From Gephyromycinifex aptenodytis (GTDB lineage: Bacteria > Actinomycetota > Actinomycetes > Actinomycetales > Dermatophilaceae), in the NCBI RefSeq assembly GCF_012277275.1, contig NZ_CP051155.1, positions 310,001-374,000 of the forward strand: 64,000 nucleotides of DNA, read 5' to 3'. Position numbers and translations under genes: made by a program. Position 1 is the first letter of the stretch; each line of letters begins with the position of its first letter. Shown piece after piece: positions 1 through 64,000 of the stretch. The notes under the pieces are model-generated. The model did not search any database, had not been told where the DNA came from, and saw only the letters and a list, made by a program, of their open reading frames with translations.

Positions 1-1
1 T

Positions 2-277
2 GAAGACGTCGAAGACTACGGTGACAGCTTCCGCATTCTGTCCGAGGCCACCGACTTCGTTGCGGTGCGCACCGCCCTGCAGGAAGCCGGCGTCGATTAC
101 GACTCGGCCGAGGCCGAGTTCGTCCCCAACCTGGTAGTCCCCCTGGACGTGGACGGCGCCCGCAAGATGCTGCGAGTCGTGGACGCTCTGGAAGACAGCG
201 ACGATGTGCAGAACGTCTACGTCAACGGAGACATGTCCGAAGAGGTCGCCGCCGCGCTGGATGAGGACGAGGACTGA
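2..277 (+). CDS. yebC: YebC/PmpR-family regulator, C-terminal part (5' truncated)
   Basis: Only the last 91 residues are present; the start lies before the window. The reading frame runs from base 2 to a TGA at 275-277. It has the typical C-terminal YebC domain: an ATDF segment, a conserved VPNLVVPLD stretch, then [15 protein letters not shown] and an acidic tail. YebC/PmpR proteins are DNA-binding or translation-associated factors. The location just upstream of ruvC is the usual actinobacterial and general bacterial context, which supports the call. A strong hairpin follows at 317-349. Confidence 0.93.
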
Positions 278-316
278 TTTCGCGCGGACCGCTGTTGTCC
301 GAACACGTGTAGGAAT

Positions 317-349
317 GCTGGGGTCGCTGCCACGGGCAGCGGCCCCAGC
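317..349 (+). terminator. Hairpin terminator after yebC
   Basis: A 15-bp stem with one T-G wobble and a 3-nt loop (loop 332-334) lies about 40 nt after the yebC stop. There is no long T tract, as is common in high-GC actinomycetes. Confidence 0.6.
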
Positions 350-549
350 CTTCATTTCCGGGCCGCTTGTCGTCGGTGCGATGTGAAAATCAGCTGATCG
401 CCAGAGTTCGTAAAAGCGGGACATTAGCTATTCCCGGGCGTAGTGTTTCGCCGTGCAGTTGGGCGAATTGCCCGCCTGATGCACCCCTTTACGAGCAGGA
501 TGCCAAAACCGCACCCCCCGTTGCAGCCGACAACCAGAAGGAGCGAACT

Positions 550-2124
550 GTGTCCGTCACACACGAGCCGGAGGCGGTCCCGCCAGGATCCCGGCCGAGC
601 AGCCTGGACGACCGGCGCTTTATAGGACACCCAGGCGGGCTGGCATGGATGTTCCAGGTCGAGTTTTGGGAGCGCTTCTCGTATTACGGAATGCGCGCCA
701 TCCTGCTCTACTTCATCGTCGACACGATCGCCAACGGTGGTCTTGGCATTGCGCAGAACACCGGTGAAGCGATCCTGGCGACCTACGGGGCGGCCGTCTA
801 CCTGCTGGCGATCCCCGGTGGTTACGTAGCGGACCGGATCCTGGGCCCCTGGCACTGCGTGTTCTGGGGCGGCATCGTCATTATGGCCGGCCACATCTGC
901 CTGGCAGTGCCGGCCACCGCTACCGCCTGGGTCGGTATCTGCCTGGTCGCCGTCGGTACCGGCTTCATCAAACCCAACCTTTCGACGATGGTCGGGGCGC
1001 TGTATGACCGGGACGACCCTCGTCGCGACGCCGGCTTCCAGATCTTCTACATGTCGATCAACATCGGCGCGTTCCTGTCCCCGTTGCTGGTGGCCTGGCT
1101 GAAGAACACCTGGGGCTACCACGCGGGCTTCGCTGCCGCCGCGGTCGGTATGGCTCTGGCGCTAGTCGCCTTCGTCGGTGGTCGCCGCACTTTGAAGGGC
1201 ATCGGCGCCCAGGTGCCGAACCCGATGAACGCTGCTGAGAAGAAGCGCCTCGGCATCTACCTGGTGGGCATCCTCATCGGTGCCTACGTGCTGTTCCTCA
1301 TCTTCAATCTCATCGAAGGCAATGCCCCGGCCGCGATCATTGACACCGTCTCGGCGATCTCCATCGGCTCCGCGGTGGCGTACTTCCTCATCATGTTCCG
1401 CAGCCCCAAGGTCAACGACGTGGAGCGCTCGCACCTGTGGGCCTACATCCCGTTGTGGATGGGTGGCGCCCTGTTCTTCATGATCTTCGAGCAGGCTGCC
1501 GGCAAGATGGCCACGTTCGCGGACAAGAACACTGACTTGACCGTGGGCTCGTTCATGATCCCGCCGGAGTGGTACCAGTCGATCAACCCGGCCGCTATCG
1601 TGCTCCTGGCGCCGTTGCTGGGCTGGTACTTCACCCGCCGCGCCGGTCGTTTCCCGCAGACCGCGATGAAGTTCTCCCTGGCGGTGTTCCTCGTCGGGCT
1701 GTCGGCGTTGCTGATGGGCTGGGGATTCCAGACGTGGCCCGGCGGTTCCGCCTTGGCTCCGTTCTGGTTCCTGGGCGCGGTCTTCGTGCTGCAGACGGTC
1801 GCCGAGCTGTTCATCTCCCCGGTCGGACTGTCCGCTACCACGATGCTTGCCCCGCGCGCCTTCGCCAGCCAAGCGATGGCCCTGTGGCTGCTGACCTCGG
1901 CTGCTGGCCAGGGTGTGGCGGCACTGCTGATCAAGGCGATGTCGGACTTCACCGACGCCACCTACTACTACGCCCTGGGCGGCATCACCCTGGTCGTTGC
2001 TGTGGTGCTGTTGCTGCTGGTGCCGTGGACGCAGAACAAGATGGCCGACATCGAGGACATGCGCCGCGAAGCGGCTGACGCGGCACGCACCCTTCGGGCG
2101 GATCGGTCACGTAAGCGCTCCTGA
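550..2124 (+). CDS. POT/PTR2-family proton-coupled di/tripeptide symporter
   Basis: This 524-residue membrane protein imports di- and tripeptides with protons. The N terminus carries the POT signature [12 protein letters not shown] (residues 38-49), and [15 protein letters not shown] is the second PTR2 signature. Many hydrophobic segments follow, consistent with 14 transmembrane helices. An upstream in-frame start exists at 367, but the GTG at 550 has a clear AAGGAG ribosome site 7 nt before it and fits the usual length. The gene stands alone between two hairpin terminators. Its exact substrate range cannot be read from sequence. Confidence 0.92.
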
Positions 2125-2137
2125 TTGCACATCCCCT

Positions 2138-2172
2138 TCTCGGGCCCGCGGGTCGCTCCCGCGGGCCCGAGA
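2138..2172 (+). terminator. Hairpin terminator between the peptide symporter and ruvC
   Basis: A perfect 15-bp GC-rich stem (2138-2152 with 2158-2172) with loop TCGCT lies just after the symporter stop. It lacks a T tract. Confidence 0.7.
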
Positions 2173-2222
2173 CGCGTCCGCTAGCCTCGCTATCGAACAG
2201 GTGTCTGATGGAAGGTGCGGCC

Positions 2223-2738
2223 ATGCGCGTACTCGGGGTCGACCCCGGTCTGACCCGCTGCGGGTTGGGTGTGGTCGAAGGAGGAGTCGGTCAACCTTTG
2301 CGGATGATCGCGGTGGGGGTGGCGCGCACCCCCAGCGCCGATCCCACCCCGCAGCGCCTGCTTGCGTTGTCTGATGAGATCGAATCCTGGGTGGCGCACC
2401 ACCAGCCTGACGCTGTGGCCGTCGAACGGGTCTTCGCCCGTGGCGATGTCAGCACCATCATGGGTACTGCCCAGGCCAGCGCAGTGGCGATGCTGGCGGC
2501 CGCGCGCGCGGGCCTGCCGCTGGCGCTGCACACCCCCAGCGAGGTCAAGGCTGCGGTGAGCGGTAACGGCCGTGCGGACAAGGCCCAGGTCACCGCGATG
2601 ATCACCCGCATCCTGCGTTTGGACACTCCACCCAAGCCGGCAGATGCGGCCGATGCCTTGGCGCTGGCTGTCTGCCACATCTGGCGCGGGGGAGCCCAGG
2701 CGCGCATCGAGGCTGCCGTAGCGGCGTCGCGGCGATGA
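2223..2738 (+). CDS. ruvC: Holliday junction resolvase RuvC
   Basis: RuvC is the nuclease of the RuvABC complex and cuts four-way junctions made in recombinational repair. The 171-residue product has the four acidic catalytic residues in the expected places: D7 (GVDPG), E68 (AVER), D141 and D144 (PADAADALA). An in-frame ATG lies 15 nt upstream at 2208, but the ATG at 2223 is preferred: GGAAGG is 7 nt ahead and the protein then begins MRVLGVDPG like its family. It heads the ruvC-ruvA-ruvB cluster. Confidence 0.97.
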
Positions 2739-2841
2739 CCAGCCGGCTTGCCACGGCTTCGTGCCGGGTTGTCACCGGGATGGGCAAGGATGTGGAGGCG
2801 ACCAGGACGGCACGGGGCGCAACCGGCTCGGAGGGGAACAG

Positions 2842-3465
2842 ATGATCGCATCCGTAGAAGGAACCGTTCTCGATGTCGGCCTTGATCGGGTCGTCGTTCA
2901 GCTCGGCGGGGTGGGCGTGCTCGTCCACACCACACCCGGGACGGCCGCCGCGCAACGCCTCGGCAGCCAGACGATGCTGGCGACCAGCCTCGTCGTGCGC
3001 GAGGACTCCCTGACCCTGTACGGCTTCGCCTCCGCCGACGAGCGTTCCGTGTTCGAGATCGTGCAGACGGTCTCCGGTGTGGGACCACGTTTGGCCCTTG
3101 CCATGCTGGCGGTGCTGTCACCGGGGGAGGTGGCGGCGGCGGTCAGCGGCGGCGACATCGCGGTGTTGACCCGCGTCCCCGGCATCGGCAAGAAAGGGGC
3201 CGAACGGCTCGTCTTGGAACTGCGCGACAAACTCCTGGGTCTTGCTGACTCGCCAGGGCAGTCGCCCACGAACATCGAGACCCCCGCCGCCCAAGGGCCG
3301 TGGCGCGATCAGGTCCGCGACGCGCTGGTCGGGCTCGGTTGGAACGCCAAGCAGGCCGAAACCGGGATCGAAGCGGTGCTTTCCCGCGGTGAGGTCGTCA
3401 GCGGAGTCGGCGGGCCTGACGTGCCGACGCTGCTCAAAGCGGCACTTCGGGAATTGGGGCGCTGA
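2842..3465 (+). CDS. ruvA: Holliday junction branch migration protein RuvA
   Basis: RuvA binds four-way junctions as a tetramer and loads RuvB. The 207-residue protein shows the N-terminal OB-fold (1-63), two helix-hairpin-helix motifs (SGVGPRLAL, 78-86; VPGIGKKGAERL, 112-123) and a C-terminal RuvB-contact domain from about 155. The ATG at 2842 follows GAGGGGAAC and gives the family-typical start MIASVEG. It lies 103 nt after ruvC and just before ruvB. Confidence 0.97.
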   Translation: MIASVEGTVLDVGLDRVVVQLGGVGVLVHTTPGTAAAQRLGSQTMLATSLVVREDSLTLYGFASADERSVFEIVQTVSGVGPRLALAMLAVLSPGEVAAAVSGGDIAVLTRVPGIGKKGAERLVLELRDKLLGLADSPGQSPTNIETPAAQGPWRDQVRDALVGLGWNAKQAETGIEAVLSRGEVVSGVGGPDVPTLLKAALRELGR

Positions 3466-3510
3466 CATGTGGTTCGCAGTTGCGACGCCGCGCAGACGGG
3501 AAGAGGCACG

Positions 3511-4653
3511 ATGACTCAGGCCGGTTCCTACGGGGCGCAGGAATATCAGGACGGGTCCATCGATGCCACCGCTCGCATCGTCGACCCGGGCTCGCTGGAT
3601 GAGGATGATGACGGCCGCGTCGAAGCGGCGCTTCGTCCGCGGCGACTCTCGCAGTTCCCCGGCCAGCCCCGGGTACGGGAACAGTTGGCCCTCATCCTTG
3701 AGGCCGCCCGGCGCCGCGGCAGGGTGCCGGACCACATTCTGCTCTCGGGCCCTCCCGGGCTGGGCAAGACGACTCTGGCGATGATTGCGGCCACCGAACT
3801 GGAAGCGCCGATCCGGGTCACCAGCGGCCCGGCGATTCAACATGCGGGTGACCTCGCCTCGATCCTGTCGTCGCTCAGCGAAGGCGAGGTGCTCTTCCTG
3901 GACGAGATCCACCGGATGAGCCGGGCAGCGGAAGAGATGCTGTATCTGGCGATGGAGGATTTCCGGGTCGATATCGTCGTCGGGAAGGGGCCTGGGGCGA
4001 CTGCGATCCCGCTGGAGTTGGCGCCCTTCACGGTGATCGGGGCGACCACTCGCGCCGGTCTGTTGCCGGCCCCGCTGCGGGATCGCTTCGGGTTCACCGC
4101 GCATCTGGACTATTACGACGTCGAGGACCTGGTCGCCATCGTGACCCGTTCGGCACGTTTGCTGCAGGTGGACTCGGAACCGGCAGGCATCCTGGAGATC
4201 GCGCGGCGCTCACGAGGCACACCCCGGATCGCCAACCGGTTGCTGCGCCGAGTGCGCGACTACGCCCAGGTTCACGGGCAGTCGGTGGTCGACCTGGAAG
4301 CTGCCCAAGCTGCGCTGAAACTGTTCGACGTGGACGCCCGCGGACTGGACCGTCTCGACCGGGCCGTCCTGGATGCGCTCTGTCGAAGATTTGCCGGTGG
4401 CCCCGTCGGGCTGTCGACCTTAGCGGTGGCGGTCGGAGAAGAACCCGACACTGTGGAGACTGTCGCCGAGCCGTATCTGGTGCGCGAAGGATTCATGGTG
4501 CGCACCCCCCGCGGTCGGGTCCCCAGCGCCCTGGCCTGGCAGCATCTGGGTTTGGCGGCACCGCCCGGGATGGCGATGTTCGGCGGCGGGCAACTCGACG
4601 AAGGTCAGGAGGCGCTGCCGTTGTCGACAGAGACGGGGCGCTTCGCCCCGTGA
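3511..4653 (+). CDS. ruvB: Holliday junction branch migration ATPase RuvB
   Basis: RuvB is the AAA+ motor of RuvAB and drives branch migration. Walker A is GPPGLGKTT (80-88) and Walker B is LFLDEIH (128-134). The arginine-finger region [18 protein letters not shown] and the C-terminal winged-helix domain are present. At 380 residues it is somewhat longer than the usual 330-350, with extra residues at both ends. The ATG at 3511 has a purine-rich GGAAGAGG ahead; a GTG at 3469 is possible but lacks family support. Confidence 0.97.
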
Positions 4654-4871
4654 GTGACCCCAGCTGTCCGGTGCTCGCTGCGCGGGTTTTCGGCCCGGCA
4701 AAGGTCAGGAATGGTTCAGGAAAAGCGTGTTCGGCGCGGCTTGTTGGCGTGCATGCCTGAGCGTCACCTAAACTCGAGCGGGTGCCCGGTATGGGCCACG
4801 CGACATACGGTGCGGGGGGACGCACCGTAACCGACGCGCACGACGTCACCATCGGTGAGGATGCTGTCTGC

Positions 4872-5219
4872 ATGAACGATTCCATTTTGGGGATGTTTCC
4901 CCTGCTGCTGCTCATGGCGCTCATGGTCTGGATGCTTGTATCCCAGCGCCGCCGCCAGCGGGAGGTGTCTTCTATGCAGTCTTCGCTGGCTGTCGGCGAC
5001 GAAGTGGTGACTGTCGGAGGCGTCATCGGTCGACTCGTCGGCGCCGAGGGTCCCGTCCTCCAGCTGGAAGTCAGCCGTGGCGTCGTTATTCGTATCGACC
5101 GGCGCACTGTCTCCGGTCGCACCGCGGACGTGCCGGCGCTGCAGACGCGCGCCCCGGCCGCGGACAGCACTCCCGGGGTCGAGCAGACCGAGTTTCCCGA
5201 CCTGAACGACAGGAGTTGA
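4872..5219 (+). CDS. yajC: Preprotein translocase auxiliary subunit YajC
   Basis: YajC associates with SecDF at the Sec translocon. The 115-residue protein has one N-terminal transmembrane helix (GMFPLLLLMALMVWMLV) followed by RRRQRE and the YajC core (VGDEVVTVGGVIGRL). It overlaps the SecD ribosome site, indicating an operon. The ATG at 4872 is preferred because the helix then begins at the N terminus. An in-frame GTG at 4782 lies 7 nt after a TAAACT box (4769-4774) and would give a leaderless 145-residue product, so that start is a real alternative. Confidence 0.92.
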   Translation: MNDSILGMFPLLLLMALMVWMLVSQRRRQREVSSMQSSLAVGDEVVTVGGVIGRLVGAEGPVLQLEVSRGVVIRIDRRTVSGRTADVPALQTRAPAADSTPGVEQTEFPDLNDRS

Positions 5220-5221
5220 AC

Positions 5222-7120
5222 GTGGCGCGCAACCCGCACAACCGGGCGGCGTGGCGATCGTTGAGCGTATTGATGGCCATCGCCTTGGCGATGATCATCG
5301 GTCTTGCCTCAGCCGTCACCTGGGCTGGAGCACAGTGGACGGTCAAACTCGGTTTGGACCTGGAAGGCGGCACCCAGATGGTGCTCGCCCCGCAGGTCCG
5401 CGAAGGTGAGACCGTCAGCGCTGAACAATTGGCTCAGGCCGTGGACATCATGCGGGCTCGTGTGGATGGTCAAGGCGTAGCCGAGGCCGAAGTCGCCACG
5501 TTGGGAAGCAATGTCGTGGTGGCCGTCCCCGGGGCGATGTCCAAGGCGCAGGAAGATGCGCTGCGGCAGTCTTCGCAGATGCGTTTCCGTCCGGTGCTGG
5601 CTGAGCTGCCCACTGAAGAGGCGCCCGCGCCGACACCCTCCGGTTCCCCCAGCGCAGCCCCCAGTGGGGCCCCCAGCGGTTCGCCGAATGCTGTTCCCAG
5701 CGGTGCGGCCTCGGCTAAGCCGGGTGCGGCCAAGCCAGGCGCGGCCAAGCCGAGTGCGGCTGCCACCCCCACGGCGAACAGGACCAGCGCTAACGGTGTG
5801 GCTCCTCAAGCCTTGAAGAAGGCCCCCGTACCCGCCGCCACCGGTGCCCCGACGCCGGCCCCGACCGAGGTGCTCAAGGCGCCCAAGACCAAAGAGGTCG
5901 CGCCCGGGCTGGCCGCGCTGACCCCTGAACAGTGGAAAGACCCGAAGAAGCGGGTCGAATACGCCACGAGTGAAGCCTGGCTCTCCGCGCCTCAGTACGT
6001 GGAACAGATCATGACGTTGGACTGCAAGTCACAGCAGATCTACAACCCGGCCGAGGAAGACACCACCGTCCCGGCCGCGGTCTGTGACGCGAGCAGGCCG
6101 GTGAAGTACCTACTCGGTCCGTCGGTCCTGAACGGTGACCAGCTTGCCGATGCCACCTCCGGCCCGGCGACCAACGACCAGGGCCAGCCCACCGGCGGCT
6201 ACAAGGTCGATCTGGCCACCACGCCCGAGGCGCGGGATGACTACGGCGCTATCAGTGCTTACATGGTCGGCCTGGACCGGCCGCGTAACCAGCTCGCAGT
6301 CGTCCTGGACAACAAGGTCATCTCTGCGCCCTACTTCTCCAACGCAATCCGGGACGGCCGGGCGGAAATCAGCGGTGACTTCACCGTCGAGGAATCCCAG
6401 ATGCTCGCCGACCAGCTCAAGTTCGGCGCCTTGCCGATCTCGTTCACGGTCCAGAGTGCCGAGCAGATCAGCCCGACCGTGGGTGGCGATCAGCTCCAGA
6501 AGGGTCTCATCGCCGGGGCGATCGGATTGTTCCTGGTCGTCCTGTACTCGCTGGCGCAGTACCGCGCACTGGGGCTGGTGACGGTCTCCTCGTTGATCAT
6601 CGTGGCCATCCTGACCTACCTGGCGCTGACCTTGTTCGGGTGGGGGTACAACCTGCGCTTGACGATGGCTGGGGTCACCGGTGCGATCGTTGCCATCGGA
6701 ACCACTGCGGACTCCTTCATCGTGTACTTCGAACGTGTCCGAGATGAAGTGCGTGACGGCCGCTCCTTGCCCTCGGCTGTGGAAGCCGGCTGGGATCGCG
6801 CCAAACGCACGATCTTGATCTCCGACGGGGTCAACCTGCTTGCAGCCGTCGTGCTGTACGTGTTGGCCGCCAGCAACGTTCGCGGTTTCGCCTTCGTGCT
6901 GATTCTGACCACGGTGCTCGACCTCATCGTCGTCTTCCTGTTCACGCATCCGTTGCTGTCGATCCTGTCTCGAACTGACTTCTTCAGCAGCGGCCACCCA
7001 TGGTCCGGCTTCTCTGCCGAGACCCTCGGGGTTTCCGGAACCCGCTACCGGGGCCGGGGTCGTTTTGCTCGTGACTCCGCAGCTCACGGTCCTGTCCAGC
7101 CCGAGGAGAGCCTCGCATGA
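5222..7120 (+). CDS. secD: Protein translocase subunit SecD
   Basis: SecD with SecF uses the proton gradient to pull exported proteins through the membrane. The first helix is followed by the SecD motif LGLDLEGGTQ; the second P1 region has QLAVVLDNKVISAPYF, and five helices with GTTADSFIVYFERVRDE close the protein. The 632 residues include an Ala/Pro/Ser-rich insert at about 131-220 with PSGxPS and AKPGA repeats, unusual for the core family but seen in some actinobacteria. GTG 5222 has AGGAG 6 nt upstream; a TTG at 5216 is in frame. The stop overlaps the secF ATG. Confidence 0.96.
   Translation: MARNPHNRAAWRSLSVLMAIALAMIIGLASAVTWAGAQWTVKLGLDLEGGTQMVLAPQVREGETVSAEQLAQAVDIMRARVDGQGVAEAEVATLGSNVVVAVPGAMSKAQEDALRQSSQMRFRPVLAELPTEEAPAPTPSGSPSAAPSGAPSGSPNAVPSGAASAKPGAAKPGAAKPSAAATPTANRTSANGVAPQALKKAPVPAATGAPTPAPTEVLKAPKTKEVAPGLAALTPEQWKDPKKRVEYATSEAWLSAPQYVEQIMTLDCKSQQIYNPAEEDTTVPAAVCDASRPVKYLLGPSVLNGDQLADATSGPATNDQGQPTGGYKVDLATTPEARDDYGAISAYMVGLDRPRNQLAVVLDNKVISAPYFSNAIRDGRAEISGDFTVEESQMLADQLKFGALPISFTVQSAEQISPTVGGDQLQKGLIAGAIGLFLVVLYSLAQYRALGLVTVSSLIIVAILTYLALTLFGWGYNLRLTMAGVTGAIVAIGTTADSFIVYFERVRDEVRDGRSLPSAVEAGWDRAKRTILISDGVNLLAAVVLYVLAASNVRGFAFVLILTTVLDLIVVFLFTHPLLSILSRTDFFSSGHPWSGFSAETLGVSGTRYRGRGRFARDSAAHGPVQPEESLA
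5717..5761 (+). repeat. Three 15-bp tandem repeats in the SecD linker
   Basis: Three consecutive imperfect 15-nt units of the form AAGCCRRGYGCGGCY (5717-5731, 5732-5746, 5747-5761) encode KPGAA, KPGAA and KPSAA. They are in frame, so copy change would alter linker length only. Confidence 0.8.
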
Positions 7121-8313
7121 GCCGCTTCAGCAACTTCGGCAATGACCTGTACACGGGTCGGCGCTCCATCGAGTTCGTCGGCCGCGTCAAGCGCTGGTAC
7201 CTCATCTCCGCCGTGCTGCTGGCCATCATGGTCGCCGGGCTAATGATGCGGGGGATCAACTTCGGAATCGAGTTCACCGGTGGCTCGGACTTCCGGATCG
7301 CCAACGTCGGACAGCTCCCGGACTACGAGTCGCGTGCCGCCAAGGTGGTCACTGACGTCGGTAAGGTCGAAAAGGTGTCGGTCACCCGCGTGGGCGGTGA
7401 CGACGTGCGCATTCAGACCGAACGATTCGACGACCGTCGGGCTCAGGACGTGCGGGCGGGCCTGGCCAAAGAGTTCAAGGTAACCCCGACCGACGTGCAA
7501 TCCTCCGTGATCGGCCCCTCCTGGGGCCAGTCGGTCTCCAAGCAGGCGCTGCAGGCTCTGCTGTGGTTCCTGGGACTGGTCTCCATCGTGCTCGCGGTCT
7601 ACTTCCGCACCTGGAAGATGTCACTGGCGGCACTGGTGGCACTTGCCCACGACATCATCCTCACGGTCGGGATCTATTCCCTGGCCGGTTTCGAAGTCAC
7701 CCCGGCCTCGATGATCGGCTTCCTGACGATCCTGGGCTACTCGCTGTACGACACGGTCGTCGTGTTCGACAAGGTCCGTGAGAACACCACCGACGCCTTG
7801 CGCCGCGGCCACCAGACCTACTCCCAGGCAGCCAACCAGGCCGTCAACCAGACGTTGGTCCGTTCCATCAACACCTCGGTGGTGGCGCTGTTGCCGGTCG
7901 CGGCGATCCTCATCGTCGGCGCGACGATCATCGGCCCGGGCACGCTGTTGGACCTGGCGTTGGCGCTGTTCGTGGGCATCATCGTCGGCACGTACAGCTC
8001 GATCTTCATCGCCACCCCGATGCTGGCGCAGCTGCGCGAGCGCGAGCCGGCGATGATCAAGCTGCGCCAGCGAGTGGAACGGCACCAGGCCGTCCAGCCC
8101 CAGGTCGCCGCGCCGGTGGCCGCCGGCGCGAAGCGTGGGGGAGTCGCAGCAACCGGCGGTGCCACCGCTTTCCAGCCCGGTGCACGCACCGGCTCGGCCG
8201 GCCTCGCCGATGGTCCCAGTCAGGAGCGGACGCTCTCCGGGCGCCCCGTACATCCTTACGCCCAACGAGGTCCGCGCAACCAGCCCAAGCGCCCACCCAG
8301 GTCCAAGCGGTAG
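7117..8313 (+). CDS. secF: Protein translocase subunit SecF
   Basis: SecF pairs with SecD. The 398-residue protein has one N-terminal helix, the SecF motif GINFGIEFTGGSDF (46-59), and five further helices including SLYDTVVVFDKVREN. The C terminus is a positively charged, low-complexity tail (about 320-398) ending in PPRSKR. The ATG overlaps the secD stop (ATGA), so the two are translationally coupled. The stop codon TAG is part of a candidate -10 box for apt. Confidence 0.96.
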   Translation: MSRFSNFGNDLYTGRRSIEFVGRVKRWYLISAVLLAIMVAGLMMRGINFGIEFTGGSDFRIANVGQLPDYESRAAKVVTDVGKVEKVSVTRVGGDDVRIQTERFDDRRAQDVRAGLAKEFKVTPTDVQSSVIGPSWGQSVSKQALQALLWFLGLVSIVLAVYFRTWKMSLAALVALAHDIILTVGIYSLAGFEVTPASMIGFLTILGYSLYDTVVVFDKVRENTTDALRRGHQTYSQAANQAVNQTLVRSINTSVVALLPVAAILIVGATIIGPGTLLDLALALFVGIIVGTYSSIFIATPMLAQLREREPAMIKLRQRVERHQAVQPQVAAPVAAGAKRGGVAATGGATAFQPGARTGSAGLADGPSQERTLSGRPVHPYAQRGPRNQPKRPPRSKR

Positions 8314-8316
8314 ATT
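8311..8316 (+). promoter_or_regulatory. Candidate -10 box for leaderless apt
   Basis: TAGATT lies 8 nt before the apt GTG and overlaps the secF stop codon. With a start point 6-8 nt downstream the mRNA would begin at the start codon. No clear -35 is seen. Confidence 0.45.
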
Positions 8317-8324
8317 CAACCATC

Positions 8325-8855
8325 GTGCCTCAAAGTCAACTCGCCGAACTCGTTTCCTCTCGTCTGCGCGACATCCCGGACTTTCCTAAACCGGGGGTCT
8401 CCTTCAAGGACTTCACGCCGCTGTTGGCCGACCACGTCGCATTCTCGGCCGTGGTCGACGACGCAGTCGCCCGCTTCTCGGGGCGGGTGGACGCGGTGGT
8501 CGGTATCGAAGCCCGCGGCTTCATGATGGGGGCCGCCACGGCCTACGCGATGGGCGTGGGGTTCGTTCCCATCCGTAAGGCGGGCAAGCTGCCCTCCCGG
8601 GTCCACGCGGCCAGCTACGCCCTGGAGTACGGGCAGGCCACCATCGAGATCCACGCGGATGCGTTCGTTCCCGGAACCCGGGTACTGATCATGGACGATG
8701 TGCTCGCCACCGGGGGGACCGCGGCTGCGGCCTGCGACCTGGTCGAGCGGCTGGGCGGCACCGTCGTCGGTGTCGACGTCGTCGTGGAGATCGCGGCATT
8801 GGGCGGCCGCGCCGCGTTGAACGGACGCGAGTTGGCGTCGGTCCTGGTCCTGTAG
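8325..8855 (+). CDS. apt: Adenine phosphoribosyltransferase
   Basis: Apt salvages adenine with PRPP to AMP in the cytoplasm. The 176-residue protein starts with the family sequence [20 protein letters not shown] and carries the PRPP-binding loop [14 protein letters not shown] (120-133). The gene lies between secF and rel, a conserved actinobacterial order. The GTG start has no Shine-Dalgarno, but TAGATT stands 8 nt before it, which suggests a leaderless transcript. Confidence 0.96.
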
Positions 8856-8866
8856 CCGCTGAGACC

Positions 8867-8872
8867 TACACT
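8867..8872 (+). promoter_or_regulatory. Candidate -10 box for leaderless rel
   Basis: TACACT lies 6 nt before the ATG of rel, too close for a ribosome site, suggesting transcription starts at or next to the start codon. Confidence 0.5.
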
Positions 8873-8878
8873 TTCTGC

Positions 8879-11251
8879 ATGACTGACACCTCAGGGTCGA
8901 CCACAGCCAGCGAGCGTCCCGCCGCAGCTGGCGGCCCTGAGGGCGCTACGGCTGCTCCTACGACGACCGGCTCGTCGTCCTCGCTGCGCGCCCGTATCGC
9001 GCGGCTGGGCTCTCGCCACCACGCCCACCCGGTTCTGGAGCCGTTGCTACGCACCGTGCGGGCCACCCACCCCAAAGCGGATGTCTCGGTCATCGAACGC
9101 GCCTACGAGGTGGCTGAGCGCTCCCACGAAGGCCAGGAGCGGGCGAACGGCGACCCCTACATCACGCATCCGTTGGCGGTGACAACGATCCTGGCCGAGC
9201 TCGGGATGACACCGGTGACGCTGGCGGCCGCGTTGTTGCACGACACGGTCGAGGACACCTCGTACTCCCTGGACGACCTGCGCGCAGAGTTCGGCGAAGA
9301 GATCGCGATGCTCGTCGATGGCGTCACCAAACTGGACAAGGTGCGCTACGGCGACGCGGCCCAGGCCGAGACTGTGCGCAAGATGGTCATCGCCATGGCC
9401 CGCGACATCCGGGTTCTGGTCATCAAGCTCGCCGACCGGCTGCATAACGCCCGGACCTGGCGTTATGTCTCACGCTCCTCCGCCGAGAAAAAGGCCCGCG
9501 AGACGCTGGAGATCTACGCGCCGCTTGCTCACCGGCTGGGCATGAACACCATCAAATGGGAACTCGAGGACCTGGCGTTCGCCACGCTGTACCCCAAGGT
9601 GTACGACGAGATCGTGCGGATGGTGGCGGAGCGGGCCCCGGCCCGTGAGGAATACCTGGCCAGCGTCAAGGACCAGGTGGCTGAGGACCTGCGGGTCTCG
9701 CGGATCGCCGCGACCGTGACGGGGCGCCCCAAGCACTACTACTCCGTGTACCAGAAGATAGTCGTGCGCGGCCGGGACTTCGAAGACATCTACGACCTCG
9801 TGGCCGTGCGGGTGCTGGTGGAGACGGTGCGCGACTGCTACGCGGCACTGGGGGCGATGCATGCCCGATGGAAGCCGATGCCGGGGCGGTTCAAGGACTA
9901 CATCGCGATGCCCAAGTTCAACATGTACCAGTCGTTGCACACGACGGTGATCGGGCCTGAAGGCAAACCGGTGGAGATCCAGATCCGCACCCACACCATG
10001 CACCGCCGGGCCGAATACGGCGTGGCTGCGCATTGGAAGTACAAGGAAGTCAGCGGGACGGTCGCTGCAGGCACCCCCCAGCCGGGGGATGCCCCCGGCG
10101 ATTCGATGACCGACATGGCCTGGCTGCGTCAGTTGCTTGACTGGCAGCGGGAGACGGCCGACCCGGGCGAGTTCCTGGACTCCCTGCGGTATGAGATCAA
10201 CGCTCGCGAGGTGTACGTCTTCACGCCCAAGGGCGGTGTGATTGCGCTGCCCTTGGGTTCGACCCCGGTCGACTTCGCCTACGCCGTGCACACCGAGGTC
10301 GGCCACCACTGCATCGGTGGGCGGGTCAACGGGCGACTGGTCCCGTTGGAGAGCCAGCTGGAGAACGGCGACGTCGTCGAGATCCTCACCAGCAAGACCG
10401 ACGGCGCCGGGCCTTCCCAGGACTGGCTGACGTTCGTGAAGTCGCCGCGGGCCCGCAACAAGATCCGGCAGTGGTTCTCCAAGGAGCGCCGCGAGGAAGC
10501 GATCGAGCAGGGCAAGACTGCGATCGCGCAGGCGATGAAGAAGCGCAACCTGCCACTGCAACGCCTCATCACGGCCGAAACGCTGCAAACCCTGGCCAGC
10601 GAGCTACGTTTTGCCGACATCGACGCGCTGTATGCCGCAGTCGGTCAGAACACCGTCTCGGCGCAGAGCATCGTGGAGCGGGTCGTGGCCACGCACGGCG
10701 GCGAGGACGGCGCCGAAGAGGACCTCGCTGAGGCGACGCTGCCCGGCTTCGCCCCGCAGCGGCGCACCCGAGGCAGCGCCACCGATCCCGGCGTGGTGGT
10801 CAAGGGCGTCTCGAACGTCTACACCCGGTTGGCGCGTTGCTGCGCTCCCATGCCCCCGGACGAGATCATCGGCTTCACCACCCGGGGCACCGGCGTCTCG
10901 GTGCACCGGACGGACTGCACCAACGTGGACGGGTTGCAAGGCCACCCCGAACGAATCATCGAGGTTGAGTGGGCACCCTCGGCTTCCAGCCTGTTCCTGG
11001 TGCAACTGCAGGTGGAGGCGTTGGACCGCAGCAGGTTGCTGTCCGATGTCACCCGAGTGCTCTCGGATCACCACGTGAACATCCTGTCGGCCTCGGTGAA
11101 GACCTCACGAGATCGCGTGGCACAGTCCAAGTTCCAGTTCGAGATGGGCGACCCGGGTCACCTGGACCACGTGATCAAGGCGGTGCGCCGCATCGACGGC
11201 GTCTTCGACGTGTACCGCACCACGGGAGGTAAGGCAGACCGCAGGCTCTGA
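8879..11251 (+). CDS. rel: Bifunctional (p)ppGpp synthetase/hydrolase Rel
   Basis: This 790-residue enzyme makes and degrades (p)ppGpp in the stringent response. After a poorly conserved N terminus (1-45) comes the HD hydrolase domain with HDTVED, implying hydrolysis is active. The synthetase domain follows ([27 protein letters not shown]), then TGS ([24 protein letters not shown]), a zinc-finger-like region ([17 protein letters not shown]) and a C-terminal ACT domain. Single-copy bifunctional Rel is normal in actinobacteria. It appears leaderless. Confidence 0.97.
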
Positions 11252-11298
11252 CCGTGCGACCCGGGTAGGGGGACAAGCCGCCCACTCGGGTGTGGCGG

Positions 11299-11323
11299 GC
11301 AGACCGGAGCGCTCCGGCTCTGC
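11299..11323 (+). terminator. Inverted repeat after rel
   Basis: The 14-nt perfect palindrome CCGGAGCGCTCCGG (11304-11317) extends to a longer imperfect stem (11299-11323, one bulge) about 50 nt after the rel stop. It could be a terminator or an operator of the following importer operon. Confidence 0.4.
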
Positions 11324-11418
11324 AGTAGGGTGGTGCCCCTCCGGGACGCCCCCCGGAGAATCCCGCCGCGGGGGCCGTGCACCTACGACGCGCCCTCACT
11401 GTCTTGTGGAGTGCGCTC

Positions 11419-12291
11419 ATGGGTTCGCGTCGCTTTCTTCTCACCGCTCTGGCTGCTGGCGTCACCCTGATCGGCGGCTGCTCAGCGCCCGTCGAGGAGG
11501 CAGGCGCCCCCGAGACGCCTTCGGCGCTCACCTCCGGCGCGGACTGCGCCAAGGAGTCTCTAAAGCTGGTCAAACCCGGGCGGATGACGATCGGTACCGA
11601 CAAACCCGCCTACCCGCCGTGGTTCGTCGATGACGACCCTGCCAACGGCAAGGGCTACGAATCGGCCGTGGGTTACGCCGTGGCTGAACAGCTCGGCTTC
11701 GAAAAGTCTGAGGTCGACTGGGTGGCAGTGCCCTTCAACTCCGCGGTCGCCCCGGGGCCCAAGAGCTTCGACCTGGATCTGAACCAGATCTCCATCAATG
11801 ACGAGCGACGTCAGGCGGTGGACTTCTCCTCCGGCTACTACGACGTACGTCAGGCCGTGGTGACCTACTCCGGCTCGCCCATCGCGCAGAAGAAACAGGT
11901 TTCGGAGTTGAGCGGTGCCAAGCTCGGCGCCCAGGTTGGCACCACCTCCTACAACGCCATCACCGAGCAGATCAAACCCACTACGGCCCCGGCTGTCTTC
12001 GACAGCAACGACCTGGCCGTGCAGGCGCTGAAGAACAAACAGATCGATGGCGTGGTCGTGGATCTACCGACGGCGTTCTACATGATCGGCGCCCAACTCG
12101 ACAACGGCGTCATCGTGGGCCAGCTGCCCGCCAGCGGCGGCGACACCGAGCAGCTCGGTGCCGTGCTCGACAAGGGTTCCTCGTTGACTGCGTGCGTCTC
12201 CGCTGCGGTGGACGCGTTGCGCGAGGATGGCACGCTTTCCAAGCTGGAGCAGCAGTGGCTTCAGGGCCAGGGCGCTCCCGAACTACGGTGA
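11419..12291 (+). CDS. Polar amino acid ABC transporter, substrate-binding lipoprotein
   Basis: This is the extracellular solute-binding protein of a three-gene importer. Residues 1-21 form a lipoprotein signal (MGSRR, hydrophobic stretch, LIGGC lipobox with Cys21). The rest is an SBP_bac_3 domain (GRMTIGTDKPAYPPWF, FDLDLNQISINDERRQAVDFS, GAKLGAQVGTTSYNAI), typical of binders of polar amino acids such as glutamine, glutamate or arginine. The ligand is not predictable. ATG 11419 has GGAG 7 nt upstream; upstream GTGs give no better signal peptide. The stop overlaps the permease start. Confidence 0.9.
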   Translation: MGSRRFLLTALAAGVTLIGGCSAPVEEAGAPETPSALTSGADCAKESLKLVKPGRMTIGTDKPAYPPWFVDDDPANGKGYESAVGYAVAEQLGFEKSEVDWVAVPFNSAVAPGPKSFDLDLNQISINDERRQAVDFSSGYYDVRQAVVTYSGSPIAQKKQVSELSGAKLGAQVGTTSYNAITEQIKPTTAPAVFDSNDLAVQALKNKQIDGVVVDLPTAFYMIGAQLDNGVIVGQLPASGGDTEQLGAVLDKGSSLTACVSAAVDALREDGTLSKLEQQWLQGQGAPELR

Positions 12292-13163
12292 GTAGCCAGA
12301 CGGCGCACACTCGTGCGCGGGAATGGTCACCTTCGCAGCATGAGCAGCGGCGCGCGGCGTACCGCAAGTCCAAGGCGAGGCGCTCGGTCCTGCTGTCGGC
12401 GCTGAGTACGCTGGCCTTCGCTGCGCTGGTCTCCTGGCTCCTAGTGAGTTCACCCGGCTGGCCCCGGGTTCGCTGGACGTACTTCAACTGGGACAAGGCC
12501 GTCGAGTCCTTCCCGGCTGTGTTGGCGGGGCTGTGGCTCAACGTGCGCATCATGGTGGTCTGCGGGGCGATCATCGCCGTGCTGGGCCTGCTGGTGGCAG
12601 TCGCGCGCACCCTGCGCGGACCCGTCTTCTTCCCGTTGCGTCTGGCGGCCACGATCTACGTCGATCTCTTCCGTGGCCTGCCCTTGATCCTGGTGTTGCT
12701 GCTGCTGGGCTACGGCGCGCCCGCCTTGCGGTTGCAGGGTCTACCGACAAGCTTCCTGTTCTGGGGCTGCGTGGCGTTGGTGCTCTCCTACACCGCCTAC
12801 GTCGCTGAGGTGTTCCGGGCCGGGATCGAGTCGGTGCACCCCTCCCAGCGCGCCGCGGCCCGCTCCCTGGGCCTCACCCACGGGCAGACGCTGCGCTTCG
12901 TGGTGTTGCCGCAGGCGGTGCGCCGGGTGATGCCTCCGCTGATGAACGACCTGGTCTCGCTGCAGAAGGACTCCGGTCTGATCTCCATCCTGGGTGTCGT
13001 CGATGCGGTGCGGGCCGCGCAGATCGAGACGGCATCCGATTTCAACTACACCCCGTACGTGGTGGCAGGGGTGTTGTTCATCTGTTTGACGATCCCGATG
13101 GCCCGCTTCACCGATTGGATGGGGCGTCGCCAGGGGTTCCACGGCGCCGGAGGCATGGTGTGA
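12288..13163 (+). CDS. Polar amino acid ABC transporter, permease
   Basis: The 291-residue HisM-type membrane subunit has a cytoplasmic N terminus (1-43), then about five helices. The EAA loop for ATPase contact is AARSLGLTHGQTLRFVVLPQAVRRVMPPLMN. GTG 12288 overlaps the upstream stop (GTGA), and the gene's own stop overlaps the ATPase start in the same way, so the three importer genes are translationally coupled. Confidence 0.92.
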   Translation: MSSQTAHTRAREWSPSQHEQRRAAYRKSKARRSVLLSALSTLAFAALVSWLLVSSPGWPRVRWTYFNWDKAVESFPAVLAGLWLNVRIMVVCGAIIAVLGLLVAVARTLRGPVFFPLRLAATIYVDLFRGLPLILVLLLLGYGAPALRLQGLPTSFLFWGCVALVLSYTAYVAEVFRAGIESVHPSQRAAARSLGLTHGQTLRFVVLPQAVRRVMPPLMNDLVSLQKDSGLISILGVVDAVRAAQIETASDFNYTPYVVAGVLFICLTIPMARFTDWMGRRQGFHGAGGMV

Positions 13164-13942
13164 CGAGCCAAGACATCGAAGCTGTGGCCGCGTCCGGCCC
13201 GGCCCGGCAGGCCGAGGGGCCGCTGCTGTCTCTGCAGGGTGTGCGGTGCTCCTTCGATGAGCATGTGGTCCTGCACGACATCGACCTGGACGTGGCAGCG
13301 GGGGAGTGCGTGGTGCTCATCGGCCGCTCCGGCTCCGGCAAATCGACACTGTTGCGCTGCATCAACCTGCTGGAGCAGGTCGACGACGGCATCATCACCT
13401 TGCAGGGCGAGGAGATCACCGACCCTCGGGCGCGGGTGGATGACGTGCGCTCCAAGATCGGTTTGGTCTTCCAGGCCTACAACTTGTTCCCGCACCTGTC
13501 GGTGCTGGACAACGTCACCTTGGCGCCGCGCCGGGTGCACGGGGTCCCGGCTGCCACTGCGCGCAAGCGCGCCATGGAGATGCTGGACCGGGTGGGTTTG
13601 GCCGACAAGGCCCACGCTCGCCCGGATGAACTCTCCGGCGGCCAGCAGCAGCGGGCGGCGATCGCGCGGGCGCTGGTCAACGACCCGGTGCTGATGCTGC
13701 TGGACGAAGTGACCTCAGCCCTGGACCCGGAGCTGGTCGGGGAGGTTCTCGACCTGCTGCGGGAGTTGTCCGCTGAGGGTATGACGATGATCCTGTCCAC
13801 CCACGAGATGAGTTTCGCGCGGCAGGTGGCCAACACGGTCGCTTACCTGGACGGCGGAGTGATCGTGGAATCGGGACCTCCGCAGCAGATCTTCGATGCC
13901 CCGCGCACCGAAGCGACGCGACAGTTCCTTTCCCGGCTCTGA
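13160..13942 (+). CDS. Polar amino acid ABC transporter, ATP-binding protein
   Basis: The 260-residue GlnQ-type ATPase powers the importer. It shows Walker A GRSGSGKST, the Q-loop LVFQAYNLFPHLSV, signature LSGGQQQR, Walker B VLMLLDEVTSALDPE and switch STHEMSFARQ. The GTG start overlaps the permease stop. A bidirectional hairpin follows at 14043-14072. Confidence 0.95.
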   Translation: MTSQDIEAVAASGPARQAEGPLLSLQGVRCSFDEHVVLHDIDLDVAAGECVVLIGRSGSGKSTLLRCINLLEQVDDGIITLQGEEITDPRARVDDVRSKIGLVFQAYNLFPHLSVLDNVTLAPRRVHGVPAATARKRAMEMLDRVGLADKAHARPDELSGGQQQRAAIARALVNDPVLMLLDEVTSALDPELVGEVLDLLRELSAEGMTMILSTHEMSFARQVANTVAYLDGGVIVESGPPQQIFDAPRTEATRQFLSRL

Positions 13943-14042
13943 AAGCAGCGCGGCAGCCAGGAACCAGCACCGAGCAACCGGCACTGAGCGCAGCTGGTGC
14001 CGTGGAGCTGGTGCGGATACAGACCGGGCCAGCTACGCCAGC

Positions 14043-14072
14043 GGGGGCGTCCCGCATTTGCGGAACGCCCCC
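14043..14072. terminator. Bidirectional hairpin between the amino acid importer and the DUF349 gene
   Basis: A 13-bp stem with one mismatch (GGGGGCGT...ACGCCCCC outer part) and loop ATTT lies between two convergent genes and can serve both. No T tract. Confidence 0.65.
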
Positions 14073-14092
14073 GAGAAGCAACGGATGAGTCC

Positions 14093-15913
14093 TCAGCCGC
14101 CGAATTCTTCGAGGCCGGCGCGTGCCTGCGCCAACCACGCCTCGCGGGCCTCCAAGGCTTCGCGGGCCTTGGCGATGGCTCGCTCATTGCCCTTCTCCTG
14201 CGCCTTGGCCAGATCCTCGCGCAGACCCGCTACGGCAGCTTCGAGCTGGGTGGCGAGGCTACGTGCGCGGGCGACGACCTCAGGGTCACTCTTCTTCCAC
14301 TTGCGATCTTCGGCGTCCCGAACGGACTGTTCGATTCGGCGCATGCCCTTCTCGACCCGTTCCATATCGGAGCGGGGCACCTTCCCGGCAGCGTCCCATT
14401 TCTCCTGCAGCGCGCGCAGGGCCTTCTTGGCGGCCTCCAGGTCGGTCATCGAAATGATGGCCTGGCCTTCGGCCAGCAGCTGCTCCTTGACGGCCAGGTT
14501 GGCCGTGAACTCTTCGTTCTCGGCAGCGACCACGGCGTCCTTGGCGGCGAAGAAACGGTCCTGCGCAGCCTTGAATCGCTCCCACAAGGCGTCATCGTCG
14601 GCGCGCGCCGCGCGACCTGCTTGGCGCCATCGATCCATCAAGCGTTTGAACGCCCCTGCAGTGGCGCCCCAGTCGTCGCTGTCGGCAAGCTGCTCTGCCT
14701 CGGCGACCAGTTCTTCCTTGGCAGCCTTGGCCTCGGCCTGGCTGTGCCCGAGCTGAGCGAAGTGCACGCGGCGCATCTTGTCGAAAGAGTTGCGGGCGGC
14801 CGAGAGTCGGTGCCACAGTGCCTGCTCGCTGTCGCGCTCAAGCTTCGGCCCCTCGCGCTGGGCGGCCTTCCACTCATCCAGCAGGGCACGCATGCGCCCG
14901 CTGCTGGCCTTCCACTGCACCTTCTGTTCCGGCTGCGCAGCGATGGTCTCGGCCTCGCTGACGATCCGCTCCCGTTTGGCAAGCGCCTCCTCGCGCGCAG
15001 CAGCCCGGGCGGTGGCCTCGGTGGCGCGTCGCTGCTCAACGGCGGCAGCAATCGAATCGACCTTGGCTTGCAAGGCGGCCAGGTCGCCGACGGCGCGCAG
15101 GTCGGCCAGCGTCTCGCGCAGCCGGGTCAGGCCCTCGGTGGCGTCTTTTGCGGACAGATCGGTCTGAGTGACGCGCTGGTGCAGCAGCTCGGCTAGCGCG
15201 ACGACCTCATCGAACTTGCGGGCGAAGTAGCCGAGAGCTTCTTCAGGGCTGGCGCCCGGATAGGAACCGACTTCGCGTTCCCCCTCGGGGGTGCGCACGA
15301 AGACCGTGCCGTCCTCGGCGACCCGGCCGAACGCTGCAGCTCCGCTGGTGGAGGGGGCTACCGCCGGGGGGACCGGCGTCGGGGTGGCTGCCGCGCTGGG
15401 CACCGACGCCGGGGAGGGCGCGGCCAACTGTGCTGGTGAGGGAACCGGCGCCGGCGCGCGCTGTTGCGCGGCAGCAGGCATCCCGCCCGGGGAGGGAACG
15501 GTGCGCGCAGCGGCGATCTGTGGCGCGGGGTCGTCTGCATCCGGCGAGCCGGGGGCTGCCGTCACGTTCTGGTCCTGGTCCTGGTCTTGAGCCTGGTCCT
15601 GTGGCTGTTCCTCGGAGCTGGGCTCGCTACTCAGCGCGGCGGCCGCCGCATCGGTGTGGGCGCCCTGAGGGTCACCTGCCAGGATTGTCGGGGAGGGGGC
15701 TGTCGCCGCTGCTGCCGCCGCATCCTGGACCGGGCCGGGGTTTTCCCCTTGTTGGGGCAGGAGCTCACCGTTCACCTCAGGAGAAGACTGCGCCTCGCCA
15801 GCCACGTTCAACTCTGGCGGTTCCGGGGTCTGCTCGGTAGGGGGAGCGTGCTGCGGATCCTGCGGGGTGGGGGTGTGCTCAGACACAGCGTTGGCCTTCG
15901 TGTCGGGGGACAC
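14093..15913 (-). CDS. DUF349 domain protein
   Basis: The 606-residue product starts with about 210 low-complexity residues rich in Pro, Ala, Glu and Gln, including a QDQAQDQDQDQ run. The rest is a string of helical DUF349 repeats (for example WKASSGRMRALLDEWKAAQREG and FKAAQDRFFAAKDAV), probably a long coiled coil. DUF349 proteins are widespread in actinobacteria and their molecular role is not established. GTG 15913 is the first start and a GTG at 15886 is also possible; both precede only the disordered part. It is transcribed away from the hydrolase gene. Confidence 0.9.
   Translation of the reverse strand: MSPDTKANAVSEHTPTPQDPQHAPPTEQTPEPPELNVAGEAQSSPEVNGELLPQQGENPGPVQDAAAAAATAPSPTILAGDPQGAHTDAAAAALSSEPSSEEQPQDQAQDQDQDQNVTAAPGSPDADDPAPQIAAARTVPSPGGMPAAAQQRAPAPVPSPAQLAAPSPASVPSAAATPTPVPPAVAPSTSGAAAFGRVAEDGTVFVRTPEGEREVGSYPGASPEEALGYFARKFDEVVALAELLHQRVTQTDLSAKDATEGLTRLRETLADLRAVGDLAALQAKVDSIAAAVEQRRATEATARAAAREEALAKRERIVSEAETIAAQPEQKVQWKASSGRMRALLDEWKAAQREGPKLERDSEQALWHRLSAARNSFDKMRRVHFAQLGHSQAEAKAAKEELVAEAEQLADSDDWGATAGAFKRLMDRWRQAGRAARADDDALWERFKAAQDRFFAAKDAVVAAENEEFTANLAVKEQLLAEGQAIISMTDLEAAKKALRALQEKWDAAGKVPRSDMERVEKGMRRIEQSVRDAEDRKWKKSDPEVVARARSLATQLEAAVAGLREDLAKAQEKGNERAIAKAREALEAREAWLAQARAGLEEFGG
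15569..15586 (-). repeat. Short hexanucleotide repeat in the DUF349 N-terminal region
   Basis: Three copies of CTGGTC (top strand) encode the DQ repeats on the minus strand. A six-base unit keeps the frame if it changes in number. Confidence 0.7.
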
Positions 15914-16013
15914 CGACCGGGTTTCTCTCGTCCAGCGAGGGATTCCGGCCGGTTCTGTCAGGGTGCCGTCCCCCTTAACGATACTGGCGAGCGGCCCGAA
16001 CGGGACACCCGAC

Positions 16014-16019
16014 TACGCT
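16014..16019 (+). promoter_or_regulatory. Candidate -10 box for the leaderless hydrolase gene
   Basis: TACGCT lies 6 nt before the GTG at 16026. The spacing matches the -10 to start-point distance, so the transcript would be leaderless. Confidence 0.5.
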
Positions 16020-16025
16020 GGGTGC

Positions 16026-16727
16026 GTGTTCTTGCTTGGATTTCCTGCCGCCGCCTTCGCGACGAACTGCTTTGTCGTCGCCCCCGCCGAAGGCGAAGAA
16101 TGCCTCATCATCGACCCCGGGGTCGGGGTGATCGACCGCCTGGGGGAGGTTTTACGCGCCCACCGGCTCCGTCCGGCGGCTGTGTTACTCACGCACGGCC
16201 ACCTCGACCACACCTTCTCCGTGACGCCCGTGTGCGGTGCCCACCAGGTGGCGGCCCATATTCATCACGACGATGCCTATCGGCTGGAGAACCCCGTGGA
16301 CCAGTTGGGGGAGGAATTGCGCGCCATGCTGGTGGCACAGTTCGGTTCCGCGCTGGCCTGGAAGGAACCGGACGACGTCGTCACCTTCGCCGACTCCGCC
16401 AACCTGCACCTGGGCGGCCTAGATGTGCATGTGCGCCATGCCCCGGGGCATACCGAGGGCTCGGTGATCTTCTCGGTGGAAGACATCCCCAGCGCGCTAC
16501 CCGCCGACTCTGGGCTGACGCGCACCGTCTTCGCCGGTGATGTCCTGTTCGCGGGAGGCATCGGACGTACCGACCTGCCTGGTGGGGACGATGCGGCGAT
16601 GACGCGCAGTCTGCGCGATGTCATCCTCACCGAAGCAGACGATTCCATCGTCTTCCCCGGACACGGTCCCGCGACGACGATCGCGCGCGAGCGCGCCACC
16701 AACCCCTACCTGCAGCATCTGCGCTGA
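16026..16727 (+). CDS. Metallo-beta-lactamase-fold hydrolase (glyoxalase II-like)
   Basis: The 233-residue protein has the zinc motif THGHLDH (56-62), a second histidine in HAPGHTEGS, an aspartate in VFAGDVLFAGGIGRTD and a final histidine in PGHGPATT. This is the pattern of hydroxyacylglutathione-hydrolase-like thioesterases. Actinobacteria usually lack glutathione, so the true substrate is probably another thiol ester and is unknown. It sits just before hisS, a common actinobacterial pairing. GTG 16026 gives the family start FLLGFPAAAFATNCFV; longer in-frame starts encode no recognisable sequence. Confidence 0.88.
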   Translation: MFLLGFPAAAFATNCFVVAPAEGEECLIIDPGVGVIDRLGEVLRAHRLRPAAVLLTHGHLDHTFSVTPVCGAHQVAAHIHHDDAYRLENPVDQLGEELRAMLVAQFGSALAWKEPDDVVTFADSANLHLGGLDVHVRHAPGHTEGSVIFSVEDIPSALPADSGLTRTVFAGDVLFAGGIGRTDLPGGDDAAMTRSLRDVILTEADDSIVFPGHGPATTIARERATNPYLQHLR

Positions 16728-16779
16728 GTATCCGCCCCGCCCTGCCGCACCCACACCGCACGACTCGAGGACGCATCCC

Positions 16780-18150
16780 GTGAACCAGACCAAGATCACC
16801 CCCATCAGCGGCTTCCCCGAGTGGCTACCCGGGCAACGCGCCGTGGAGCAGCACTTCCTCGACGTCATCCGCGAGACCTTCGAGTTGCATGGCTTCGCCG
16901 GGATCGAAACCCGCGCCGTGGAACCCGTCGAGCGTCTGCTGGGCAAGGGCGGCGACGCCGATAAGGAGATCTACGCGATCTCCCGCCTGGCCGGGCGCGA
17001 TGAGGAGGAGGGGTCACGGACCGCTCGCGCGGAGGCCGACCTCGGCCTGCACTTCGACTTGACGGTGCCCTTCGCCCGGTACGTCTTGGAGAACTCGGGC
17101 AAGCTCACCTTCCCCTTCCGGCGCTACCAGATTCAAAAGGTCTGGCGCGGGGAACGCCCGCAAGAGGGCCGCTACCGCGAATTCATCCAGGCCGATATCG
17201 ACATCGTCGACGCCGGGCAGTTGCCCTTCCACTACGAGGTGGAGTTGCCGCTGGTCATCGCGGATGCCTTCGCCAAACTGCCGATCGGTCCGTTCCGCAT
17301 TCAGGTCAACAACCGCAAGATCCCCGAGGGCTTCTACCTCGGTCTGGGCATCGACGAGCAGATGATCGTGCCGGTGTTGCGGATCGTGGACAAGCTGGAC
17401 AAGGTCGGCGCGCCGGCCGTGACGACGATGCTGATGGAGGCGGGGTTGGATGACTCCCAGGCAGCTTCCTGCCTGGCGTTGGCCGGCATCAACGCCGCCG
17501 ACTCCGGCTTCGCCGACCAGGTGCGCGCCCTGGGCGTGCAGCACCCGACCCTGGATGAAGGCTTGGCCGCGCTGTGTCAGGTGATGGACGCGGCAGCCGA
17601 GCACGCCCCGGGGCTTCTTGTGGCCGACCTGAAGGTCGCCCGTGGCCTGGATTACTACACCGGCACCGTGTACGAGACCCAACTGATCGGCCAGGAGTCC
17701 TACGGTTCGATCTGCTCGGGCGGGCGGTATGACTCCCTGGCCAGCGACCACCGCACCACCTACCCCGGCGTCGGGATCTCCATCGGGGTCTCTCGGCTGG
17801 TGGCCAGATTGATGCCGACGCTGCAAGCCACGCGCACCAGCCCCAGCGTGGTCCTGATCTCCGTCGCGGCTGAAACGGACCGCCCCGAGTGCATGCGTAT
17901 CGCGGCCGCGTTACGGGCCCGCGGAATCGCCTGCGAGGTGGCGCCCTCGGCGGCCAAGTTCGGTAAGCAGATCAAGTTCGCCGACCGCCGGGGCATCCCC
18001 TTCGTATGGTTCCCGGGCTCGCTGGGCGAGGACGGGGTGCGCGGCGCCGACTCGGTCAAGGACATCCGAAGCGGTGAACAGGTGCCTGCTGATGCGGCCA
18101 CCTGGACGCCTGACGAGCAGGACCGCCAGATCCGGGTCTACTCGCGGTGA
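16780..18150 (+). CDS. hisS: Histidyl-tRNA synthetase
   Basis: HisS charges tRNA-His. The 456-residue class II synthetase has motif 2 in RYQIQKVWRGERPQEGRYREFIQADID (split: RYQIQKVWRGE, REFIQADID), the histidine-specific loop ARGLDYYTGTVYE, motif 3 around GVGISIGVSRL, and a C-terminal anticodon-binding domain (about 340-456). GTG 16780 is preceded by CGAGGA with 9 nt spacing and gives KITPISGFPEWLPGQR, the family start. The 3' end overlaps the convergent membrane protein gene by 13 nt. Confidence 0.96.
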   Translation: MNQTKITPISGFPEWLPGQRAVEQHFLDVIRETFELHGFAGIETRAVEPVERLLGKGGDADKEIYAISRLAGRDEEEGSRTARAEADLGLHFDLTVPFARYVLENSGKLTFPFRRYQIQKVWRGERPQEGRYREFIQADIDIVDAGQLPFHYEVELPLVIADAFAKLPIGPFRIQVNNRKIPEGFYLGLGIDEQMIVPVLRIVDKLDKVGAPAVTTMLMEAGLDDSQAASCLALAGINAADSGFADQVRALGVQHPTLDEGLAALCQVMDAAAEHAPGLLVADLKVARGLDYYTGTVYETQLIGQESYGSICSGGRYDSLASDHRTTYPGVGISIGVSRLVARLMPTLQATRTSPSVVLISVAAETDRPECMRIAAALRARGIACEVAPSAAKFGKQIKFADRRGIPFVWFPGSLGEDGVRGADSVKDIRSGEQVPADAATWTPDEQDRQIRVYSR

Positions 18151-18779
18151 GGGCGCCGGGCCTGAGGTGAGCTCTGGCGCGGCGGCGGCACCAGACCTGC
18201 GTCGAACAGCTCCAATTCGGCCAGGGCCCGGGTGATCTCAGGATCGCCCCGTCGCCAGGCCCCGGTCGGGTCATCGCTGATGCGGGCCAGCTTCGGCATG
18301 GGCTGGTGCGCCAGCGCCCGCAGCGCGAACAGATCCAGGTCGGAGTCGGCGTCGATGAATCGGCGCGCCGCTGCGGCGCGGCGGATGAAGCGCAGGCGCA
18401 GGTTGATCCAAGGGATGGCCAGCCCGAGCGCGGGCGCTGCAGCCACGACGAAGGCCAGCACGAACGCTAATTGTTCGATGGTGGCAGCGGCCGCGGTCCC
18501 GGTGCTGGCTGCTTGGGAACCAAGGCCGCCGAGCTGGTTGATCGCTCCCTGTAAGTCCGCGCCAGCCCACGGGATGCTCCCCAGCTTGTCGCCGGTGTCG
18601 CGGATCGTCTGGTTGAACTCGGTGCCGCTACTCGCGAGCGCGCGAGCCGGCTCGGCCAGGGCGGAAACGAGCCGGTGCACGACTGTTGCCACGTAACACC
18701 ACGCCACCACCCAGGCGAGGACGAAGACGTCACCGCTCACCTGGCGAGCGCGTCGGGCCGAGGTCTGGGCATACATCAC
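18138..18779 (-). CDS. Predicted actinobacterial membrane protein, function unknown
   Basis: The 213-residue protein has a first transmembrane segment at about 17-38 (DVFVLAWVVAWCYVATVVHRLV), a soluble stretch of about 60 residues with Gly-rich sequence, a second segment at about 103-123 (LAFVLAFVVAAAPALGLAIPW) and a cytoplasmic C-terminal part rich in Arg. I do not recognise a named family. Its convergent overlap with hisS leaves no room for a terminator. ATG 18779 and 18776 are adjacent possible starts. Confidence 0.75.
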   Translation of the reverse strand: MMYAQTSARRARQVSGDVFVLAWVVAWCYVATVVHRLVSALAEPARALASSGTEFNQTIRDTGDKLGSIPWAGADLQGAINQLGGLGSQAASTGTAAAATIEQLAFVLAFVVAAAPALGLAIPWINLRLRFIRRAAAARRFIDADSDLDLFALRALAHQPMPKLARISDDPTGAWRRGDPEITRALAELELFDAGLVPPPRQSSPQARRPHRE

Positions 18780-19158
18780 CCACCCATCTTCCCCCGGAGG
18801 CGGGCGTGTGGCGCGATGAGGGGGCCACGCATCGCCGATCCGCTCAACCAGCGACGTGCGCGCAGCGCGGGTCTAGGTCGTGCTCGCACCGACCAGTGGA
18901 CCTTCACCAGGGACGACAGCCGCGGTATGGGCGCGGGTCCCGTCGTGGGGTCAGCTGCCGCAGCGGCACGCCCAGGTTGTCGTGGGACACGCCGCTGCGA
19001 GGCCCGGTGCCGCCCTACGCGCCAGAACTCGGCGAAAAAGCCAGCGACGCGACCAAGTTCGTGTTGCAGCCTCGATGAGAGCGGGCGGACCCGCGCACGT
19101 CTGCGCCTGCCGGCGCGTTCGGCTTCGTAGACTCCCCAGGTCTGAGCGAGGAGTAACT
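18780..19158. other. Intergenic region upstream of xerD
   Basis: About 380 nt separate the divergent membrane protein gene and xerD. Open frames here lack a ribosome site and have no recognisable sequence, so no gene is called. A TAGACT box at 19128-19133 could be the -10 of xerD, giving a leader of about 18 nt. Confidence 0.5.
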
Positions 19159-20094
19159 ATGGGCGAGTTGCCAAACAGCGGTATCGGTGCGGCGATGCGC
19201 GCGTGGCTGAGTCAGCAGCAGGTCGAGCGCGGAATCGCCCACAACACGGTCCTGTCCTACACCCGCGATCTGGCCCGGTACGCGGCCTACCTGGACGAGG
19301 TCGGCATCGACCGGCTGGCTGATGTGCGCTCGAACCATGTCAGCGACTTCCTCCAGGCTTTGCGCCAGGGCGACGAACAGCACCGCCCGTTGTCGATCGC
19401 CTCGGCGGGTCGCGCCCTCATCGCCGTCCGCGGCTTCCATCGCTTCTTGCTGCTGGAAGGGGAGACCGAGCAGGATCCGGCGGCTGACATCACCCCGCCA
19501 CGACCCGTCCAGCGGCTGCCCAAGGCGATCACCATCGACGCGGTGGAGCGTTTGATCGACGCGACCGCCTTCGGAGAGGGCCCGATGCCGTTGCGAGATC
19601 GGGCGCTGATCGAGTTGCTCTACGGCACCGGCGCCCGCATCAGCGAAGCGATCGGCCTGGACGTGGATGACCTCGACCTGGAATCAGGCCAGGTGCGCCT
19701 GCTCGGCAAGGGAAACAAGCAGCGGATCGTGCCGCTGGGACGGTATGCCTCGCGCGCGCTAGATGACTATCTGGTGCGGGGGCGGCCCATTCTGGCGGCA
19801 CGGGGTACGGGCACGCCCGAAGTGTTCCTGCATGCCCGCGGTGGGCCGCTGTCTCGCCAGAGCGCCTGGGCAGTGATTCGCGCTGCTGCCCGGCGCGCCG
19901 GGATCGCGGGCGACATCGGCCCGCACACGCTGCGCCATTCATTCGCAACGCACCTGCTCGACGGCGGCGCAGACGTGCGGGTGGTCCAGGAACTCCTCGG
20001 CCATGCCAGCGTCTCGACGACACAGATCTACACCCTCGTCAGTGCTCAACACCTCCGTGAGGTCTATGCCCAAGCTCACCCCCGGGCGCGCTGA
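19159..20094 (+). CDS. xerD: Site-specific tyrosine recombinase XerD
   Basis: XerD, with XerC, resolves chromosome dimers at dif. The 311-residue protein has the SAM-like N-terminal domain and the full catalytic set: R160 (GTGARISEA), K184, H256 and R259 (HTLRH), H282 (LLGHAS) and nucleophile Y291 (TTQIYTLVS). The ATG at 19159 follows GAGGAG at 5 nt spacing; the open frame continues upstream without family sequence. The order xerD-parA-scpA-scpB is a conserved actinobacterial chromosome-maintenance cluster, so this is the housekeeping enzyme and not a phage integrase. Confidence 0.94.
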
Positions 20095-20160
20095 TAAGGT
20101 CGTGCGCAGCGTTCGGCGCCGGGCCGGCGTTGAATCCAGCGCAGGAAGGCAGGTTCATCG

Positions 20161-21150
20161 ATGAGCTTCGAGGGAACGACGCCGGGGCCGGAAGTAGCTG
20201 CGGCAGAAGGACTCTCGGAGACGTCGCGGACCGGTCGCGGGGCGCCGTCGGCTGCCGCCGCGGGTGGACGTCCCGATCACCTGCCCGGCACCGAGGCTGC
20301 CGGCGCGGGTCAGATGGGCATCACCGGCCGCCCGCTTCCGAACTTTCCGCAGCCAGAGCCGCTGACCTCGCACGGCCCGGCCCGGGTCATCGCGATGTGC
20401 AACCAGAAGGGTGGCGTCGGCAAGACAACGACGACGATCAACCTCGGTGCGGCGCTGGCTGAGCTGGGACGCAAGGTGCTCCTGGTCGACTTCGACCCCC
20501 AGGGCGCGCTGTCGGTAGGGCTGGGCGTGCGAGCCAACGATCTCGATCTGACGATCTACAACCTGCTCGTCGAGCGCGGCAACGACGTCCACGACGCGAT
20601 CCGTACCACCCGAACCCCGAACCTGGACCTGCTGCCGGCCAACATCGACCTGTCCGCCGCCGAGGTTCAACTCGTCGGTGAAGTGGCCCGCGAGATGGTG
20701 CTGGCCCGAGTGCTGCGACCGGTACTGGATGAATACGATGCGATCCTCATCGACTGTCAGCCCTCCCTCGGTCTGCTGACGGTGAACGCGCTCACCGCAG
20801 CGCACGGGGTCCTCATCCCGCTCGAATGCGAGTTCTTCGCGATGCGCGGTGTGGCCTTGCTGGTGGAAACCATCGACAAGGTCTGCGACCGGTTGAACCC
20901 GCGGCTGGAGATCGACGGCATCCTGGCCACCATGTACGACGGGCGCACCCTGCACAGTCGTGAGGTCGTCCGTAGCGTCGTGGACCACTTCGGCGACCGG
21001 GTGTTCCACACCGTCATCACGCGCACGGTGAAGTTCCCCGACGCCACGCTGGCGGCCGAACCCATCACCGCCTACGCGCCTTCCCACGGTGCCGCTGAGG
21101 CCTACCGCCAGCTCGCCCGCGAGCTCATCGCCCGCGGGGGAGCAGCCTGA
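20161..21150 (+). CDS. parA: ParA-family chromosome partitioning ATPase (Soj-like)
   Basis: The 329-residue ATPase has a low-complexity N-terminal extension (1-72) and then a ParA domain: deviant Walker A KGGVGKTT (83-90), switch I VDFDPQGALS, and Walker B ILIDCQPSLGLLTVNAL. No parB follows, so this is the scpAB-linked ParA-like ATPase of actinobacteria and not the origin-proximal parAB system. ATG 20161 is used; an AGGAAGG lies about 16 nt upstream, farther than usual. Confidence 0.9.
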   Translation: MSFEGTTPGPEVAAAEGLSETSRTGRGAPSAAAAGGRPDHLPGTEAAGAGQMGITGRPLPNFPQPEPLTSHGPARVIAMCNQKGGVGKTTTTINLGAALAELGRKVLLVDFDPQGALSVGLGVRANDLDLTIYNLLVERGNDVHDAIRTTRTPNLDLLPANIDLSAAEVQLVGEVAREMVLARVLRPVLDEYDAILIDCQPSLGLLTVNALTAAHGVLIPLECEFFAMRGVALLVETIDKVCDRLNPRLEIDGILATMYDGRTLHSREVVRSVVDHFGDRVFHTVITRTVKFPDATLAAEPITAYAPSHGAAEAYRQLARELIARGGAA

Positions 21151-21161
21151 ACGAGTCGGTA

Positions 21162-22301
21162 GTGCCAGCGCCCTCGTCGGGGCATGTCGAAGCCGGCCTT
21201 GCCTCAGCCATGCCCGCCGGTGCTGCCTCCTCAGCCGGTGGGGAGGGCCAGGCGGCGGCCGCGCCGGAGAGCTCCCCAGTTGCGCTCGATCCCGCTGCCG
21301 CCGAGCTGAGCGCAGACTCGGCGTGCAAGCACCCGTCCACCGCACCGGAAGATCCTGCGACGCAGGTCTGCACCGAGGCTCTTCCCGAGGGGTCGGTGTC
21401 AGCGTCGCGAGTGGATGCGGCAGCGGACTCCCCGGCAGGGGCCGGGGTCACCCCCGGTGGTGTCATCACCCGCCGTGCGGGGCATTCGGTCTTCGAGGTT
21501 CACCTGGACGTCTTCTCCGGGCCGTTCGACCTCCTGCTCGGACTCATCGCCAAACACCGCCTGGACCTGACCGAGATCGCTTTGGCCCAGGTCACCGACG
21601 AGTTCATCGCCCATATCCGGGCCCAACAGGAAACCGAGGAGTCCTGGGACCTGTCTCAGACCTCGGAGTTTCTGCTCGTGGCGGCCACCTTGCTGGACCT
21701 GAAGGCGGCCCGGCTGCTGCCCGACCTCAACCCCGACGCCGAAGAGGACCTGGAGCTCATCGAAGCCCGCGATCTGCTCTTCGCGCGGTTGCTGCAGTAC
21801 CGGGCCTTCAAGGACGTGGCCTCCTGGTGCGAGCAGCGGATGGAACTGTACGGGCGGGCCGGCGCCCGCCAGGCGGGCCTGGAACCACAGCACCTGGCGC
21901 TGCTGCCGGAATTGGTGCTGAACGTCACCCCGGAACGGCTGGCGATGATGGCTGCTGAGGCGCTCACCCGGCGACCGCCCTCGGTGGACGTGGAGCACTT
22001 GCACGCACCTCTGGTCAGCGTGCGGGAGCAGGCCCGCATCGTCGTGACCAGGCTGCGGGCCGCGCGCACCGTGACCTTTGCCGAGCTCGTCAGCGACGCG
22101 GCGGAGACCCTCGTCGTGGTGGCACGGTTCCTGGCTCTGCTTGACCTGTTTCGCGAAGCCGCCGTCGCCTTCGACCAGCCAGAGGCACTCGGCGAGCTGA
22201 CCGTCCGCTGGACCGGCACCGAAACCGGCGCGATCGAGGCCGGGGCAGACTTCGATGAGGAAGAACCCGAACGCAAACCCACGCAGGAGAAGACGTCATG
22301 A
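21162..22301 (+). CDS. scpA: Segregation and condensation protein A
   Basis: ScpA is the kleisin that bridges the SMC heads in the bacterial condensin. The conserved kleisin begins around residue 107 (FEVHLDVFSGPFDLLLGLIAKHRLDL) and ends with a winged helix (TFAELVSDAAETLVVVARFLALLDLFR). The first 105 residues are Ala/Pro/Ser-rich and may be disordered, so the true start could be internal. GTG 21162 lies 11 nt after the parA stop. The stop overlaps the scpB ATG. Confidence 0.93.
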   Translation: MPAPSSGHVEAGLASAMPAGAASSAGGEGQAAAAPESSPVALDPAAAELSADSACKHPSTAPEDPATQVCTEALPEGSVSASRVDAAADSPAGAGVTPGGVITRRAGHSVFEVHLDVFSGPFDLLLGLIAKHRLDLTEIALAQVTDEFIAHIRAQQETEESWDLSQTSEFLLVAATLLDLKAARLLPDLNPDAEEDLELIEARDLLFARLLQYRAFKDVASWCEQRMELYGRAGARQAGLEPQHLALLPELVLNVTPERLAMMAAEALTRRPPSVDVEHLHAPLVSVREQARIVVTRLRAARTVTFAELVSDAAETLVVVARFLALLDLFREAAVAFDQPEALGELTVRWTGTETGAIEAGADFDEEEPERKPTQEKTS

Positions 22302-22963
22302 CTCAGCCCGTCGAGCCGACTGCGCCGGCCGCGCCGCTGCAGGAGCCCGCCGACGCCGGGGCTGAACCCAGGCCCGTGCCCGAGCCCCCGCAAGAGATCA
22401 TCCTGACGGACCTGCCCGGGGGAGTGCGCGGCGCCATCGAGGCGGTGCTCATGGTCATCGAGGAGCCCGTGAGTGAGCAGGCCCTGGCCGAGGCGCTGGA
22501 ATTGCCCGTCGAGGAGGTATGCGAACAGATCGCCGCCCTGGTGGCCGAGTACGACCGGCAGGAGCGCGGTTTCACCTTGCGGCGCACCGAAGCCGGTTGG
22601 CGGGTCTACTCCCGACACGAGTACGCCCCGGTGGTAGAACGCTTCCTGCTGGAGGGTCGCCGCGCCAAGCTGTCGCGGGCCGCATTGGAGACCCTGGCCG
22701 TCATCGCCTACCGTCAACCCATCTCCCGAGCTCGCGTGGGAGCGGTGCGCGGGGTCAACGTCGACGGCGTTGTCCGCACCCTGCTCACCCGCGGTCTCAT
22801 CGAAGAGAGCGGCACCGACGGCGAGCATGGCGCGGTTCTCTACGGAACCACGGACGACTTTCTCGTGCGGTTGGGCCTCGGCTCTTTAGAGGAACTGCCA
22901 CCGCTGGCGCCGTATCTGCCAGATGCACACCAACTCGAAGACATCGAAAGGACCGGGGCATGA
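22298..22963 (+). CDS. scpB: Segregation and condensation protein B
   Basis: ScpB dimers bind ScpA and modulate SMC. The 221-residue protein has a disordered N terminus (1-40) and two winged-helix domains (IEAVLMVIEEPVSEQALAEAL; LSRAALETLAVIAYRQPISRARV). Its start overlaps the scpA stop and its stop overlaps the next gene's ATG, both as ATGA. Confidence 0.95.
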   Translation: MTQPVEPTAPAAPLQEPADAGAEPRPVPEPPQEIILTDLPGGVRGAIEAVLMVIEEPVSEQALAEALELPVEEVCEQIAALVAEYDRQERGFTLRRTEAGWRVYSRHEYAPVVERFLLEGRRAKLSRAALETLAVIAYRQPISRARVGAVRGVNVDGVVRTLLTRGLIEESGTDGEHGAVLYGTTDDFLVRLGLGSLEELPPLAPYLPDAHQLEDIERTGA

Positions 22964-23859
22964 ACGAACGACCTTCCCGCCCGCGCCAAGGATCCGGGGC
23001 CGGGGGAGCAGGTCGCCGCCAAGGGCGTCCGCCAGCCCCCGGTGGTCCGGCCCGCAGCACCCGAATGCGTCCACCTGCCAAGGCGCAGGCGCGCAAGCAG
23101 CCGCAACAGTCAGACAACTACGACGCCCACGACCCGGACGGGGTGCGGTTGCAGAAGCTGCTGGCCTCCGCCGGAGTCGGCAGCCGGCGGGCCTGTGAGG
23201 TGCTGATCACCCAGGGCCGCGTCGAGGTGGATGGCCATGTGGTGCGTGAACTGGGGGTCCGCATCGACCCCTCCCGCCAGGTCGTGCATGTTGACGGCGT
23301 CCGGGTCCAGCTCGACGCCTCGCGGGTGTACTTCGCCCTGAACAAGCCGCTGGGGGTGGTTTCCACCATGGACGACGAGCTGGGACGCCCCTGCCTGTCC
23401 GACATCGTCGGGCAGCGCAGCGAACGGCTTTTCCACGTGGGCCGGCTTGATGCCGACACCGACGGTCTGCTGCTGCTGACCAACGATGGCGAGCTGGCCA
23501 ACCGACTGCAACACCCCAAGTACGGGGTGCCGAAGGTGTACATCGCCAGCGTGCCGGGACCGGTCGGTCGTGACGTCGGCAAGACGCTACGTGCCGGGGT
23601 GGAACTCGAAGACGGCACCGTGGCGGTGGATTCGTTCAAACTGTTGGACTCGGCACCAGGTAAGGCCATCGTCGAGGTCGTGCTGCATGAGGGGCGTAAA
23701 CACGTCGTCCGCCGACTTCTCGAGGCGGTCGGGCACCCCGTGCTGACGCTGACCCGCGTGCAGGTCGGACCGGTCATGCTGGGCGAGACCAAACCCGGGC
23801 GGATGCGTCCTCTCAACAGTCGCGAGGTCGAGCTGCTGTACGCGGCGGCGGAGCTGTGA
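22960..23859 (+). CDS. rluB: Pseudouridine synthase, RluB/RsuA family
   Basis: This enzyme converts a specific uridine in rRNA to pseudouridine. After a basic low-complexity tail (1-60) come an S4 RNA-binding domain (VRLQKLLASAGVGSRRACEVLITQGRV) and the catalytic domain with motif HVGRLDADTDGLLLLTNDGEL, whose first Asp after Arg-Leu is the nucleophile. RluB (23S) fits the scpB context best; the exact site cannot be read here. The ATG overlaps the scpB stop. Confidence 0.92.
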   Translation: MNERPSRPRQGSGAGGAGRRQGRPPAPGGPARSTRMRPPAKAQARKQPQQSDNYDAHDPDGVRLQKLLASAGVGSRRACEVLITQGRVEVDGHVVRELGVRIDPSRQVVHVDGVRVQLDASRVYFALNKPLGVVSTMDDELGRPCLSDIVGQRSERLFHVGRLDADTDGLLLLTNDGELANRLQHPKYGVPKVYIASVPGPVGRDVGKTLRAGVELEDGTVAVDSFKLLDSAPGKAIVEVVLHEGRKHVVRRLLEAVGHPVLTLTRVQVGPVMLGETKPGRMRPLNSREVELLYAAAEL

Positions 23860-23860
23860 G

Positions 23861-24958
23861 ATGAGCGGTCTGCGTCGGCTGCGCATCGTCGGCACCGGCC
23901 TGATCGGTACCAGCCTCGGGTTGGCGCTGCGCGGCAGCGACGTCGATGTGAGCTTGGCTGACCCTTCGCCGACGGCGTGCACACTGGCGCGTGACCTCGG
24001 CGCCGGCCGGCTGGCCGAACAGGTGGAACCGGACGTGGATCTGGTGCTGGTGGCCTGCCCGCCGGATGTCGTGGCGCAGGTGGTGGCGGCCGAACTGACC
24101 GCGCACCCGAACGCTGTGGTCAGCGACGTCGCCTCGGTGAAGTCGGCGATCCTGAAGGAACTCCGCGCCAGTGGGGCTGACCTGTCCCGCTACATCGGCT
24201 CGCACCCGATGGCCGGGCGAGAGCGCAGCGGTGCCGTGGCCGGGCGCGCCGACCTGTTCAGCGGTCGGCCGTGGGTGCTGGTGCCACATGAGAGCACCTC
24301 AGCGCGGGCCCGCGAACTGGTGACCGAGTTGGTGCGCGCCGTCGGAGCGGTCGCAGCAACCATGCCCGCCCGCGAACACGATGCGGCGGTAGCTGCGGTC
24401 TCCCATGTGCCGCAGGTGGCTGCGAGCTTGGTGGCCAGCCAGTTGCGCGACCTACCGACCGAGGCGATCGGCTTGTCCGGCCAAGGGGTTCGCGATGTCA
24501 CCCGCATCGCAGCCAGCGACCCCACGCTGTGGACCCAGATCCTCGTCGGCAACGCCGCAGCAGTCGCGCAGATCCTGCGCCACCTCCGAGAGGACCTCGA
24601 CACGGTGCTGGAGGCACTCAGTGCCCTCGGTGAGGACCCGGATAGCGATGCTCCCGGCGCGCGCTCCGTGCTGGCCCGGCTCATCGCCGAGGGCAACGCC
24701 GGTCAGGCGCGTATCCCCGGCAAGCACGGCGCCCCCCCGACGACGTACGCCACCGTGACGGTGCTGGTACCGGACGAACCTGGCCAGCTCGGTCGGCTGT
24801 TCACCGACATGGGCCAAGAGGGGATCAACCTCGAGGACCTGCATATCGATCACGCGATGGGACGGCTGATGGGCGTGGTGGAGCTGCTGGTTCGCCCCGC
24901 CGACGCCGACCCGCTGCGGGCGGGCCTGAGCGCACGCGGCTGGACCCTTTCGGAGTAG
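23861..24958 (+). CDS. tyrA: Prephenate dehydrogenase
   Basis: TyrA oxidises prephenate to 4-hydroxyphenylpyruvate in tyrosine synthesis. The 365-residue protein has an N-terminal NAD-binding motif GTGLIGTSLG (11-20), the catalytic segment SVKSAI and SHPMAGRERSG, and a C-terminal ACT domain (YATVTVLVPDEPGQLGRLFTDMG) that likely senses an aromatic amino acid. It starts 1 nt after the rluB stop. Confidence 0.95.
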   Translation: MSGLRRLRIVGTGLIGTSLGLALRGSDVDVSLADPSPTACTLARDLGAGRLAEQVEPDVDLVLVACPPDVVAQVVAAELTAHPNAVVSDVASVKSAILKELRASGADLSRYIGSHPMAGRERSGAVAGRADLFSGRPWVLVPHESTSARARELVTELVRAVGAVAATMPAREHDAAVAAVSHVPQVAASLVASQLRDLPTEAIGLSGQGVRDVTRIAASDPTLWTQILVGNAAAVAQILRHLREDLDTVLEALSALGEDPDSDAPGARSVLARLIAEGNAGQARIPGKHGAPPTTYATVTVLVPDEPGQLGRLFTDMGQEGINLEDLHIDHAMGRLMGVVELLVRPADADPLRAGLSARGWTLSE

Positions 24959-24992
24959 GTGCGTTAGGCGCAGGCAGCCCACCTGGCGGGGC

Positions 24993-25742
24993 TCAGCTCA
25001 CCGGCTCCGTGACGAGCACCGCGGCGCGTTCCACGGCCGCGGCGGCCGCCTGCTGGGCCATGATGGCCGCTTCAGGCGAGGCTTCCTGGCGCAGTTGAGC
25101 AGCCGGGTCCGGACCCAGGTCACCCAACCAGTCGACCATCCGCACCCGGCCGTCCTGTAACAGGTAGGACAGTCCGACGACGCCGAGCGTTCCCGCTTCC
25201 ACCGCGTCCGCGACCACAGGCGATTCCGCCAGCAGCTGGCGCAGGGTGAAGCGAATGTTCTCTTCCATGACTTCACCGAAGCAGGTCACGCCGGCGTCGG
25301 CGCACGAAGCCACGCTGGGCGCGATCGCCTCCACGAGGGTGCCGATGTGACCCGTCGGGATGTTGCCGGTGGATACCGCCTTGAGGGTGGCAGCGACGGC
25401 GCCGCATTCCTCATGCCCGATGACGGCCAGCAGGGGGGTGCCGCACTGGGAGACCCCGTACTCCAGTGTCCCCAGGGCCGCGCCGTCGAGCACATGCCCG
25501 GCAGTGCGCACCGTGAACAGATCCCCCAGGCCGCGGTCGAAGATGATCTCGGGCGGAACACGCGAGTCTGAGCATCCGAAGATGGTGGCGAAGGGGTGCT
25601 GGGCGGTGCGCAGTTCGCTACGACGCCACATGCTGTTGTGCGGGTGGCGGGGACGGTCGCTCACGAAGCGAGTGTTGCCGGAGGCGAGCAGCCGCCACGC
25701 CTGCGCGGGAGTGGGCGTGGGCAGGTCGGACGACGGGGGCAT
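24993..25742 (-). CDS. Beta-class carbonic anhydrase
   Basis: The enzyme interconverts CO2 and bicarbonate. The 249-residue protein carries the beta-CA zinc ligands C57, H110 and C113 with the D59/R61 dyad (CSDSR; GHEECGA). There is no signal peptide, so it is cytoplasmic. It is convergent with tyrA and divergent from cmk. The stretch between it and tyrA is only 34 nt. Confidence 0.94.
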   Translation of the reverse strand: MPPSSDLPTPTPAQAWRLLASGNTRFVSDRPRHPHNSMWRRSELRTAQHPFATIFGCSDSRVPPEIIFDRGLGDLFTVRTAGHVLDGAALGTLEYGVSQCGTPLLAVIGHEECGAVAATLKAVSTGNIPTGHIGTLVEAIAPSVASCADAGVTCFGEVMEENIRFTLRQLLAESPVVADAVEAGTLGVVGLSYLLQDGRVRMVDWLGDLGPDPAAQLRQEASPEAAIMAQQAAAAAVERAAVLVTEPVS

Positions 25743-25897
25743 GGCGGGTCCTCAGATCGACGGGCAGGGCGATACGGCTGGCTGATGGCAGTGGCCGGAG
25801 CGGTATCGCTTCCCTCATCGACCGGGCAGGGGTCGCCTTGACCTCAACCGCGAACTCTCGCGTTCGCCGATGACAGGTGCGATGCGCTCGCCCCCGA

Positions 25898-25903
25898 TAG
25901 GCT
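25898..25903 (+). promoter_or_regulatory. Candidate -10 box for leaderless cmk
   Basis: TAGGCT lies 6 nt before the GTG start of cmk. This matches the spacing of the other apparently leaderless genes here. Confidence 0.5.
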
Positions 25904-25909
25904 CCCAGC

Positions 25910-26707
25910 GTGGTGTCTTCCTCATCTTCAGGCAGCAACTCAATCCACGGCCGCGGCAACGGGCTGGTGGTAGCGATCGATGGGCCCTCAGGGTCGGGGA
26001 AATCCAGCGTGTCGCGCCAGGTGGCGGCCACGTTGGGGCTTGCCTACCTCGACACCGGGGCGATGTATCGGGCGTTGACCTGGTGGTGTCTGCGCAACGG
26101 GATCGATTTGGATGATGAGGCGGCTGTGAGCGCTGCCGCGAGAACTTTCCCGCTGCGAATGGGGACCGACCCGGGCGCCCCGATGGTGCACGTCGGCGAG
26201 GACGACGTCACCGCGGCGGTGCGTGATTCCGGTATTTCCGGACAGGTGTCACGGGTTGCGCGACACCTGCCCACCCGAGCGGTGCTCATCGAGCTGCAAC
26301 GCGAGCACATTCGCGCGGCCGCCGCCGAGGGGCCGGGCATCGTGGCTGAGGGCCGTGACCTGACCACGGTGGTCGCCCCCGACGCCCAGGTTCGGCTGTT
26401 GCTGAGCGCCAGCGAAGAGGCCCGGCTCGCCCGGCGCGCCAAAGATGTCCACGGCAACGCGGCGACAGCCTCCATCGAAGCCACCCGCGACGAGGTGGTG
26501 CGCAGGGACCGCGACGATTCGGCTGTGGCGCAGTTCTTGGCCCCTGCCGACGGGGTGTCTCTCCTGGACACCTCGCACCTGGATTTCGCCGCCACCGTCG
26601 ATGCTGTGCTGGCCTTGATCGCCTCCCGTAGTGGGCCGATTGCCCCCGACAGCCCGACCGATCACACCGAGCGTGCGCCGAGCACCGGCTCGGATGAGGG
26701 AGAATGA
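25910..26707 (+). CDS. cmk: Cytidylate kinase
   Basis: Cmk phosphorylates CMP/dCMP. The 265-residue protein has the P-loop GPSGSGKSS (25-33), the [11 protein letters not shown] nucleoside-binding motif and the lid region ([20 protein letters not shown]). Two adjacent GTG codons (25910, 25913) could start it; the first is used. The order cmk-der is conserved in actinobacteria. The C terminus is about 30 residues longer than usual. Confidence 0.95.
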
Positions 26708-26711
26708 CCTG

Positions 26712-28238
26712 ATGCCCACCCCACACGAGCCAGAGTCGGACGATCTCGCGCCTATCGACACCCCGCACGAGGAGCCCGCTGCGCCCGTTGAGGCAGCAGC
26801 CGAGAACGCGATGGAGAACACCCTCCTGGCAGGACTGGAGGAGTTCGAGCTCGAAGAGGAGGACCGCGCCCTGATCGAGGGACGCGACCTCATCCTCGAC
26901 GAAGACGAAGAGGAAGAAGCCCGTCCGGTGGTGGCTGTCGTCGGCCGTCCGAACGTCGGCAAGTCGACCCTGGTCAACCGGATCCTGGGACGCCGCGAAG
27001 CAGTCGTGGAGGACGTGCCCGGCGTCACCCGCGACCGGGTGGCCTACGACGCCGAATGGTCCGGTAAGCAGTTCACCCTGGTCGACACCGGCGGCTGGGA
27101 GGTCGACGCCTCAGGGATCCACCTGCGCGTCGCCGAACAGGCCGAGGTCGCGGTAGAGCTGGCTGACGCCGTGATGTTCATCGTCGATGCCACGGTCGGG
27201 GCGACCGACACCGACGAGGCGGTGGTGAAGTTGCTGCGACGCAGCGGCAAACCGGTCGTGCTGGTGGCGAACAAGGTCGATGACAACCGTACCGAGGCCG
27301 ACGCGGCCATGTTGTGGTCTTTGGGCCTGGGGCAGCCATGGCCGGTGTCGGCACTGCACGGGCGCGGCAGCGGCGATGTGCTGGATGCCCTGCTCGAGGT
27401 GCTTCCGGACAAGTCGGCGGTCGGGGCTTACGCTCGGGGCGGTCCGCGTCGGGTCGCGCTCATCGGGCGGCCGAATGTCGGCAAATCCAGCTTGCTCAAC
27501 CAGCTGGCCGGTGAAGAGCGAGTGGTCGTCGATGATGTCGCCGGCACCACCCGCGACCCGGTGGACGAGCTCATCGAGTTGGGCGGCAAACAGTGGCGCT
27601 TCGTGGACACCGCAGGTATTCGACGCCGCGTCCACCAGTCGCGCGGCGCCGATTTCTACGCCTCGCTGCGCACCACGACCGCTCTGGAGAAGGCTGAGGT
27701 GGGTGTCGTGCTCATCGATGCCCACGAGTCGATCACTGAGCAGGACGTCCGAGTGGTGCAGCAGGTGGTGGACGCTGGACGAGCGCTGGTGATCGCGTTC
27801 AACAAGTGGGACACCCTGGATGAGGAGCGCCGCTACTACCTGGAGCGCGAGATCGAGAAGGAACTCGGGCAGGTGGCCTGGGCCCCTCGGGCAAATATCT
27901 CGGCGCGTACCGGGCGCCACACCGACAAGCTTGTTCCTGCGTTGGAGCTGGCGCTGGAGTCGTGGGACTCCCGGGTGCCCACCGGGCGTCTGAACAGCTT
28001 CCTCGGCCAGATCGTGGCTTCCCACCCGCACCCGGTGCGGGGCGCTAAGCAGCCCAGAATCCTCTTCGGCACCCAAGCCAGCACCCGCCCGCCTCGATTC
28101 GTGCTGTTCGCCAGCGGATTCCTCGAGGCTGGTTATCGCCGCTTCATCGAGCGTCGGCTCCGCGAGGAGTTCGGCTTCGCGGGTTCCCCGATCGAGATCT
28201 CGGTCCGGGTGCGGGAGAAGCGTCGCCGGGGCCGCTGA
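26712..28238 (+). CDS. der: Ribosome assembly GTPase Der (EngA)
   Basis: Der is a tandem GTPase acting in 50S subunit assembly. The 508-residue protein has an acidic N-terminal extension (1-70), a first G domain (GRPNVGKS, 78-85; DTGGW), a second G domain (GRPNVGKS at about 252-259; DTAGI; NKWD) and a KH-like C-terminal domain ending in a basic tail. ATG 26712 lies 4 nt after the cmk stop. The acidic extension is usual for actinobacterial Der. Confidence 0.96.
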
Positions 28239-28246
28239 CCCTCGAA

Positions 28247-28275
28247 GGGGCCTGAGCCGCACCGGTTCGGGCCCC
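28247..28275 (+). terminator. Hairpin terminator after der
   Basis: An 11-bp stem (28247-28257 with 28265-28275, two wobble pairs) with a 7-nt loop lies 9 nt after the der stop. No T tract. Confidence 0.5.
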
Positions 28276-28428
28276 GATTGGGTGTCCGCGGTGCTCGTGC
28301 GGTAATCTCTCATTCGCCCCGGCACGGTAACGTCGGCGGGGTAACCGGGAGGCAGATGGAGCTTGATCGCCCCTGAGGCTGAGCACTCGCAACCAAGGGC
28401 TCAGTCGGCTGACCGGACAACTGCACAA

Positions 28429-28502
<74 letters not shown>

Positions 28503-28507
28503 CAGAA

Positions 28508-28542
28508 AAGCCCTGGTGGGAGCTTGGCTCCCACCAGGGCTT
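28508..28542 (+). terminator. Strong hairpin terminator after tRNA-Pro
   Basis: A 15-bp perfect stem with a 5-nt loop (28523-28527) begins 6 nt after the tRNA. The A-rich left flank and the T/C right flank fit an intrinsic terminator. Confidence 0.8.
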
Positions 28543-28851
28543 CGTCGTGTTCCGGGGCTGCGGGTGGGCCTGCTGTGGGGTTGCGGCTCGTTCCCGTGGC
28601 TGGGCAGACAGGCGTGGCCGATCTGCTCGGGTGGGGGCAGGGGAGCCGTTGTCAGCTCCGTGTCCCGTTCACCGGCGAGGGTGGGCCCGCGGGACTGGAC
28701 CAGGGACACCAGCCCGCGCGGGTGCCGCCGTCGGACGAGCGGCCGCATCGCGACTCGCGCCGTCAGACCCGCTGGGTTGGAAATACCTCGGCGTCAACGT
28801 TGGTCTTTGACATTCACGAGTGCGTGCACCTGGTTGCAGGCGCTGGTGGAC
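28543..28851. other. Intergenic region after tRNA-Pro
   Basis: About 310 nt without a supported gene. Open frames cross it on both strands but have no start signal and no recognisable sequence. It marks the change from core genes to the accessory region. Confidence 0.5.
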
Positions 28852-29613
28852 TCAGCCGGAGAACGGGGGAGTGTCCGGACCTTCGAGCTGTTCCTGACAA
28901 CAGGCGTACTCATCGGAGGCTTTGTCGGCTAGGGGAAGAACGACGTTCTCGATCCCGTCGAGAACGGAGGCGAGGATCAAGTCGTAGTAGGTCTGACTCA
29001 CGGCCTCTCCCTCTTCAGGGTCCAGAAAATGCTCGAAGAGACCGTGTGTCATGAGGCGAAGGCCGGGGGATCTTTGGGCCATCGGATCGAGGCGGCTCAT
29101 CATCTCGCGAATATCGTGATGGGGTCCAGGACGATCCAAGGCCCGCATGTTGCGAGCACTGATGGTGTTGATCGCGACGTTCACGATCATCGAGTAGGCC
29201 AGGGGGGAAAGGGTTCCAAAGCCGGCCCGGTGCAGTTTCTCCATGGCGAGGTCAAGGGCGGGAAGCGCGATCTCGGTGAATCGCCCCGTCTTGAGTCGCT
29301 CCGTCACACCGTGGTACTTGATGAGGACCGGCCGCGCGGCCTGCAGGACCGCCGTGAACCACTCCTTCCACTCCAGGGTGGGGTCCGGCATCACGATGTC
29401 ACGCATGACGGTGTCTACCACGGCGTCACACACCTCGTCCTTAGACGAGAAGTAGTGGTAGAGCACGGAACCCACCACATCGAGTTCTCCCGCCAGCTGA
29501 CGCATCGACCACCCGTCGATGCCTTGCCGTTCGGACAGCTCAACGGCCTTGGCCACGATGGCCCCCCGACTGAGGCCCGCGCGCTTGCCCGTTGAGCCCC
29601 TGCTCGTACTCAC
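28852..29613 (-). CDS. TetR-family transcriptional regulator of the adjacent MFS transporter
   Basis: The 253-residue protein has a TetR helix-turn-helix (residues about 15-60: IVAKAVELSERQGIDG...MRQLAGELDVVGSVLYHYFSSKDEV) and a C-terminal ligand domain of the tetracycline-repressor type. It is divergent from the MFS gene, with an 87-nt shared region holding an inverted repeat over the MFS promoter, so it most likely represses the transporter. GTG 29613 is preceded at 6 nt by TAGCGT (minus strand), a candidate leaderless -10. Confidence 0.9.
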   Translation of the reverse strand: MSTSRGSTGKRAGLSRGAIVAKAVELSERQGIDGWSMRQLAGELDVVGSVLYHYFSSKDEVCDAVVDTVMRDIVMPDPTLEWKEWFTAVLQAARPVLIKYHGVTERLKTGRFTEIALPALDLAMEKLHRAGFGTLSPLAYSMIVNVAINTISARNMRALDRPGPHHDIREMMSRLDPMAQRSPGLRLMTHGLFEHFLDPEEGEAVSQTYYDLILASVLDGIENVVLPLADKASDEYACCQEQLEGPDTPPFSG

Positions 29614-29619
29614 CAGGCC

Positions 29620-29625
29620 ACGCTA
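29620..29625 (-). promoter_or_regulatory. Candidate -10 box for leaderless tetR
   Basis: On the minus strand TAGCGT lies 6 nt before the GTG start at 29613. Confidence 0.4.
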
Positions 29626-29631
29626 GCAGCG

Positions 29632-29660
29632 TTGACACTAGTAGAACGCCGATCTAGTAT
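29632..29660 (+). promoter_or_regulatory. Promoter of the MFS gene
   Basis: TTGACA (29632-29637), a 17-nt spacer and TAGTAT (29655-29660) form a near-consensus housekeeping-sigma promoter pointing to the MFS gene, with a start point near 29667. This is the clearest promoter in the window. Confidence 0.85.
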
Positions 29661-29687
29661 CGGCTGTGCCAGTAGATCGGTGTTCTA
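29642..29687. promoter_or_regulatory. Probable TetR operator (inverted repeat)
   Basis: TAGAACGCCGATCT (29642-29655) and AGATCGGTGTTCTA (29674-29687) form a 14-bp inverted repeat with one mismatch and an 18-nt spacer. The left arm covers the promoter spacer and the right arm lies over the start of the transcript, so bound repressor would block transcription. Confidence 0.7.
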
Positions 29688-29700
29688 GAGAGGGGTCGTT

Positions 29701-30957
29701 ATGGGTGCTTCCGAGGGCATCGGCCAGGTCCGTCTACCACCCGGGGCGCAGGCGCCCGTCTTGTACGCCACCTTGATGCTGGCCTTCATGGGGCAGATGC
29801 TTCTCAATCCGCTCATTGCGCCGCTGTCCCGGGAGATGGGGATGAAGGAATGGCATATGGGTGCCACCATCTCGATAGCGGCAGTGATGTTGGCCCTCAC
29901 TAGTCCTTATTGGGGGAAAGCGTCCCAGCGTCACGGTGCGAAGCGGACATTGGTGACAGCGATGGGTATTGCCATGACGGCGCTGTTCGGCGTCGTGTGC
30001 ATCGCCTACCTGGGAATGAACGGGATCTGGGTGGGCTCCTCGATGGTCATTGGTTTCATGGTGGCCCGCGGTCTTGTCTATGGCTCCGCAATCTCCGCCG
30101 TCTCCCCGACCGTTCAGACGCATCTGGTGACCCACACCGATACCGAAGCCCAGCGCGTCAAGGCGGTCGGAGGGATCGGCGCCGTCACCGGCTTGTCCAG
30201 CATTCTCGGTGCCTTTATCGGTGGGGCGTTGGCCGCGATAGGTGGGTTGATGCTTCCGCTGATCGTGATGCCGTTCCTGATGCTGATCGGCATCGTGGTG
30301 CTCGCGGTCCGGTTCACATCAGAGGGCTCGCTGCGTGTAGACGAGCAGCCGTTGACAGTGTCTTACCGCGATCCACGGGCCTTCCCGTTCCTCATCTCAG
30401 GCTTGTTGATGTACATCGTCTTCTCTTCGCTGGCGACTCTGACTGGCTTCATCCTGCAAGATCGATTCGCGTTGTCCCCGGAGGGGACCGCCGGGGTCAC
30501 CGCGCTGTACATGGTGATGATGTCGGTCATGTTGATCGCCGCCCAGGCGGTATTCGCGCCCAAGTTGGGATGGAACTCGGTGCAGTTGCTGCGACGCGGA
30601 CTGCTGATCGCTGCAGTGGCGATGGTGCTGTTCATTCCCAGCCACTCGTTCGTCCTGTTCGGTGTTGCCATTTCGCTATTCGGTCTGGGAACCGGTTTGG
30701 CCATGCCGGGTTACAACGCGGGGCCGACGATGGAGCTGTCGCGGCAAGAACAAGGAAGTCTTGCGGGGCTGATCAACTCCAATAACGGTGCGGCGTTTGC
30801 CGTGGCACCGATCGGCTCGACAGCTCTATACGGCCTACACCCCACGCTCCCTCTCGTGGTCTGCGTAGTTCTGCTGGTTCTCGTTGTGGCGTTCGCTTAC
30901 ACAAATCCCAAGTTGCAGACCGTGGCGAAGGTAGCTGAACCAGTCACAGCCCTCTGA
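29701..30957 (+). CDS. Major facilitator superfamily transporter, probable drug efflux
   Basis: The 418-residue protein has about 12 hydrophobic segments and the MFS loop 2-3 motif as GKASQRHGAKRTL. A motif C-like GAVTGLSSILGAFIGG in helix 5 is typical of drug/H+ antiporters. Control by a divergent TetR repressor also fits drug efflux. The ATG at 29701 has GAGAGGGG 5 nt upstream. The exported compound is unknown. Confidence 0.88.
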   Translation: MGASEGIGQVRLPPGAQAPVLYATLMLAFMGQMLLNPLIAPLSREMGMKEWHMGATISIAAVMLALTSPYWGKASQRHGAKRTLVTAMGIAMTALFGVVCIAYLGMNGIWVGSSMVIGFMVARGLVYGSAISAVSPTVQTHLVTHTDTEAQRVKAVGGIGAVTGLSSILGAFIGGALAAIGGLMLPLIVMPFLMLIGIVVLAVRFTSEGSLRVDEQPLTVSYRDPRAFPFLISGLLMYIVFSSLATLTGFILQDRFALSPEGTAGVTALYMVMMSVMLIAAQAVFAPKLGWNSVQLLRRGLLIAAVAMVLFIPSHSFVLFGVAISLFGLGTGLAMPGYNAGPTMELSRQEQGSLAGLINSNNGAAFAVAPIGSTALYGLHPTLPLVVCVVLLVLVVAFAYTNPKLQTVAKVAEPVTAL

Positions 30958-31242
30958 GGTCAAGGGCCCGCCGGTAGCCGCGCGTGGGCGTCGAAACGGC
31001 ACAGCACGACCCCCCTCCGATAACCCGCTGCAGTCATCGGCTGGGCAAGACCGACGGCGATAGCTGGTGAAGGGGCGGGCAGCGACATCGACGAAGCGCG
31101 ACTGGGCAGGACCGGACCCGAGGCCGCGCCGAGGAAAGAACAGTGAGAACAGGTGGTGTCCTGGCTGCAACGGCAGTGCTGCGGCGGCGCGGTCACGGCT
31201 CCGGAGCCTCCTCGCGCGACCTGCGAGGGGCCCACGGGCGAC
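30958..31242. other. Intergenic region between convergent genes
   Basis: About 285 nt between the MFS gene and the Fes-like esterase. I see no gene, clear hairpin or repeat in it. Confidence 0.4.
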
Positions 31243-32448
31243 TCAGCCCAGCAGCTCCCGCAGCCCCTGGATGAGTCCGTGGCGCCACCACGCGTAATCG
31301 TGGCCTCCGCGCCAGGGCGTCACGGACGTGGTGGCTCCGTGAGTGCCCAACCACGCGGCAGCCTCCTCGGCCAAGGCGATCATGTTCGGCTCATCGGTAC
31401 CGGCCTGCAACACCACGCGAGCTCCGCTCAGATCACCCGCCTGCTGGTCCACAAGACGTTCTCCGCCCTCGGGATGCCACCAGAAGGAGCCTGACTGGAC
31501 GATGGCCGACCGGGCCAGGTGCGAGTAGCGGGCCAGCGTCGCTGCCGCCGCTAGCCCTCCGAAGGACTGCCCGGCGATGAGCGTGTGCGCCGGGTTCGGC
31601 CGGTGGCCGAGCCGGTCGGCCACCGCGTTCAGGACGTCTGCGGTGATCGTGCCGATCCGCTCGGGGACCGGTAGATCGGCCGCCCGTTGGTCGAGGCTGA
31701 TGCTGTCGATCAGCACCACCGGCACGTGCCCGAACCCGTTGGCGGCCAGTGCCCGCCGAAGACCGAGCCTGCGCCACATGGCGCCGTCGTGGACCACCAG
31801 CAGGGTGTCGGTGGTCTTCTCCGCGGAGTCTGGTCGGTGCAGCCACAGCCTTCTATGCAGACCGTCGGTGTGTACTACCTCCAGGTCCAGCCAGCCTGTT
31901 TCGGCTACGCCGTCGCGCTCATCCCACCCGGGCGTCGACACGGCCAGGGGGCCCGACCAGATGCTGGAGGTCCCGCCGCGGGCGTGCGGTAGACGGCGCG
32001 GATTACCGGGATCGGGCTGGCCTGCTTGGTGGATCGCCAACCATCCCGGCCTGCTGCGGCCGGCATGACGGTCGATGGGTGAGTCGGACACCAGGCGATA
32101 TCCGTAGCTGCCATCGGCGCTGAGCAGGTAGCTGAGCCGGCGCAGGGGAGTGCCCGGAACCGGATGCATGAGGGCTGGCGTGATGTCCTCCCGGTGGCGG
32201 TCGGTGAGGCCGTTGAGGTGCACCATGACCTCCGTGCGCGGGTCCGCCTGCTCGACAACGAACGTCACCTCACAGACTTGTTGGCCGTCGAACCAGAACG
32301 GCTCGCCGGTCACCGGGGTTTGCACGCCCTGATCCCACCAGCGCATGACCTGTTCGGGTCCGGCGTTCTCGAGTTCCTGCCACCACCCAGGGTCGGCGGC
32401 CGGCGGCGCCCCGTGCGAGGAGCACAGGGTCGGCAGAAGTCGCTCCAT
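31243..32448 (-). CDS. fes: Enterochelin esterase-like hydrolase (Fes type)
   Basis: Fes-type enzymes cleave the ester backbone of imported ferric catecholate siderophores to release iron. The protein has about 401 residues, as in E. coli Fes. It has an N-terminal Ig-like region (about 1-150) and an alpha/beta hydrolase domain with nucleophile S295 (GQSFGGLAA), the segment SGSFWWHPEGG and H383 (GGHDYAWWR), all strongly Fes-like. It has no signal peptide, so it acts in the cytoplasm. It is the last gene of the uptake operon. ATG 32448 overlaps the fepC stop by one base; GTG 32451 is an alternative. Confidence 0.9.
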   Translation of the reverse strand: MERLLPTLCSSHGAPPAADPGWWQELENAGPEQVMRWWDQGVQTPVTGEPFWFDGQQVCEVTFVVEQADPRTEVMVHLNGLTDRHREDITPALMHPVPGTPLRRLSYLLSADGSYGYRLVSDSPIDRHAGRSRPGWLAIHQAGQPDPGNPRRLPHARGGTSSIWSGPLAVSTPGWDERDGVAETGWLDLEVVHTDGLHRRLWLHRPDSAEKTTDTLLVVHDGAMWRRLGLRRALAANGFGHVPVVLIDSISLDQRAADLPVPERIGTITADVLNAVADRLGHRPNPAHTLIAGQSFGGLAAAATLARYSHLARSAIVQSGSFWWHPEGGERLVDQQAGDLSGARVVLQAGTDEPNMIALAEEAAAWLGTHGATTSVTPWRGGHDYAWWRHGLIQGLRELLG

Positions 32449-33251
32449 CACAGGTTCTCCTTCTTGGGCAGGGGGCGGATCGCCACCACCAGCGGCCCGC
32501 CGGTGACGGGATCGGTGAGCACTTGGGCCTCGATGGCGAAGACCTCGGCCAGCAGATCGGGGGTGAGAACCTCTGCTGGCGGCCCTTGAGCGACGAGGCG
32601 TCCCTCACGCATGGCCACGACGTGCGTGGCGAAACGAGCGGCATGGTTCAGGTCGTGCAAGACCGTCACCACGGTGCGACCGCGGCGGTTCAGCTGAGAG
32701 CACAGTTCCATCACCTCGAGTTGGTGGTTGATGTCCAGGTAGGTCGTGGGCTCATCCAGCAGCAGCAGGGGCGTTTGCTGTGCCAGGACGGTTGCCAGCC
32801 AGACACGTTGGCGTTGCCCCCCGGAGAGCTCGTCGACCACGCGCGTGGCCAGGTCGCTCACCTTGGCGTCTCGCATGGCCTCCTCGACGGCGAGGGTGTC
32901 CTTCTCGTTCCAGCGACGCAGGAAGCGCTGGTGGGCGAAACGGCCTCGGGAGACCAGGTCGGCAACGCGGATCCCCTCAGCCACCGTGGTGTGCTGGGGC
33001 AGCAGGCCCAGGACCTTGGCCACCTCGACGGTCTTGTGGTCGTGGATGGGTCGTCCGTCGAGAACAACCCGGCCTGCGCTGGCCGGCAGCAACCGGGCCA
33101 GCGCCTTCAGCAGGGTGGACTTGCCGCAGGCATTCGGGCCGATGATGGCGGTGAATTCGCCGCTGGCGACCTCGAGGTCGAATCCGTCGATCACGCAGCG
33201 CTTTTCGTACCCCACGCAGAGCGACTCGGCGGATAGTTCGGGGGTCGTCAT
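32448..33251 (-). CDS. fepC: Ferric siderophore ABC transporter, ATP-binding protein (FepC-like)
   Basis: The 267-residue ATPase drives siderophore import. Walker A is GPNACGKST (38-46), the signature LSGGQRQR, and Walker B LLLLDEPTTYLDINHQLEVM, the last being typical of FecE/FepC-type ATPases. ATG 33251 overlaps the permease stop (ATGA) and has AGGAGAAG ahead; the frame remains open upstream but without ATPase sequence. Confidence 0.94.
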   Translation of the reverse strand: MTTPELSAESLCVGYEKRCVIDGFDLEVASGEFTAIIGPNACGKSTLLKALARLLPASAGRVVLDGRPIHDHKTVEVAKVLGLLPQHTTVAEGIRVADLVSRGRFAHQRFLRRWNEKDTLAVEEAMRDAKVSDLATRVVDELSGGQRQRVWLATVLAQQTPLLLLDEPTTYLDINHQLEVMELCSQLNRRGRTVVTVLHDLNHAARFATHVVAMREGRLVAQGPPAEVLTPDLLAEVFAIEAQVLTDPVTGGPLVVAIRPLPKKENL

Positions 33252-34291
33252 CGGCTTCTCCTGGTCAGGATGAACAACATGTACGCCCCACCCAGCAGGC
33301 TGCTCGCCAGGCCGACGGGCATCCGCAGGTTCTCCGGCAGGCTCTGGCCGAGGATGTCGGCTGCCAGCAGCGTGGTGGACCCCGTCAGGGCAGCGGGCAC
33401 GATGGGGACCGTGCCGCTGCGGGTCAGGCTGCGGGCGATGTGGGGCGATGCGAGCGCGATGAAAGCGATCGGCCCGACGGAGCAGACGGCCAGGGCGCAC
33501 AGGACCACGCCGGCGGTCACGGTCACGCTGCGCAGTCGGGGGACGGCCACCCCGAGTTGCAGGGCCATGTCTTCGCCGGCCTCCAAGGTGTTGAGGTGAC
33601 GGGCGCACCCGATCAGGACCGGGAGCGTAAGAACGATTCCGATGGTGGCCGGCAGCAGGTCCGGCCAGGTCCGGGCATTCAGCGTCCCGGCCAACCAGCT
33701 CTGTCCCATGATGGTGGTGGCGGGATTGCCTTGAGTCAGGATGACGGCTGTGACGGACTGACAGAACGCGCCCACGCCGATGCCGACCAGGACGAGGCGT
33801 TGGCCGGGGCTGTGCACCCCGAGATGACTGATGGCCCAGGTCAGGGCTGAGGCTCCCAGGCATCCGGCCAGGGCGGCCAGGGCAACGGCCCAGGCGTCGA
33901 GCCGGAACAGGACGATGGCCGTCACCGCGCCCATCGCAGCCCCGGAGGTGACCCCGATGATGTCGGGGGAACCCAACACGTTGCGGGTCAGCGATTGGAA
34001 GACCGAACCCGCCATCCCCAAACTCGCTCCGACCACTGCACCGCACAGCACTCGGGGCAGCCGCATCTGTTGAACGATGGTTGCCTTCTCCCCGCCGCTC
34101 AGCCCGGTGAGCACCTCGGAGGTGCTCAAGGATGAGGAACCGGTGTGCAGGCCCAGGAATGCTGTTCCCAGCAGGGCTGCCAACAGCAGTACGCTGACGA
34201 CAACGGCGCGCGGATGGAACACCACGCTTCTGTCCCCGAACCGCAGCACCTTGAAGCTGAGTAGGTTCTCGACCGACTGGTTGGAGGTCAT
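33248..34291 (-). CDS. fepG: Ferric siderophore ABC transporter, permease (FepG-like)
   Basis: The 347-residue FecCD-family permease has about nine or ten helices with RLPRVLCGAVVGASLGMAGSVFQSLTRNVLGSPDIIGVTSGA near the start of the conserved part (split: RLPRVLCGAVVG, NVLGSPDIIGVTSGA) and VGPIAFIALASPHIAR near the end. It forms a heterodimer with the neighbouring permease. ATG 34291 overlaps the previous stop (ATGA). Confidence 0.92.
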   Translation of the reverse strand: MTSNQSVENLLSFKVLRFGDRSVVFHPRAVVVSVLLLAALLGTAFLGLHTGSSSLSTSEVLTGLSGGEKATIVQQMRLPRVLCGAVVGASLGMAGSVFQSLTRNVLGSPDIIGVTSGAAMGAVTAIVLFRLDAWAVALAALAGCLGASALTWAISHLGVHSPGQRLVLVGIGVGAFCQSVTAVILTQGNPATTIMGQSWLAGTLNARTWPDLLPATIGIVLTLPVLIGCARHLNTLEAGEDMALQLGVAVPRLRSVTVTAGVVLCALAVCSVGPIAFIALASPHIARSLTRSGTVPIVPAALTGSTTLLAADILGQSLPENLRMPVGLASSLLGGAYMLFILTRRSR

Positions 34292-35280
34292 GCCGTCACC
34301 ACCCGGGAGCGTCGGGCGATCGCCACGAATACCGGCGCGCCCAGCAAACCGCACACCAGACCGGCCTGCATCTCCGCCGGTGACGCCAGCCTGCGCCCGA
34401 TCAGGTCGGCGGCCAACAGCACGGCGCTGGCGAATAGGGCGGCTATGGGGGCCACCGTCATCAGCCCGCCACGACACAGTCGACGGCTGGCCACGGCAGC
34501 GGCCAAGCCGAGGAAACCGATCGGGCCCACCAGCGCGGTGGCCGACCCGCACAGGATCACCACCGACACCGAACCCAGCCCCCAGGCCCGGCGGGTTGAG
34601 GCGCCCATGGCTTTGCCGAGGTCCTGACCCAACGCGAGGGCGTCCAAGGACCGGGCAGCCGCAGCGGCCACCAAGGCTCCCAACCCCACCATGGCTGCGC
34701 CCAGCAGGATGAGCGGCCACGGCCTGGGCGCGACGCCGCCGGCGTCCCAATAGCGGAAAGCGACGAAGACCGAGGGGTAGTTCAGCAGCAGCATGATGGT
34801 GAAGGCAGCGATGACAGCCGAGAACGCGGCACCGGCCAGCACGAGCCGGATCGGATCCGCCGTGCCTGAGAAAGCGCCCCCCACCATGAGGACCACTGCC
34901 CCGGCCGCCGCGGCTCCGAGCATGGCCATCACCATCATGGCGGCAGCCGAATCTGCCTGCCAGAAGACCAGCCCCAGGGTGACGAAGAGGGCTGCCCCGG
35001 AGTTGATACCCAGCAGACCGGGCTCGGCCAGGGGGTTGCGGGTCATGCTCTGGATGACGGCGGTGGCCGCCCCCAGCCCGAGTCCGGCCACCACCGCCGT
35101 TGCGAATCGAGGCAACCGCAGTCGCCAGACGATGACGTGGGTGGAGTTCTGCGGATCGAAGTGGTTGAGGGAGGCGATCACCTCGCCGGGATGGGTGCCG
35201 TGCGATCCGAGGAAGAGGCTCGTCATCCCCAGAACGAGGATGACGAGCCCCAACACTGCACCGAGGAGCAGATGCCTCAC
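34288..35280 (-). CDS. fepD: Ferric siderophore ABC transporter, permease (FepD-like)
   Basis: The 330-residue FecCD permease shows the paired family motifs RLPRFATAVVAGLGLG, NPLAEPGLLGINSGAA and VGPIGFLGLAAA. Its GTG start overlaps the fepB stop (GTGA). With the next permease it should form the membrane channel of the importer. Confidence 0.92.
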   Translation of the reverse strand: MRHLLLGAVLGLVILVLGMTSLFLGSHGTHPGEVIASLNHFDPQNSTHVIVWRLRLPRFATAVVAGLGLGAATAVIQSMTRNPLAEPGLLGINSGAALFVTLGLVFWQADSAAAMMVMAMLGAAAAGAVVLMVGGAFSGTADPIRLVLAGAAFSAVIAAFTIMLLLNYPSVFVAFRYWDAGGVAPRPWPLILLGAAMVGLGALVAAAAARSLDALALGQDLGKAMGASTRRAWGLGSVSVVILCGSATALVGPIGFLGLAAAVASRRLCRGGLMTVAPIAALFASAVLLAADLIGRRLASPAEMQAGLVCGLLGAPVFVAIARRSRVVTA

Positions 35281-36281
35281 TTCTTGTAGGCAGCCGCCAG
35301 GTGCTCGGCCATGTCCAGTGCGCTGTAGTAGTCGAGCTTGTAGGAGGCGACGCCCAGCGGCACCAGCTTTCCGCTTCTGGCGGCGGGGATAGTTCCGTAG
35401 GCCGGGTCGCTCTTGAGGCGGTCGACGATCTTGTCGTCACCACCGACGATCAATACGTCCTTGGCCGTCAAGGCAGCCACGGCATTCTCCTGGGAGAGGA
35501 AGACGAAATCGCCGCGGTCCTGGCCAGCGCCCTGCCCCTTGTTGGCCTTGGTGAGGTCCGTCGTGTCCAGCTTGAACCCGAGTTCGCTGATCACCTTGTC
35601 GTGGGGGCCACCGGGCTTTGCGAAGGCCGCGCCCTTCTCACCCATGTGGACGATCATTTGGACCGGATCGGAGGGGGCCTGCATGGAGGCCTTCAACTCC
35701 GAGATCTTCGTGGAGTAATCCTCCAAGACCTTGGAGGCGTTCTCCTCCAGCCCGGTGATCGTACCCAGCTGCTTGGTGACCTCTTCCCAGCCGATCTTGT
35801 TGTAGTCGATAACCACCACGGGGGCCAGCTTGGTGAGCTGGTCGTAGGCATCCATTGCGGAGTCTCCGCCGGTGGCCGCGACCAGGATCAGATCCGGGTC
35901 TGCTGAGGCAACGGCTTCCAGGTCCACCTCCTGGTTGTTGTAGAGCACCTTCACCCCGTGCTCCTTGGCGATGGGGGACCAGTGGGCGAACAGCCCCTGG
36001 TTGTCCAGTCCGCGGTCGTTCGGCTTGGCTGCCCCGGTGCCGATCACGGGTGCGTCGATGGCCAGCAGCGAACCGGTCAGGACGACGGAGGTGGAGACGA
36101 TGCGGGTGGGTTGTTTCTCCAGCGTTGTCTCGCCCTTGGCGCCGGTGATGGTGCGTGGCCAGGCGCCCGCGCTGGAGGGCGCGGGGGCGGCGGGCTCGGT
36201 CTTGCCCGAGGAACAGGCCGATGCGAACAGGACCAGAACGCACGTCAGCAGAGCGAGGAAACTGCGTAAGGACTTCGTCAT
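35277..36281 (-). CDS. fepB: Ferric siderophore-binding lipoprotein (FepB-like)
   Basis: This 334-residue extracellular binding protein delivers the ferric siderophore to the permeases. It starts with a lipoprotein signal (MTKSLRSF, hydrophobic stretch, ASAC lipobox). The mature part resembles enterobactin-binding FepB closely: WPRTITGAKGETTLE, RIVSTSVVLTGSLLAIDAPV, DLILVAATGGDSAMDAYDQL and a C-terminal LDYYSALDMAEHL. ATG 36281 is chosen for the signal peptide. An iron box lies 55 nt upstream, so repression by iron through IdeR/DtxR is likely. Confidence 0.92.
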   Translation of the reverse strand: MTKSLRSFLALLTCVLVLFASACSSGKTEPAAPAPSSAGAWPRTITGAKGETTLEKQPTRIVSTSVVLTGSLLAIDAPVIGTGAAKPNDRGLDNQGLFAHWSPIAKEHGVKVLYNNQEVDLEAVASADPDLILVAATGGDSAMDAYDQLTKLAPVVVIDYNKIGWEEVTKQLGTITGLEENASKVLEDYSTKISELKASMQAPSDPVQMIVHMGEKGAAFAKPGGPHDKVISELGFKLDTTDLTKANKGQGAGQDRGDFVFLSQENAVAALTAKDVLIVGGDDKIVDRLKSDPAYGTIPAARSGKLVPLGVASYKLDYYSALDMAEHLAAAYKK

Positions 36282-36312
36282 GGTGTCTTTCTGGCAGGCG
36301 ATCATCTGGGGA

Positions 36313-36330
36313 TGGCCCCGTCCGGGGCCA
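36313..36330. other. Hairpin in the fepB leader
   Basis: TGGCCCC and GGGGCCA pair over a 4-nt loop between the iron box and the fepB start. Its role is unknown; it might stabilise the transcript. Confidence 0.35.
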
Positions 36331-36335
36331 GAGGT

Positions 36336-36354
36336 TTAGGTTAGGCTCTGCTTC
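36336..36354. promoter_or_regulatory. IdeR/DtxR-like iron box upstream of fepB and the AraC gene
   Basis: TTAGGTTAGGCTCTGCTTC matches the published 19-bp DtxR/IdeR consensus at 14 positions, with the left half perfect. It lies between the divergent fepB and araC-type genes and could control both. Confidence 0.7.
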
Positions 36355-36385
36355 CTTCCAGTAGTTTCGGGAAAAGGACATCCTT

Positions 36386-37090
36386 GTGCCCGTTTGCGAC
36401 ATCGTGCTGCGTCACCGCGGCGATGAACTCGCCATTGCCTTAGCAGGGAGTGCGGTTTTCGCTGTGGAGGATGGTGAGCTGGTAGCTGACCGCGTCCACG
36501 CGGTGTGGATTCCCGCCGCCCATCCCCACCGTGTGCGCTCTAGCGTGGAATCTCTGGTGATGCCGCTGTGGATTCCGCCGGAGCAGGTGGCCCACACGCC
36601 GAGTCGCCCCTGTCTGGTTCGCAGGACGTCCCGGCTGGAGAGCCTGGCGCGTTCGCTGTTGCAGCCGCAAGCGCTACGACCGCTGGATATCCGTCGCACT
36701 CAGCGGGAGTTGGCAACCGAGGTGGCCAGTGTGGCCGGCGTGTCTGGAGTGCCCCGCCTGCCGCGGGATCCCAGGGCCAGGCGGGTGGCTGAACAGGTGT
36801 TGCGCGATCCGGGCGATCCTCGATCAAGAGAGGCCTGGGCAGCCTCGGAGCACATTTCGTCCCGCACGTTGAGCAGGCTGTTCCAGGGGGAGACCGGCAT
36901 GGTGTTCTCCCAATGGCGCACAGCGGTGCGGATGGAGCGTGCCGCGCGGCTACTGGTGGAGGGCACCGAAGTCTCGGTGGCTTCCCGCAAGTGTGGCTAC
37001 AGTACGGTTTCGGCCTTCAGCACGGCCTTCGCGCGACACATGGGAGAGTCCCCGGCTCGCTATCGACGCTCACACCGTCGGGGTAACTGA
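36386..37090 (+). CDS. AraC-family transcriptional regulator
   Basis: The 234-residue protein has an N-terminal cupin-like sensor (about 1-75: HRGDELAIALAGSAVF...WIPAAHPHRV) and a C-terminal pair of helix-turn-helices (HISSRTLSRLFQGETGMVFSQW; VSVASRKCGYSTVSAFSTAFARHMGESPARYR). It is divergent from fepB across the iron box, so it is probably an activator of siderophore uptake. GTG 36386 follows AAAAGGA. Confidence 0.9.
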   Translation: MPVCDIVLRHRGDELAIALAGSAVFAVEDGELVADRVHAVWIPAAHPHRVRSSVESLVMPLWIPPEQVAHTPSRPCLVRRTSRLESLARSLLQPQALRPLDIRRTQRELATEVASVAGVSGVPRLPRDPRARRVAEQVLRDPGDPRSREAWAASEHISSRTLSRLFQGETGMVFSQWRTAVRMERAARLLVEGTEVSVASRKCGYSTVSAFSTAFARHMGESPARYRRSHRRGN

Positions 37091-37260
37091 CCGAGCGCGA
37101 GCCGGAGCGCCGTTTCTAGGCCGTATAGCGGTGTGTGCAGCGCAACCATGCGGCACTGCCTGCGCTGGCATCGGCTGGATCCGCGGCGGGGTGGAAACCC
37201 TCTTGGCCCAGGCTCGGCGATGCTGTCGCCGAACCTGGGCAGCCGCCAACCTTCATCGCC

Positions 37261-37920
37261 TCAGTGTCCCGCTTCGATCCCGGCGATGATGAAGTCGATC
37301 TTTTCGTCCAGGAAGCCTCGGTCCAACCAGCACTCCTCGGCGGGAAAGTGCACGTCGCCGTCGGGGCGCTGGGCCGCCAATCGTTCTCTGGCCACCTGCA
37401 GAGCTGGGTCGCCCGCTGCGGTTTGGCTGCGCATGGTCTGCACGAACAGATGGGTGATCAGGACGGTGTCGGCGATGAAATCGATCGTGAAGTGTATGCG
37501 CTCGTCGTTGGCGGGTATGTCGACCTGGCGTAATCCCGCAATGAGCTTGTCGAGGTAATCCTGAATGTGGGCATGAGCCCCCGGCACCTGAATGAGAGCA
37601 GTGGTGAGACCGGGATACCGGCTGTGTAGGTCCCAACAGGCGTTGGCATAGTCGCGCAACTGCTGCTGCCAGGGCAGACCCGGGTCGGGCAGAACCAGAT
37701 CCTGTGCCGCCCGGGCCATGCAGCGGTCCAGCAAATCCTCGCGGGAGGAGACCACCCGGTAGAGACTGGGCGCGGCCACCCCTAGCTCTTGGGCGACCGC
37801 AGCCAGTGTCATCCGGTCCAGACCGATCTTGACGGCGGCCGCCACTACGTCCGCTAGTGAGAAGGTCGGCTTCGGGCCGGTCTTGCGGCGGCCGGGCAGG
37901 GAGGGCGACATGGCGTTCAT
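37261..37920 (-). CDS. TetR-family transcriptional regulator
   Basis: The 219-residue protein has a TetR helix-turn-helix near the N terminus (FSLADVVAAAVKIGLDRMTLAAVAQELGV then APSLYRVVSSREDLLDR) and a C-terminal domain of about 150 residues. It lies 20 nt after the second ABC exporter gene on the same strand and likely belongs to that operon. ATG 37920 and 37911 are both possible; the first is used. Ligand unknown. Confidence 0.88.
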   Translation of the reverse strand: MNAMSPSLPGRRKTGPKPTFSLADVVAAAVKIGLDRMTLAAVAQELGVAAPSLYRVVSSREDLLDRCMARAAQDLVLPDPGLPWQQQLRDYANACWDLHSRYPGLTTALIQVPGAHAHIQDYLDKLIAGLRQVDIPANDERIHFTIDFIADTVLITHLFVQTMRSQTAAGDPALQVARERLAAQRPDGDVHFPAEECWLDRGFLDEKIDFIIAGIEAGH

Positions 37921-37940
37921 CCTAGGGGGGCCACGCACCC

Positions 37941-39725
37941 TCAGCTGGCGATCTGCCACCCACGGGCAGCCTCGCGTCGCTCCCAGAAGCGCCGGTAAGC
38001 CCCATCTGCGCAGAACAATTCGTCGTGGGTGCCGCGTTCGGCGACCCGGCCGTCCTCGTCCAGGACGAGGATCTGGTCGGCGGCGCGAACGGTATCGAGC
38101 TTGTGCGCGATGACCAGCACGGTGGCGTGCTCACGCAAGGCAGCGACGCTGGCGACGATGTTGTCCTCGTTCTCGGCGTCCAGAGCGCTGGTGGCCTCGT
38201 CGAGCAGGACGATGGGTGCTTGCTTGAGAAGCGCGCGAGCCACCGACACCCGCTGACGCTCGCCACCGGACAGGGAACGCCCGCCCTCACCGACACGGGT
38301 CTGCCAGCCATCGGGCAGCCGCTCGGCGATGGAAGTGACCCCGGCCAGGTCCGCCACCGCGTGGACCTCCTCGTCGCTGGCGTTCTCCCGGCCGATGCGA
38401 ATGTTCTCCATAAGGGTGTCGTCGAAAAGGTAGACGTCCTGGAAGACCATGGACAGCTGGGCCATCAACTGTTCGGTGCTCTGTTTGCGAACGTCGGTAC
38501 CGCCCACCCGAACCGCCCCGGCGTCGACGTCCCAGAACCGGGCGATCAATCGGGCGATGGTTGTCTTGCCTGAGCCCGACGGGCCGACCAGGGCCAGCAT
38601 CATGCCCGGCTCGGCGCTGAAGGTGACGTCCTTCACCACGGGGCGATCCGCGGCGTAGCCGAAGGTCACCCCGTCCAGCTCGACCCGCCCGGGTGAAGGC
38701 AGCGGGGCCTTGGTGCAGGGCTCGGGGAGCTTGGGTGCCTCGAGGATGGCCATGATCTCGTCCATCGGTGAACGGGCCAGGTCCATGCTGATGAACAACC
38801 CCCCGAGGTCGTTCAGAAGGTGGGCGTAGCGCAGGGTGAGACCGATCAGCGCGATGGCCTCCAACGGCCCGAGGGCGCCTCTGGTAGCCAGACCTGCGGT
38901 GATCAGGATGACCGTGACAGCCATCGCCTGCATGACGATGCCGTTGAGCACCTGCGGGATGATGCTGATCCACAGTTCCCGGCCTCGGGCACGGTCGTTC
39001 TCGCGCCCGGCAGCCACCAACGGTTCAAAGTCCTCGGCTCGCCCCGCGGCGCGCAGCGCGGGCTGGCAGGCGGAGAACTCAACGATGCGCTGAGACAGCT
39101 CGACCGTGGAGGGAACCACGCTTTCGGAGGCGGAACGCCGGATCGACTGCGCGATCACCATGACCACGACGGCGATGGGCGCGATGAGGGTCAGCGTGAG
39201 CCCCAGGGTGGGATTCCACACCCACGAGCCGACGACGATGACGATGAGAGTGGCCGAGAGCATCTGGACCTGACTGACCAGGTGCGCCACCATCTCCCCG
39301 ATCGATATGAAGCCGTCGGAGACGAGCCGGGACAAACTGCCGGTCCGGGAGGATCGGAACCAGCCCAGCGGGAGGGAGGCGAGCGCGTCGCCGATGGCCA
39401 CATGACCGGCGCGGATGATGCCGAGGGCGACCCCGTAGCCGTTCATCGCAGCGGCGTAGCGCAGCACGGCGCCGACGAGGGCGAACGCTGCCAGGGTGAG
39501 CAGCCATCCGGAGGTGGTCAATCCCCATTCCCGCTGGTGTGTGGTCAACGAGGTGGACAGTGGCAGCAGGACCAGCATCGCGAAGCCGTCCATGGCGCCG
39601 ATGACGAGGTTGAGGGTGGTGAGCGTCGTCACCTGGTTGCGGGCTTTGGTCCCCAGCAGTGATCGGATCGATCGCAGCATGAGGGGGTCCCTGATGACTG
39701 CGGCGGTGGAGGTGGAATCACTCAT
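37941..39725 (-). CDS. ABC half-transporter, IrtB/YbtQ-like (permease-ATPase fusion)
   Basis: The 594-residue protein has an N-terminal ABC exporter-type membrane domain (about 1-320) and a C-terminal ATPase with Walker A GPSGSGKTT, signature LSGGERQR and Walker B IVLLDEATSALD. Paired with the preceding half-transporter and lying behind an iron box, it fits the IrtAB/YbtPQ group, which are exporter-fold proteins that import iron siderophores. ATG 39725 lies 13 nt after the stop of the preceding gene. A drug exporter is the alternative. Confidence 0.85.
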   Translation of the reverse strand: MSDSTSTAAVIRDPLMLRSIRSLLGTKARNQVTTLTTLNLVIGAMDGFAMLVLLPLSTSLTTHQREWGLTTSGWLLTLAAFALVGAVLRYAAAMNGYGVALGIIRAGHVAIGDALASLPLGWFRSSRTGSLSRLVSDGFISIGEMVAHLVSQVQMLSATLIVIVVGSWVWNPTLGLTLTLIAPIAVVVMVIAQSIRRSASESVVPSTVELSQRIVEFSACQPALRAAGRAEDFEPLVAAGRENDRARGRELWISIIPQVLNGIVMQAMAVTVILITAGLATRGALGPLEAIALIGLTLRYAHLLNDLGGLFISMDLARSPMDEIMAILEAPKLPEPCTKAPLPSPGRVELDGVTFGYAADRPVVKDVTFSAEPGMMLALVGPSGSGKTTIARLIARFWDVDAGAVRVGGTDVRKQSTEQLMAQLSMVFQDVYLFDDTLMENIRIGRENASDEEVHAVADLAGVTSIAERLPDGWQTRVGEGGRSLSGGERQRVSVARALLKQAPIVLLDEATSALDAENEDNIVASVAALREHATVLVIAHKLDTVRAADQILVLDEDGRVAERGTHDELFCADGAYRRFWERREAARGWQIAS

Positions 39726-39738
39726 TGTCCGGTGCCTT

Positions 39739-41514
39739 TCAGTTGCTGGGGGTGAGGGCGGTGGCGGTCATCAGGGCGTGCACGGCCTCGGCCGTGACCT
39801 GTTCACCCTGGAGGTCGCCGGTGACACGCCCCAGATCGAGACGCACCACCCGGTCGGCCCCGAGAACTGACTCGGGACGGTGGCCGATGACCAGCACCGT
39901 CCGGCCCTTGACGAGTCGGTTGAGCGCCTCTTGGATCTCGGCCTCGCAGTCGGCGTCGGTGGCAGCGGTGGCCTCGTCCAGGACGAGGACCGGCGCATCA
40001 GCCAGCAGCGCCCGGGCGATCGCGATGCGCTGTCGCTGACCGCCGGACAGGTTCGACCCATCGCCCACGATCGTGTCCAGCCCCTCGGGAAGCTGGGCGA
40101 TGTCGGCGGTGATCTGGGCGTCGGCTGCTGCCTGCATCACCTGTTCGTCGCTTGCATCCGGACGCGCCAGTCGGATGTTCTCCCGGATGCTCAGCCGTGG
40201 CAGCTGCGGATCCTGCAGCACGAAGGAGACGGTGCGGTACAGCTCCTCAGACGGCAGCTGGCGCAGGTCGACGCCGCCGAGCAGGATCGATCCGGACTGG
40301 GGATCCTGGAATCGGGCGGTCATCGTGGCCAGCGTGGACTTGCCCGACCCCGAGGGGCCGACCAGAGCGGTCACTGAGCCGGGCTCGAGGGTGAGGTCTA
40401 CCCCGTCGAGGGCACGCGTGTGACCGTAGGAGAAGGAGACGTCCTTGAGTTCGATCCGGGTTCCTTCGGGGGTGGCCGTCTCGGTCGGTTCGGCAAGGGT
40501 CGGTCCGTTCAGGACCTCATCGACGCGAAGCGCAGCGTTGCCGGCGAGCTGGTAGGACCAGGCGGTCCGGCCGATCGTCAGGATCGAGGCCGGCACCACC
40601 AGCGCGATCAGGGTGGTGGTCAGCGCATCGGCCGGCGTCACCACGCCCGCGCGCACCAGCGCCGCCCCGCCCGCCATGTTGATGAGCACGAGCACCGGGA
40701 CGCTGACCGTCGCATCGCCGAAGGCGCTGATGCGCAAGAGGGGCGTGACCCAGGCGGAGTAGAAATCGGAGAAGGTGCGGGCGGCGTCGCTGAAGCGACG
40801 GTGTGCCTCTCCGACGCGACCGAACGCCTTGACCACGGCGATGCCGTCAGCGAACTCGACTGCGGTGGCTGAGACGTTTCCCAGATGGCTGTCCATCTGT
40901 GCGGTCTTGGTGCCCATGTCGCGCATGCCGAAGGCCTGGATACCGGCATAGACGGGCAGGGTCGCGACGCTGAGCAGGCCCAACCGCCAGTCGACGGTGA
41001 AGGCGTAGACGACCAGCGCCAGCGGGATGATTGCCGCCGCGGTCGACTCGACGGGGGCGTGGGCGACGAGGGTGTGCAGGGTCTTCACATCGTCCTGGAC
41101 GGCCTTGCGAACCCGCCCGGAGTTGGTGTCGGTGAACCAGGCCAGGGGTGCGTGCGCGAGCCGGTCGATGACGCGCTCGCGGATCACCCGGCCGAGCTTG
41201 AGGTCGGCGAAGTGGGTGACCGCCAGGGCCAGGAAGTACAGGGACAGCTGGGTGAGGAAGGTGCCGATCAGCCACATGCTGATGGTGTGGACCTGCTCGG
41301 CGTCGGGTGTCGCATTCTCGGCGTGGGCACGCAGCAGCACTTCGCCGAGTCGCACCAGCGCGACATAGGGAGCGACGGCCAGGGCTCCGGAGAGTCCGGC
41401 CAGGATCTGGGCCAGCAGAATGCGCCCGCGAATGGGGGCAAGTATCCACTTGAGGGCGTCCTTGGCGCGGGCCCTCTTGTCGGCGGCGGCGTCCGGGGTC
41501 GGGGTATCGGTCAT
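39739..41514 (-). CDS. ABC half-transporter, IrtA/YbtP-like (permease-ATPase fusion)
   Basis: The 591-residue partner has a membrane domain (about 25-320) and an ATPase with Walker [10 protein letters not shown], signature LSGGQRQR and Walker B VLVLDEATAATD, where the usual SALD D-loop is changed to AATD. There is no N-terminal flavin-binding siderophore reductase domain as in mycobacterial IrtA. ATG 41514 overlaps the stop of the upstream ATPase gene (ATGA), which points to one operon. Confidence 0.86.
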   Translation of the reverse strand: MTDTPTPDAAADKRARAKDALKWILAPIRGRILLAQILAGLSGALAVAPYVALVRLGEVLLRAHAENATPDAEQVHTISMWLIGTFLTQLSLYFLALAVTHFADLKLGRVIRERVIDRLAHAPLAWFTDTNSGRVRKAVQDDVKTLHTLVAHAPVESTAAAIIPLALVVYAFTVDWRLGLLSVATLPVYAGIQAFGMRDMGTKTAQMDSHLGNVSATAVEFADGIAVVKAFGRVGEAHRRFSDAARTFSDFYSAWVTPLLRISAFGDATVSVPVLVLINMAGGAALVRAGVVTPADALTTTLIALVVPASILTIGRTAWSYQLAGNAALRVDEVLNGPTLAEPTETATPEGTRIELKDVSFSYGHTRALDGVDLTLEPGSVTALVGPSGSGKSTLATMTARFQDPQSGSILLGGVDLRQLPSEELYRTVSFVLQDPQLPRLSIRENIRLARPDASDEQVMQAAADAQITADIAQLPEGLDTIVGDGSNLSGGQRQRIAIARALLADAPVLVLDEATAATDADCEAEIQEALNRLVKGRTVLVIGHRPESVLGADRVVRLDLGRVTGDLQGEQVTAEAVHALMTATALTPSN

Positions 41515-42963
41515 CTGGTTTCGCTGTCCTCTCGAGCGTGGTTGATGTCTGGTAGATGGAGGGCTGCATCCGCGCAGGAGTCGATGAGTTCTTCGTCATG
41601 GGTGATGACGATGACGACGTGGCCCGCTTCGGCGAGCGCTCGCATCTGCCCGGCGATGGCCTGCAGGTGGGCACGGCCCACGCCAGAGGTGGGCTCGTCG
41701 AAGATGGTCACGCGAGAGGGTTGGGCCATGGCGGAGGCGATGACGAGGCGCTGTCGCTGACCGCCCGACAGTGACTGGGGATGGCGCTGCTCCATGCCGG
41801 TCAGTTGCACCCCGGCCAGCAGCGCGGCGACGTCGACCTCGGCGCGGTCCTTGGCGTCTAAACCCAGCGTGACCTCGTCGAGCACGGACTCTGAGAAGAG
41901 TTGACGGCCGACGTCTTGCATGACGACGTAGCTCTCGCGGGTGCGTGCCGCCTCGCTCAGCACCCGGCCATCAAGTCGGATCGTCCCGCCGCGTTGCGGC
42001 GTCGCGAGTCCGCACAGGATCCTAGCCAGGGTGGTCTTGCCGCATCCGTTGGGGCCGGTGATGGCGGTGATGGTGCCGCTGGGGAAGTAAGCGGACTCGA
42101 TGTCGAGGATCTTCCGGTCTCGATACGAGAAGCGAATCTGCTCCAGCTCGAGGCCACGCGCCTGGTTCGCGGGGGGGGACGGGGGGAGCAGGTCGTCGAC
42201 CGGATGGGGGAGTCAGGCGGCGCAGCCCGAGGTCGCAGCGCGTCTGCTCGCTCAGGGCGAAGAACTCCGCGCCCTCGAAGCGGTACCGCAAGCGTCCGCG
42301 GTCGAAGTAGAAGACCTGGTCGACAAGCTCGCGCAGGTAGTACAGCCGGTGTTCGGCGACCACGATGGTGCGGCCCGCGGCTTTCTGCTGCGCGAGGATC
42401 TCGCGCAACTGCCCGATGGTGTCACTGGACAGATTCGAGGAGGGTTCGTCGAACAACAACACCGGGGTGGTGGCGGCAATAGCCGCGGCGCAGGCGACCC
42501 GTTGGATCTGCCCTCCTGACAACTGGGACAGTCGGCGATCAAGCAGCGCAGTGGTGTTGGTGACGGCTGCAGCATGCTGGAGGCGCCGCAGCGTCTCGGC
42601 CCGGGCAACCCCCAGGTTCTCGTTTCCGAAGGCCAGCTCGGAGCCGACTTCGTCGGTGAAGAACTGGGTGCGGGGGTTCTGAAAGACCGTCGCGCTGGTG
42701 AGGCCGGCCTCGTGCAACGGACGGGAAGGCACATCGACTCCGGCGACGGTGACGGATCCGGTGATGCGTCCCTCGTGGAAGTGGGGGACCAGTCCGTTCA
42801 GCAGTCGCAGGGCCGTGGTTTTGCCCGAACCGCTCGGCCCGCACAGCAGGCTCACGGTGCCGGCATCCGCGGTGAAGCTCACCTCGTCCAGGCCGTACTC
42901 GCCGCCCTGATAGCGGAAGCAGACATCGTGCACGTCGATGACCGGTCTCTGAGGTCCCCTCAC
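41511..42963 (-). pseudogene. Frameshifted duplicated ECF-type ABC ATPase (two ATPase domains)
   Basis: Two ATPase domains read in different frames. Domain 1 (GTG 42963 to about 42210) has Walker A GPSGSGKTT, signature LSGGQIQR and Walker B VLLFDEPSSNLS. Domain 2 (about 42200 to 41511) has Walker A GPNGCGKTT, signature LSGGQRQR and Walker B VTIFDEPTSGVG. The shift falls in the Pro-rich linker, which holds G8 (42171-42178), G6 (42181-42186) and G5 (42206-42210). Loss of one G joins the frames; otherwise domain 1 runs on to 42022 and domain 2 has no ATG or GTG start before its Walker A. The frame is open upstream to 43167. Such double ATPases normally power ECF importers. Confidence 0.78.
42171..42186. 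repeat. Poly-G tracts (G8 and G6) at the frameshift
   Basis: Eight G then AC then six G lie in the linker between the two ATPase domains. A one-base loss from either run restores a single reading frame. Sequencing error, mutation or slippage-based switching are all possible. Confidence 0.85.
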
Positions 42964-43208
42964 AGCGGGGTCCCCCGGCCGCTCGGTGGGAGCGGGAGAC
43001 CGGGCTGGGCTGCGCCGGCCGGTGTCACCGCCGATCCGGGACGAGATGCGACTCGCGCGCTGCCGCGTTCGCGCCGGCGCTCCGGTCCACCATTCGTGGA
43101 GGTGGCTGACGTGGCTCCCACGATCACGGCGTCCCGATCTGCACGACGCAAGCGCTGACAGGCGCATTCGGTTCGAGGCTCATCAGCAATTCCTTACGGG
43201 CGTAGCTA

Positions 43209-43227
43209 TTAGGTGTGCCAACCCTAA
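43209..43227. promoter_or_regulatory. IdeR/DtxR-like iron box upstream of the ECF-ATPase/IrtAB-like operon
   Basis: TTAGGTGTGCCAACCCTAA is a near-palindrome matching the 19-bp DtxR/IdeR consensus at 14 positions, with both outer TTAGG/CCTAA arms intact. It is the only such site ahead of the minus-strand operon 42963-37261. Confidence 0.68.
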
Positions 43228-43410
43228 CTCCTATGGTCATTCGGAGAAAGGTGGGCTGGCTCACCCGCCCGCTGCTTGCTGGCGCCGGTCAGCGTCAAAC
43301 CTTCGACGGGACGTCCCCGGCCCGGGGCCGACGGCATTAATCGGCTAGCTCTCACAGAGCCGGGCGGTCCCGTTCGTGGTGTCTTGCGCCCGGTGCGTGG
43401 GCTGAGTTCG
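43228..43410. other. Intergenic region downstream of the LanE-like permease
   Basis: No gene is supported. A short GC palindrome CCCCGGCCCGGGG lies at 43315-43327 and may terminate the permease transcript. With the region 42964-43208, about 450 nt lie here without a convincing gene. Confidence 0.4.
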
Positions 43411-44916
43411 TCACTGCCCGGCGGCTCGGCTGAGCGCCCGCAGCCAGAGCGCCCCGGCGCTCGCGGTGACCAGGCTCGAGGCGAGGATGCCGAGGAGGAC
43501 CCGGAACGGGTCGGTGCTGACCAGGGGGAAGACGTAGCCGGTGGCCACCCAGGTCACCTCGACGATTTGGGGAGCGGCGAACACCAGGCCCATCGCGGTG
43601 CCCAGGATCGTGGTCGCGATAGCCGTGCCGGTACCGAATCTGGCCGCCAGCCACAGGTTGAGGGTGCTCAGCGTCACCGCGCAGGCCGCCAACGCCACTA
43701 GGAACAGCGTCGACCAGGAGCCGGTGAACAGGAGCAGAGCGGCGCACCACAGCCACATGGCAGCCAGCCGGGCCAGCACATCCACGGCCAGGGCCCCCGC
43801 CACAACCGATGTGCGGGTACGGACGGCCAGGGCGCGCAGCGCGGGCTGTTGAGCGTTCCAGACCAAGCATGCCAGCAGGCAGGTGCCGAACGGCAGCAGC
43901 ACGCCGCCGGTGAACGCCATGACGCCCTGGCCCTCCCACAGCAGCGCGACCGCCACCAGCAGCGCTGCGGCCGTGATCGTCAGGGCATCGATCGGGGTAC
44001 GCCGAAGCGAGCCGGACATGGCCAGCACCCGGTGTGGCCGCCCGGTATGCCACGAGCCTTCGGTGCGCACGGCAGGATTGGCCGCCGTCGGGGCCGGGTT
44101 TGCGGCGCCGTGGCGCCACAGGCGCAGCCTGACCGGCCCCCAGGTCGCAGTGGCTGCCACGACTATCAGCCCCAGCGCCAGATTCGCGAACGCCAGCGGC
44201 CAGACCGGGTACTCCCACACCGGCGAGCCCGCTTCCAGCGCGACCCCGTTGGCGTGCACTCCCAAGACCGGGAGCATCGGGCGCACCATCCACGTCCACG
44301 GCTGCCACCACCAGGAGGCTTTCTCGGCCATGAGCGTGCCCGCCAGCTGCCACACCAGCCCCGCGCCGAGTGCGAAGCCCATGGAGGTCAGTCGGGAGAG
44401 GAGGATCGCCAGCGCGATCCACAGCCCGCTGGCTGCCCACAAGAGGAAACCGGTCTGCAGTGCCATTCCCAGCGGCGGCTCTGGCAGACCGGCAGCCAGG
44501 CCGAAGCCCAACATGGGCACGGTGATCGCCAGGTCGAAGAAGAGCACTGCCAGGTACAACACCGCGGCGCGGGCCAGGGAGATGGTTCGCGGCGAGACCG
44601 GACGCCATAGAGTCCCGCCTTCGCGGGCGCGGGACTCGCGGCCGATGTGCAGGCCGACGACGAGCCCGATCAGTGGGCCTTGCATGGCGGTGGCGTAGAT
44701 GACCGTCCAGAAGTACAACTGGTGCCATGAGCTCAGCTCCTGGGTTGCCACGACCCACCAGCCCAGGCCCTGCAGGATGGCGATCAGCAGGCCCAACATC
44801 GGGATCCGCAGCGTGGAACTGCGCCGGGAACGGAGGAGTTCGGCGCGCAGCGCAGCTGCGAATCCGGGCTGCGGCGTGCCGATCAGGGTGTGCTCAGAGA
44901 CGTTCGTGGCATTCAT
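43411..44916 (-). CDS. ABC-2 type permease, fused double module (lantibiotic-immunity-like)
   Basis: The 501-residue protein holds two similar six-helix ABC-2 modules. The first begins AALRAELLRSRRSSTLRIPMLGLL and continues with YATAMQGPLIGLVVGLHIGRESRAREGGTLW, the latter characteristic of LanE/LanG immunity permeases (for example MutE/EpiG). No signal peptide is expected. ATG 44916 overlaps the stop of the ATPase gene. Probable role: extrusion of a membrane-active peptide; this is inference. Confidence 0.8.
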   Translation of the reverse strand: MNATNVSEHTLIGTPQPGFAAALRAELLRSRRSSTLRIPMLGLLIAILQGLGWWVVATQELSSWHQLYFWTVIYATAMQGPLIGLVVGLHIGRESRAREGGTLWRPVSPRTISLARAAVLYLAVLFFDLAITVPMLGFGLAAGLPEPPLGMALQTGFLLWAASGLWIALAILLSRLTSMGFALGAGLVWQLAGTLMAEKASWWWQPWTWMVRPMLPVLGVHANGVALEAGSPVWEYPVWPLAFANLALGLIVVAATATWGPVRLRLWRHGAANPAPTAANPAVRTEGSWHTGRPHRVLAMSGSLRRTPIDALTITAAALLVAVALLWEGQGVMAFTGGVLLPFGTCLLACLVWNAQQPALRALAVRTRTSVVAGALAVDVLARLAAMWLWCAALLLFTGSWSTLFLVALAACAVTLSTLNLWLAARFGTGTAIATTILGTAMGLVFAAPQIVEVTWVATGYVFPLVSTDPFRVLLGILASSLVTASAGALWLRALSRAAGQ

Positions 44917-45701
44917 GCTGCGCCCTGCCCGTCAAGGTGTCCGTCGAGCTGGTGGGTGGCGCGCAGGTAGGCGGCCTCCAAATCCCCATCCGGGGCCAGA
45001 TCGGCCAGCGGCCCCTGGTAGACGAGGCGGCCTTGGGACAGAATGCCGATGTCGTCGGCCAGGTGGCGTACCTCACCGAGCTGGTGGCTGCTGATGAGGA
45101 CGGTGCGGCCCTGCTCGGCGAGGTCGCGGATCAGCCGACGCAATTCGATGATGCCCTCAGGGTCCAGGCCGTTCTGTGGTTCGTCGAGCACGAGCACCGC
45201 CGGGTCGGTGAGCAACGCGATCGCCAACGCGAGCCGGGCCTTCATCCCGGTTGAGAACTTCGCGGCGGGTTTGCGGTCACTACTCGAGAGCCCGACCAGA
45301 GCCAGAACGTCGTCGACACGCGAACCCGGCACCCCCATCAGTCGGGCGTGGACCATGAGGTTCTGCCGGGCGGACAGGTGCTGGTAGAGCGCCGGCCCGT
45401 CGATGGAGGCGCCCACGTCGGCCAACGCCGCCCGAGCCGCCCCCTGACCGAGAACGTCGACCTGGCCGGCGTCCGGTTTCACCAACCCGAGCATGATCTT
45501 CAAAGTGGTGGACTTTCCGGCGCCGTTGCGCCCGAGCAGGGCGTACACCCGCCCCGGGGTTGTCCGCAGCGACACTCCGCGAAGAACCTGCTGGCCGCGG
45601 AAGCTCATGACCAGCCCGCGGCACGAGAACTGTGACGCGCTTGGGCCGAGGTTCGGGGTGGGCTGCGGGCTGGGGGAGGAGTGTGAGGTCATGCCATCCA
45701 T
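44913..45701 (-). CDS. ABC transporter ATP-binding protein (LanF-like)
   Basis: The 262-residue ATPase has Walker A GRNGAGKST (57-65), a signature of the degenerate form FSTGMKARL, typical of LanF/BcrA-type ATPases, Walker B VLVLDEPQNGLDPEGI and switch SSHQLGEV. It is coupled to the permease (ATGA overlap). ATG 45701 and 45692 are both possible starts. It follows the response regulator gene by about 120 nt. Confidence 0.9.
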   Translation of the reverse strand: MDGMTSHSSPSPQPTPNLGPSASQFSCRGLVMSFRGQQVLRGVSLRTTPGRVYALLGRNGAGKSTTLKIMLGLVKPDAGQVDVLGQGAARAALADVGASIDGPALYQHLSARQNLMVHARLMGVPGSRVDDVLALVGLSSSDRKPAAKFSTGMKARLALAIALLTDPAVLVLDEPQNGLDPEGIIELRRLIRDLAEQGRTVLISSHQLGEVRHLADDIGILSQGRLVYQGPLADLAPDGDLEAAYLRATHQLDGHLDGQGAA

Positions 45702-45820
45702 GCTGTTGCGCCAGGCGAGATCGCGGATCCTGCCCCGGGCGGAATGGGGTTCTCCTCCCCAGGTAGGAGAACCCCCGGCTCTCTGGTGCTGCAGCGAGCC
45801 CAGGCAGTCCGGAACCGGTC

Positions 45821-46522
45821 TCAGGGCAGCAGGATCGGGCCGTCCCCGGACACCAGTCCGGCGGCGTGCGCCAAGACGACCAGCGCCACCCGGTCGCGGG
45901 CGTGCAACTTCATCAGCAGGTTGCCCACGTGGGTCTTCACGGTCGTCTCGGCGATGAACAGCTCGGTACCGATCTCGGTATTGGTGTGCCCCCGCGCGAT
46001 CAGGCACAGCACCTCCAACTCGCGCGGGGTCAACTCCGCGAGTATTGGTGCCGCGGCCTGTCGTTGCTGCGCTGGCTGTAGACCTGCAGGCTCGCGTAGC
46101 GCTTCCAAGACGGCCGGAGCCGCCTGCGGGTCGATGACGGCTTCACCTCGATGCACCGCCCGGATCGAATCGAGCAGCACTGCTGGGTCGGCATCCTTCA
46201 GGAGGAACCCGCGGGCGCCGGCCGCGAGCGCCCCGAGCACCAATTCATCCAGGTTGAAGGTCGTCAACACCAGTACGCGGGGCCGGCCTCCGGCCGCCAC
46301 GATGCGCTCGGTGGCCTTGATGCCATCCAGGCCCGGCATCCGAATGTCCATGAGGATGACGTCGATGGCTTCTTCGCCGGCCAACACCGCTTCGACGGCT
46401 TCGTAGCCGTTGCCGGCTTGGGCCGCGACGCACATGTCGGGTTGGGCGTCGATGAGCGCGCTGAACGCCGAGACCAGCAACGGCTGGTCGTCGGTGATCG
46501 CCACCCGGATCGTCTCGCTCAC
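45821..46522 (-). CDS. NarL/LuxR-type response regulator
   Basis: The 233-residue protein has a receiver domain with phosphoacceptor D59 (VILMDIRMPG) and a C-terminal LuxR helix-turn-helix (LTPRELEVLCLIARGHTNTEIGTELFIAETTVKTHVGNLLMKL). It likely controls the ABC exporter genes just downstream. GTG 46522 overlaps the TGA of the decayed kinase remnant upstream, so its partner kinase was once the adjacent gene. The intact kinase is now at 51339-52568. Confidence 0.93.
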   Translation of the reverse strand: MSETIRVAITDDQPLLVSAFSALIDAQPDMCVAAQAGNGYEAVEAVLAGEEAIDVILMDIRMPGLDGIKATERIVAAGGRPRVLVLTTFNLDELVLGALAAGARGFLLKDADPAVLLDSIRAVHRGEAVIDPQAAPAVLEALREPAGLQPAQQRQAAAPILAELTPRELEVLCLIARGHTNTEIGTELFIAETTVKTHVGNLLMKLHARDRVALVVLAHAAGLVSGDGPILLP

Positions 46523-46640
46523 AGCGTTTCTCCCTGCCCAGTTGTTGTCCTCGCCGATGACAGCGGCGCACTGAACCTCACGACGAACTCGTCCTCGACC
46601 TTTCGGCCCGGAACCGGCTGCTCACCAGGTTGTCGTCGAC
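46519..46640 (-). pseudogene. 3' remnant of a sensor histidine kinase
   Basis: About 100 nt just ahead of the response regulator align with the last about 95 nt of the intact kinase gene (51354-51448). By eye there are about nine substitutions, a 3-nt and a 1-nt indel. It encodes the C-terminal FVVRFSAPLSS stretch, then a different tail (TTTGQGETL) whose stop overlaps the regulator start. The 1-nt indel breaks the frame, and no upstream part is left. Confidence 0.8.
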
Positions 46641-46665
46641 ATGATCGACGAAGGCGGGCACCGGG

Positions 46666-47508
46666 TCACGTTGCGACTCCCACATCGGTGGCCAGGCGAG
46701 CCACATGCAGAGTCAGATAAGAGAGTTCAGCCTCGTTGAGGTGGTGCCCGTCCATCACCAGCACCCCCTGCAACCGCTCGGCCACCCGCCAGGAGTTCGG
46801 GTGAGCAGTACGTATCGACTCGATCAGGAGCGCGGGCGCCTGGGTCACCTGTCCCTGTTGGGCCAGGCGGACGAAGAGGTATCGCAGATGGGTGACGAAA
46901 CGAGCTACCGACATCGATTGGTCGTCCAGCGCGGTATCGAACGCCGCAGCTACGACCGAAAGCACCTGTCGGATCCGGTGAGTCATGGCCACGGTATGGG
47001 CCATGTTGCGCCCCGCCACCTGGGCGTTGACGAAGTGCAGAGCGAAAGCGGTGGCCTCCTCCGGCGGCAGCCGCACATCATGGTCGCTGGCAATGATGTC
47101 CAGGGCCTCACGACCGGCGGCCAGCTCCTCCGGGAAGAGTTGAGCCACCTCCCACGCCAGCGGGTACGCTGCCGCCTCGTGATCACGGTGGCGCACCGCC
47201 ACGCTGAGATGATCCGCCACCGCGAGCAGGAGTGCCTGGGTCGGTTCCAGCCCGGTGCGCCTGCGATAGGCGCCAACGATGCGGCCTGCGGTTTCGGTGA
47301 TCTCCAAGGGGAGATCACCGAGCAGGCCGGCCAGCCGACCGATCGAATGCTCGCCGTCAGGCACGAACGTCTGCGTCACGGAGGCGACGTCCACCGGGTC
47401 ACCGAGATGGCGTCCGAAACCGAGTCCCTTGCCCATGAGGACAACCCGGGTGCCGTCGTTCCGCTGAGCCAGAACGGCGTTGTTGTTGAGCACCCGAACA
47501 ACCTGCAC
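46666..47508 (-). CDS. bglG: BglG/LicT-family transcriptional antiterminator
   Basis: The 280-residue protein binds the RAT hairpin in nascent mRNA to prevent termination. It has an N-terminal co-antiterminator RNA-binding domain (VQVVRVLNNNAVLAQ, 1-55) and two PTS regulation domains, PRD1 (about 65-165) and PRD2 (about 170-275), phosphorylated by the PTS. GTG 47508 has AGGAGG 6 nt upstream; the frame is open beyond it but without family sequence. It is the last gene of the beta-glucoside operon and its target is visible at 51133-51160. Confidence 0.92.
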   Translation of the reverse strand: MQVVRVLNNNAVLAQRNDGTRVVLMGKGLGFGRHLGDPVDVASVTQTFVPDGEHSIGRLAGLLGDLPLEITETAGRIVGAYRRRTGLEPTQALLLAVADHLSVAVRHRDHEAAAYPLAWEVAQLFPEELAAGREALDIIASDHDVRLPPEEATAFALHFVNAQVAGRNMAHTVAMTHRIRQVLSVVAAAFDTALDDQSMSVARFVTHLRYLFVRLAQQGQVTQAPALLIESIRTAHPNSWRVAERLQGVLVMDGHHLNEAELSYLTLHVARLATDVGVAT

Positions 47509-47576
47509 AGGGCTCCTCCTACTGGTGGTGTGGTGCGGGCGGGGGGCGACGACATCGCCCGAGACCCGACGTCGCT

Positions 47577-49037
<1,461 letters not shown>

Positions 49038-49044
49038 TCAGGTA

Positions 49045-50988
49045 TCACGCGGTGGTGGCGGACGGGTCAGGAACCTCGCTCGGCCGCCGGATGGCGGTGA
49101 GTACCGGGTCACCATGCTCGACGTCAGTGCGCTCCTCGGGAACGACGTCGGCGTAGGCCGCGGTGTTGGTGACGACCAGGAGGGTGGTCGCGGCAAAGCC
49201 CGCCTCGGCGATGACGCCGCGATCGAAGTCCATGAGGGCGTCACCGGCGCGGACGCGCTCACCTGAGCTCACGCGGGCGGTGAAGCCACGACCCTGGAGT
49301 CGAACGGTGTCGATTCCGACGTGGATGAGAAGTTCAAGGCCGCGGTTCGAACGCAGTCCGATCGCGTGCGGCATGAGCGCGACGACCTCCCCGTCGCAGG
49401 GCGCGTACACCGTGGAATCGGAGGGTTCGATGGCCACGCCGCGTCCCATCGCGCCGGAGGCGAAAACGGGGTCGGGTACCTCGCCGAGGGGCAGCAGGTG
49501 GCCGCTGACCGGGGCGCTCACCGCGATGGTGTCTTCACCCGCGGCCAGGACAGCGGTCGCGCTTGCAGCCTCGGTCGTTGAGTTGCCGGCGGCTTCGACG
49601 TCGGTGCCGAGGTCCTCTGCGGGATCGTCGAAGCCGGTGACGATGACCAGGACTGCTGCCAGGAGGAACGCCACCAGGGCGCCTACCGATACCCACAGCA
49701 GCGAGGATGTCCCGGCCTTGTGGGCGTTGACGATGGTGAGTGGACCGGGCAGACCCGCATACACGTATTGGCGGGCACCGAAGATCGCGATGATGACGGC
49801 TCCCACCGCGCCGCCGATGCAGCCCATGACGAACGGCTTTTTGAGGCGAAGCGTCACGCCGTAGATCGCGGGTTCGGTGATGCCGAAGAATCCGGTGGCG
49901 GCCGCGGAAGCGGCGACGCCCTTCATCTGCCGGTTGCGCGACCGAAGGAAGACACCGAATGCCGCGCCGACCTGACCGATTACCGCGGCGGTTTGGAAGG
50001 CTTGGAAGGAATCCTGGCCGTACTTGTCGAAGTTCTCCAGCACCATCGGGGTGACACCCCAGTGGATGCCGAAGATGACCGCCACCTGCCAGAAGCCTCC
50101 GATGAGGGCGGCGGCGACGGGCGGCGCAGCCGCGACGAGCGCGTTGTAACCGTTGGCGAGGCCGCTAGCGGCGCCGGCGCTGAGCGGACCAATGAGCAAC
50201 AGGGTCAGCGGCACCATGACGATCAGGCAGATGAACGGTTCGAAAAGCTGCTTGGCTGTGCCGCGCAGCACCCGGGAGAGTCCGCGCTCGAGGTAGGACA
50301 GCACCCACACCAGGAACAACGGCGGCAGGACCGAACTCGTGTACACGGTCTGCGTGAGGGGAAGTCCGAAGAAGGTGACGTGTTCGCCTTCGCCGATGCG
50401 GGCTGCAATCTCGCCCCACGTGGGATTCATGATTGCGGCGCAGCACAGGACAGCGATGAAGGTGTTGACCTTGAAGTGCCTGGCCGCGGTGATGGCGATG
50501 AAGATGGGCAGGAACGTGAACGGCGTCCACGACATGAAAGAGAGAACCTCGAAGGCGCCCGTCTTTTCAAAGTCAGGCCACGCCATCGTGGTCAAGATGA
50601 GAGAACCCTGAAGGATGCCGGCAGCGGCGAGGATGTAGATGAAGGGCGCGAACACTGCGGACATCGTGGCGATGACCCGATTGAGCACTGATTGCTTGGG
50701 CGCGTCGCCCTCGTGTCGAGCGCCATCCAGGTGAGCGGCGTCAATGAACGCGTCGTGAACCTCACCGACGTGGGCGCCGATGACGACCTGGAATTGCCCC
50801 CCGTTTTCAACCACGGTGATAACTCCTGGCATCTGCGTCACCGCGGCCCTGGCGCCCGCTGGAGTGGTCCGCAGGACCAGACGCAGTCGGGTGGCGCATC
50901 GCGTGGCGTTCACGACGTTGTCCGTTCCCCCGACGGCGTCGAGGATGTCGTGGGCGAGTTTTGGATAGTCACGTACCGGCTCAGCCAT
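49045..50988 (-). CDS. bglF: Beta-glucoside-specific PTS transporter, EIIBCA
   Basis: The 647-residue protein imports and phosphorylates beta-glucosides. Order: EIIB (1-85) with phospho-Cys31 (NATRCATRLR), EIIC membrane domain (about 105-460) and EIIA (about 490-620) with His556 (LLIHVGIDTV). The EIIA sits at the C terminus as in the Bgl class. It heads the operon and follows the RAT leader. EI and HPr are not in this window. Confidence 0.94.
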   Translation of the reverse strand: MAEPVRDYPKLAHDILDAVGGTDNVVNATRCATRLRLVLRTTPAGARAAVTQMPGVITVVENGGQFQVVIGAHVGEVHDAFIDAAHLDGARHEGDAPKQSVLNRVIATMSAVFAPFIYILAAAGILQGSLILTTMAWPDFEKTGAFEVLSFMSWTPFTFLPIFIAITAARHFKVNTFIAVLCCAAIMNPTWGEIAARIGEGEHVTFFGLPLTQTVYTSSVLPPLFLVWVLSYLERGLSRVLRGTAKQLFEPFICLIVMVPLTLLLIGPLSAGAASGLANGYNALVAAAPPVAAALIGGFWQVAVIFGIHWGVTPMVLENFDKYGQDSFQAFQTAAVIGQVGAAFGVFLRSRNRQMKGVAASAAATGFFGITEPAIYGVTLRLKKPFVMGCIGGAVGAVIIAIFGARQYVYAGLPGPLTIVNAHKAGTSSLLWVSVGALVAFLLAAVLVIVTGFDDPAEDLGTDVEAAGNSTTEAASATAVLAAGEDTIAVSAPVSGHLLPLGEVPDPVFASGAMGRGVAIEPSDSTVYAPCDGEVVALMPHAIGLRSNRGLELLIHVGIDTVRLQGRGFTARVSSGERVRAGDALMDFDRGVIAEAGFAATTLLVVTNTAAYADVVPEERTDVEHGDPVLTAIRRPSEVPDPSATTA

Positions 50989-51081
50989 GAGAAGCCCTTC
51001 CTGCGGCGCCGACTACCGTGTCGACGAATGAAGTTCTACGGGAACGATTGGTGTTTCGCCGCGGGCCGCAGTGCCGATACG

Positions 51082-51146
51082 AAAAAGAGGCAACACATCG
51101 CAGGCAGAGTAATGACGCGCACTCCGGCCCCGAGTATTGCCTCTTT
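51082..51146 (-). terminator. Leader terminator of the beta-glucoside operon
   Basis: On the minus strand AAAGAGGCAATAC (51146-51134) can pair with GTGTTGCCTCTTT (51096-51084) with one G-U pair, followed by Ts, forming a long terminator hairpin with a 37-nt loop about 95 nt before the EII start. Its left arm overlaps the RAT. Confidence 0.75.
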
Positions 51147-51160
51147 CGAGTAACAAGCTC
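51133..51160 (-). promoter_or_regulatory. Ribonucleic antiterminator (RAT) target of BglG
   Basis: The minus strand reads CTTGTTACTCG then AAAGAGGCAATA, matching the LicT/BglG RAT pattern (TTGTTACT, short spacer, AGGCAAAA-like arm). Bound BglG would hold this hairpin and prevent the overlapping terminator. Confidence 0.75.
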
Positions 51161-51183
51161 GACATCCGTAAGGAATTGCATGG

Positions 51184-51213
51184 AGGCTACCCCCGCGTGT
51201 CGGCCGCCTGCAA
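51184..51213 (-). promoter_or_regulatory. Candidate promoter of the beta-glucoside operon
   Basis: On the minus strand TTGCAG (51213-51208), an 18-nt spacer and TAGCCT (51189-51184) lie just upstream of the RAT, giving a start point about 15-20 nt before it. Confidence 0.55.
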
Positions 51214-51338
51214 GGGGGCTGCGGACACGAGGTCCTGACCGCGAAGTGCGTCGTAGCTGATTGCTTCCTGCCGCCTCAGCTCTGTTGTGGCCGGCGGCAC
51301 CAGCCCACCATCAGCCGTGAGGTCGCGGGAGCCCCGAC

Positions 51339-52568
51339 CTAGGAGGTCTGCAGCCCAGTTGTCGTCGCTGATGACAGTGGCGCGCTGAACCTCACGACGA
51401 ACTCGTCCTCGACCCTCTCGGCCGAGAACCGGCCGCCCACCAGGTTGGCGCGTTCTCGTAAACCGAGCAGGTCATGTCCCGCGCCTCGTTCGGACGGCGC
51501 TACCTGCGACCCATCCGAGGCTGGGATGGGGTTGCTGAGATGCATGAGGACGTCCTGGCCTTCCTGGGAGACCCGAAGGTGAGCCTGCGGGTTGGGGCCG
51601 CCGTGTTTGACGACGTTGGTCAGTGCCTCTTGAACAGCACGCACCATCGCCAGGCGGGCCGGTGTCGGCCAACTGCTCTGCCAGGCGCGCAAGGTGTCCG
51701 GGTCGGGCAGCTCCGTGGTTATCGCCACACCGTTGGCGCGAGCTTGATGCACCAGGTACGGGATCGTCGTCACGTCACCGACCGGCGTCTGGTCCTGCGC
51801 CCGCAGCACCCCCACCAGGGAGCGCACCTCGGCCAGGGCGTCCCGGGAGGCGTCCCGGGTGTTCTCCAGCGCTGAGCGCACAGCCTCGGGAGTGCCGATG
51901 GCCAGCCCGGAGGTGGCCTGCACCTGCACGACGGTGAGGCTGTGCGCGACGATGTCGTGCAACTCCCGGGCGATCCGAATCCGCTCCTGGGCGGCCGCCG
52001 ACTGCGCGGCCTCCTGGGCAGCTTGCCGGGCTTGGCGCTGCTGACGTGCCACGGCACGTCGATGCGCAGCGTCATTGCGCGCCAAGGTCGCTGCCCACAA
52101 GTAGGTGATGACGCACAACAGCACATGCAGCAGCAGGCTGGCGCGAGTCCACATCTGCACCACCGGGCTGCCGAACGAGCCCACCAGGGTCAACAGCAGC
52201 CCGGCCAGCCCCCACCACGGGTTGGGCACCCAGCGCGTCACGGTCCACAGGCTGATCGGGGCGCAGAACAGCAGGGGAGTGACCCCGAGGTTGACCGGGC
52301 TGGTGAAGACCACCAGCGCCAGTGCCGCCATCGCCGCGAAGGTCACGATGAACGCCGTGCGCGGTTTTGTGCGGCGAAGCAGCAACGCCACGCTCAACAC
52401 CAGGTGAATCGCTAGATTGGCCAGGTAAGCCCAATACGGCCCGTACTCGAGGATGAAAGTGGCCTCCATGGCGCTGACACACAGCGCCAGGCCACCGAGC
52501 ACCAGGTCGATCACAGGGGGGCGTCGCACCCGAACCATCGTAGGTTTCGCCCGCGGCAGGCGCCTCAT
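51339..52568 (-). CDS. NarL-partner sensor histidine kinase (HisKA_3 type)
   Basis: The 409-residue kinase has about four or five N-terminal hydrophobic segments, a dimerisation motif with phospho-His204 (ARELHDIVAHS) and an HATPase with GAGHDLLGLRERANLVGGRF. Such kinases pair with NarL/LuxR regulators. None adjoins it; the regulator at 45821-46522, next to a remnant of the same kinase end, is the likely partner. ATG 52568 is chosen; TTG 52619 and ATG 52538 are in frame and none has a clear ribosome site. Confidence 0.88.
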   Translation of the reverse strand: MRRLPRAKPTMVRVRRPPVIDLVLGGLALCVSAMEATFILEYGPYWAYLANLAIHLVLSVALLLRRTKPRTAFIVTFAAMAALALVVFTSPVNLGVTPLLFCAPISLWTVTRWVPNPWWGLAGLLLTLVGSFGSPVVQMWTRASLLLHVLLCVITYLWAATLARNDAAHRRAVARQQRQARQAAQEAAQSAAAQERIRIARELHDIVAHSLTVVQVQATSGLAIGTPEAVRSALENTRDASRDALAEVRSLVGVLRAQDQTPVGDVTTIPYLVHQARANGVAITTELPDPDTLRAWQSSWPTPARLAMVRAVQEALTNVVKHGGPNPQAHLRVSQEGQDVLMHLSNPIPASDGSQVAPSERGAGHDLLGLRERANLVGGRFSAERVEDEFVVRFSAPLSSATTTGLQTS

Positions 52569-52724
52569 CCCGCGGTAGGAGGCGCGAAACTGCACGACGT
52601 CCGGCGCGGGGCTCGGCAACGGTCGGCGAAGCGGGGAACCGGTGGCCTCAGGCAGCGCTCAGGACACGGGCTCTATCCTTGCCGCGTCCATCGCTGGTGG
52701 GCCGAGCAACCTAAGGAGACAGCC

Positions 52725-53942
52725 ATGCGACGTGCTCGCCCAGCCCCTCACAAGGTCCACGCACCCCTTCACGAGACGGCCCCCCAGCTCGCGATGCCTC
52801 TCGTACCGGAGCCGAGCCTCGGTTCGACTCGGGATGCCGCGCCGCTGATCAGTCGCCGGCACCTGCCGTATCCCGTTCTCGTCGCCGGCGCCTGGTCGGG
52901 GATCCTGATCCTGCTGGCGGCAGCCAGCTATCTGCTCGCCCAGGTCGTCGCGGCGGTCAGCATCGTCGTGGTGCCGTTGGCCGTGGCCGTCCTTCTCGCG
53001 GCGCTGCTGCATCCGTTGGTTAGTTGGCTGGATCAGCACAGCCCGCTGCCTCGGCCGGTGACGGCTCTCCTGGCGTTGTTGCTCCTGCTCTGCTTCATCG
53101 TGGCGGGGTCAACGGTGGCGATCAGCCAGATCGCGGCGGGGGCGCCTAAGATGACCGAGGGCGTGCAATCTGGTGTCGCAGCGATTACCTCGTGGTTGCG
53201 CACCGGCCCGCTGCACGTCACCGGCGGGCAACTGGCCGCCTACCTCACCCAGGCACAGCTGGCGCTCAAAGCCCACATCAGTGAGCTGTCGACAGGTTTC
53301 TTCGATGTCGGGAGCCGGGCGGTGGAGATGATCGCGGGCACCTTCATCTGCCTCATCGCCACATTCTTCTTCCTCTGTGACGGGGCGAAGATCTGGGCCT
53401 TTCTCGTCTCATTCCTGCCCCGCGCGACCCGCCGTCCGCTCTTCGAAGCGACCCGTCGAGGTTGGGTAAGCGTGAGTGCCTACGCGCGCACGCAGGTCGT
53501 GGTGGCGGCAGTCGATTCACTAGGGATCGCGCTGGGCGCGTTCGCGTTGGGGCTGCCCCTGTTGGGATCCATCGTCATGCTCGTCTTTCTCAGTGCCTTT
53601 GTGCCGATCGTCGGCGTGATCGTGGCGGGCATCGTGCCCACCCTGATCGCCCTCGTCGCGCTCGGCCCGGTGAGCGCACTCATCATGCTCGGCGTCGTGG
53701 TGTGCGTTCACTTCCTGGAGGCGCATGTCCTGCAACCATTCCTAATGGGTCACGCGGTCGCGCTGCATCCGCTGGCGGTCATCGTGGTCGTCGCCGTGGG
53801 CGCCTATCTATACGGGATCTCCGGTGCGTTGTTCGCCGTCCCGGTACTGGCCTTCCTCAACGCCACGGGACGCTACCTGGCCGGTGCAGACCCGTTCCCC
53901 GAACTCGGTACCCGTACCGGCGACGACACGCTCGTCGAGTAG
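52725..53942 (+). CDS. AI-2E family transporter-like membrane protein
   Basis: The 405-residue protein has about eight hydrophobic segments. The C-terminal signature region is typical: GLPLLGSIVMLVFLSAFVPIVGVIVAG and HFLEAHVLQPFLMGHAVALHPLAVIV. Members export small molecules or act in ion exchange (YdiK/TqsA-like); the substrate is not known. ATG 52725 has AAGGAGACAGCC directly ahead, the best ribosome site of this section. The N terminus (1-45) is soluble. Confidence 0.88.
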   Translation: MRRARPAPHKVHAPLHETAPQLAMPLVPEPSLGSTRDAAPLISRRHLPYPVLVAGAWSGILILLAAASYLLAQVVAAVSIVVVPLAVAVLLAALLHPLVSWLDQHSPLPRPVTALLALLLLLCFIVAGSTVAISQIAAGAPKMTEGVQSGVAAITSWLRTGPLHVTGGQLAAYLTQAQLALKAHISELSTGFFDVGSRAVEMIAGTFICLIATFFFLCDGAKIWAFLVSFLPRATRRPLFEATRRGWVSVSAYARTQVVVAAVDSLGIALGAFALGLPLLGSIVMLVFLSAFVPIVGVIVAGIVPTLIALVALGPVSALIMLGVVVCVHFLEAHVLQPFLMGHAVALHPLAVIVVVAVGAYLYGISGALFAVPVLAFLNATGRYLAGADPFPELGTRTGDDTLVE

Positions 53943-53967
53943 TGAGCAGCAGCGAGGGGGTAGACCG

Positions 53968-54651
53968 ATGCGGGTGTTGCTGGTCGAGGACGAGAAGGTG
54001 CTCGCCGAATCGCTACGGCAGGGATTGAGCCGGGAAGGGTTCGTCGTCGACGTCGCACATGACGGGGTCACCGGCGAATGGCTGGCGAGCGAAAACCCCT
54101 ATGACGTGCTGGTGCTGGACATCATGCTGCCCGGGCGTAACGGCTACGACGTACTGCGCAACGTCCGGGAACGCAAGATATGGACGCCGGCCCTCATGCT
54201 GACGGCCAAGGACGGGGAATACGACCAGACCGACGCATTCGACCTGGGCGCTGATGACTACCTGACCAAACCGTTCAGTTTCATCGTCCTGGTGGCACGA
54301 CTGCGAGCGCTCATCCGCCGCGGGGGGCCGCAACGCCCCGTCGTGTTGAGCGTCGGGGACCTGCAACTCGACCCCAACCGGCGCACGGTCACGCGGGACG
54401 GGGAACCCGTGGCCTTGACCGCGAAAGAGTTCGCGCTGCTGCACTACCTCATGCGCCACCCGGACGATGTGCTCTCTAAAGCGGAGATCCTGGACAACGT
54501 CTGGGATCCGGCCTTCGAGGGCAGCGAGAACATCGTCGAGGTCTACATCGGCTATCTACGCAAGAAGATCGACGTCGCCTTCGGGGTGCACACCCTGCAA
54601 ACGGTTCGCGGAATGGGCTACCGCCTGCTCTCGGCGCCGTCCGCGCAATGA
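53968..54651 (+). CDS. OmpR-family response regulator
   Basis: The 227-residue protein has a receiver with phosphoacceptor D51 (VLVLDIMLPGRNG), K around position 100 (DYLTKPFSF) and a C-terminal winged helix (LTAKEFALLHYLMRHPDDVLSKAEILDNVWD; VYIGYLRKKID). ATG 53968 follows GAGGGGG. No kinase adjoins it on this strand; the kinase 57209-58606 is the nearest candidate. Confidence 0.92.
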   Translation: MRVLLVEDEKVLAESLRQGLSREGFVVDVAHDGVTGEWLASENPYDVLVLDIMLPGRNGYDVLRNVRERKIWTPALMLTAKDGEYDQTDAFDLGADDYLTKPFSFIVLVARLRALIRRGGPQRPVVLSVGDLQLDPNRRTVTRDGEPVALTAKEFALLHYLMRHPDDVLSKAEILDNVWDPAFEGSENIVEVYIGYLRKKIDVAFGVHTLQTVRGMGYRLLSAPSAQ

Positions 54652-54794
54652 CCCGGGAGAGTAGTGACCGGGACGCGAGGGGGGTCGCACCGCTGCCGTG
54701 ATCGTGCGGCCACGCGTCCTTCTCAGGTTGTTCTTCGCATCAGGGGCGGACCGTGATGATCACCAGCAGAGATCCACCCGAGACGGAGCCCGGC

Positions 54795-55982
54795 ATGCAC
54801 GAACCAGAGAATGTCGCCCCCGCGGCCACCTATGAAGATCAGGCGGGGGCGCTGCCCGTCAACGCTCGGCGAGCCTCGGGTCAGCGCCGCTGGGGTGAGA
54901 TCGTCACCGTGTCCGTGCTCAGCGCGGTCGCGGCGTCCGCCTTGACCATGGCCGCCACCTCCACCCTTGACCGCAGCGCCGCGTGGACGCCGCTGGCCAG
55001 TGTCACACCCGCTCAGAGCAATCCAGCCGCCACACCCAGTTGGGCGGCCGTGGCGGCGAAGACCACGCCTGGAGTCGTGGCCATCTCGGTCAGCACCCCC
55101 GACCAAGCTGACGAGGGTTCCGGCGTGCTGTGGGACACCCGCGGAGACATCGTCACCAACGATCACGTCGTCGCCGCGCCCGGGGCTCATATCACTGTTC
55201 GAATCGGCGCCCAGGAAAGCTACCCGGCCACGGTTCTGGGGGCCGACCCCACCACCGACCTGGCCGTACTGCGCCTGACCCACCCGCCGCAGAGTCTGAG
55301 GCCACTGCCACGGGCCAACGCGACCGGGGTGAAGGTCGGGGACCCCGTCATGGCGTTGGGCAATCCGTTGGGTCTATCCGGCACCGCCACCACCGGCATT
55401 GTCAGTGCGCTGGGCCGTCCCGTCCTCACCCGCGCACCGACGCCGGAGGGCGCGTCGGCGGCGGATGCGCTCACCCCTGTCGTGACAGATGCCATCCAGA
55501 CCAGCGCCGCCATCAACCCGGGCAACAGCGGGGGAGCCCTGGTCGATTCCTACGGTCGGCTCATCGGCATCAATTCGGCGATCGCTTCCCTCAGCGCCGG
55601 CGGCGGGCAGGGTGGCAGCATCGGCATCGGCTTCGCCATCCCGATCGGTGAAGTCGAGAACGTCACGACCCAGATCATTCAGAACGGCCACGCCGAGCAC
55701 GCAACGCTTGGCGTTCGTCTGCAGGACGCGAGTTACCAGCAGGACAACCGCACGATCAGCGGCGCGGGGATCCTGCAGGTAGCACCCGACAGTCCAGCAG
55801 CGCAGGCCAAGCTACGTTCCGGGGATATCGTCACGGCCATCGACGGCAGGCCGGTGTCCAGCTCTGACGCTCTGGTCGGGGCGGTACGGGCGCTCCGCCC
55901 CGGCAGCACCGCGCGGCTGTCCGTGGCACACGCCGGTGGCGGTGCACGAGACCTGGACATCACCTTCGGCGGGCAACTGTGA
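54795..55982 (+). CDS. HtrA/DegP-like membrane-anchored serine protease
   Basis: The 395-residue trypsin-like protease has one membrane anchor (about 37-55), a catalytic triad H124 (TNDHVV), D155 (TTDLAVL) and S245 (NPGNSGGAL), and a C-terminal PDZ domain (GAGILQVAPDSPAAQAKLRSGDIV). It should act outside the membrane in quality control. ATG 54795 has GGAG 6 nt upstream; GTG 54753 and ATG 54756 are in frame. It follows the OmpR regulator as PepD follows MprAB in mycobacteria. Confidence 0.9.
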   Translation: MHEPENVAPAATYEDQAGALPVNARRASGQRRWGEIVTVSVLSAVAASALTMAATSTLDRSAAWTPLASVTPAQSNPAATPSWAAVAAKTTPGVVAISVSTPDQADEGSGVLWDTRGDIVTNDHVVAAPGAHITVRIGAQESYPATVLGADPTTDLAVLRLTHPPQSLRPLPRANATGVKVGDPVMALGNPLGLSGTATTGIVSALGRPVLTRAPTPEGASAADALTPVVTDAIQTSAAINPGNSGGALVDSYGRLIGINSAIASLSAGGGQGGSIGIGFAIPIGEVENVTTQIIQNGHAEHATLGVRLQDASYQQDNRTISGAGILQVAPDSPAAQAKLRSGDIVTAIDGRPVSSSDALVGAVRALRPGSTARLSVAHAGGGARDLDITFGGQL

Positions 55983-56264
55983 TCAGCAGCCATCCAAACC
56001 AGTTCGGCTCGACACCCTCGTCGTCGGCAACGCTCGGAGGCGCTCACTCGGATCGACCTGCCGCTGGTGAGGGCGACTCGTCACGGCTATCCGGTGCCTG
56101 CGTCCCCGCGGCCGCAGCGCCGCTTCGACAGTTGCCTAGAGTTGCCGCGTGATACTGCCTCGGTCCGCCTCGGACCGCACGCTGAGGGACATCAACGTGA
56201 GCCTGCGGCAGATCACGGTCGTGGCCCGCAGACAGGCCCCCGACGATGCCAGCGAGGTGCAGTG

Positions 56265-57083
56265 ATGCTCCTTTCCGTCCTCGCTGCGCTGCTGGCCTCC
56301 GCGGCCATGGGCGCCGCCGCTGTGGCCCAAGCCGTAGCGGCCCGGCGCACAGCAGGACTGAGGGTCGTCCTACACCCGTGGTACCTCACCGGCGGCGCTC
56401 TCGATCTTGCGGGATGGGGTCTGTCACTGCTGGCCATGCAGCATCTGCCCCTGCTCGCGGTACAGACCGTGCTGGCCGCTTCGCTGGCCTTGACCGTGGT
56501 GCTCAGCTCGGTGGTGCTGGGGGTGAGACCGGCACCCAGCATCTGGATGGCCGTCATCCTCGTCTGTCTGGCCTGTGCCGTCGTGGTGGCCGCTTCCTTA
56601 CCCGGTCCGCCCACGCACAGCCCTGCCGGTCTGCCGTTCGTTGCCGGTGCCGGGTTAGCTCTGGCGGTCATTCTCGCCGTGTACGGGTACCGGCATCCGA
56701 GCACAGCCGGCTGCGCGCTGATCGCCGGTCTGGCCTACTCGGGTTCGGCGGTAGCGGCCCGGGCGTTACCGAGCCTGTCTTTGGGGATGGTGTTCAGCGA
56801 GCCACTGGTCGCTCTGATCGTCGGGTTTTCGCTGGTGGGGACGGTGATGTTCGCTCGCGCCCTGGAGACTCGCCGCGATGCGGTCAACGAGGCCTCGGCC
56901 TGGCTGTGGGTCACCGAGATGGTCGTGCCCTCGATCATCGGAATTGTGGTGTTGGGCGACCAGGTGCGGCCCGGCTGGGCCATTCCGGCCCTGCTGGCCG
57001 TGGGGTTGGCGGTGTTCGCCACGGCACGCATCTCCCGCTCGGCTGCCCTCAGCGCTGCGACGCAACCCGTACCTTCCCCGTGA
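56265..57083 (+). CDS. EamA/DMT-family membrane transporter
   Basis: The 272-residue protein has about ten hydrophobic segments in two halves, the DMT/EamA layout. One half ends LLAVGLAVFATARISRS. ATG 56265 follows GAGGTG; GTG 56262 is adjacent. The frame is open upstream to 56067 but encodes no membrane or known sequence. Function is unknown; such proteins usually export metabolites. Confidence 0.78.
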   Translation: MLLSVLAALLASAAMGAAAVAQAVAARRTAGLRVVLHPWYLTGGALDLAGWGLSLLAMQHLPLLAVQTVLAASLALTVVLSSVVLGVRPAPSIWMAVILVCLACAVVVAASLPGPPTHSPAGLPFVAGAGLALAVILAVYGYRHPSTAGCALIAGLAYSGSAVAARALPSLSLGMVFSEPLVALIVGFSLVGTVMFARALETRRDAVNEASAWLWVTEMVVPSIIGIVVLGDQVRPGWAIPALLAVGLAVFATARISRSAALSAATQPVPSP

Positions 57084-57105
57084 TGGCGGGGCCGAATGAT
57101 CCAGT

Positions 57106-57125
57106 CGCCCGGCGTCGCCGGGGCG
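57106..57125. terminator. Hairpin between convergent EamA-like and kinase genes
   Basis: CGCCCGGC and GCCGGGGCG pair over a 3-nt loop with one bulge between two convergent genes. Weak evidence. Confidence 0.35.
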
Positions 57126-57208
57126 AGCTCCGGTGAGATGGGGGCCAGCTAGCCGCAGCGTTGAGTGCTCGCCGCCCGCGGCAGCTGCTTCGCCGACGCG
57201 GGCGTCGG

Positions 57209-58606
57209 TCAGGGCGCTGGGAACCGAACCTCGAACCGACACCGCCCGTGCGGGTCGTGCGTGGCCACGGCCTCCCCGCCGTGGGCGCGGGCGATGGTGC
57301 GCACGATCGCCAAGCCCAGCCCGCTGCCGCCGCTGTCCCGTTCTCGAGAAGCCTGCAACCTGGTGAACCGCTCGAACACGGCCTCTCGGTCCGCCTCGGC
57401 GATGGGCGGCCCGTCGTTGTCGACGGTGAGAATCGCCTGCGCGCCACGGATCCCGACGCCCAGGTAGATGCCATCGGTGGTGTGTCGCAAGGCATTGTCG
57501 GTGAGGTTGCGCAGCAACTGGGCCAGGCGCCCCTGGTCTCCCACCACCCGGGCCGGCTCGATTTCCGTAAGGACCGGAACCTTGCTCGACGCACGAATAC
57601 GGCGGGCTTCTTGATCGAGCAGGTCATCCAGGTCCACGTCCTGCCGGGCCATGACAAGACCGTTGTCGTCCGCTTTTGCCAGGGTCAGCAGGTTGTCCAC
57701 GAGCCGTTGCATGCGGACGACCTCGTCCAGGAGCACCCGGTCCCGCTCGTTCTGGGACTCGCCCGTGTGTTCAAAGGTCTCCAACACGGCCCGGATAGAG
57801 GTCAGCGGGCTGCGCAACTCGTGGGAGGCGTCGGAGATGAAACGCCTCATCGTGCTCTCCTTCCCCTCGAGTCGAGCAAGAAGGTCGTTCATCGTCTGGG
57901 CGAGGCGAGCGATCTCATCACCCGAGGCGGGCACCACGACACGTTCGTTGACCCCGAGACGCTGGATGGCCGCGACATCACTGCGGATCTGCTCCACCGG
58001 TTCCAGCGCCCGATCAACGATCCGCCAGATGAGCAGCAGCAGACCGAGGAGCAGAACAACCGAACCGAGCGCGAGAAGTAAGGCAGCCGCGCGGGTGGTG
58101 GACGCTTCCACGGCAAGGGGTGAGGCCACCACCACCACGTACGCGCTGCCGGCCGGGTCGCGAACCCCGCGGGCGGCCACCGCGTACGGTTCATCCGGGC
58201 GACCGGCAACCCCCACCTCTTGCCGGCTCACGAATTCGCCAGGTCGGGGTGCCGCCTTGCTGATGGCGGCGGCCTCGCCCGCCGCGGTGGAGTCCGCGAC
58301 CACGCGACCCGCGTCGTCGAGGATCTGGATGCGCACTGCCCGGGCGGGGTCCTTGGCTGCGGCGCCACCGGGGGTGAGTTCGCCGCTGGTGATGCCGGAG
58401 GCCACCTGGTCGGCGATTGTCTGGGCCCCATCGAGAGCAGCTCGGTAGAGCACCCGATCCAGAGCCGCGACGAAAACGAGCCCTGCGACCAGGATCCCCA
58501 CGGTGAGGATCGCCCCCGACCACAGCAGGATGCGACGCCGCAGGCTCCAACCCTCGCCTCGTGGCACCGGAGTCTCCTTCGTGTCAGGTGGGACTGCGTG
58601 GCCCAT
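57209..58606 (-). CDS. Sensor histidine kinase (HAMP-HisKA-HATPase)
   Basis: The 465-residue kinase has two membrane helices (about 25-45 and 165-190) flanking an extracellular sensor, a HAMP region, HisKA with phospho-His262 (DASHELRSPLTSIRAVLETFE) and an HATPase (NLTDNALRHT; DSGGSGLGLAIVRTIARAHGG). This type pairs with OmpR regulators such as the one at 53968. ATG 58606 is used; other starts are possible. Confidence 0.92.
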   Translation of the reverse strand: MGHAVPPDTKETPVPRGEGWSLRRRILLWSGAILTVGILVAGLVFVAALDRVLYRAALDGAQTIADQVASGITSGELTPGGAAAKDPARAVRIQILDDAGRVVADSTAAGEAAAISKAAPRPGEFVSRQEVGVAGRPDEPYAVAARGVRDPAGSAYVVVVASPLAVEASTTRAAALLLALGSVVLLLGLLLLIWRIVDRALEPVEQIRSDVAAIQRLGVNERVVVPASGDEIARLAQTMNDLLARLEGKESTMRRFISDASHELRSPLTSIRAVLETFEHTGESQNERDRVLLDEVVRMQRLVDNLLTLAKADDNGLVMARQDVDLDDLLDQEARRIRASSKVPVLTEIEPARVVGDQGRLAQLLRNLTDNALRHTTDGIYLGVGIRGAQAILTVDNDGPPIAEADREAVFERFTRLQASRERDSGGSGLGLAIVRTIARAHGGEAVATHDPHGRCRFEVRFPAP

Positions 58607-59153
58607 TGTGCGCCGGCGCTCGTGGGCGGCTGGTAGCGCAGCGCCGTGCTCGCGACCAGGAGAACCTTGCGCGCCGAACCCAGGGCGCATCCGGTGTGCC
58701 AGGTGAATGGATGAGCAATCGAAGTGTGCTGCCTGGCCTGCCCGACCTCCTGTCGCGGGTCGCTCGCGGCGCCGGCTGTAGGCCGCTCAATTCAGCCGGG
58801 CGAGGCCGTGATGCGAGGAACGACCCTCACCGGTGGAGCCACAACGAGCACTCTCATGCCTGGACCTCGCGGAGCGGACAGAGCTCGGTGCAGCCATCGG
58901 GGTGGGCTTTCCATCTGGCGACCAGGTCGGCGGGTTCTAGGCTGGCCAGACCTTCGTCGATACGGAACATCATGATTGACCCATCATGGCTAGGCTGCCT
59001 CCGGTGTCTGGCTGTCGCGGGCGTCCATCCGGACAGCCGCGCGGGACTTCGCTCTCAGCGGCTGCGTGATCTCAACTGCGCACTGAGGCGACGCCGGTCT
59101 GCCGCTGAGGCTGGTACCGGCGCCGGCATCGCGGCCGCAGCGGAGGTGGGGAG
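58607..59153. other. Intergenic region between the kinase and pxpA
   Basis: About 550 nt without a supported gene. Two TAGGCT boxes (near 58938 and at 58991-58996) and a repeated CATCATG (near 58968 and 58982) are present but no convincing promoter spacing or operator could be set. Confidence 0.4.
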
Positions 59154-59912
59154 ATGAGAATCGACCTCAACGCTGACCTTGGCGAGTCTTTCGGCGCCTG
59201 GCAGATGGGCGACGACGAAGCCATGCTCGAGGTGGTCAGCAGCGCCAACATCGCCTGCGGTTTCCACGCCGGTGACCCGAGCGTGGCCCGAGCCACGTGC
59301 GCCGCAGCCGCCTCGCGCGGCGTCGTCATCGGTGCGCACGTGGCCTACCGCGACCTGGCCGGGTTCGGGCGGCGCTTCATGGACGTGGCACCCGCCGAAC
59401 TGACTGCCGACGTGATCTATCAACTCGGCGCTCTGCAAGCGATGGCCCAAGTCGCCGGCGCCACAATCGGTTACGTCAAACCCCACGGGGCGCTGTACAA
59501 CGCCATCGTCCACCATGAAGCGCAAGCCGCCGCTGTTGTCCGCGCTATCGGGGAATACAACCCCCAACTGGTGCTGCTGGGACTGCCCGGCGGGGTCGTC
59601 ACGCGGCTGGCGCAGGAGAACGGCATCCGCACCGCCGTCGAAGCGTTCGCCGACCGCGGTTACCTGCCGGACGGTACGCTGGCGCCTCGCTCGCAGCCCG
59701 GCGCGGTGCTGCACGACCCGCGGGTGGTGGCGCAGCGGATGGTCCGCCTGGTCACCGAGGGCACCGTGGCGTCGCTGGACGGCACAGACCTGCAGGTTCA
59801 CGCCGATTCGCTGTGTATCCACGGCGATTCCCCGGGCGCGCTGGCGATGGCTACGGCGGTGCGACAGGCCCTGACCGAGGCGGGTGTGCAGATCGCCCCG
59901 TTCCTTCCCTGA
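59154..59912 (+). CDS. pxpA: 5-oxoprolinase subunit PxpA (LamB/YcsF family)
   Basis: PxpA with PxpB and PxpC opens 5-oxoproline to glutamate using ATP. The 252-residue protein has the family start [14 protein letters not shown] and [23 protein letters not shown] and KPHGALYN motifs. ATG 59154 has GGTGGGGAG immediately ahead. It heads the pxpABC operon. Confidence 0.95.
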
Positions 59913-59925
59913 TGGCGGTGTCGGC

Positions 59926-60678
59926 GTGAACGAACCACGATCAGCAACTGATGGCCCAGGTGGCCAAGCGAACAGCCGCGACATGTCAATATCCGTGCAC
60001 CGGCTGGGGCAGGAGGGCCTGCTGATCGAATTACCCGGGCTAGCGCAGGTGCTCGCCCTTGATGCGGCGCTGCGGGCGGCGCGGGAGTCAAGCGCACAGG
60101 CGGTCACCGCCACGCAGTCCCTGCCGCCCGCAGATCCTTCAGTGGCGCTGGGCGCCGTAGTCGATGTGGTGCCGGCAGCGCGCACCCTCATGCTCACCGT
60201 GGCTTCACCGGCACAGCTCTGCTCCGTCGAGGAGGCGGTACGCGCGCTTGTAGGCACCACAGACCTGGACACGGGGGAGTACGCGGCCGGCGACAGTATC
60301 GAGATCCCCGTGTACTACGACGGTCCCGATCTGGAGGAGGTTGCTGACATCACGGGCCTCGGCCGCCGCGGGGTCATCGAGGTACACACCGGCACACCGT
60401 GGCAGGTCGCTTTCGGAGGCTTCGCTCCGGGCTTCTTCTACCTCCTCGGCGGGGACCACCGCCTGGTGGTGCCACGGCGACGCGAACCTCGCACCACAGT
60501 CCCGGACGGGGCGGTAGCCCTGGCCGGGGGGTTCAGCGCCGTCTACCCTCGCTCATCGCCAGGGGGTTGGCAGTTGCTCGGCCGCACCGACACCGTCATG
60601 TGGGACACCAGCGCCTCCCCACCGGCGTTGCTGCGCCCAGGTATGCGCGTGCGCTTCACCGATGCGGACCTGTCATGA
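59926..60678 (+). CDS. pxpB: 5-oxoprolinase subunit PxpB
   Basis: PxpB phosphorylates the substrate or intermediate together with PxpC. The conserved region starts near SVHRLGQEGLLIELPG and has VAFGGFAPGFFYLLG, VPRRREPRTTVPDGAVALAGG and GWQLLGRTDTVMWD. GTG 59926 gives 250 residues and lies 13 nt after pxpA; ATG 59983 gives 231 residues and a more usual N terminus. Neither has a strong ribosome site. The stop overlaps the pxpC ATG. Confidence 0.92.
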   Translation: MNEPRSATDGPGGQANSRDMSISVHRLGQEGLLIELPGLAQVLALDAALRAARESSAQAVTATQSLPPADPSVALGAVVDVVPAARTLMLTVASPAQLCSVEEAVRALVGTTDLDTGEYAAGDSIEIPVYYDGPDLEEVADITGLGRRGVIEVHTGTPWQVAFGGFAPGFFYLLGGDHRLVVPRRREPRTTVPDGAVALAGGFSAVYPRSSPGGWQLLGRTDTVMWDTSASPPALLRPGMRVRFTDADLS

Positions 60679-61559
60679 CTTCGACCTACCTGGAGGTGTT
60701 GGCAACCGGGCCGCGCACCCTCATCCAGGATCTCGGCCGCCCCGGGCTGGCCCACCTGGGGGTCGGGCGCAGCGGCGCCGCGGACCGCGCCAGCCACCTC
60801 CTGGCCCAGCGGCTTCTCGGCAACCCAGGCGAGAGCGCCGGATTGGAAATCACCTTGGGCGGATTCCGCGCCCGAGCACACGGCGACTGCCTGGTCGCGC
60901 TCACCGGAGCAGACGCACCGCTGCAGGTGGCCGGGCGCCCCATCGGCCATGCTGCCTTGCAGTACGTGGCACACGGACAGGAGATCAGCCTCGGCATGGC
61001 CGAACGGGGGCTGCGGGTCTACCTTGCGGTGCGCGGCGGCATCGACGTGAAACCGGTCCTGGGTTCTCGATCACACGACACGCTGTGCGGACTGGGGCCC
61101 GAACCTGTCCTGCCCGGAACCCTCCTGCCGATCGGCACCGCCGGAAAGGTCGTCCCGAGCATCGACGCCGCGCCAACCGCCCCGGCGGGCCTGCCGGAAG
61201 CAGGCGAAGTCGTCCTGACCTACGAACCGGGCCCCCGCGCGGACTGGCTGGCGCAGCCGGGTGCGCTGGCCGAAACGTCCTGGCGGGTCTCCAACCGCAG
61301 CGACCGGGTTGGCATCCGGCTGGAGAATCCAGATGGAATCACCCTGGCTCGCCATCCCGACAAAGAGGGCGTGGAGCTGGCCAGCGAAGGAGTCGTGCGC
61401 GGTTCGATCCAGGTGCCCAGCGGGGGAGAGCCGGTCATCTTTCTGGCCGATCATCCCGTGACCGGCGGCTATCCGGTCGCCGGGATCGTGGTTCCCGCCG
61501 ATGTGGATCGGGCCGCACAGGCCCGGCCCGGGCAGCGGTTACGACTCCGACGCGGGTGA
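60675..61559 (+). CDS. pxpC: 5-oxoprolinase subunit PxpC
   Basis: The 294-residue biotin-dependent-carboxylase-like subunit shows LEVLATGPRTLIQDLGRPGLAHLGVGRSGAADR near the start (split: TLIQDLGRPGLAHLGV) and a C-terminal NRSDRVGIRLENP and HPVTGGYPVAGIVVPADVDR region. ATG 60675 overlaps the pxpB stop (ATGA). A perfect palindrome downstream may end the operon. Confidence 0.94.
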   Translation: MTSTYLEVLATGPRTLIQDLGRPGLAHLGVGRSGAADRASHLLAQRLLGNPGESAGLEITLGGFRARAHGDCLVALTGADAPLQVAGRPIGHAALQYVAHGQEISLGMAERGLRVYLAVRGGIDVKPVLGSRSHDTLCGLGPEPVLPGTLLPIGTAGKVVPSIDAAPTAPAGLPEAGEVVLTYEPGPRADWLAQPGALAETSWRVSNRSDRVGIRLENPDGITLARHPDKEGVELASEGVVRGSIQVPSGGEPVIFLADHPVTGGYPVAGIVVPADVDRAAQARPGQRLRLRRG

Positions 61560-61730
61560 GCGGTGCAGACCCCGGCGGGGCAGCGCCGAACTCGCCACAC
61601 ACGGTTGCCCAGGGGGTGTCAGCGCCGCCCGAGCAGCCTGGCCGAACAGTTCCTGACACAGCCGCCGCAGCACTCCGGTGGGGCGGCCGCCTCGGTATGG
61701 CGACATCGGGGACACACCCCCGAGACAATC

Positions 61731-61754
61731 CGCCTTGCCCGGCCGGGCAAGGCG
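61731..61754. terminator. 24-nt perfect palindrome between pxpC and the esterase gene
   Basis: CGCCTTGCCCGG followed directly by its exact inverse forms a strong hairpin between two convergent genes, about 30 nt before the esterase stop. It could terminate both transcripts. Confidence 0.6.
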
Positions 61755-61784
61755 CGAACAGTGTGACCGAGCACCGAGCGGCCG

Positions 61785-62957
61785 CTACAGCGGCGCGAAA
61801 CCGCTGGCGTTGCTACCCAGCCAAGCAAGGGCCGACGGGAAGTACGGCGTCCAGACCTCGGAACGATGGCCACCGGTGGGCAACACCGTCGCCGTCACCG
61901 ACGCCGGCGGGCGCGTCGCCGCCGTCAAAGCCGTGCTTTGTGGATTGGCCAGCTTGTCCGGGACTGAACTGAGCACCCACAGTGCAACGGCGGGGGGCTG
62001 GGTCCGGGCCAGCTGAACCAGGTCGTAGCGGCGCCCGGAAAGACTGCCTGGAGTGAACGGCACATACGAGGGGTCGAACTCGGGTTTGGCGTACCCACCC
62101 AAAGAGATGGCGGCGCTATAGGTGCTGGGGTGCAACATCGTGCTCATCAACGCACACCAGCCACCCGCGCTGGCGCCGAGCGTTGCCCACGACTGACGCC
62201 CCGCCGCCACGCGCAGATGCGTGTACGCCCAGGCCGGGACATCGCGGGTAAGCCAATCCTCCATCTGGATGTGCCCGGGGCCACCGTTGACGCATTCGGT
62301 GTCCAGCCGGTTCGGCCCCCAATGGGGGATGAGGACCACCGGCTCACGCATCTTGTGCGCCGCCACGTTCTGGGCGATGACCGAGTCAATGTGGAAGACC
62401 GAGAAGTAGGCCAGTGGCGAAGGTAGATAACCGTGGTAGGTCTCCAGGACGGGGTATTGACGGTTCCGCGCAGCCGGGTCCTGGTAGGAGGGCGGGAACC
62501 AGACGGTGACCTTCCCGGTGTAGCCGCTTACCGGACCGGGCACGGTGAACTCCTGGTAGCCGCCGCTGGCAGTCGGCTTCAGATGCAGTTTCGTGCTCGC
62601 CCGCCCGGCGGTGGACATCGTGGCGAAGGGCTGAGGCCCGACCTGGGCCTGGCTCGACTGGGAAGCGGGGCTGCCTCGGTGGGTCTGAGGCGGTAGAACC
62701 ACCGGGTCGCGCACGGTGGAGAGCAGATCACCCACGGTGTCGTACCAGCCGTACTGCGCGTTCACGGGGGCGATGACGTTCAGCGTGCCCAGCACGATGA
62801 GGACCACGACGCTGAGCAGGCGCCGCAGATACGACCAGATCCCGGGATCGGCCGCTTTTGCCCACCGCAGCACGATCCAACTGACCGCCAGCAGCAGCAG
62901 GAGCCGCAGCCCCCACACCAACGCCGGACTCGCGAGTGAGAACGTACTCAGGCCCAT
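61785..62957 (-). CDS. Membrane-anchored alpha/beta-hydrolase (esterase D/antigen 85-like)
   Basis: The 390-residue protein has about two N-terminal membrane segments (about 5-35 and 50-70), then an extracellular putative esterase domain: KVTVWFPPSYQD, VLETYHGY, nucleophile in GASAGGWCAL, and a histidine in PTGGHRSEVWTPYF. This is the esterase family that includes mycolyltransferases (antigen 85) and S-formylglutathione hydrolases. No mycolic acid genes are visible here, so the acyl substrate is unknown. ATG 62957 has GGGGAG ahead. Confidence 0.85.
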   Translation of the reverse strand: MGLSTFSLASPALVWGLRLLLLLAVSWIVLRWAKAADPGIWSYLRRLLSVVVLIVLGTLNVIAPVNAQYGWYDTVGDLLSTVRDPVVLPPQTHRGSPASQSSQAQVGPQPFATMSTAGRASTKLHLKPTASGGYQEFTVPGPVSGYTGKVTVWFPPSYQDPAARNRQYPVLETYHGYLPSPLAYFSVFHIDSVIAQNVAAHKMREPVVLIPHWGPNRLDTECVNGGPGHIQMEDWLTRDVPAWAYTHLRVAAGRQSWATLGASAGGWCALMSTMLHPSTYSAAISLGGYAKPEFDPSYVPFTPGSLSGRRYDLVQLARTQPPAVALWVLSSVPDKLANPQSTALTAATRPPASVTATVLPTGGHRSEVWTPYFPSALAWLGSNASGFAPL

Positions 62958-63109
62958 GCGCGTGCTCCCCGTGCGGCGAAGCGTAAGCAGGTGGGTGCAG
63001 CCTGGCACCCGGGGTTGCTCTTCACGCTCCCACTATGCGATCGCCCTCCTGAGAGGAGCCTGGGCAGAGCATCACTGCGCGGCTGCGCCAGGGCTGGTGG
63101 GGGCCTGGG

Positions 63110-63115
63110 TAGGCT
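63110..63115 (+). promoter_or_regulatory. Candidate -10 box for the leaderless phosphatidyltransferase gene
   Basis: TAGGCT lies 7 nt before ATG 63123, suggesting a leaderless transcript. Confidence 0.5.
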
Positions 63116-63122
63116 GGCCTGG

Positions 63123-63752
63123 ATGACCGAGGGCAAGGACATGACGGGATCGCGCGCTGCACATCAGGAGCCGTCCGCTCACGCTGTTCCCGACCGGGTG
63201 TTCACCGTCCCGAATATGCTCACCATGCTGCGCCTGGCCGGGGTCCCGGTGTTCCTATGGCTGCTGACACGCGGGGAGAGCGGCTGGGCGGTCCTGTTAC
63301 TCGTCGTCTCCGGCCTGACCGACTATGCCGACGGTGCGATCGCTCGACGATGGCATCAGGTGAGCCGACTCGGACAGGTGCTGGATCCGGTCGCCGACCG
63401 GCTCTACATCCTGGCTACGATCCTGGGACTGTGGTGGTTCGGTACGCTCCCCGGTTGGTTCGTGCTCGCGCTGCTGGCCCGAGACGCGTTCGGATCGTTG
63501 GTTGTGTGGGCCGTGCGACGCCGCAACTATCGGGGGCTGCCGGTGCACCTGGCAGGCAAGGCCGGAACCTTCTGCCTGCTCATCGCGTTCCCGACACTGC
63601 TGCTATCGGATTGGCTGGCGGGGGGATCCGGCGAAGCAGCGGCGCTGGCGGCCGGCTGGGCCCTGGCATGGTGGGGGCTGTTCCTGTACTGGGTCTCCGG
63701 TCTGCTCTACGGCGTGCAAGCCCTACAACTGCGAAGGAGGGAGCAAGGATGA
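63123..63752 (+). CDS. CDP-alcohol phosphatidyltransferase (phosphatidylglycerophosphate synthase-like)
   Basis: The 209-residue membrane enzyme makes a phospholipid from CDP-diacylglycerol and an alcohol. The catalytic motif DxxDGxxAR-x8-GxxxDxxxD is complete at residues 67-92 (DYADGAIARRW; GQVLDPVADR). The VPNMLTMLRLAGVPVF stretch is typical of PgsA/cardiolipin synthase-like members. The exact alcohol is uncertain. Its stop overlaps the DUF881 start (ATGA). ATG 63123 lies 7 nt after a TAGGCT box and has no ribosome site. Confidence 0.93.
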   Translation: MTEGKDMTGSRAAHQEPSAHAVPDRVFTVPNMLTMLRLAGVPVFLWLLTRGESGWAVLLLVVSGLTDYADGAIARRWHQVSRLGQVLDPVADRLYILATILGLWWFGTLPGWFVLALLARDAFGSLVVWAVRRRNYRGLPVHLAGKAGTFCLLIAFPTLLLSDWLAGGSGEAAALAAGWALAWWGLFLYWVSGLLYGVQALQLRRREQG

Positions 63753-64000
63753 CGCGTCGTGTCGATGAGTCGATGACCCTCCTGAACGAGATGTTGGAAC
63801 GGCCTCTGGACCCCTCGTATGCCGCTGCCGCGCAGCGCCGCCGAAGCGAAGGGCGGCAGCCCGATCGGACCTGGACCTCGCCCTGGGTGCTCGCGGTGTT
63901 GGTCCTGACGGGGCTGCTGCTGGGGGTATCCGTGGTCAATATCGGTGCGCTGGCCCGCCCCGCTGAGCGCGCCGCCAGCCGCGCCGAACTCATCTCCCGC
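63749..64000 (+). CDS. DUF881 family membrane protein, N-terminal part (3' truncated)
   Basis: The first 84 residues are present; the window ends within the gene. They show a cytoplasmic start (MTRRVDESMTLLNEMLERPLDPSY), a single helix (WVLAVLVLTGLLLGVSVVN) and then an Arg-rich stretch leading to the extracellular coiled-coil part. DUF881 proteins are found in actinobacteria beside this phosphatidyltransferase; the function is unknown. The start overlaps the upstream stop. Confidence 0.85.
   Translation, partial: MTRRVDESMTLLNEMLERPLDPSYAAAAQRRRSEGRQPDRTWTSPWVLAVLVLTGLLLGVSVVNIGALARPAERAASRAELISR

What the first reader, a model, noticed from the sequence alone, without database searches (positions are those of the whole stretch)
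46519..52568. A beta-glucoside operon appears to have split a kinase/regulator pair and left a kinase remnant
The LuxR-type regulator (45821-46522) lacks an adjacent kinase, and the intact HisKA_3 kinase (51339-52568) lacks an adjacent regulator. The 4.7 kb between them is a complete BglF-BglA-BglG operon. A decayed copy of the kinase 3' end (about 95-100 nt, about nine substitutions and two indels against the intact gene) lies directly upstream of the regulator, and its stop overlaps the regulator's GTG. This suggests kinase and regulator were coupled. The block may have been inserted at the kinase 3' end, with the incoming DNA supplying a new end, in the way islands reconstitute a target gene. 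A tandem duplication followed by deletion is the alternative.
Basis: partly seen in the sequence, partly recalled or inferred. Interest (0 to 1): 0.72.

Follow-up and report, generated by a model that had tools for sequence, protein, structure and literature searches.

The report
Sugar operon inserted inside a kinase-regulator pair
In this bacterium a beta-glucoside-use operon sits between a sensor kinase gene and its partner regulator gene, which relatives keep side by side, and a worn copy of the kinase's tail end still marks the old joint; the regulator and the transporter behind it may now answer to the sugar operon's switch.

Summary
A 101-column repeat of the kinase 3' end (intact 51353-51450; remnant 46536-46635; 10 substitutions, one 1-nt and one 3-nt indel) flanks a complete bglF-bglA-bglG operon. 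Five relatives of the same family carry kinase-luxR-ABC ATPase-permease contiguously; kinase and luxR trees each unite our genes with those five (100/100). In four of the five the kinase stop overlaps the luxR start, and the remnant keeps that overlap, so it is the native joint. bglFAG relatives lie elsewhere in two of the five. The split is therefore derived: a bgl block of about 4.8 kb entered at the kinase 3' end. How is open: no tyrosine integrase or tRNA lies close by; other recombinases and transposases were not searched for. Island-like reconstitution is allowed, not shown. New here: the displaced ATPase resembles lantibiotic-protection ABC subunits, and the bgl leader has a RAT-like antiterminator overlapping a strong terminator. 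The consensus scan saw no terminator between bglG and luxR, so luxR and the transporter are probably read from the bgl promoter under BglG antitermination, while the kinase keeps its own transcript. That rewiring is inferred and untested. A well-documented operon insertion of moderate interest.

The parts
51339..52568 (-). HisKA_3 sensor kinase, intact (frame open to a TTG at 52619)
   Evidence: Pfam HisKA_3 E 2.1e-16; orthologues in five relatives
51339..51352 (-). new kinase 3' tail and stop, not matching the native joint
   Evidence: repeat identity stops at 51353
51353..51450 (-). intact copy of the kinase 3'-end repeat
46536..46635 (-). decayed copy of the kinase 3' end (remnant)
46519..46535 (-). 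native kinase-luxR joint: AGGGAG and TGA overlapping the luxR GTG
   Evidence: same kind of overlap in G014, G109, G130 and G071
46636..51352 (-). inserted bgl block (4,717 nt, plus one repeat copy)
   Evidence: nothing comparable between kinase and luxR in five relatives
49045..50988 (-). bglF, beta-glucoside PTS EII (B, C and A domains)
   Evidence: TIGR01995 613.4 bits, cut-off 614.7; Pfam EIIB, EIIC, EIIA
47577..49028 (-). bglA, GH1 6-phospho-beta-glucosidase
   Evidence: NF007154 755.7 bits, cut-off 624
46666..47508 (-). bglG/licT-type antiterminator (CAT_RBD plus PRD)
   Evidence: Pfam; best NCBIfam match LicT, below its cut-off
51184..51213 (-). promoter-like TTGCAG-N18-TAGCCT of bgl
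   Evidence: read by eye; similar spacing in G109; not found by the consensus scan
51132..51160 (-). RAT-like antiterminator hairpin
   Evidence: core pattern once in the window, 0.04 expected; also upstream of G109 bglF, not in G006 or G129 stretches
51080..51146 (-). leader terminator stem overlapping the RAT 3' arm
   Evidence: 51080-51150 folds at -36.1 kcal/mol, z -5.75
45821..46522 (-). LuxR-type response regulator
   Evidence: orthologues in five relatives
44913..45701 (-). ABC ATPase, lantibiotic-protection-like (start inferred)
   Evidence: TIGR03740 243.5 bits, below cut-off 309.75 (on 44913-45698)
43411..44916 (-). ABC permease, MutE/EpiE- and MutG-like
   Evidence: TIGR03732 and TIGR03733, below their cut-offs

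Best explanation
The ancestral operon was kinase-luxR-ABC ATPase-permease, probably a peptide-antibiotic-sensing and detoxification module. A bglF-bglA-bglG operon with its own promoter, RAT and terminator entered at the kinase 3' end and duplicated about 100 bp of it, so the kinase kept a working end with a new tail and the native end stayed beside luxR and decayed (insertion: well supported, about 0.9; route: unknown). luxR and the transporter lost the kinase promoter and are now most likely transcribed through from the bgl promoter, so that BglG antitermination at the RAT gates them (inferred, about 0.5). The kinase is made from its own transcript, which the leader terminator should stop, and can still phosphorylate LuxR in trans (inferred).
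For: Contiguous operon in five of five relatives found with the pair; one clade with 100/100 in both trees; repeat; remnant keeps the native stop/start overlap; bglFAG in G109 and G129 at other loci; RAT-like site and overlapping terminator upstream of bglF; no promoter- or terminator-like site in 46500-46800 and no unusual fold in 46523-46668 (z -0.10).
Against: No congeneric genome appeared among those searched, so no empty site close in sequence was seen; orthologues are only 42-45% (kinase) and 63-69% (luxR) identical. No mobility gene or island border beyond the repeat. The exact RAT core is upstream of bglF in G109 but absent from the G006 and G129 stretches. The RAT hairpin alone is weak: -4.9 kcal/mol, and 51127-51158 folds no better than shuffles (z 0.09). 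No expression data. The scan knows only sigma-70 consensus sites and short-loop terminators, and missed both the bgl promoter and the leader terminator, so its silence before luxR is weak evidence. The RAT consensus is recalled.
Confidence: 0.65

Rival explanations
1. Island-like integration: a mobile element recombined within the kinase 3' end, supplied a new 3' end to the kinase and displaced the native end to its far side; the integrase has since been lost.
For: Position at a gene 3' end, a direct repeat of about 100 bp at both ends, an intact target gene with a new tail. A 30-nt identical core lies between a 5' part with six non-synonymous changes and a frameshift and a 3' part with three synonymous changes, one ambiguous change and a 3-nt indel.
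Against: No integrase among the block's genes; the nearest of three tyrosine-integrase matches in the genome scores as XerD, 26 kb away; cargo is only bgl; the 5' side of the core is the more diverged one; the substitution pattern was noticed after the fact, on ten sites, one of them ambiguous.
Confidence: 0.27
2. Tandem duplication of the kinase, then replacement of most of the second copy by the bgl operon, leaving its 3' end beside luxR.
For: Also leaves one full kinase and a 3' remnant with the native joint.
Against: Needs two events. The 178 nt between kinase stop and RAT have only short matches elsewhere in the genome, and none to the kinase upstream region among the 20 of 43 repeat families listed. 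No relative has a second kinase copy in the stretch read.
Confidence: 0.2
3. Homologous or homology-assisted uptake of DNA in which a bgl operon already lay next to a related kinase 3' end.
For: Mostly synonymous differences in the 3' part of the repeat; own bglA is closer to G109 (80%) than G109's is to that of its congener G006 (77%).
Against: None of the family genomes with a kinase or bglA match above the cut-offs has the two side by side, our own excepted; bglF gives the opposite closeness (G006-G109 68%, own-G109 62%); with the other equally good indel placement the fourth 3' change is non-synonymous.
Confidence: 0.22
4. Separate control only: luxR and the transporter have their own promoter in the remnant or the bglG 3' end and are independent of bgl.
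For: luxR keeps a ribosome-binding site; 143 nt lie between bglG and luxR.
Against: No sigma-70-like site found there, though the scan also misses the bgl promoter; in four relatives measured there is no space for a promoter between kinase and luxR, though one inside the kinase gene is not excluded.
Confidence: 0.35

Closest known systems
bgl/lic operons with BglG/LicT antitermination (S. mutans bglP-licT, PMC1489936, passages read; E. coli bglGFB, search listing only)
   Same: PTS permease, CAT-PRD antiterminator and a RAT close to the promoter that overlaps a terminator; phospho-beta-glucosidase (recalled for the family)
   Different: order bglF-bglA-bglG, and a response regulator and ABC transporter follow in the same direction
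CprABC/LanFEG-type lantibiotic ABC modules with a two-component system (PMC8003753, passages read; LanFEG recalled)
   Same: ATPase and permease match lantibiotic protection or immunity families best; kinase and regulator are linked to them in relatives
   Different: LuxR-type regulator and HisKA_3 kinase; a single long permease; in our genome bgl cuts the kinase off; family scores are below the curated cut-offs
Genomic islands that reconstitute a target gene 3' end (recalled, no paper read)
   Same: direct repeat at both ends, target gene kept whole, displaced 3' end on the far side
   Different: no integrase and no mobility gene recognised; only a metabolic operon as cargo

Membership tests
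BglG/LicT-controlled beta-glucoside operon | PTS EII, phospho-beta-glucosidase and CAT-PRD antiterminator together | tested here: met
BglG/LicT-controlled beta-glucoside operon | RAT overlapping a terminator in the leader | tested here: met
   by sequence pattern and terminator fold only; the RAT hairpin alone is weak and the RAT consensus is recalled
BglG/LicT-controlled beta-glucoside operon | induction by beta-glucosides | not testable with these tools
   needs transcripts
Genomic island with 3'-end reconstitution | direct repeats of the target gene end at both borders | tested here: met
Genomic island with 3'-end reconstitution | integrase in or next to the element | tested here: not met
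   tyrosine type; serine recombinases not searched for
Genomic island with 3'-end reconstitution | empty site in close relatives | tested here: inconclusive
   five relatives have the joint without bgl, but at 42-45% kinase identity; no congener among the genomes searched
Lantibiotic ABC resistance module | ATPase and permease reach curated family cut-offs | tested here: not met
   TIGR03740 243.5 of 309.75 bits; TIGR03732 70.3 of 145.2
Lantibiotic ABC resistance module | linked two-component system | tested here: met
   in five relatives; split in our genome

The most novel reading that the evidence does not exclude
A sugar-triggered antitermination switch has captured a peptide-antibiotic-type response regulator and exporter: in this genome beta-glucosides, through BglG at the RAT, set how much regulator and transporter is made, while the separated kinase still sets their activity, giving a two-input gate made by one operon insertion.
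Probability: 0.35. Interest if true: 0.6.

Novelty: new member of a known kind. Interest (0 to 1): 0.42.

Why it matters
It is a well-documented case of one operon entering another with the scar still readable: outgroups show the old order, the remnant shows the old joint, and the cargo brings its own on-off switch upstream of the displaced genes. It makes the question of how a two-component pair behaves when its genes pass to different control directly testable.

Tried and rejected
Unlinked origin of kinase and regulator: rejected, both trees and the gene order in relatives agree. Regulator partnered with another kinase: not seen; the two other own pairs that I examined are adjacent and fall outside the clade (the genome has 10 kinase and 20 regulator matches, most not examined). 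Chance repeat: rejected. Nearby recombinase as the island's integrase: set aside, it scores above the XerD cut-off and lies beside ParA- and ScpA-like genes. tRNA-Pro at 28429 as attachment site: no exact second copy of 16 nt or more of it in the window. Source of the 178 nt between kinase stop and RAT: short matches only. Rfam: one match, below its gathering score, of no use. The genome-contig scan with the kinase gave two loci at 29-30% identity, so no named relative. bglA over 394 class genomes drawn evenly: only our own at E 1e-230 or better. Paper searches returned nothing; in 34, 37, 44, 56 and 57 I saw listings only (12 of 34, 1 of 1, 10 of 117, 8 of 157 and 8 of 17), with nothing on this arrangement in them; passages of PMC6850760 had nothing of use. 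G013 has a partial regulator, an ATPase fragment and no kinase match; it was left out of the trees. A first RAT pattern with the wrong spacing found nothing; the corrected one is.

I lowered the best explanation from 0.72 to 0.65 and the first and third rivals from 0.30 and 0.25 to 0.27 and 0.22 for that.

Full report
What is there. On the minus strand the order is kinase (51339-52568), bglF, bglA, bglG, a decayed kinase 3' end, luxR (45821-46522), an ABC ATPase and an ABC permease. The two kinase ends align over 101 columns, 51353-51450 against 46536-46635, with 10 substitutions, a 1-nt deletion and a 3-nt insertion in the remnant; the score is 130 against at most 31 in 300 shuffles. The block between the repeats is 4,717 nt; 46640-51338 has 64.5% G+C against 67.2% for the window.

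Were kinase and regulator a pair? Among 186 genomes of the family, our own included, kinase matches at E 1e-60 or better are in 4 besides our own (G014, G071, G109, G130) and luxR matches at 1e-66 or better in 4 besides our own (G014, G071, G129, G130). In these searches at most 9 and 15 candidates a genome were scored, so orthologues may have been missed. Reading the loci gave the missing partner in G109 (luxR, 58%) and in G129 (kinase, matched in two frames), so five relatives have the pair. In all five the order is kinase-luxR-ATPase-permease with no other gene between kinase and luxR. In G071 the kinase match stops at residue 353 and its C-terminal part continues in another frame up to luxR. 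Eight further, more distant kinase-luxR loci, taken from the best hits, also have the two within 0.6 kb (in G044 the 0.58 kb between the matches was not examined). Trees of 16 kinases and of 16 regulators each put our gene with those of the five, at 100/100; the two other own pairs examined fall outside. G013, with a partial regulator and no kinase match, was left out.

The native joint. In G014, G109 and G130 the kinase TGA overlaps the luxR start codon in the ATGA or GTGA manner; in G129 there is a gap (the nearest start codon lies just after the stop); G071 shows the ATGA overlap. In our genome the remnant's kinase frame ends in a TGA overlapping the luxR GTG, behind an AGGGAG site. The intact kinase instead ends with a tail that departs from the remnant after the shared ACAACTGGGC. 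So the remnant is the original joint and the split is derived.

Where bgl comes from. Close bglA (E 1e-200 or better) occurs in 3 of 186 family genomes besides our own: G006, G109, G129. In G109 and G129 the full bglF-bglA-bglG order is found away from the kinase-luxR locus; in G006 bglF and bglA are about 4 kb apart and no bglG match was found in the stretch read. The three surroundings look different from each other and from ours (judged from translated reading frames, without a domain search). Identities do not decide between transfer and relocation: for bglA own-G109 (80%) exceeds G109-G006 (77%, same genus), but for bglF G109-G006 (68%) exceeds own-G109 (62%).

How it entered. The genome has three tyrosine-integrase matches; the nearest, window 19528-20049, belongs to a protein scoring above the XerD cut-off beside ParA- and ScpA-like genes. 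The window's only tRNA is at 28429. I did not search for serine recombinases or transposases; none of the eight proteins scanned is one. Read along the kinase, the first six substitutions are all non-synonymous, with the frameshift among them, then come a 30-nt identical stretch, three synonymous substitutions, and a tenth substitution next to the 3-nt indel that is synonymous in one placement of the indel and non-synonymous in another equally good one. Leaving the tenth out, so clean a split of six and three has a chance of 2 in 84 if dealt at random; with the tenth non-synonymous the split is not clean. I looked for this after the fact, and synonymous sites are not evenly spread. It would fit a recombination junction in which the 3' parts come from two coding genes; simple decay after duplication is not excluded.

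What it probably does. The bgl leader has a RAT-like hairpin at 51132-51160, of the form GAG-C-UUG-UUA-CUC-GAAA-GAG-G-CAA-UA-CUC; G109 has the same layout with GGG/CCC for the outer stem. The resemblance to the LicT RAT layout is recalled; PMC1489936 (passages) describes a RAT near the promoter that overlaps a terminator and has two conserved bulges. The core pattern, with up to two mismatches, occurs once in the window (exactly) where 0.04 are expected; 4 of 100 shuffles had one. In 108 fetched loci the exact core is in five copies of this place and in G109, and not in the G006 and G129 bgl stretches. Against it: the hairpin alone is weak (-4.9 kcal/mol), and 51127-51158 folds no better than its shuffles (z 0.09). 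Its 3' arm is the 5' arm of a stem at 51080-51146 ending in a T run (-36.1 kcal/mol, z -5.75 for 51080-51150). No terminator- or promoter-like site was found in 46500-46800, but the scan also missed the bgl promoter and this long-looped terminator, so its silence is weak evidence; 46523-46668 folds as its shuffles do (z -0.10). The likeliest reading is that luxR and the transporter now ride on the bgl transcript.

What the captured genes are. The ATPase matches the lantibiotic-protection ATPase family best (243.5 bits, cut-off 309.75) and the permease the MutE/EpiE and MutG families, all below cut-off, so 'peptide-antibiotic detoxification module' is a lead. [quoted passage not shown]

Verdict.

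Noticed in passing
window 18880-20094: Tyrosine recombinase scoring above the XerD cut-off, beside ParA- and ScpA-like genes.
   Followed up: yes
L069 (G071), about 10926-11129: The kinase orthologue's reading frame shifts near an A-rich stretch; the C-terminal part continues in another frame up to luxR.
   Followed up: partly
L082 (G129), about 7019: The kinase orthologue matches in two frames that meet here: a frameshift or a sequencing error.
   Followed up: no
G129 contigs C1 and C3: Three regulator matches with identical scores at C1:31877, C1:4383225 and C3:32433 suggest redundant contig ends in the assembly.
   Followed up: no
L047 (G013): A partial regulator, an ATPase fragment and no kinase match: perhaps a decayed copy of the same operon.
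   Followed up: no
window 46523-46668: After the 1-nt deletion the 3' half of the remnant is in the reading frame of bglG, with only the bglG stop between, up to the luxR start.
   Followed up: no
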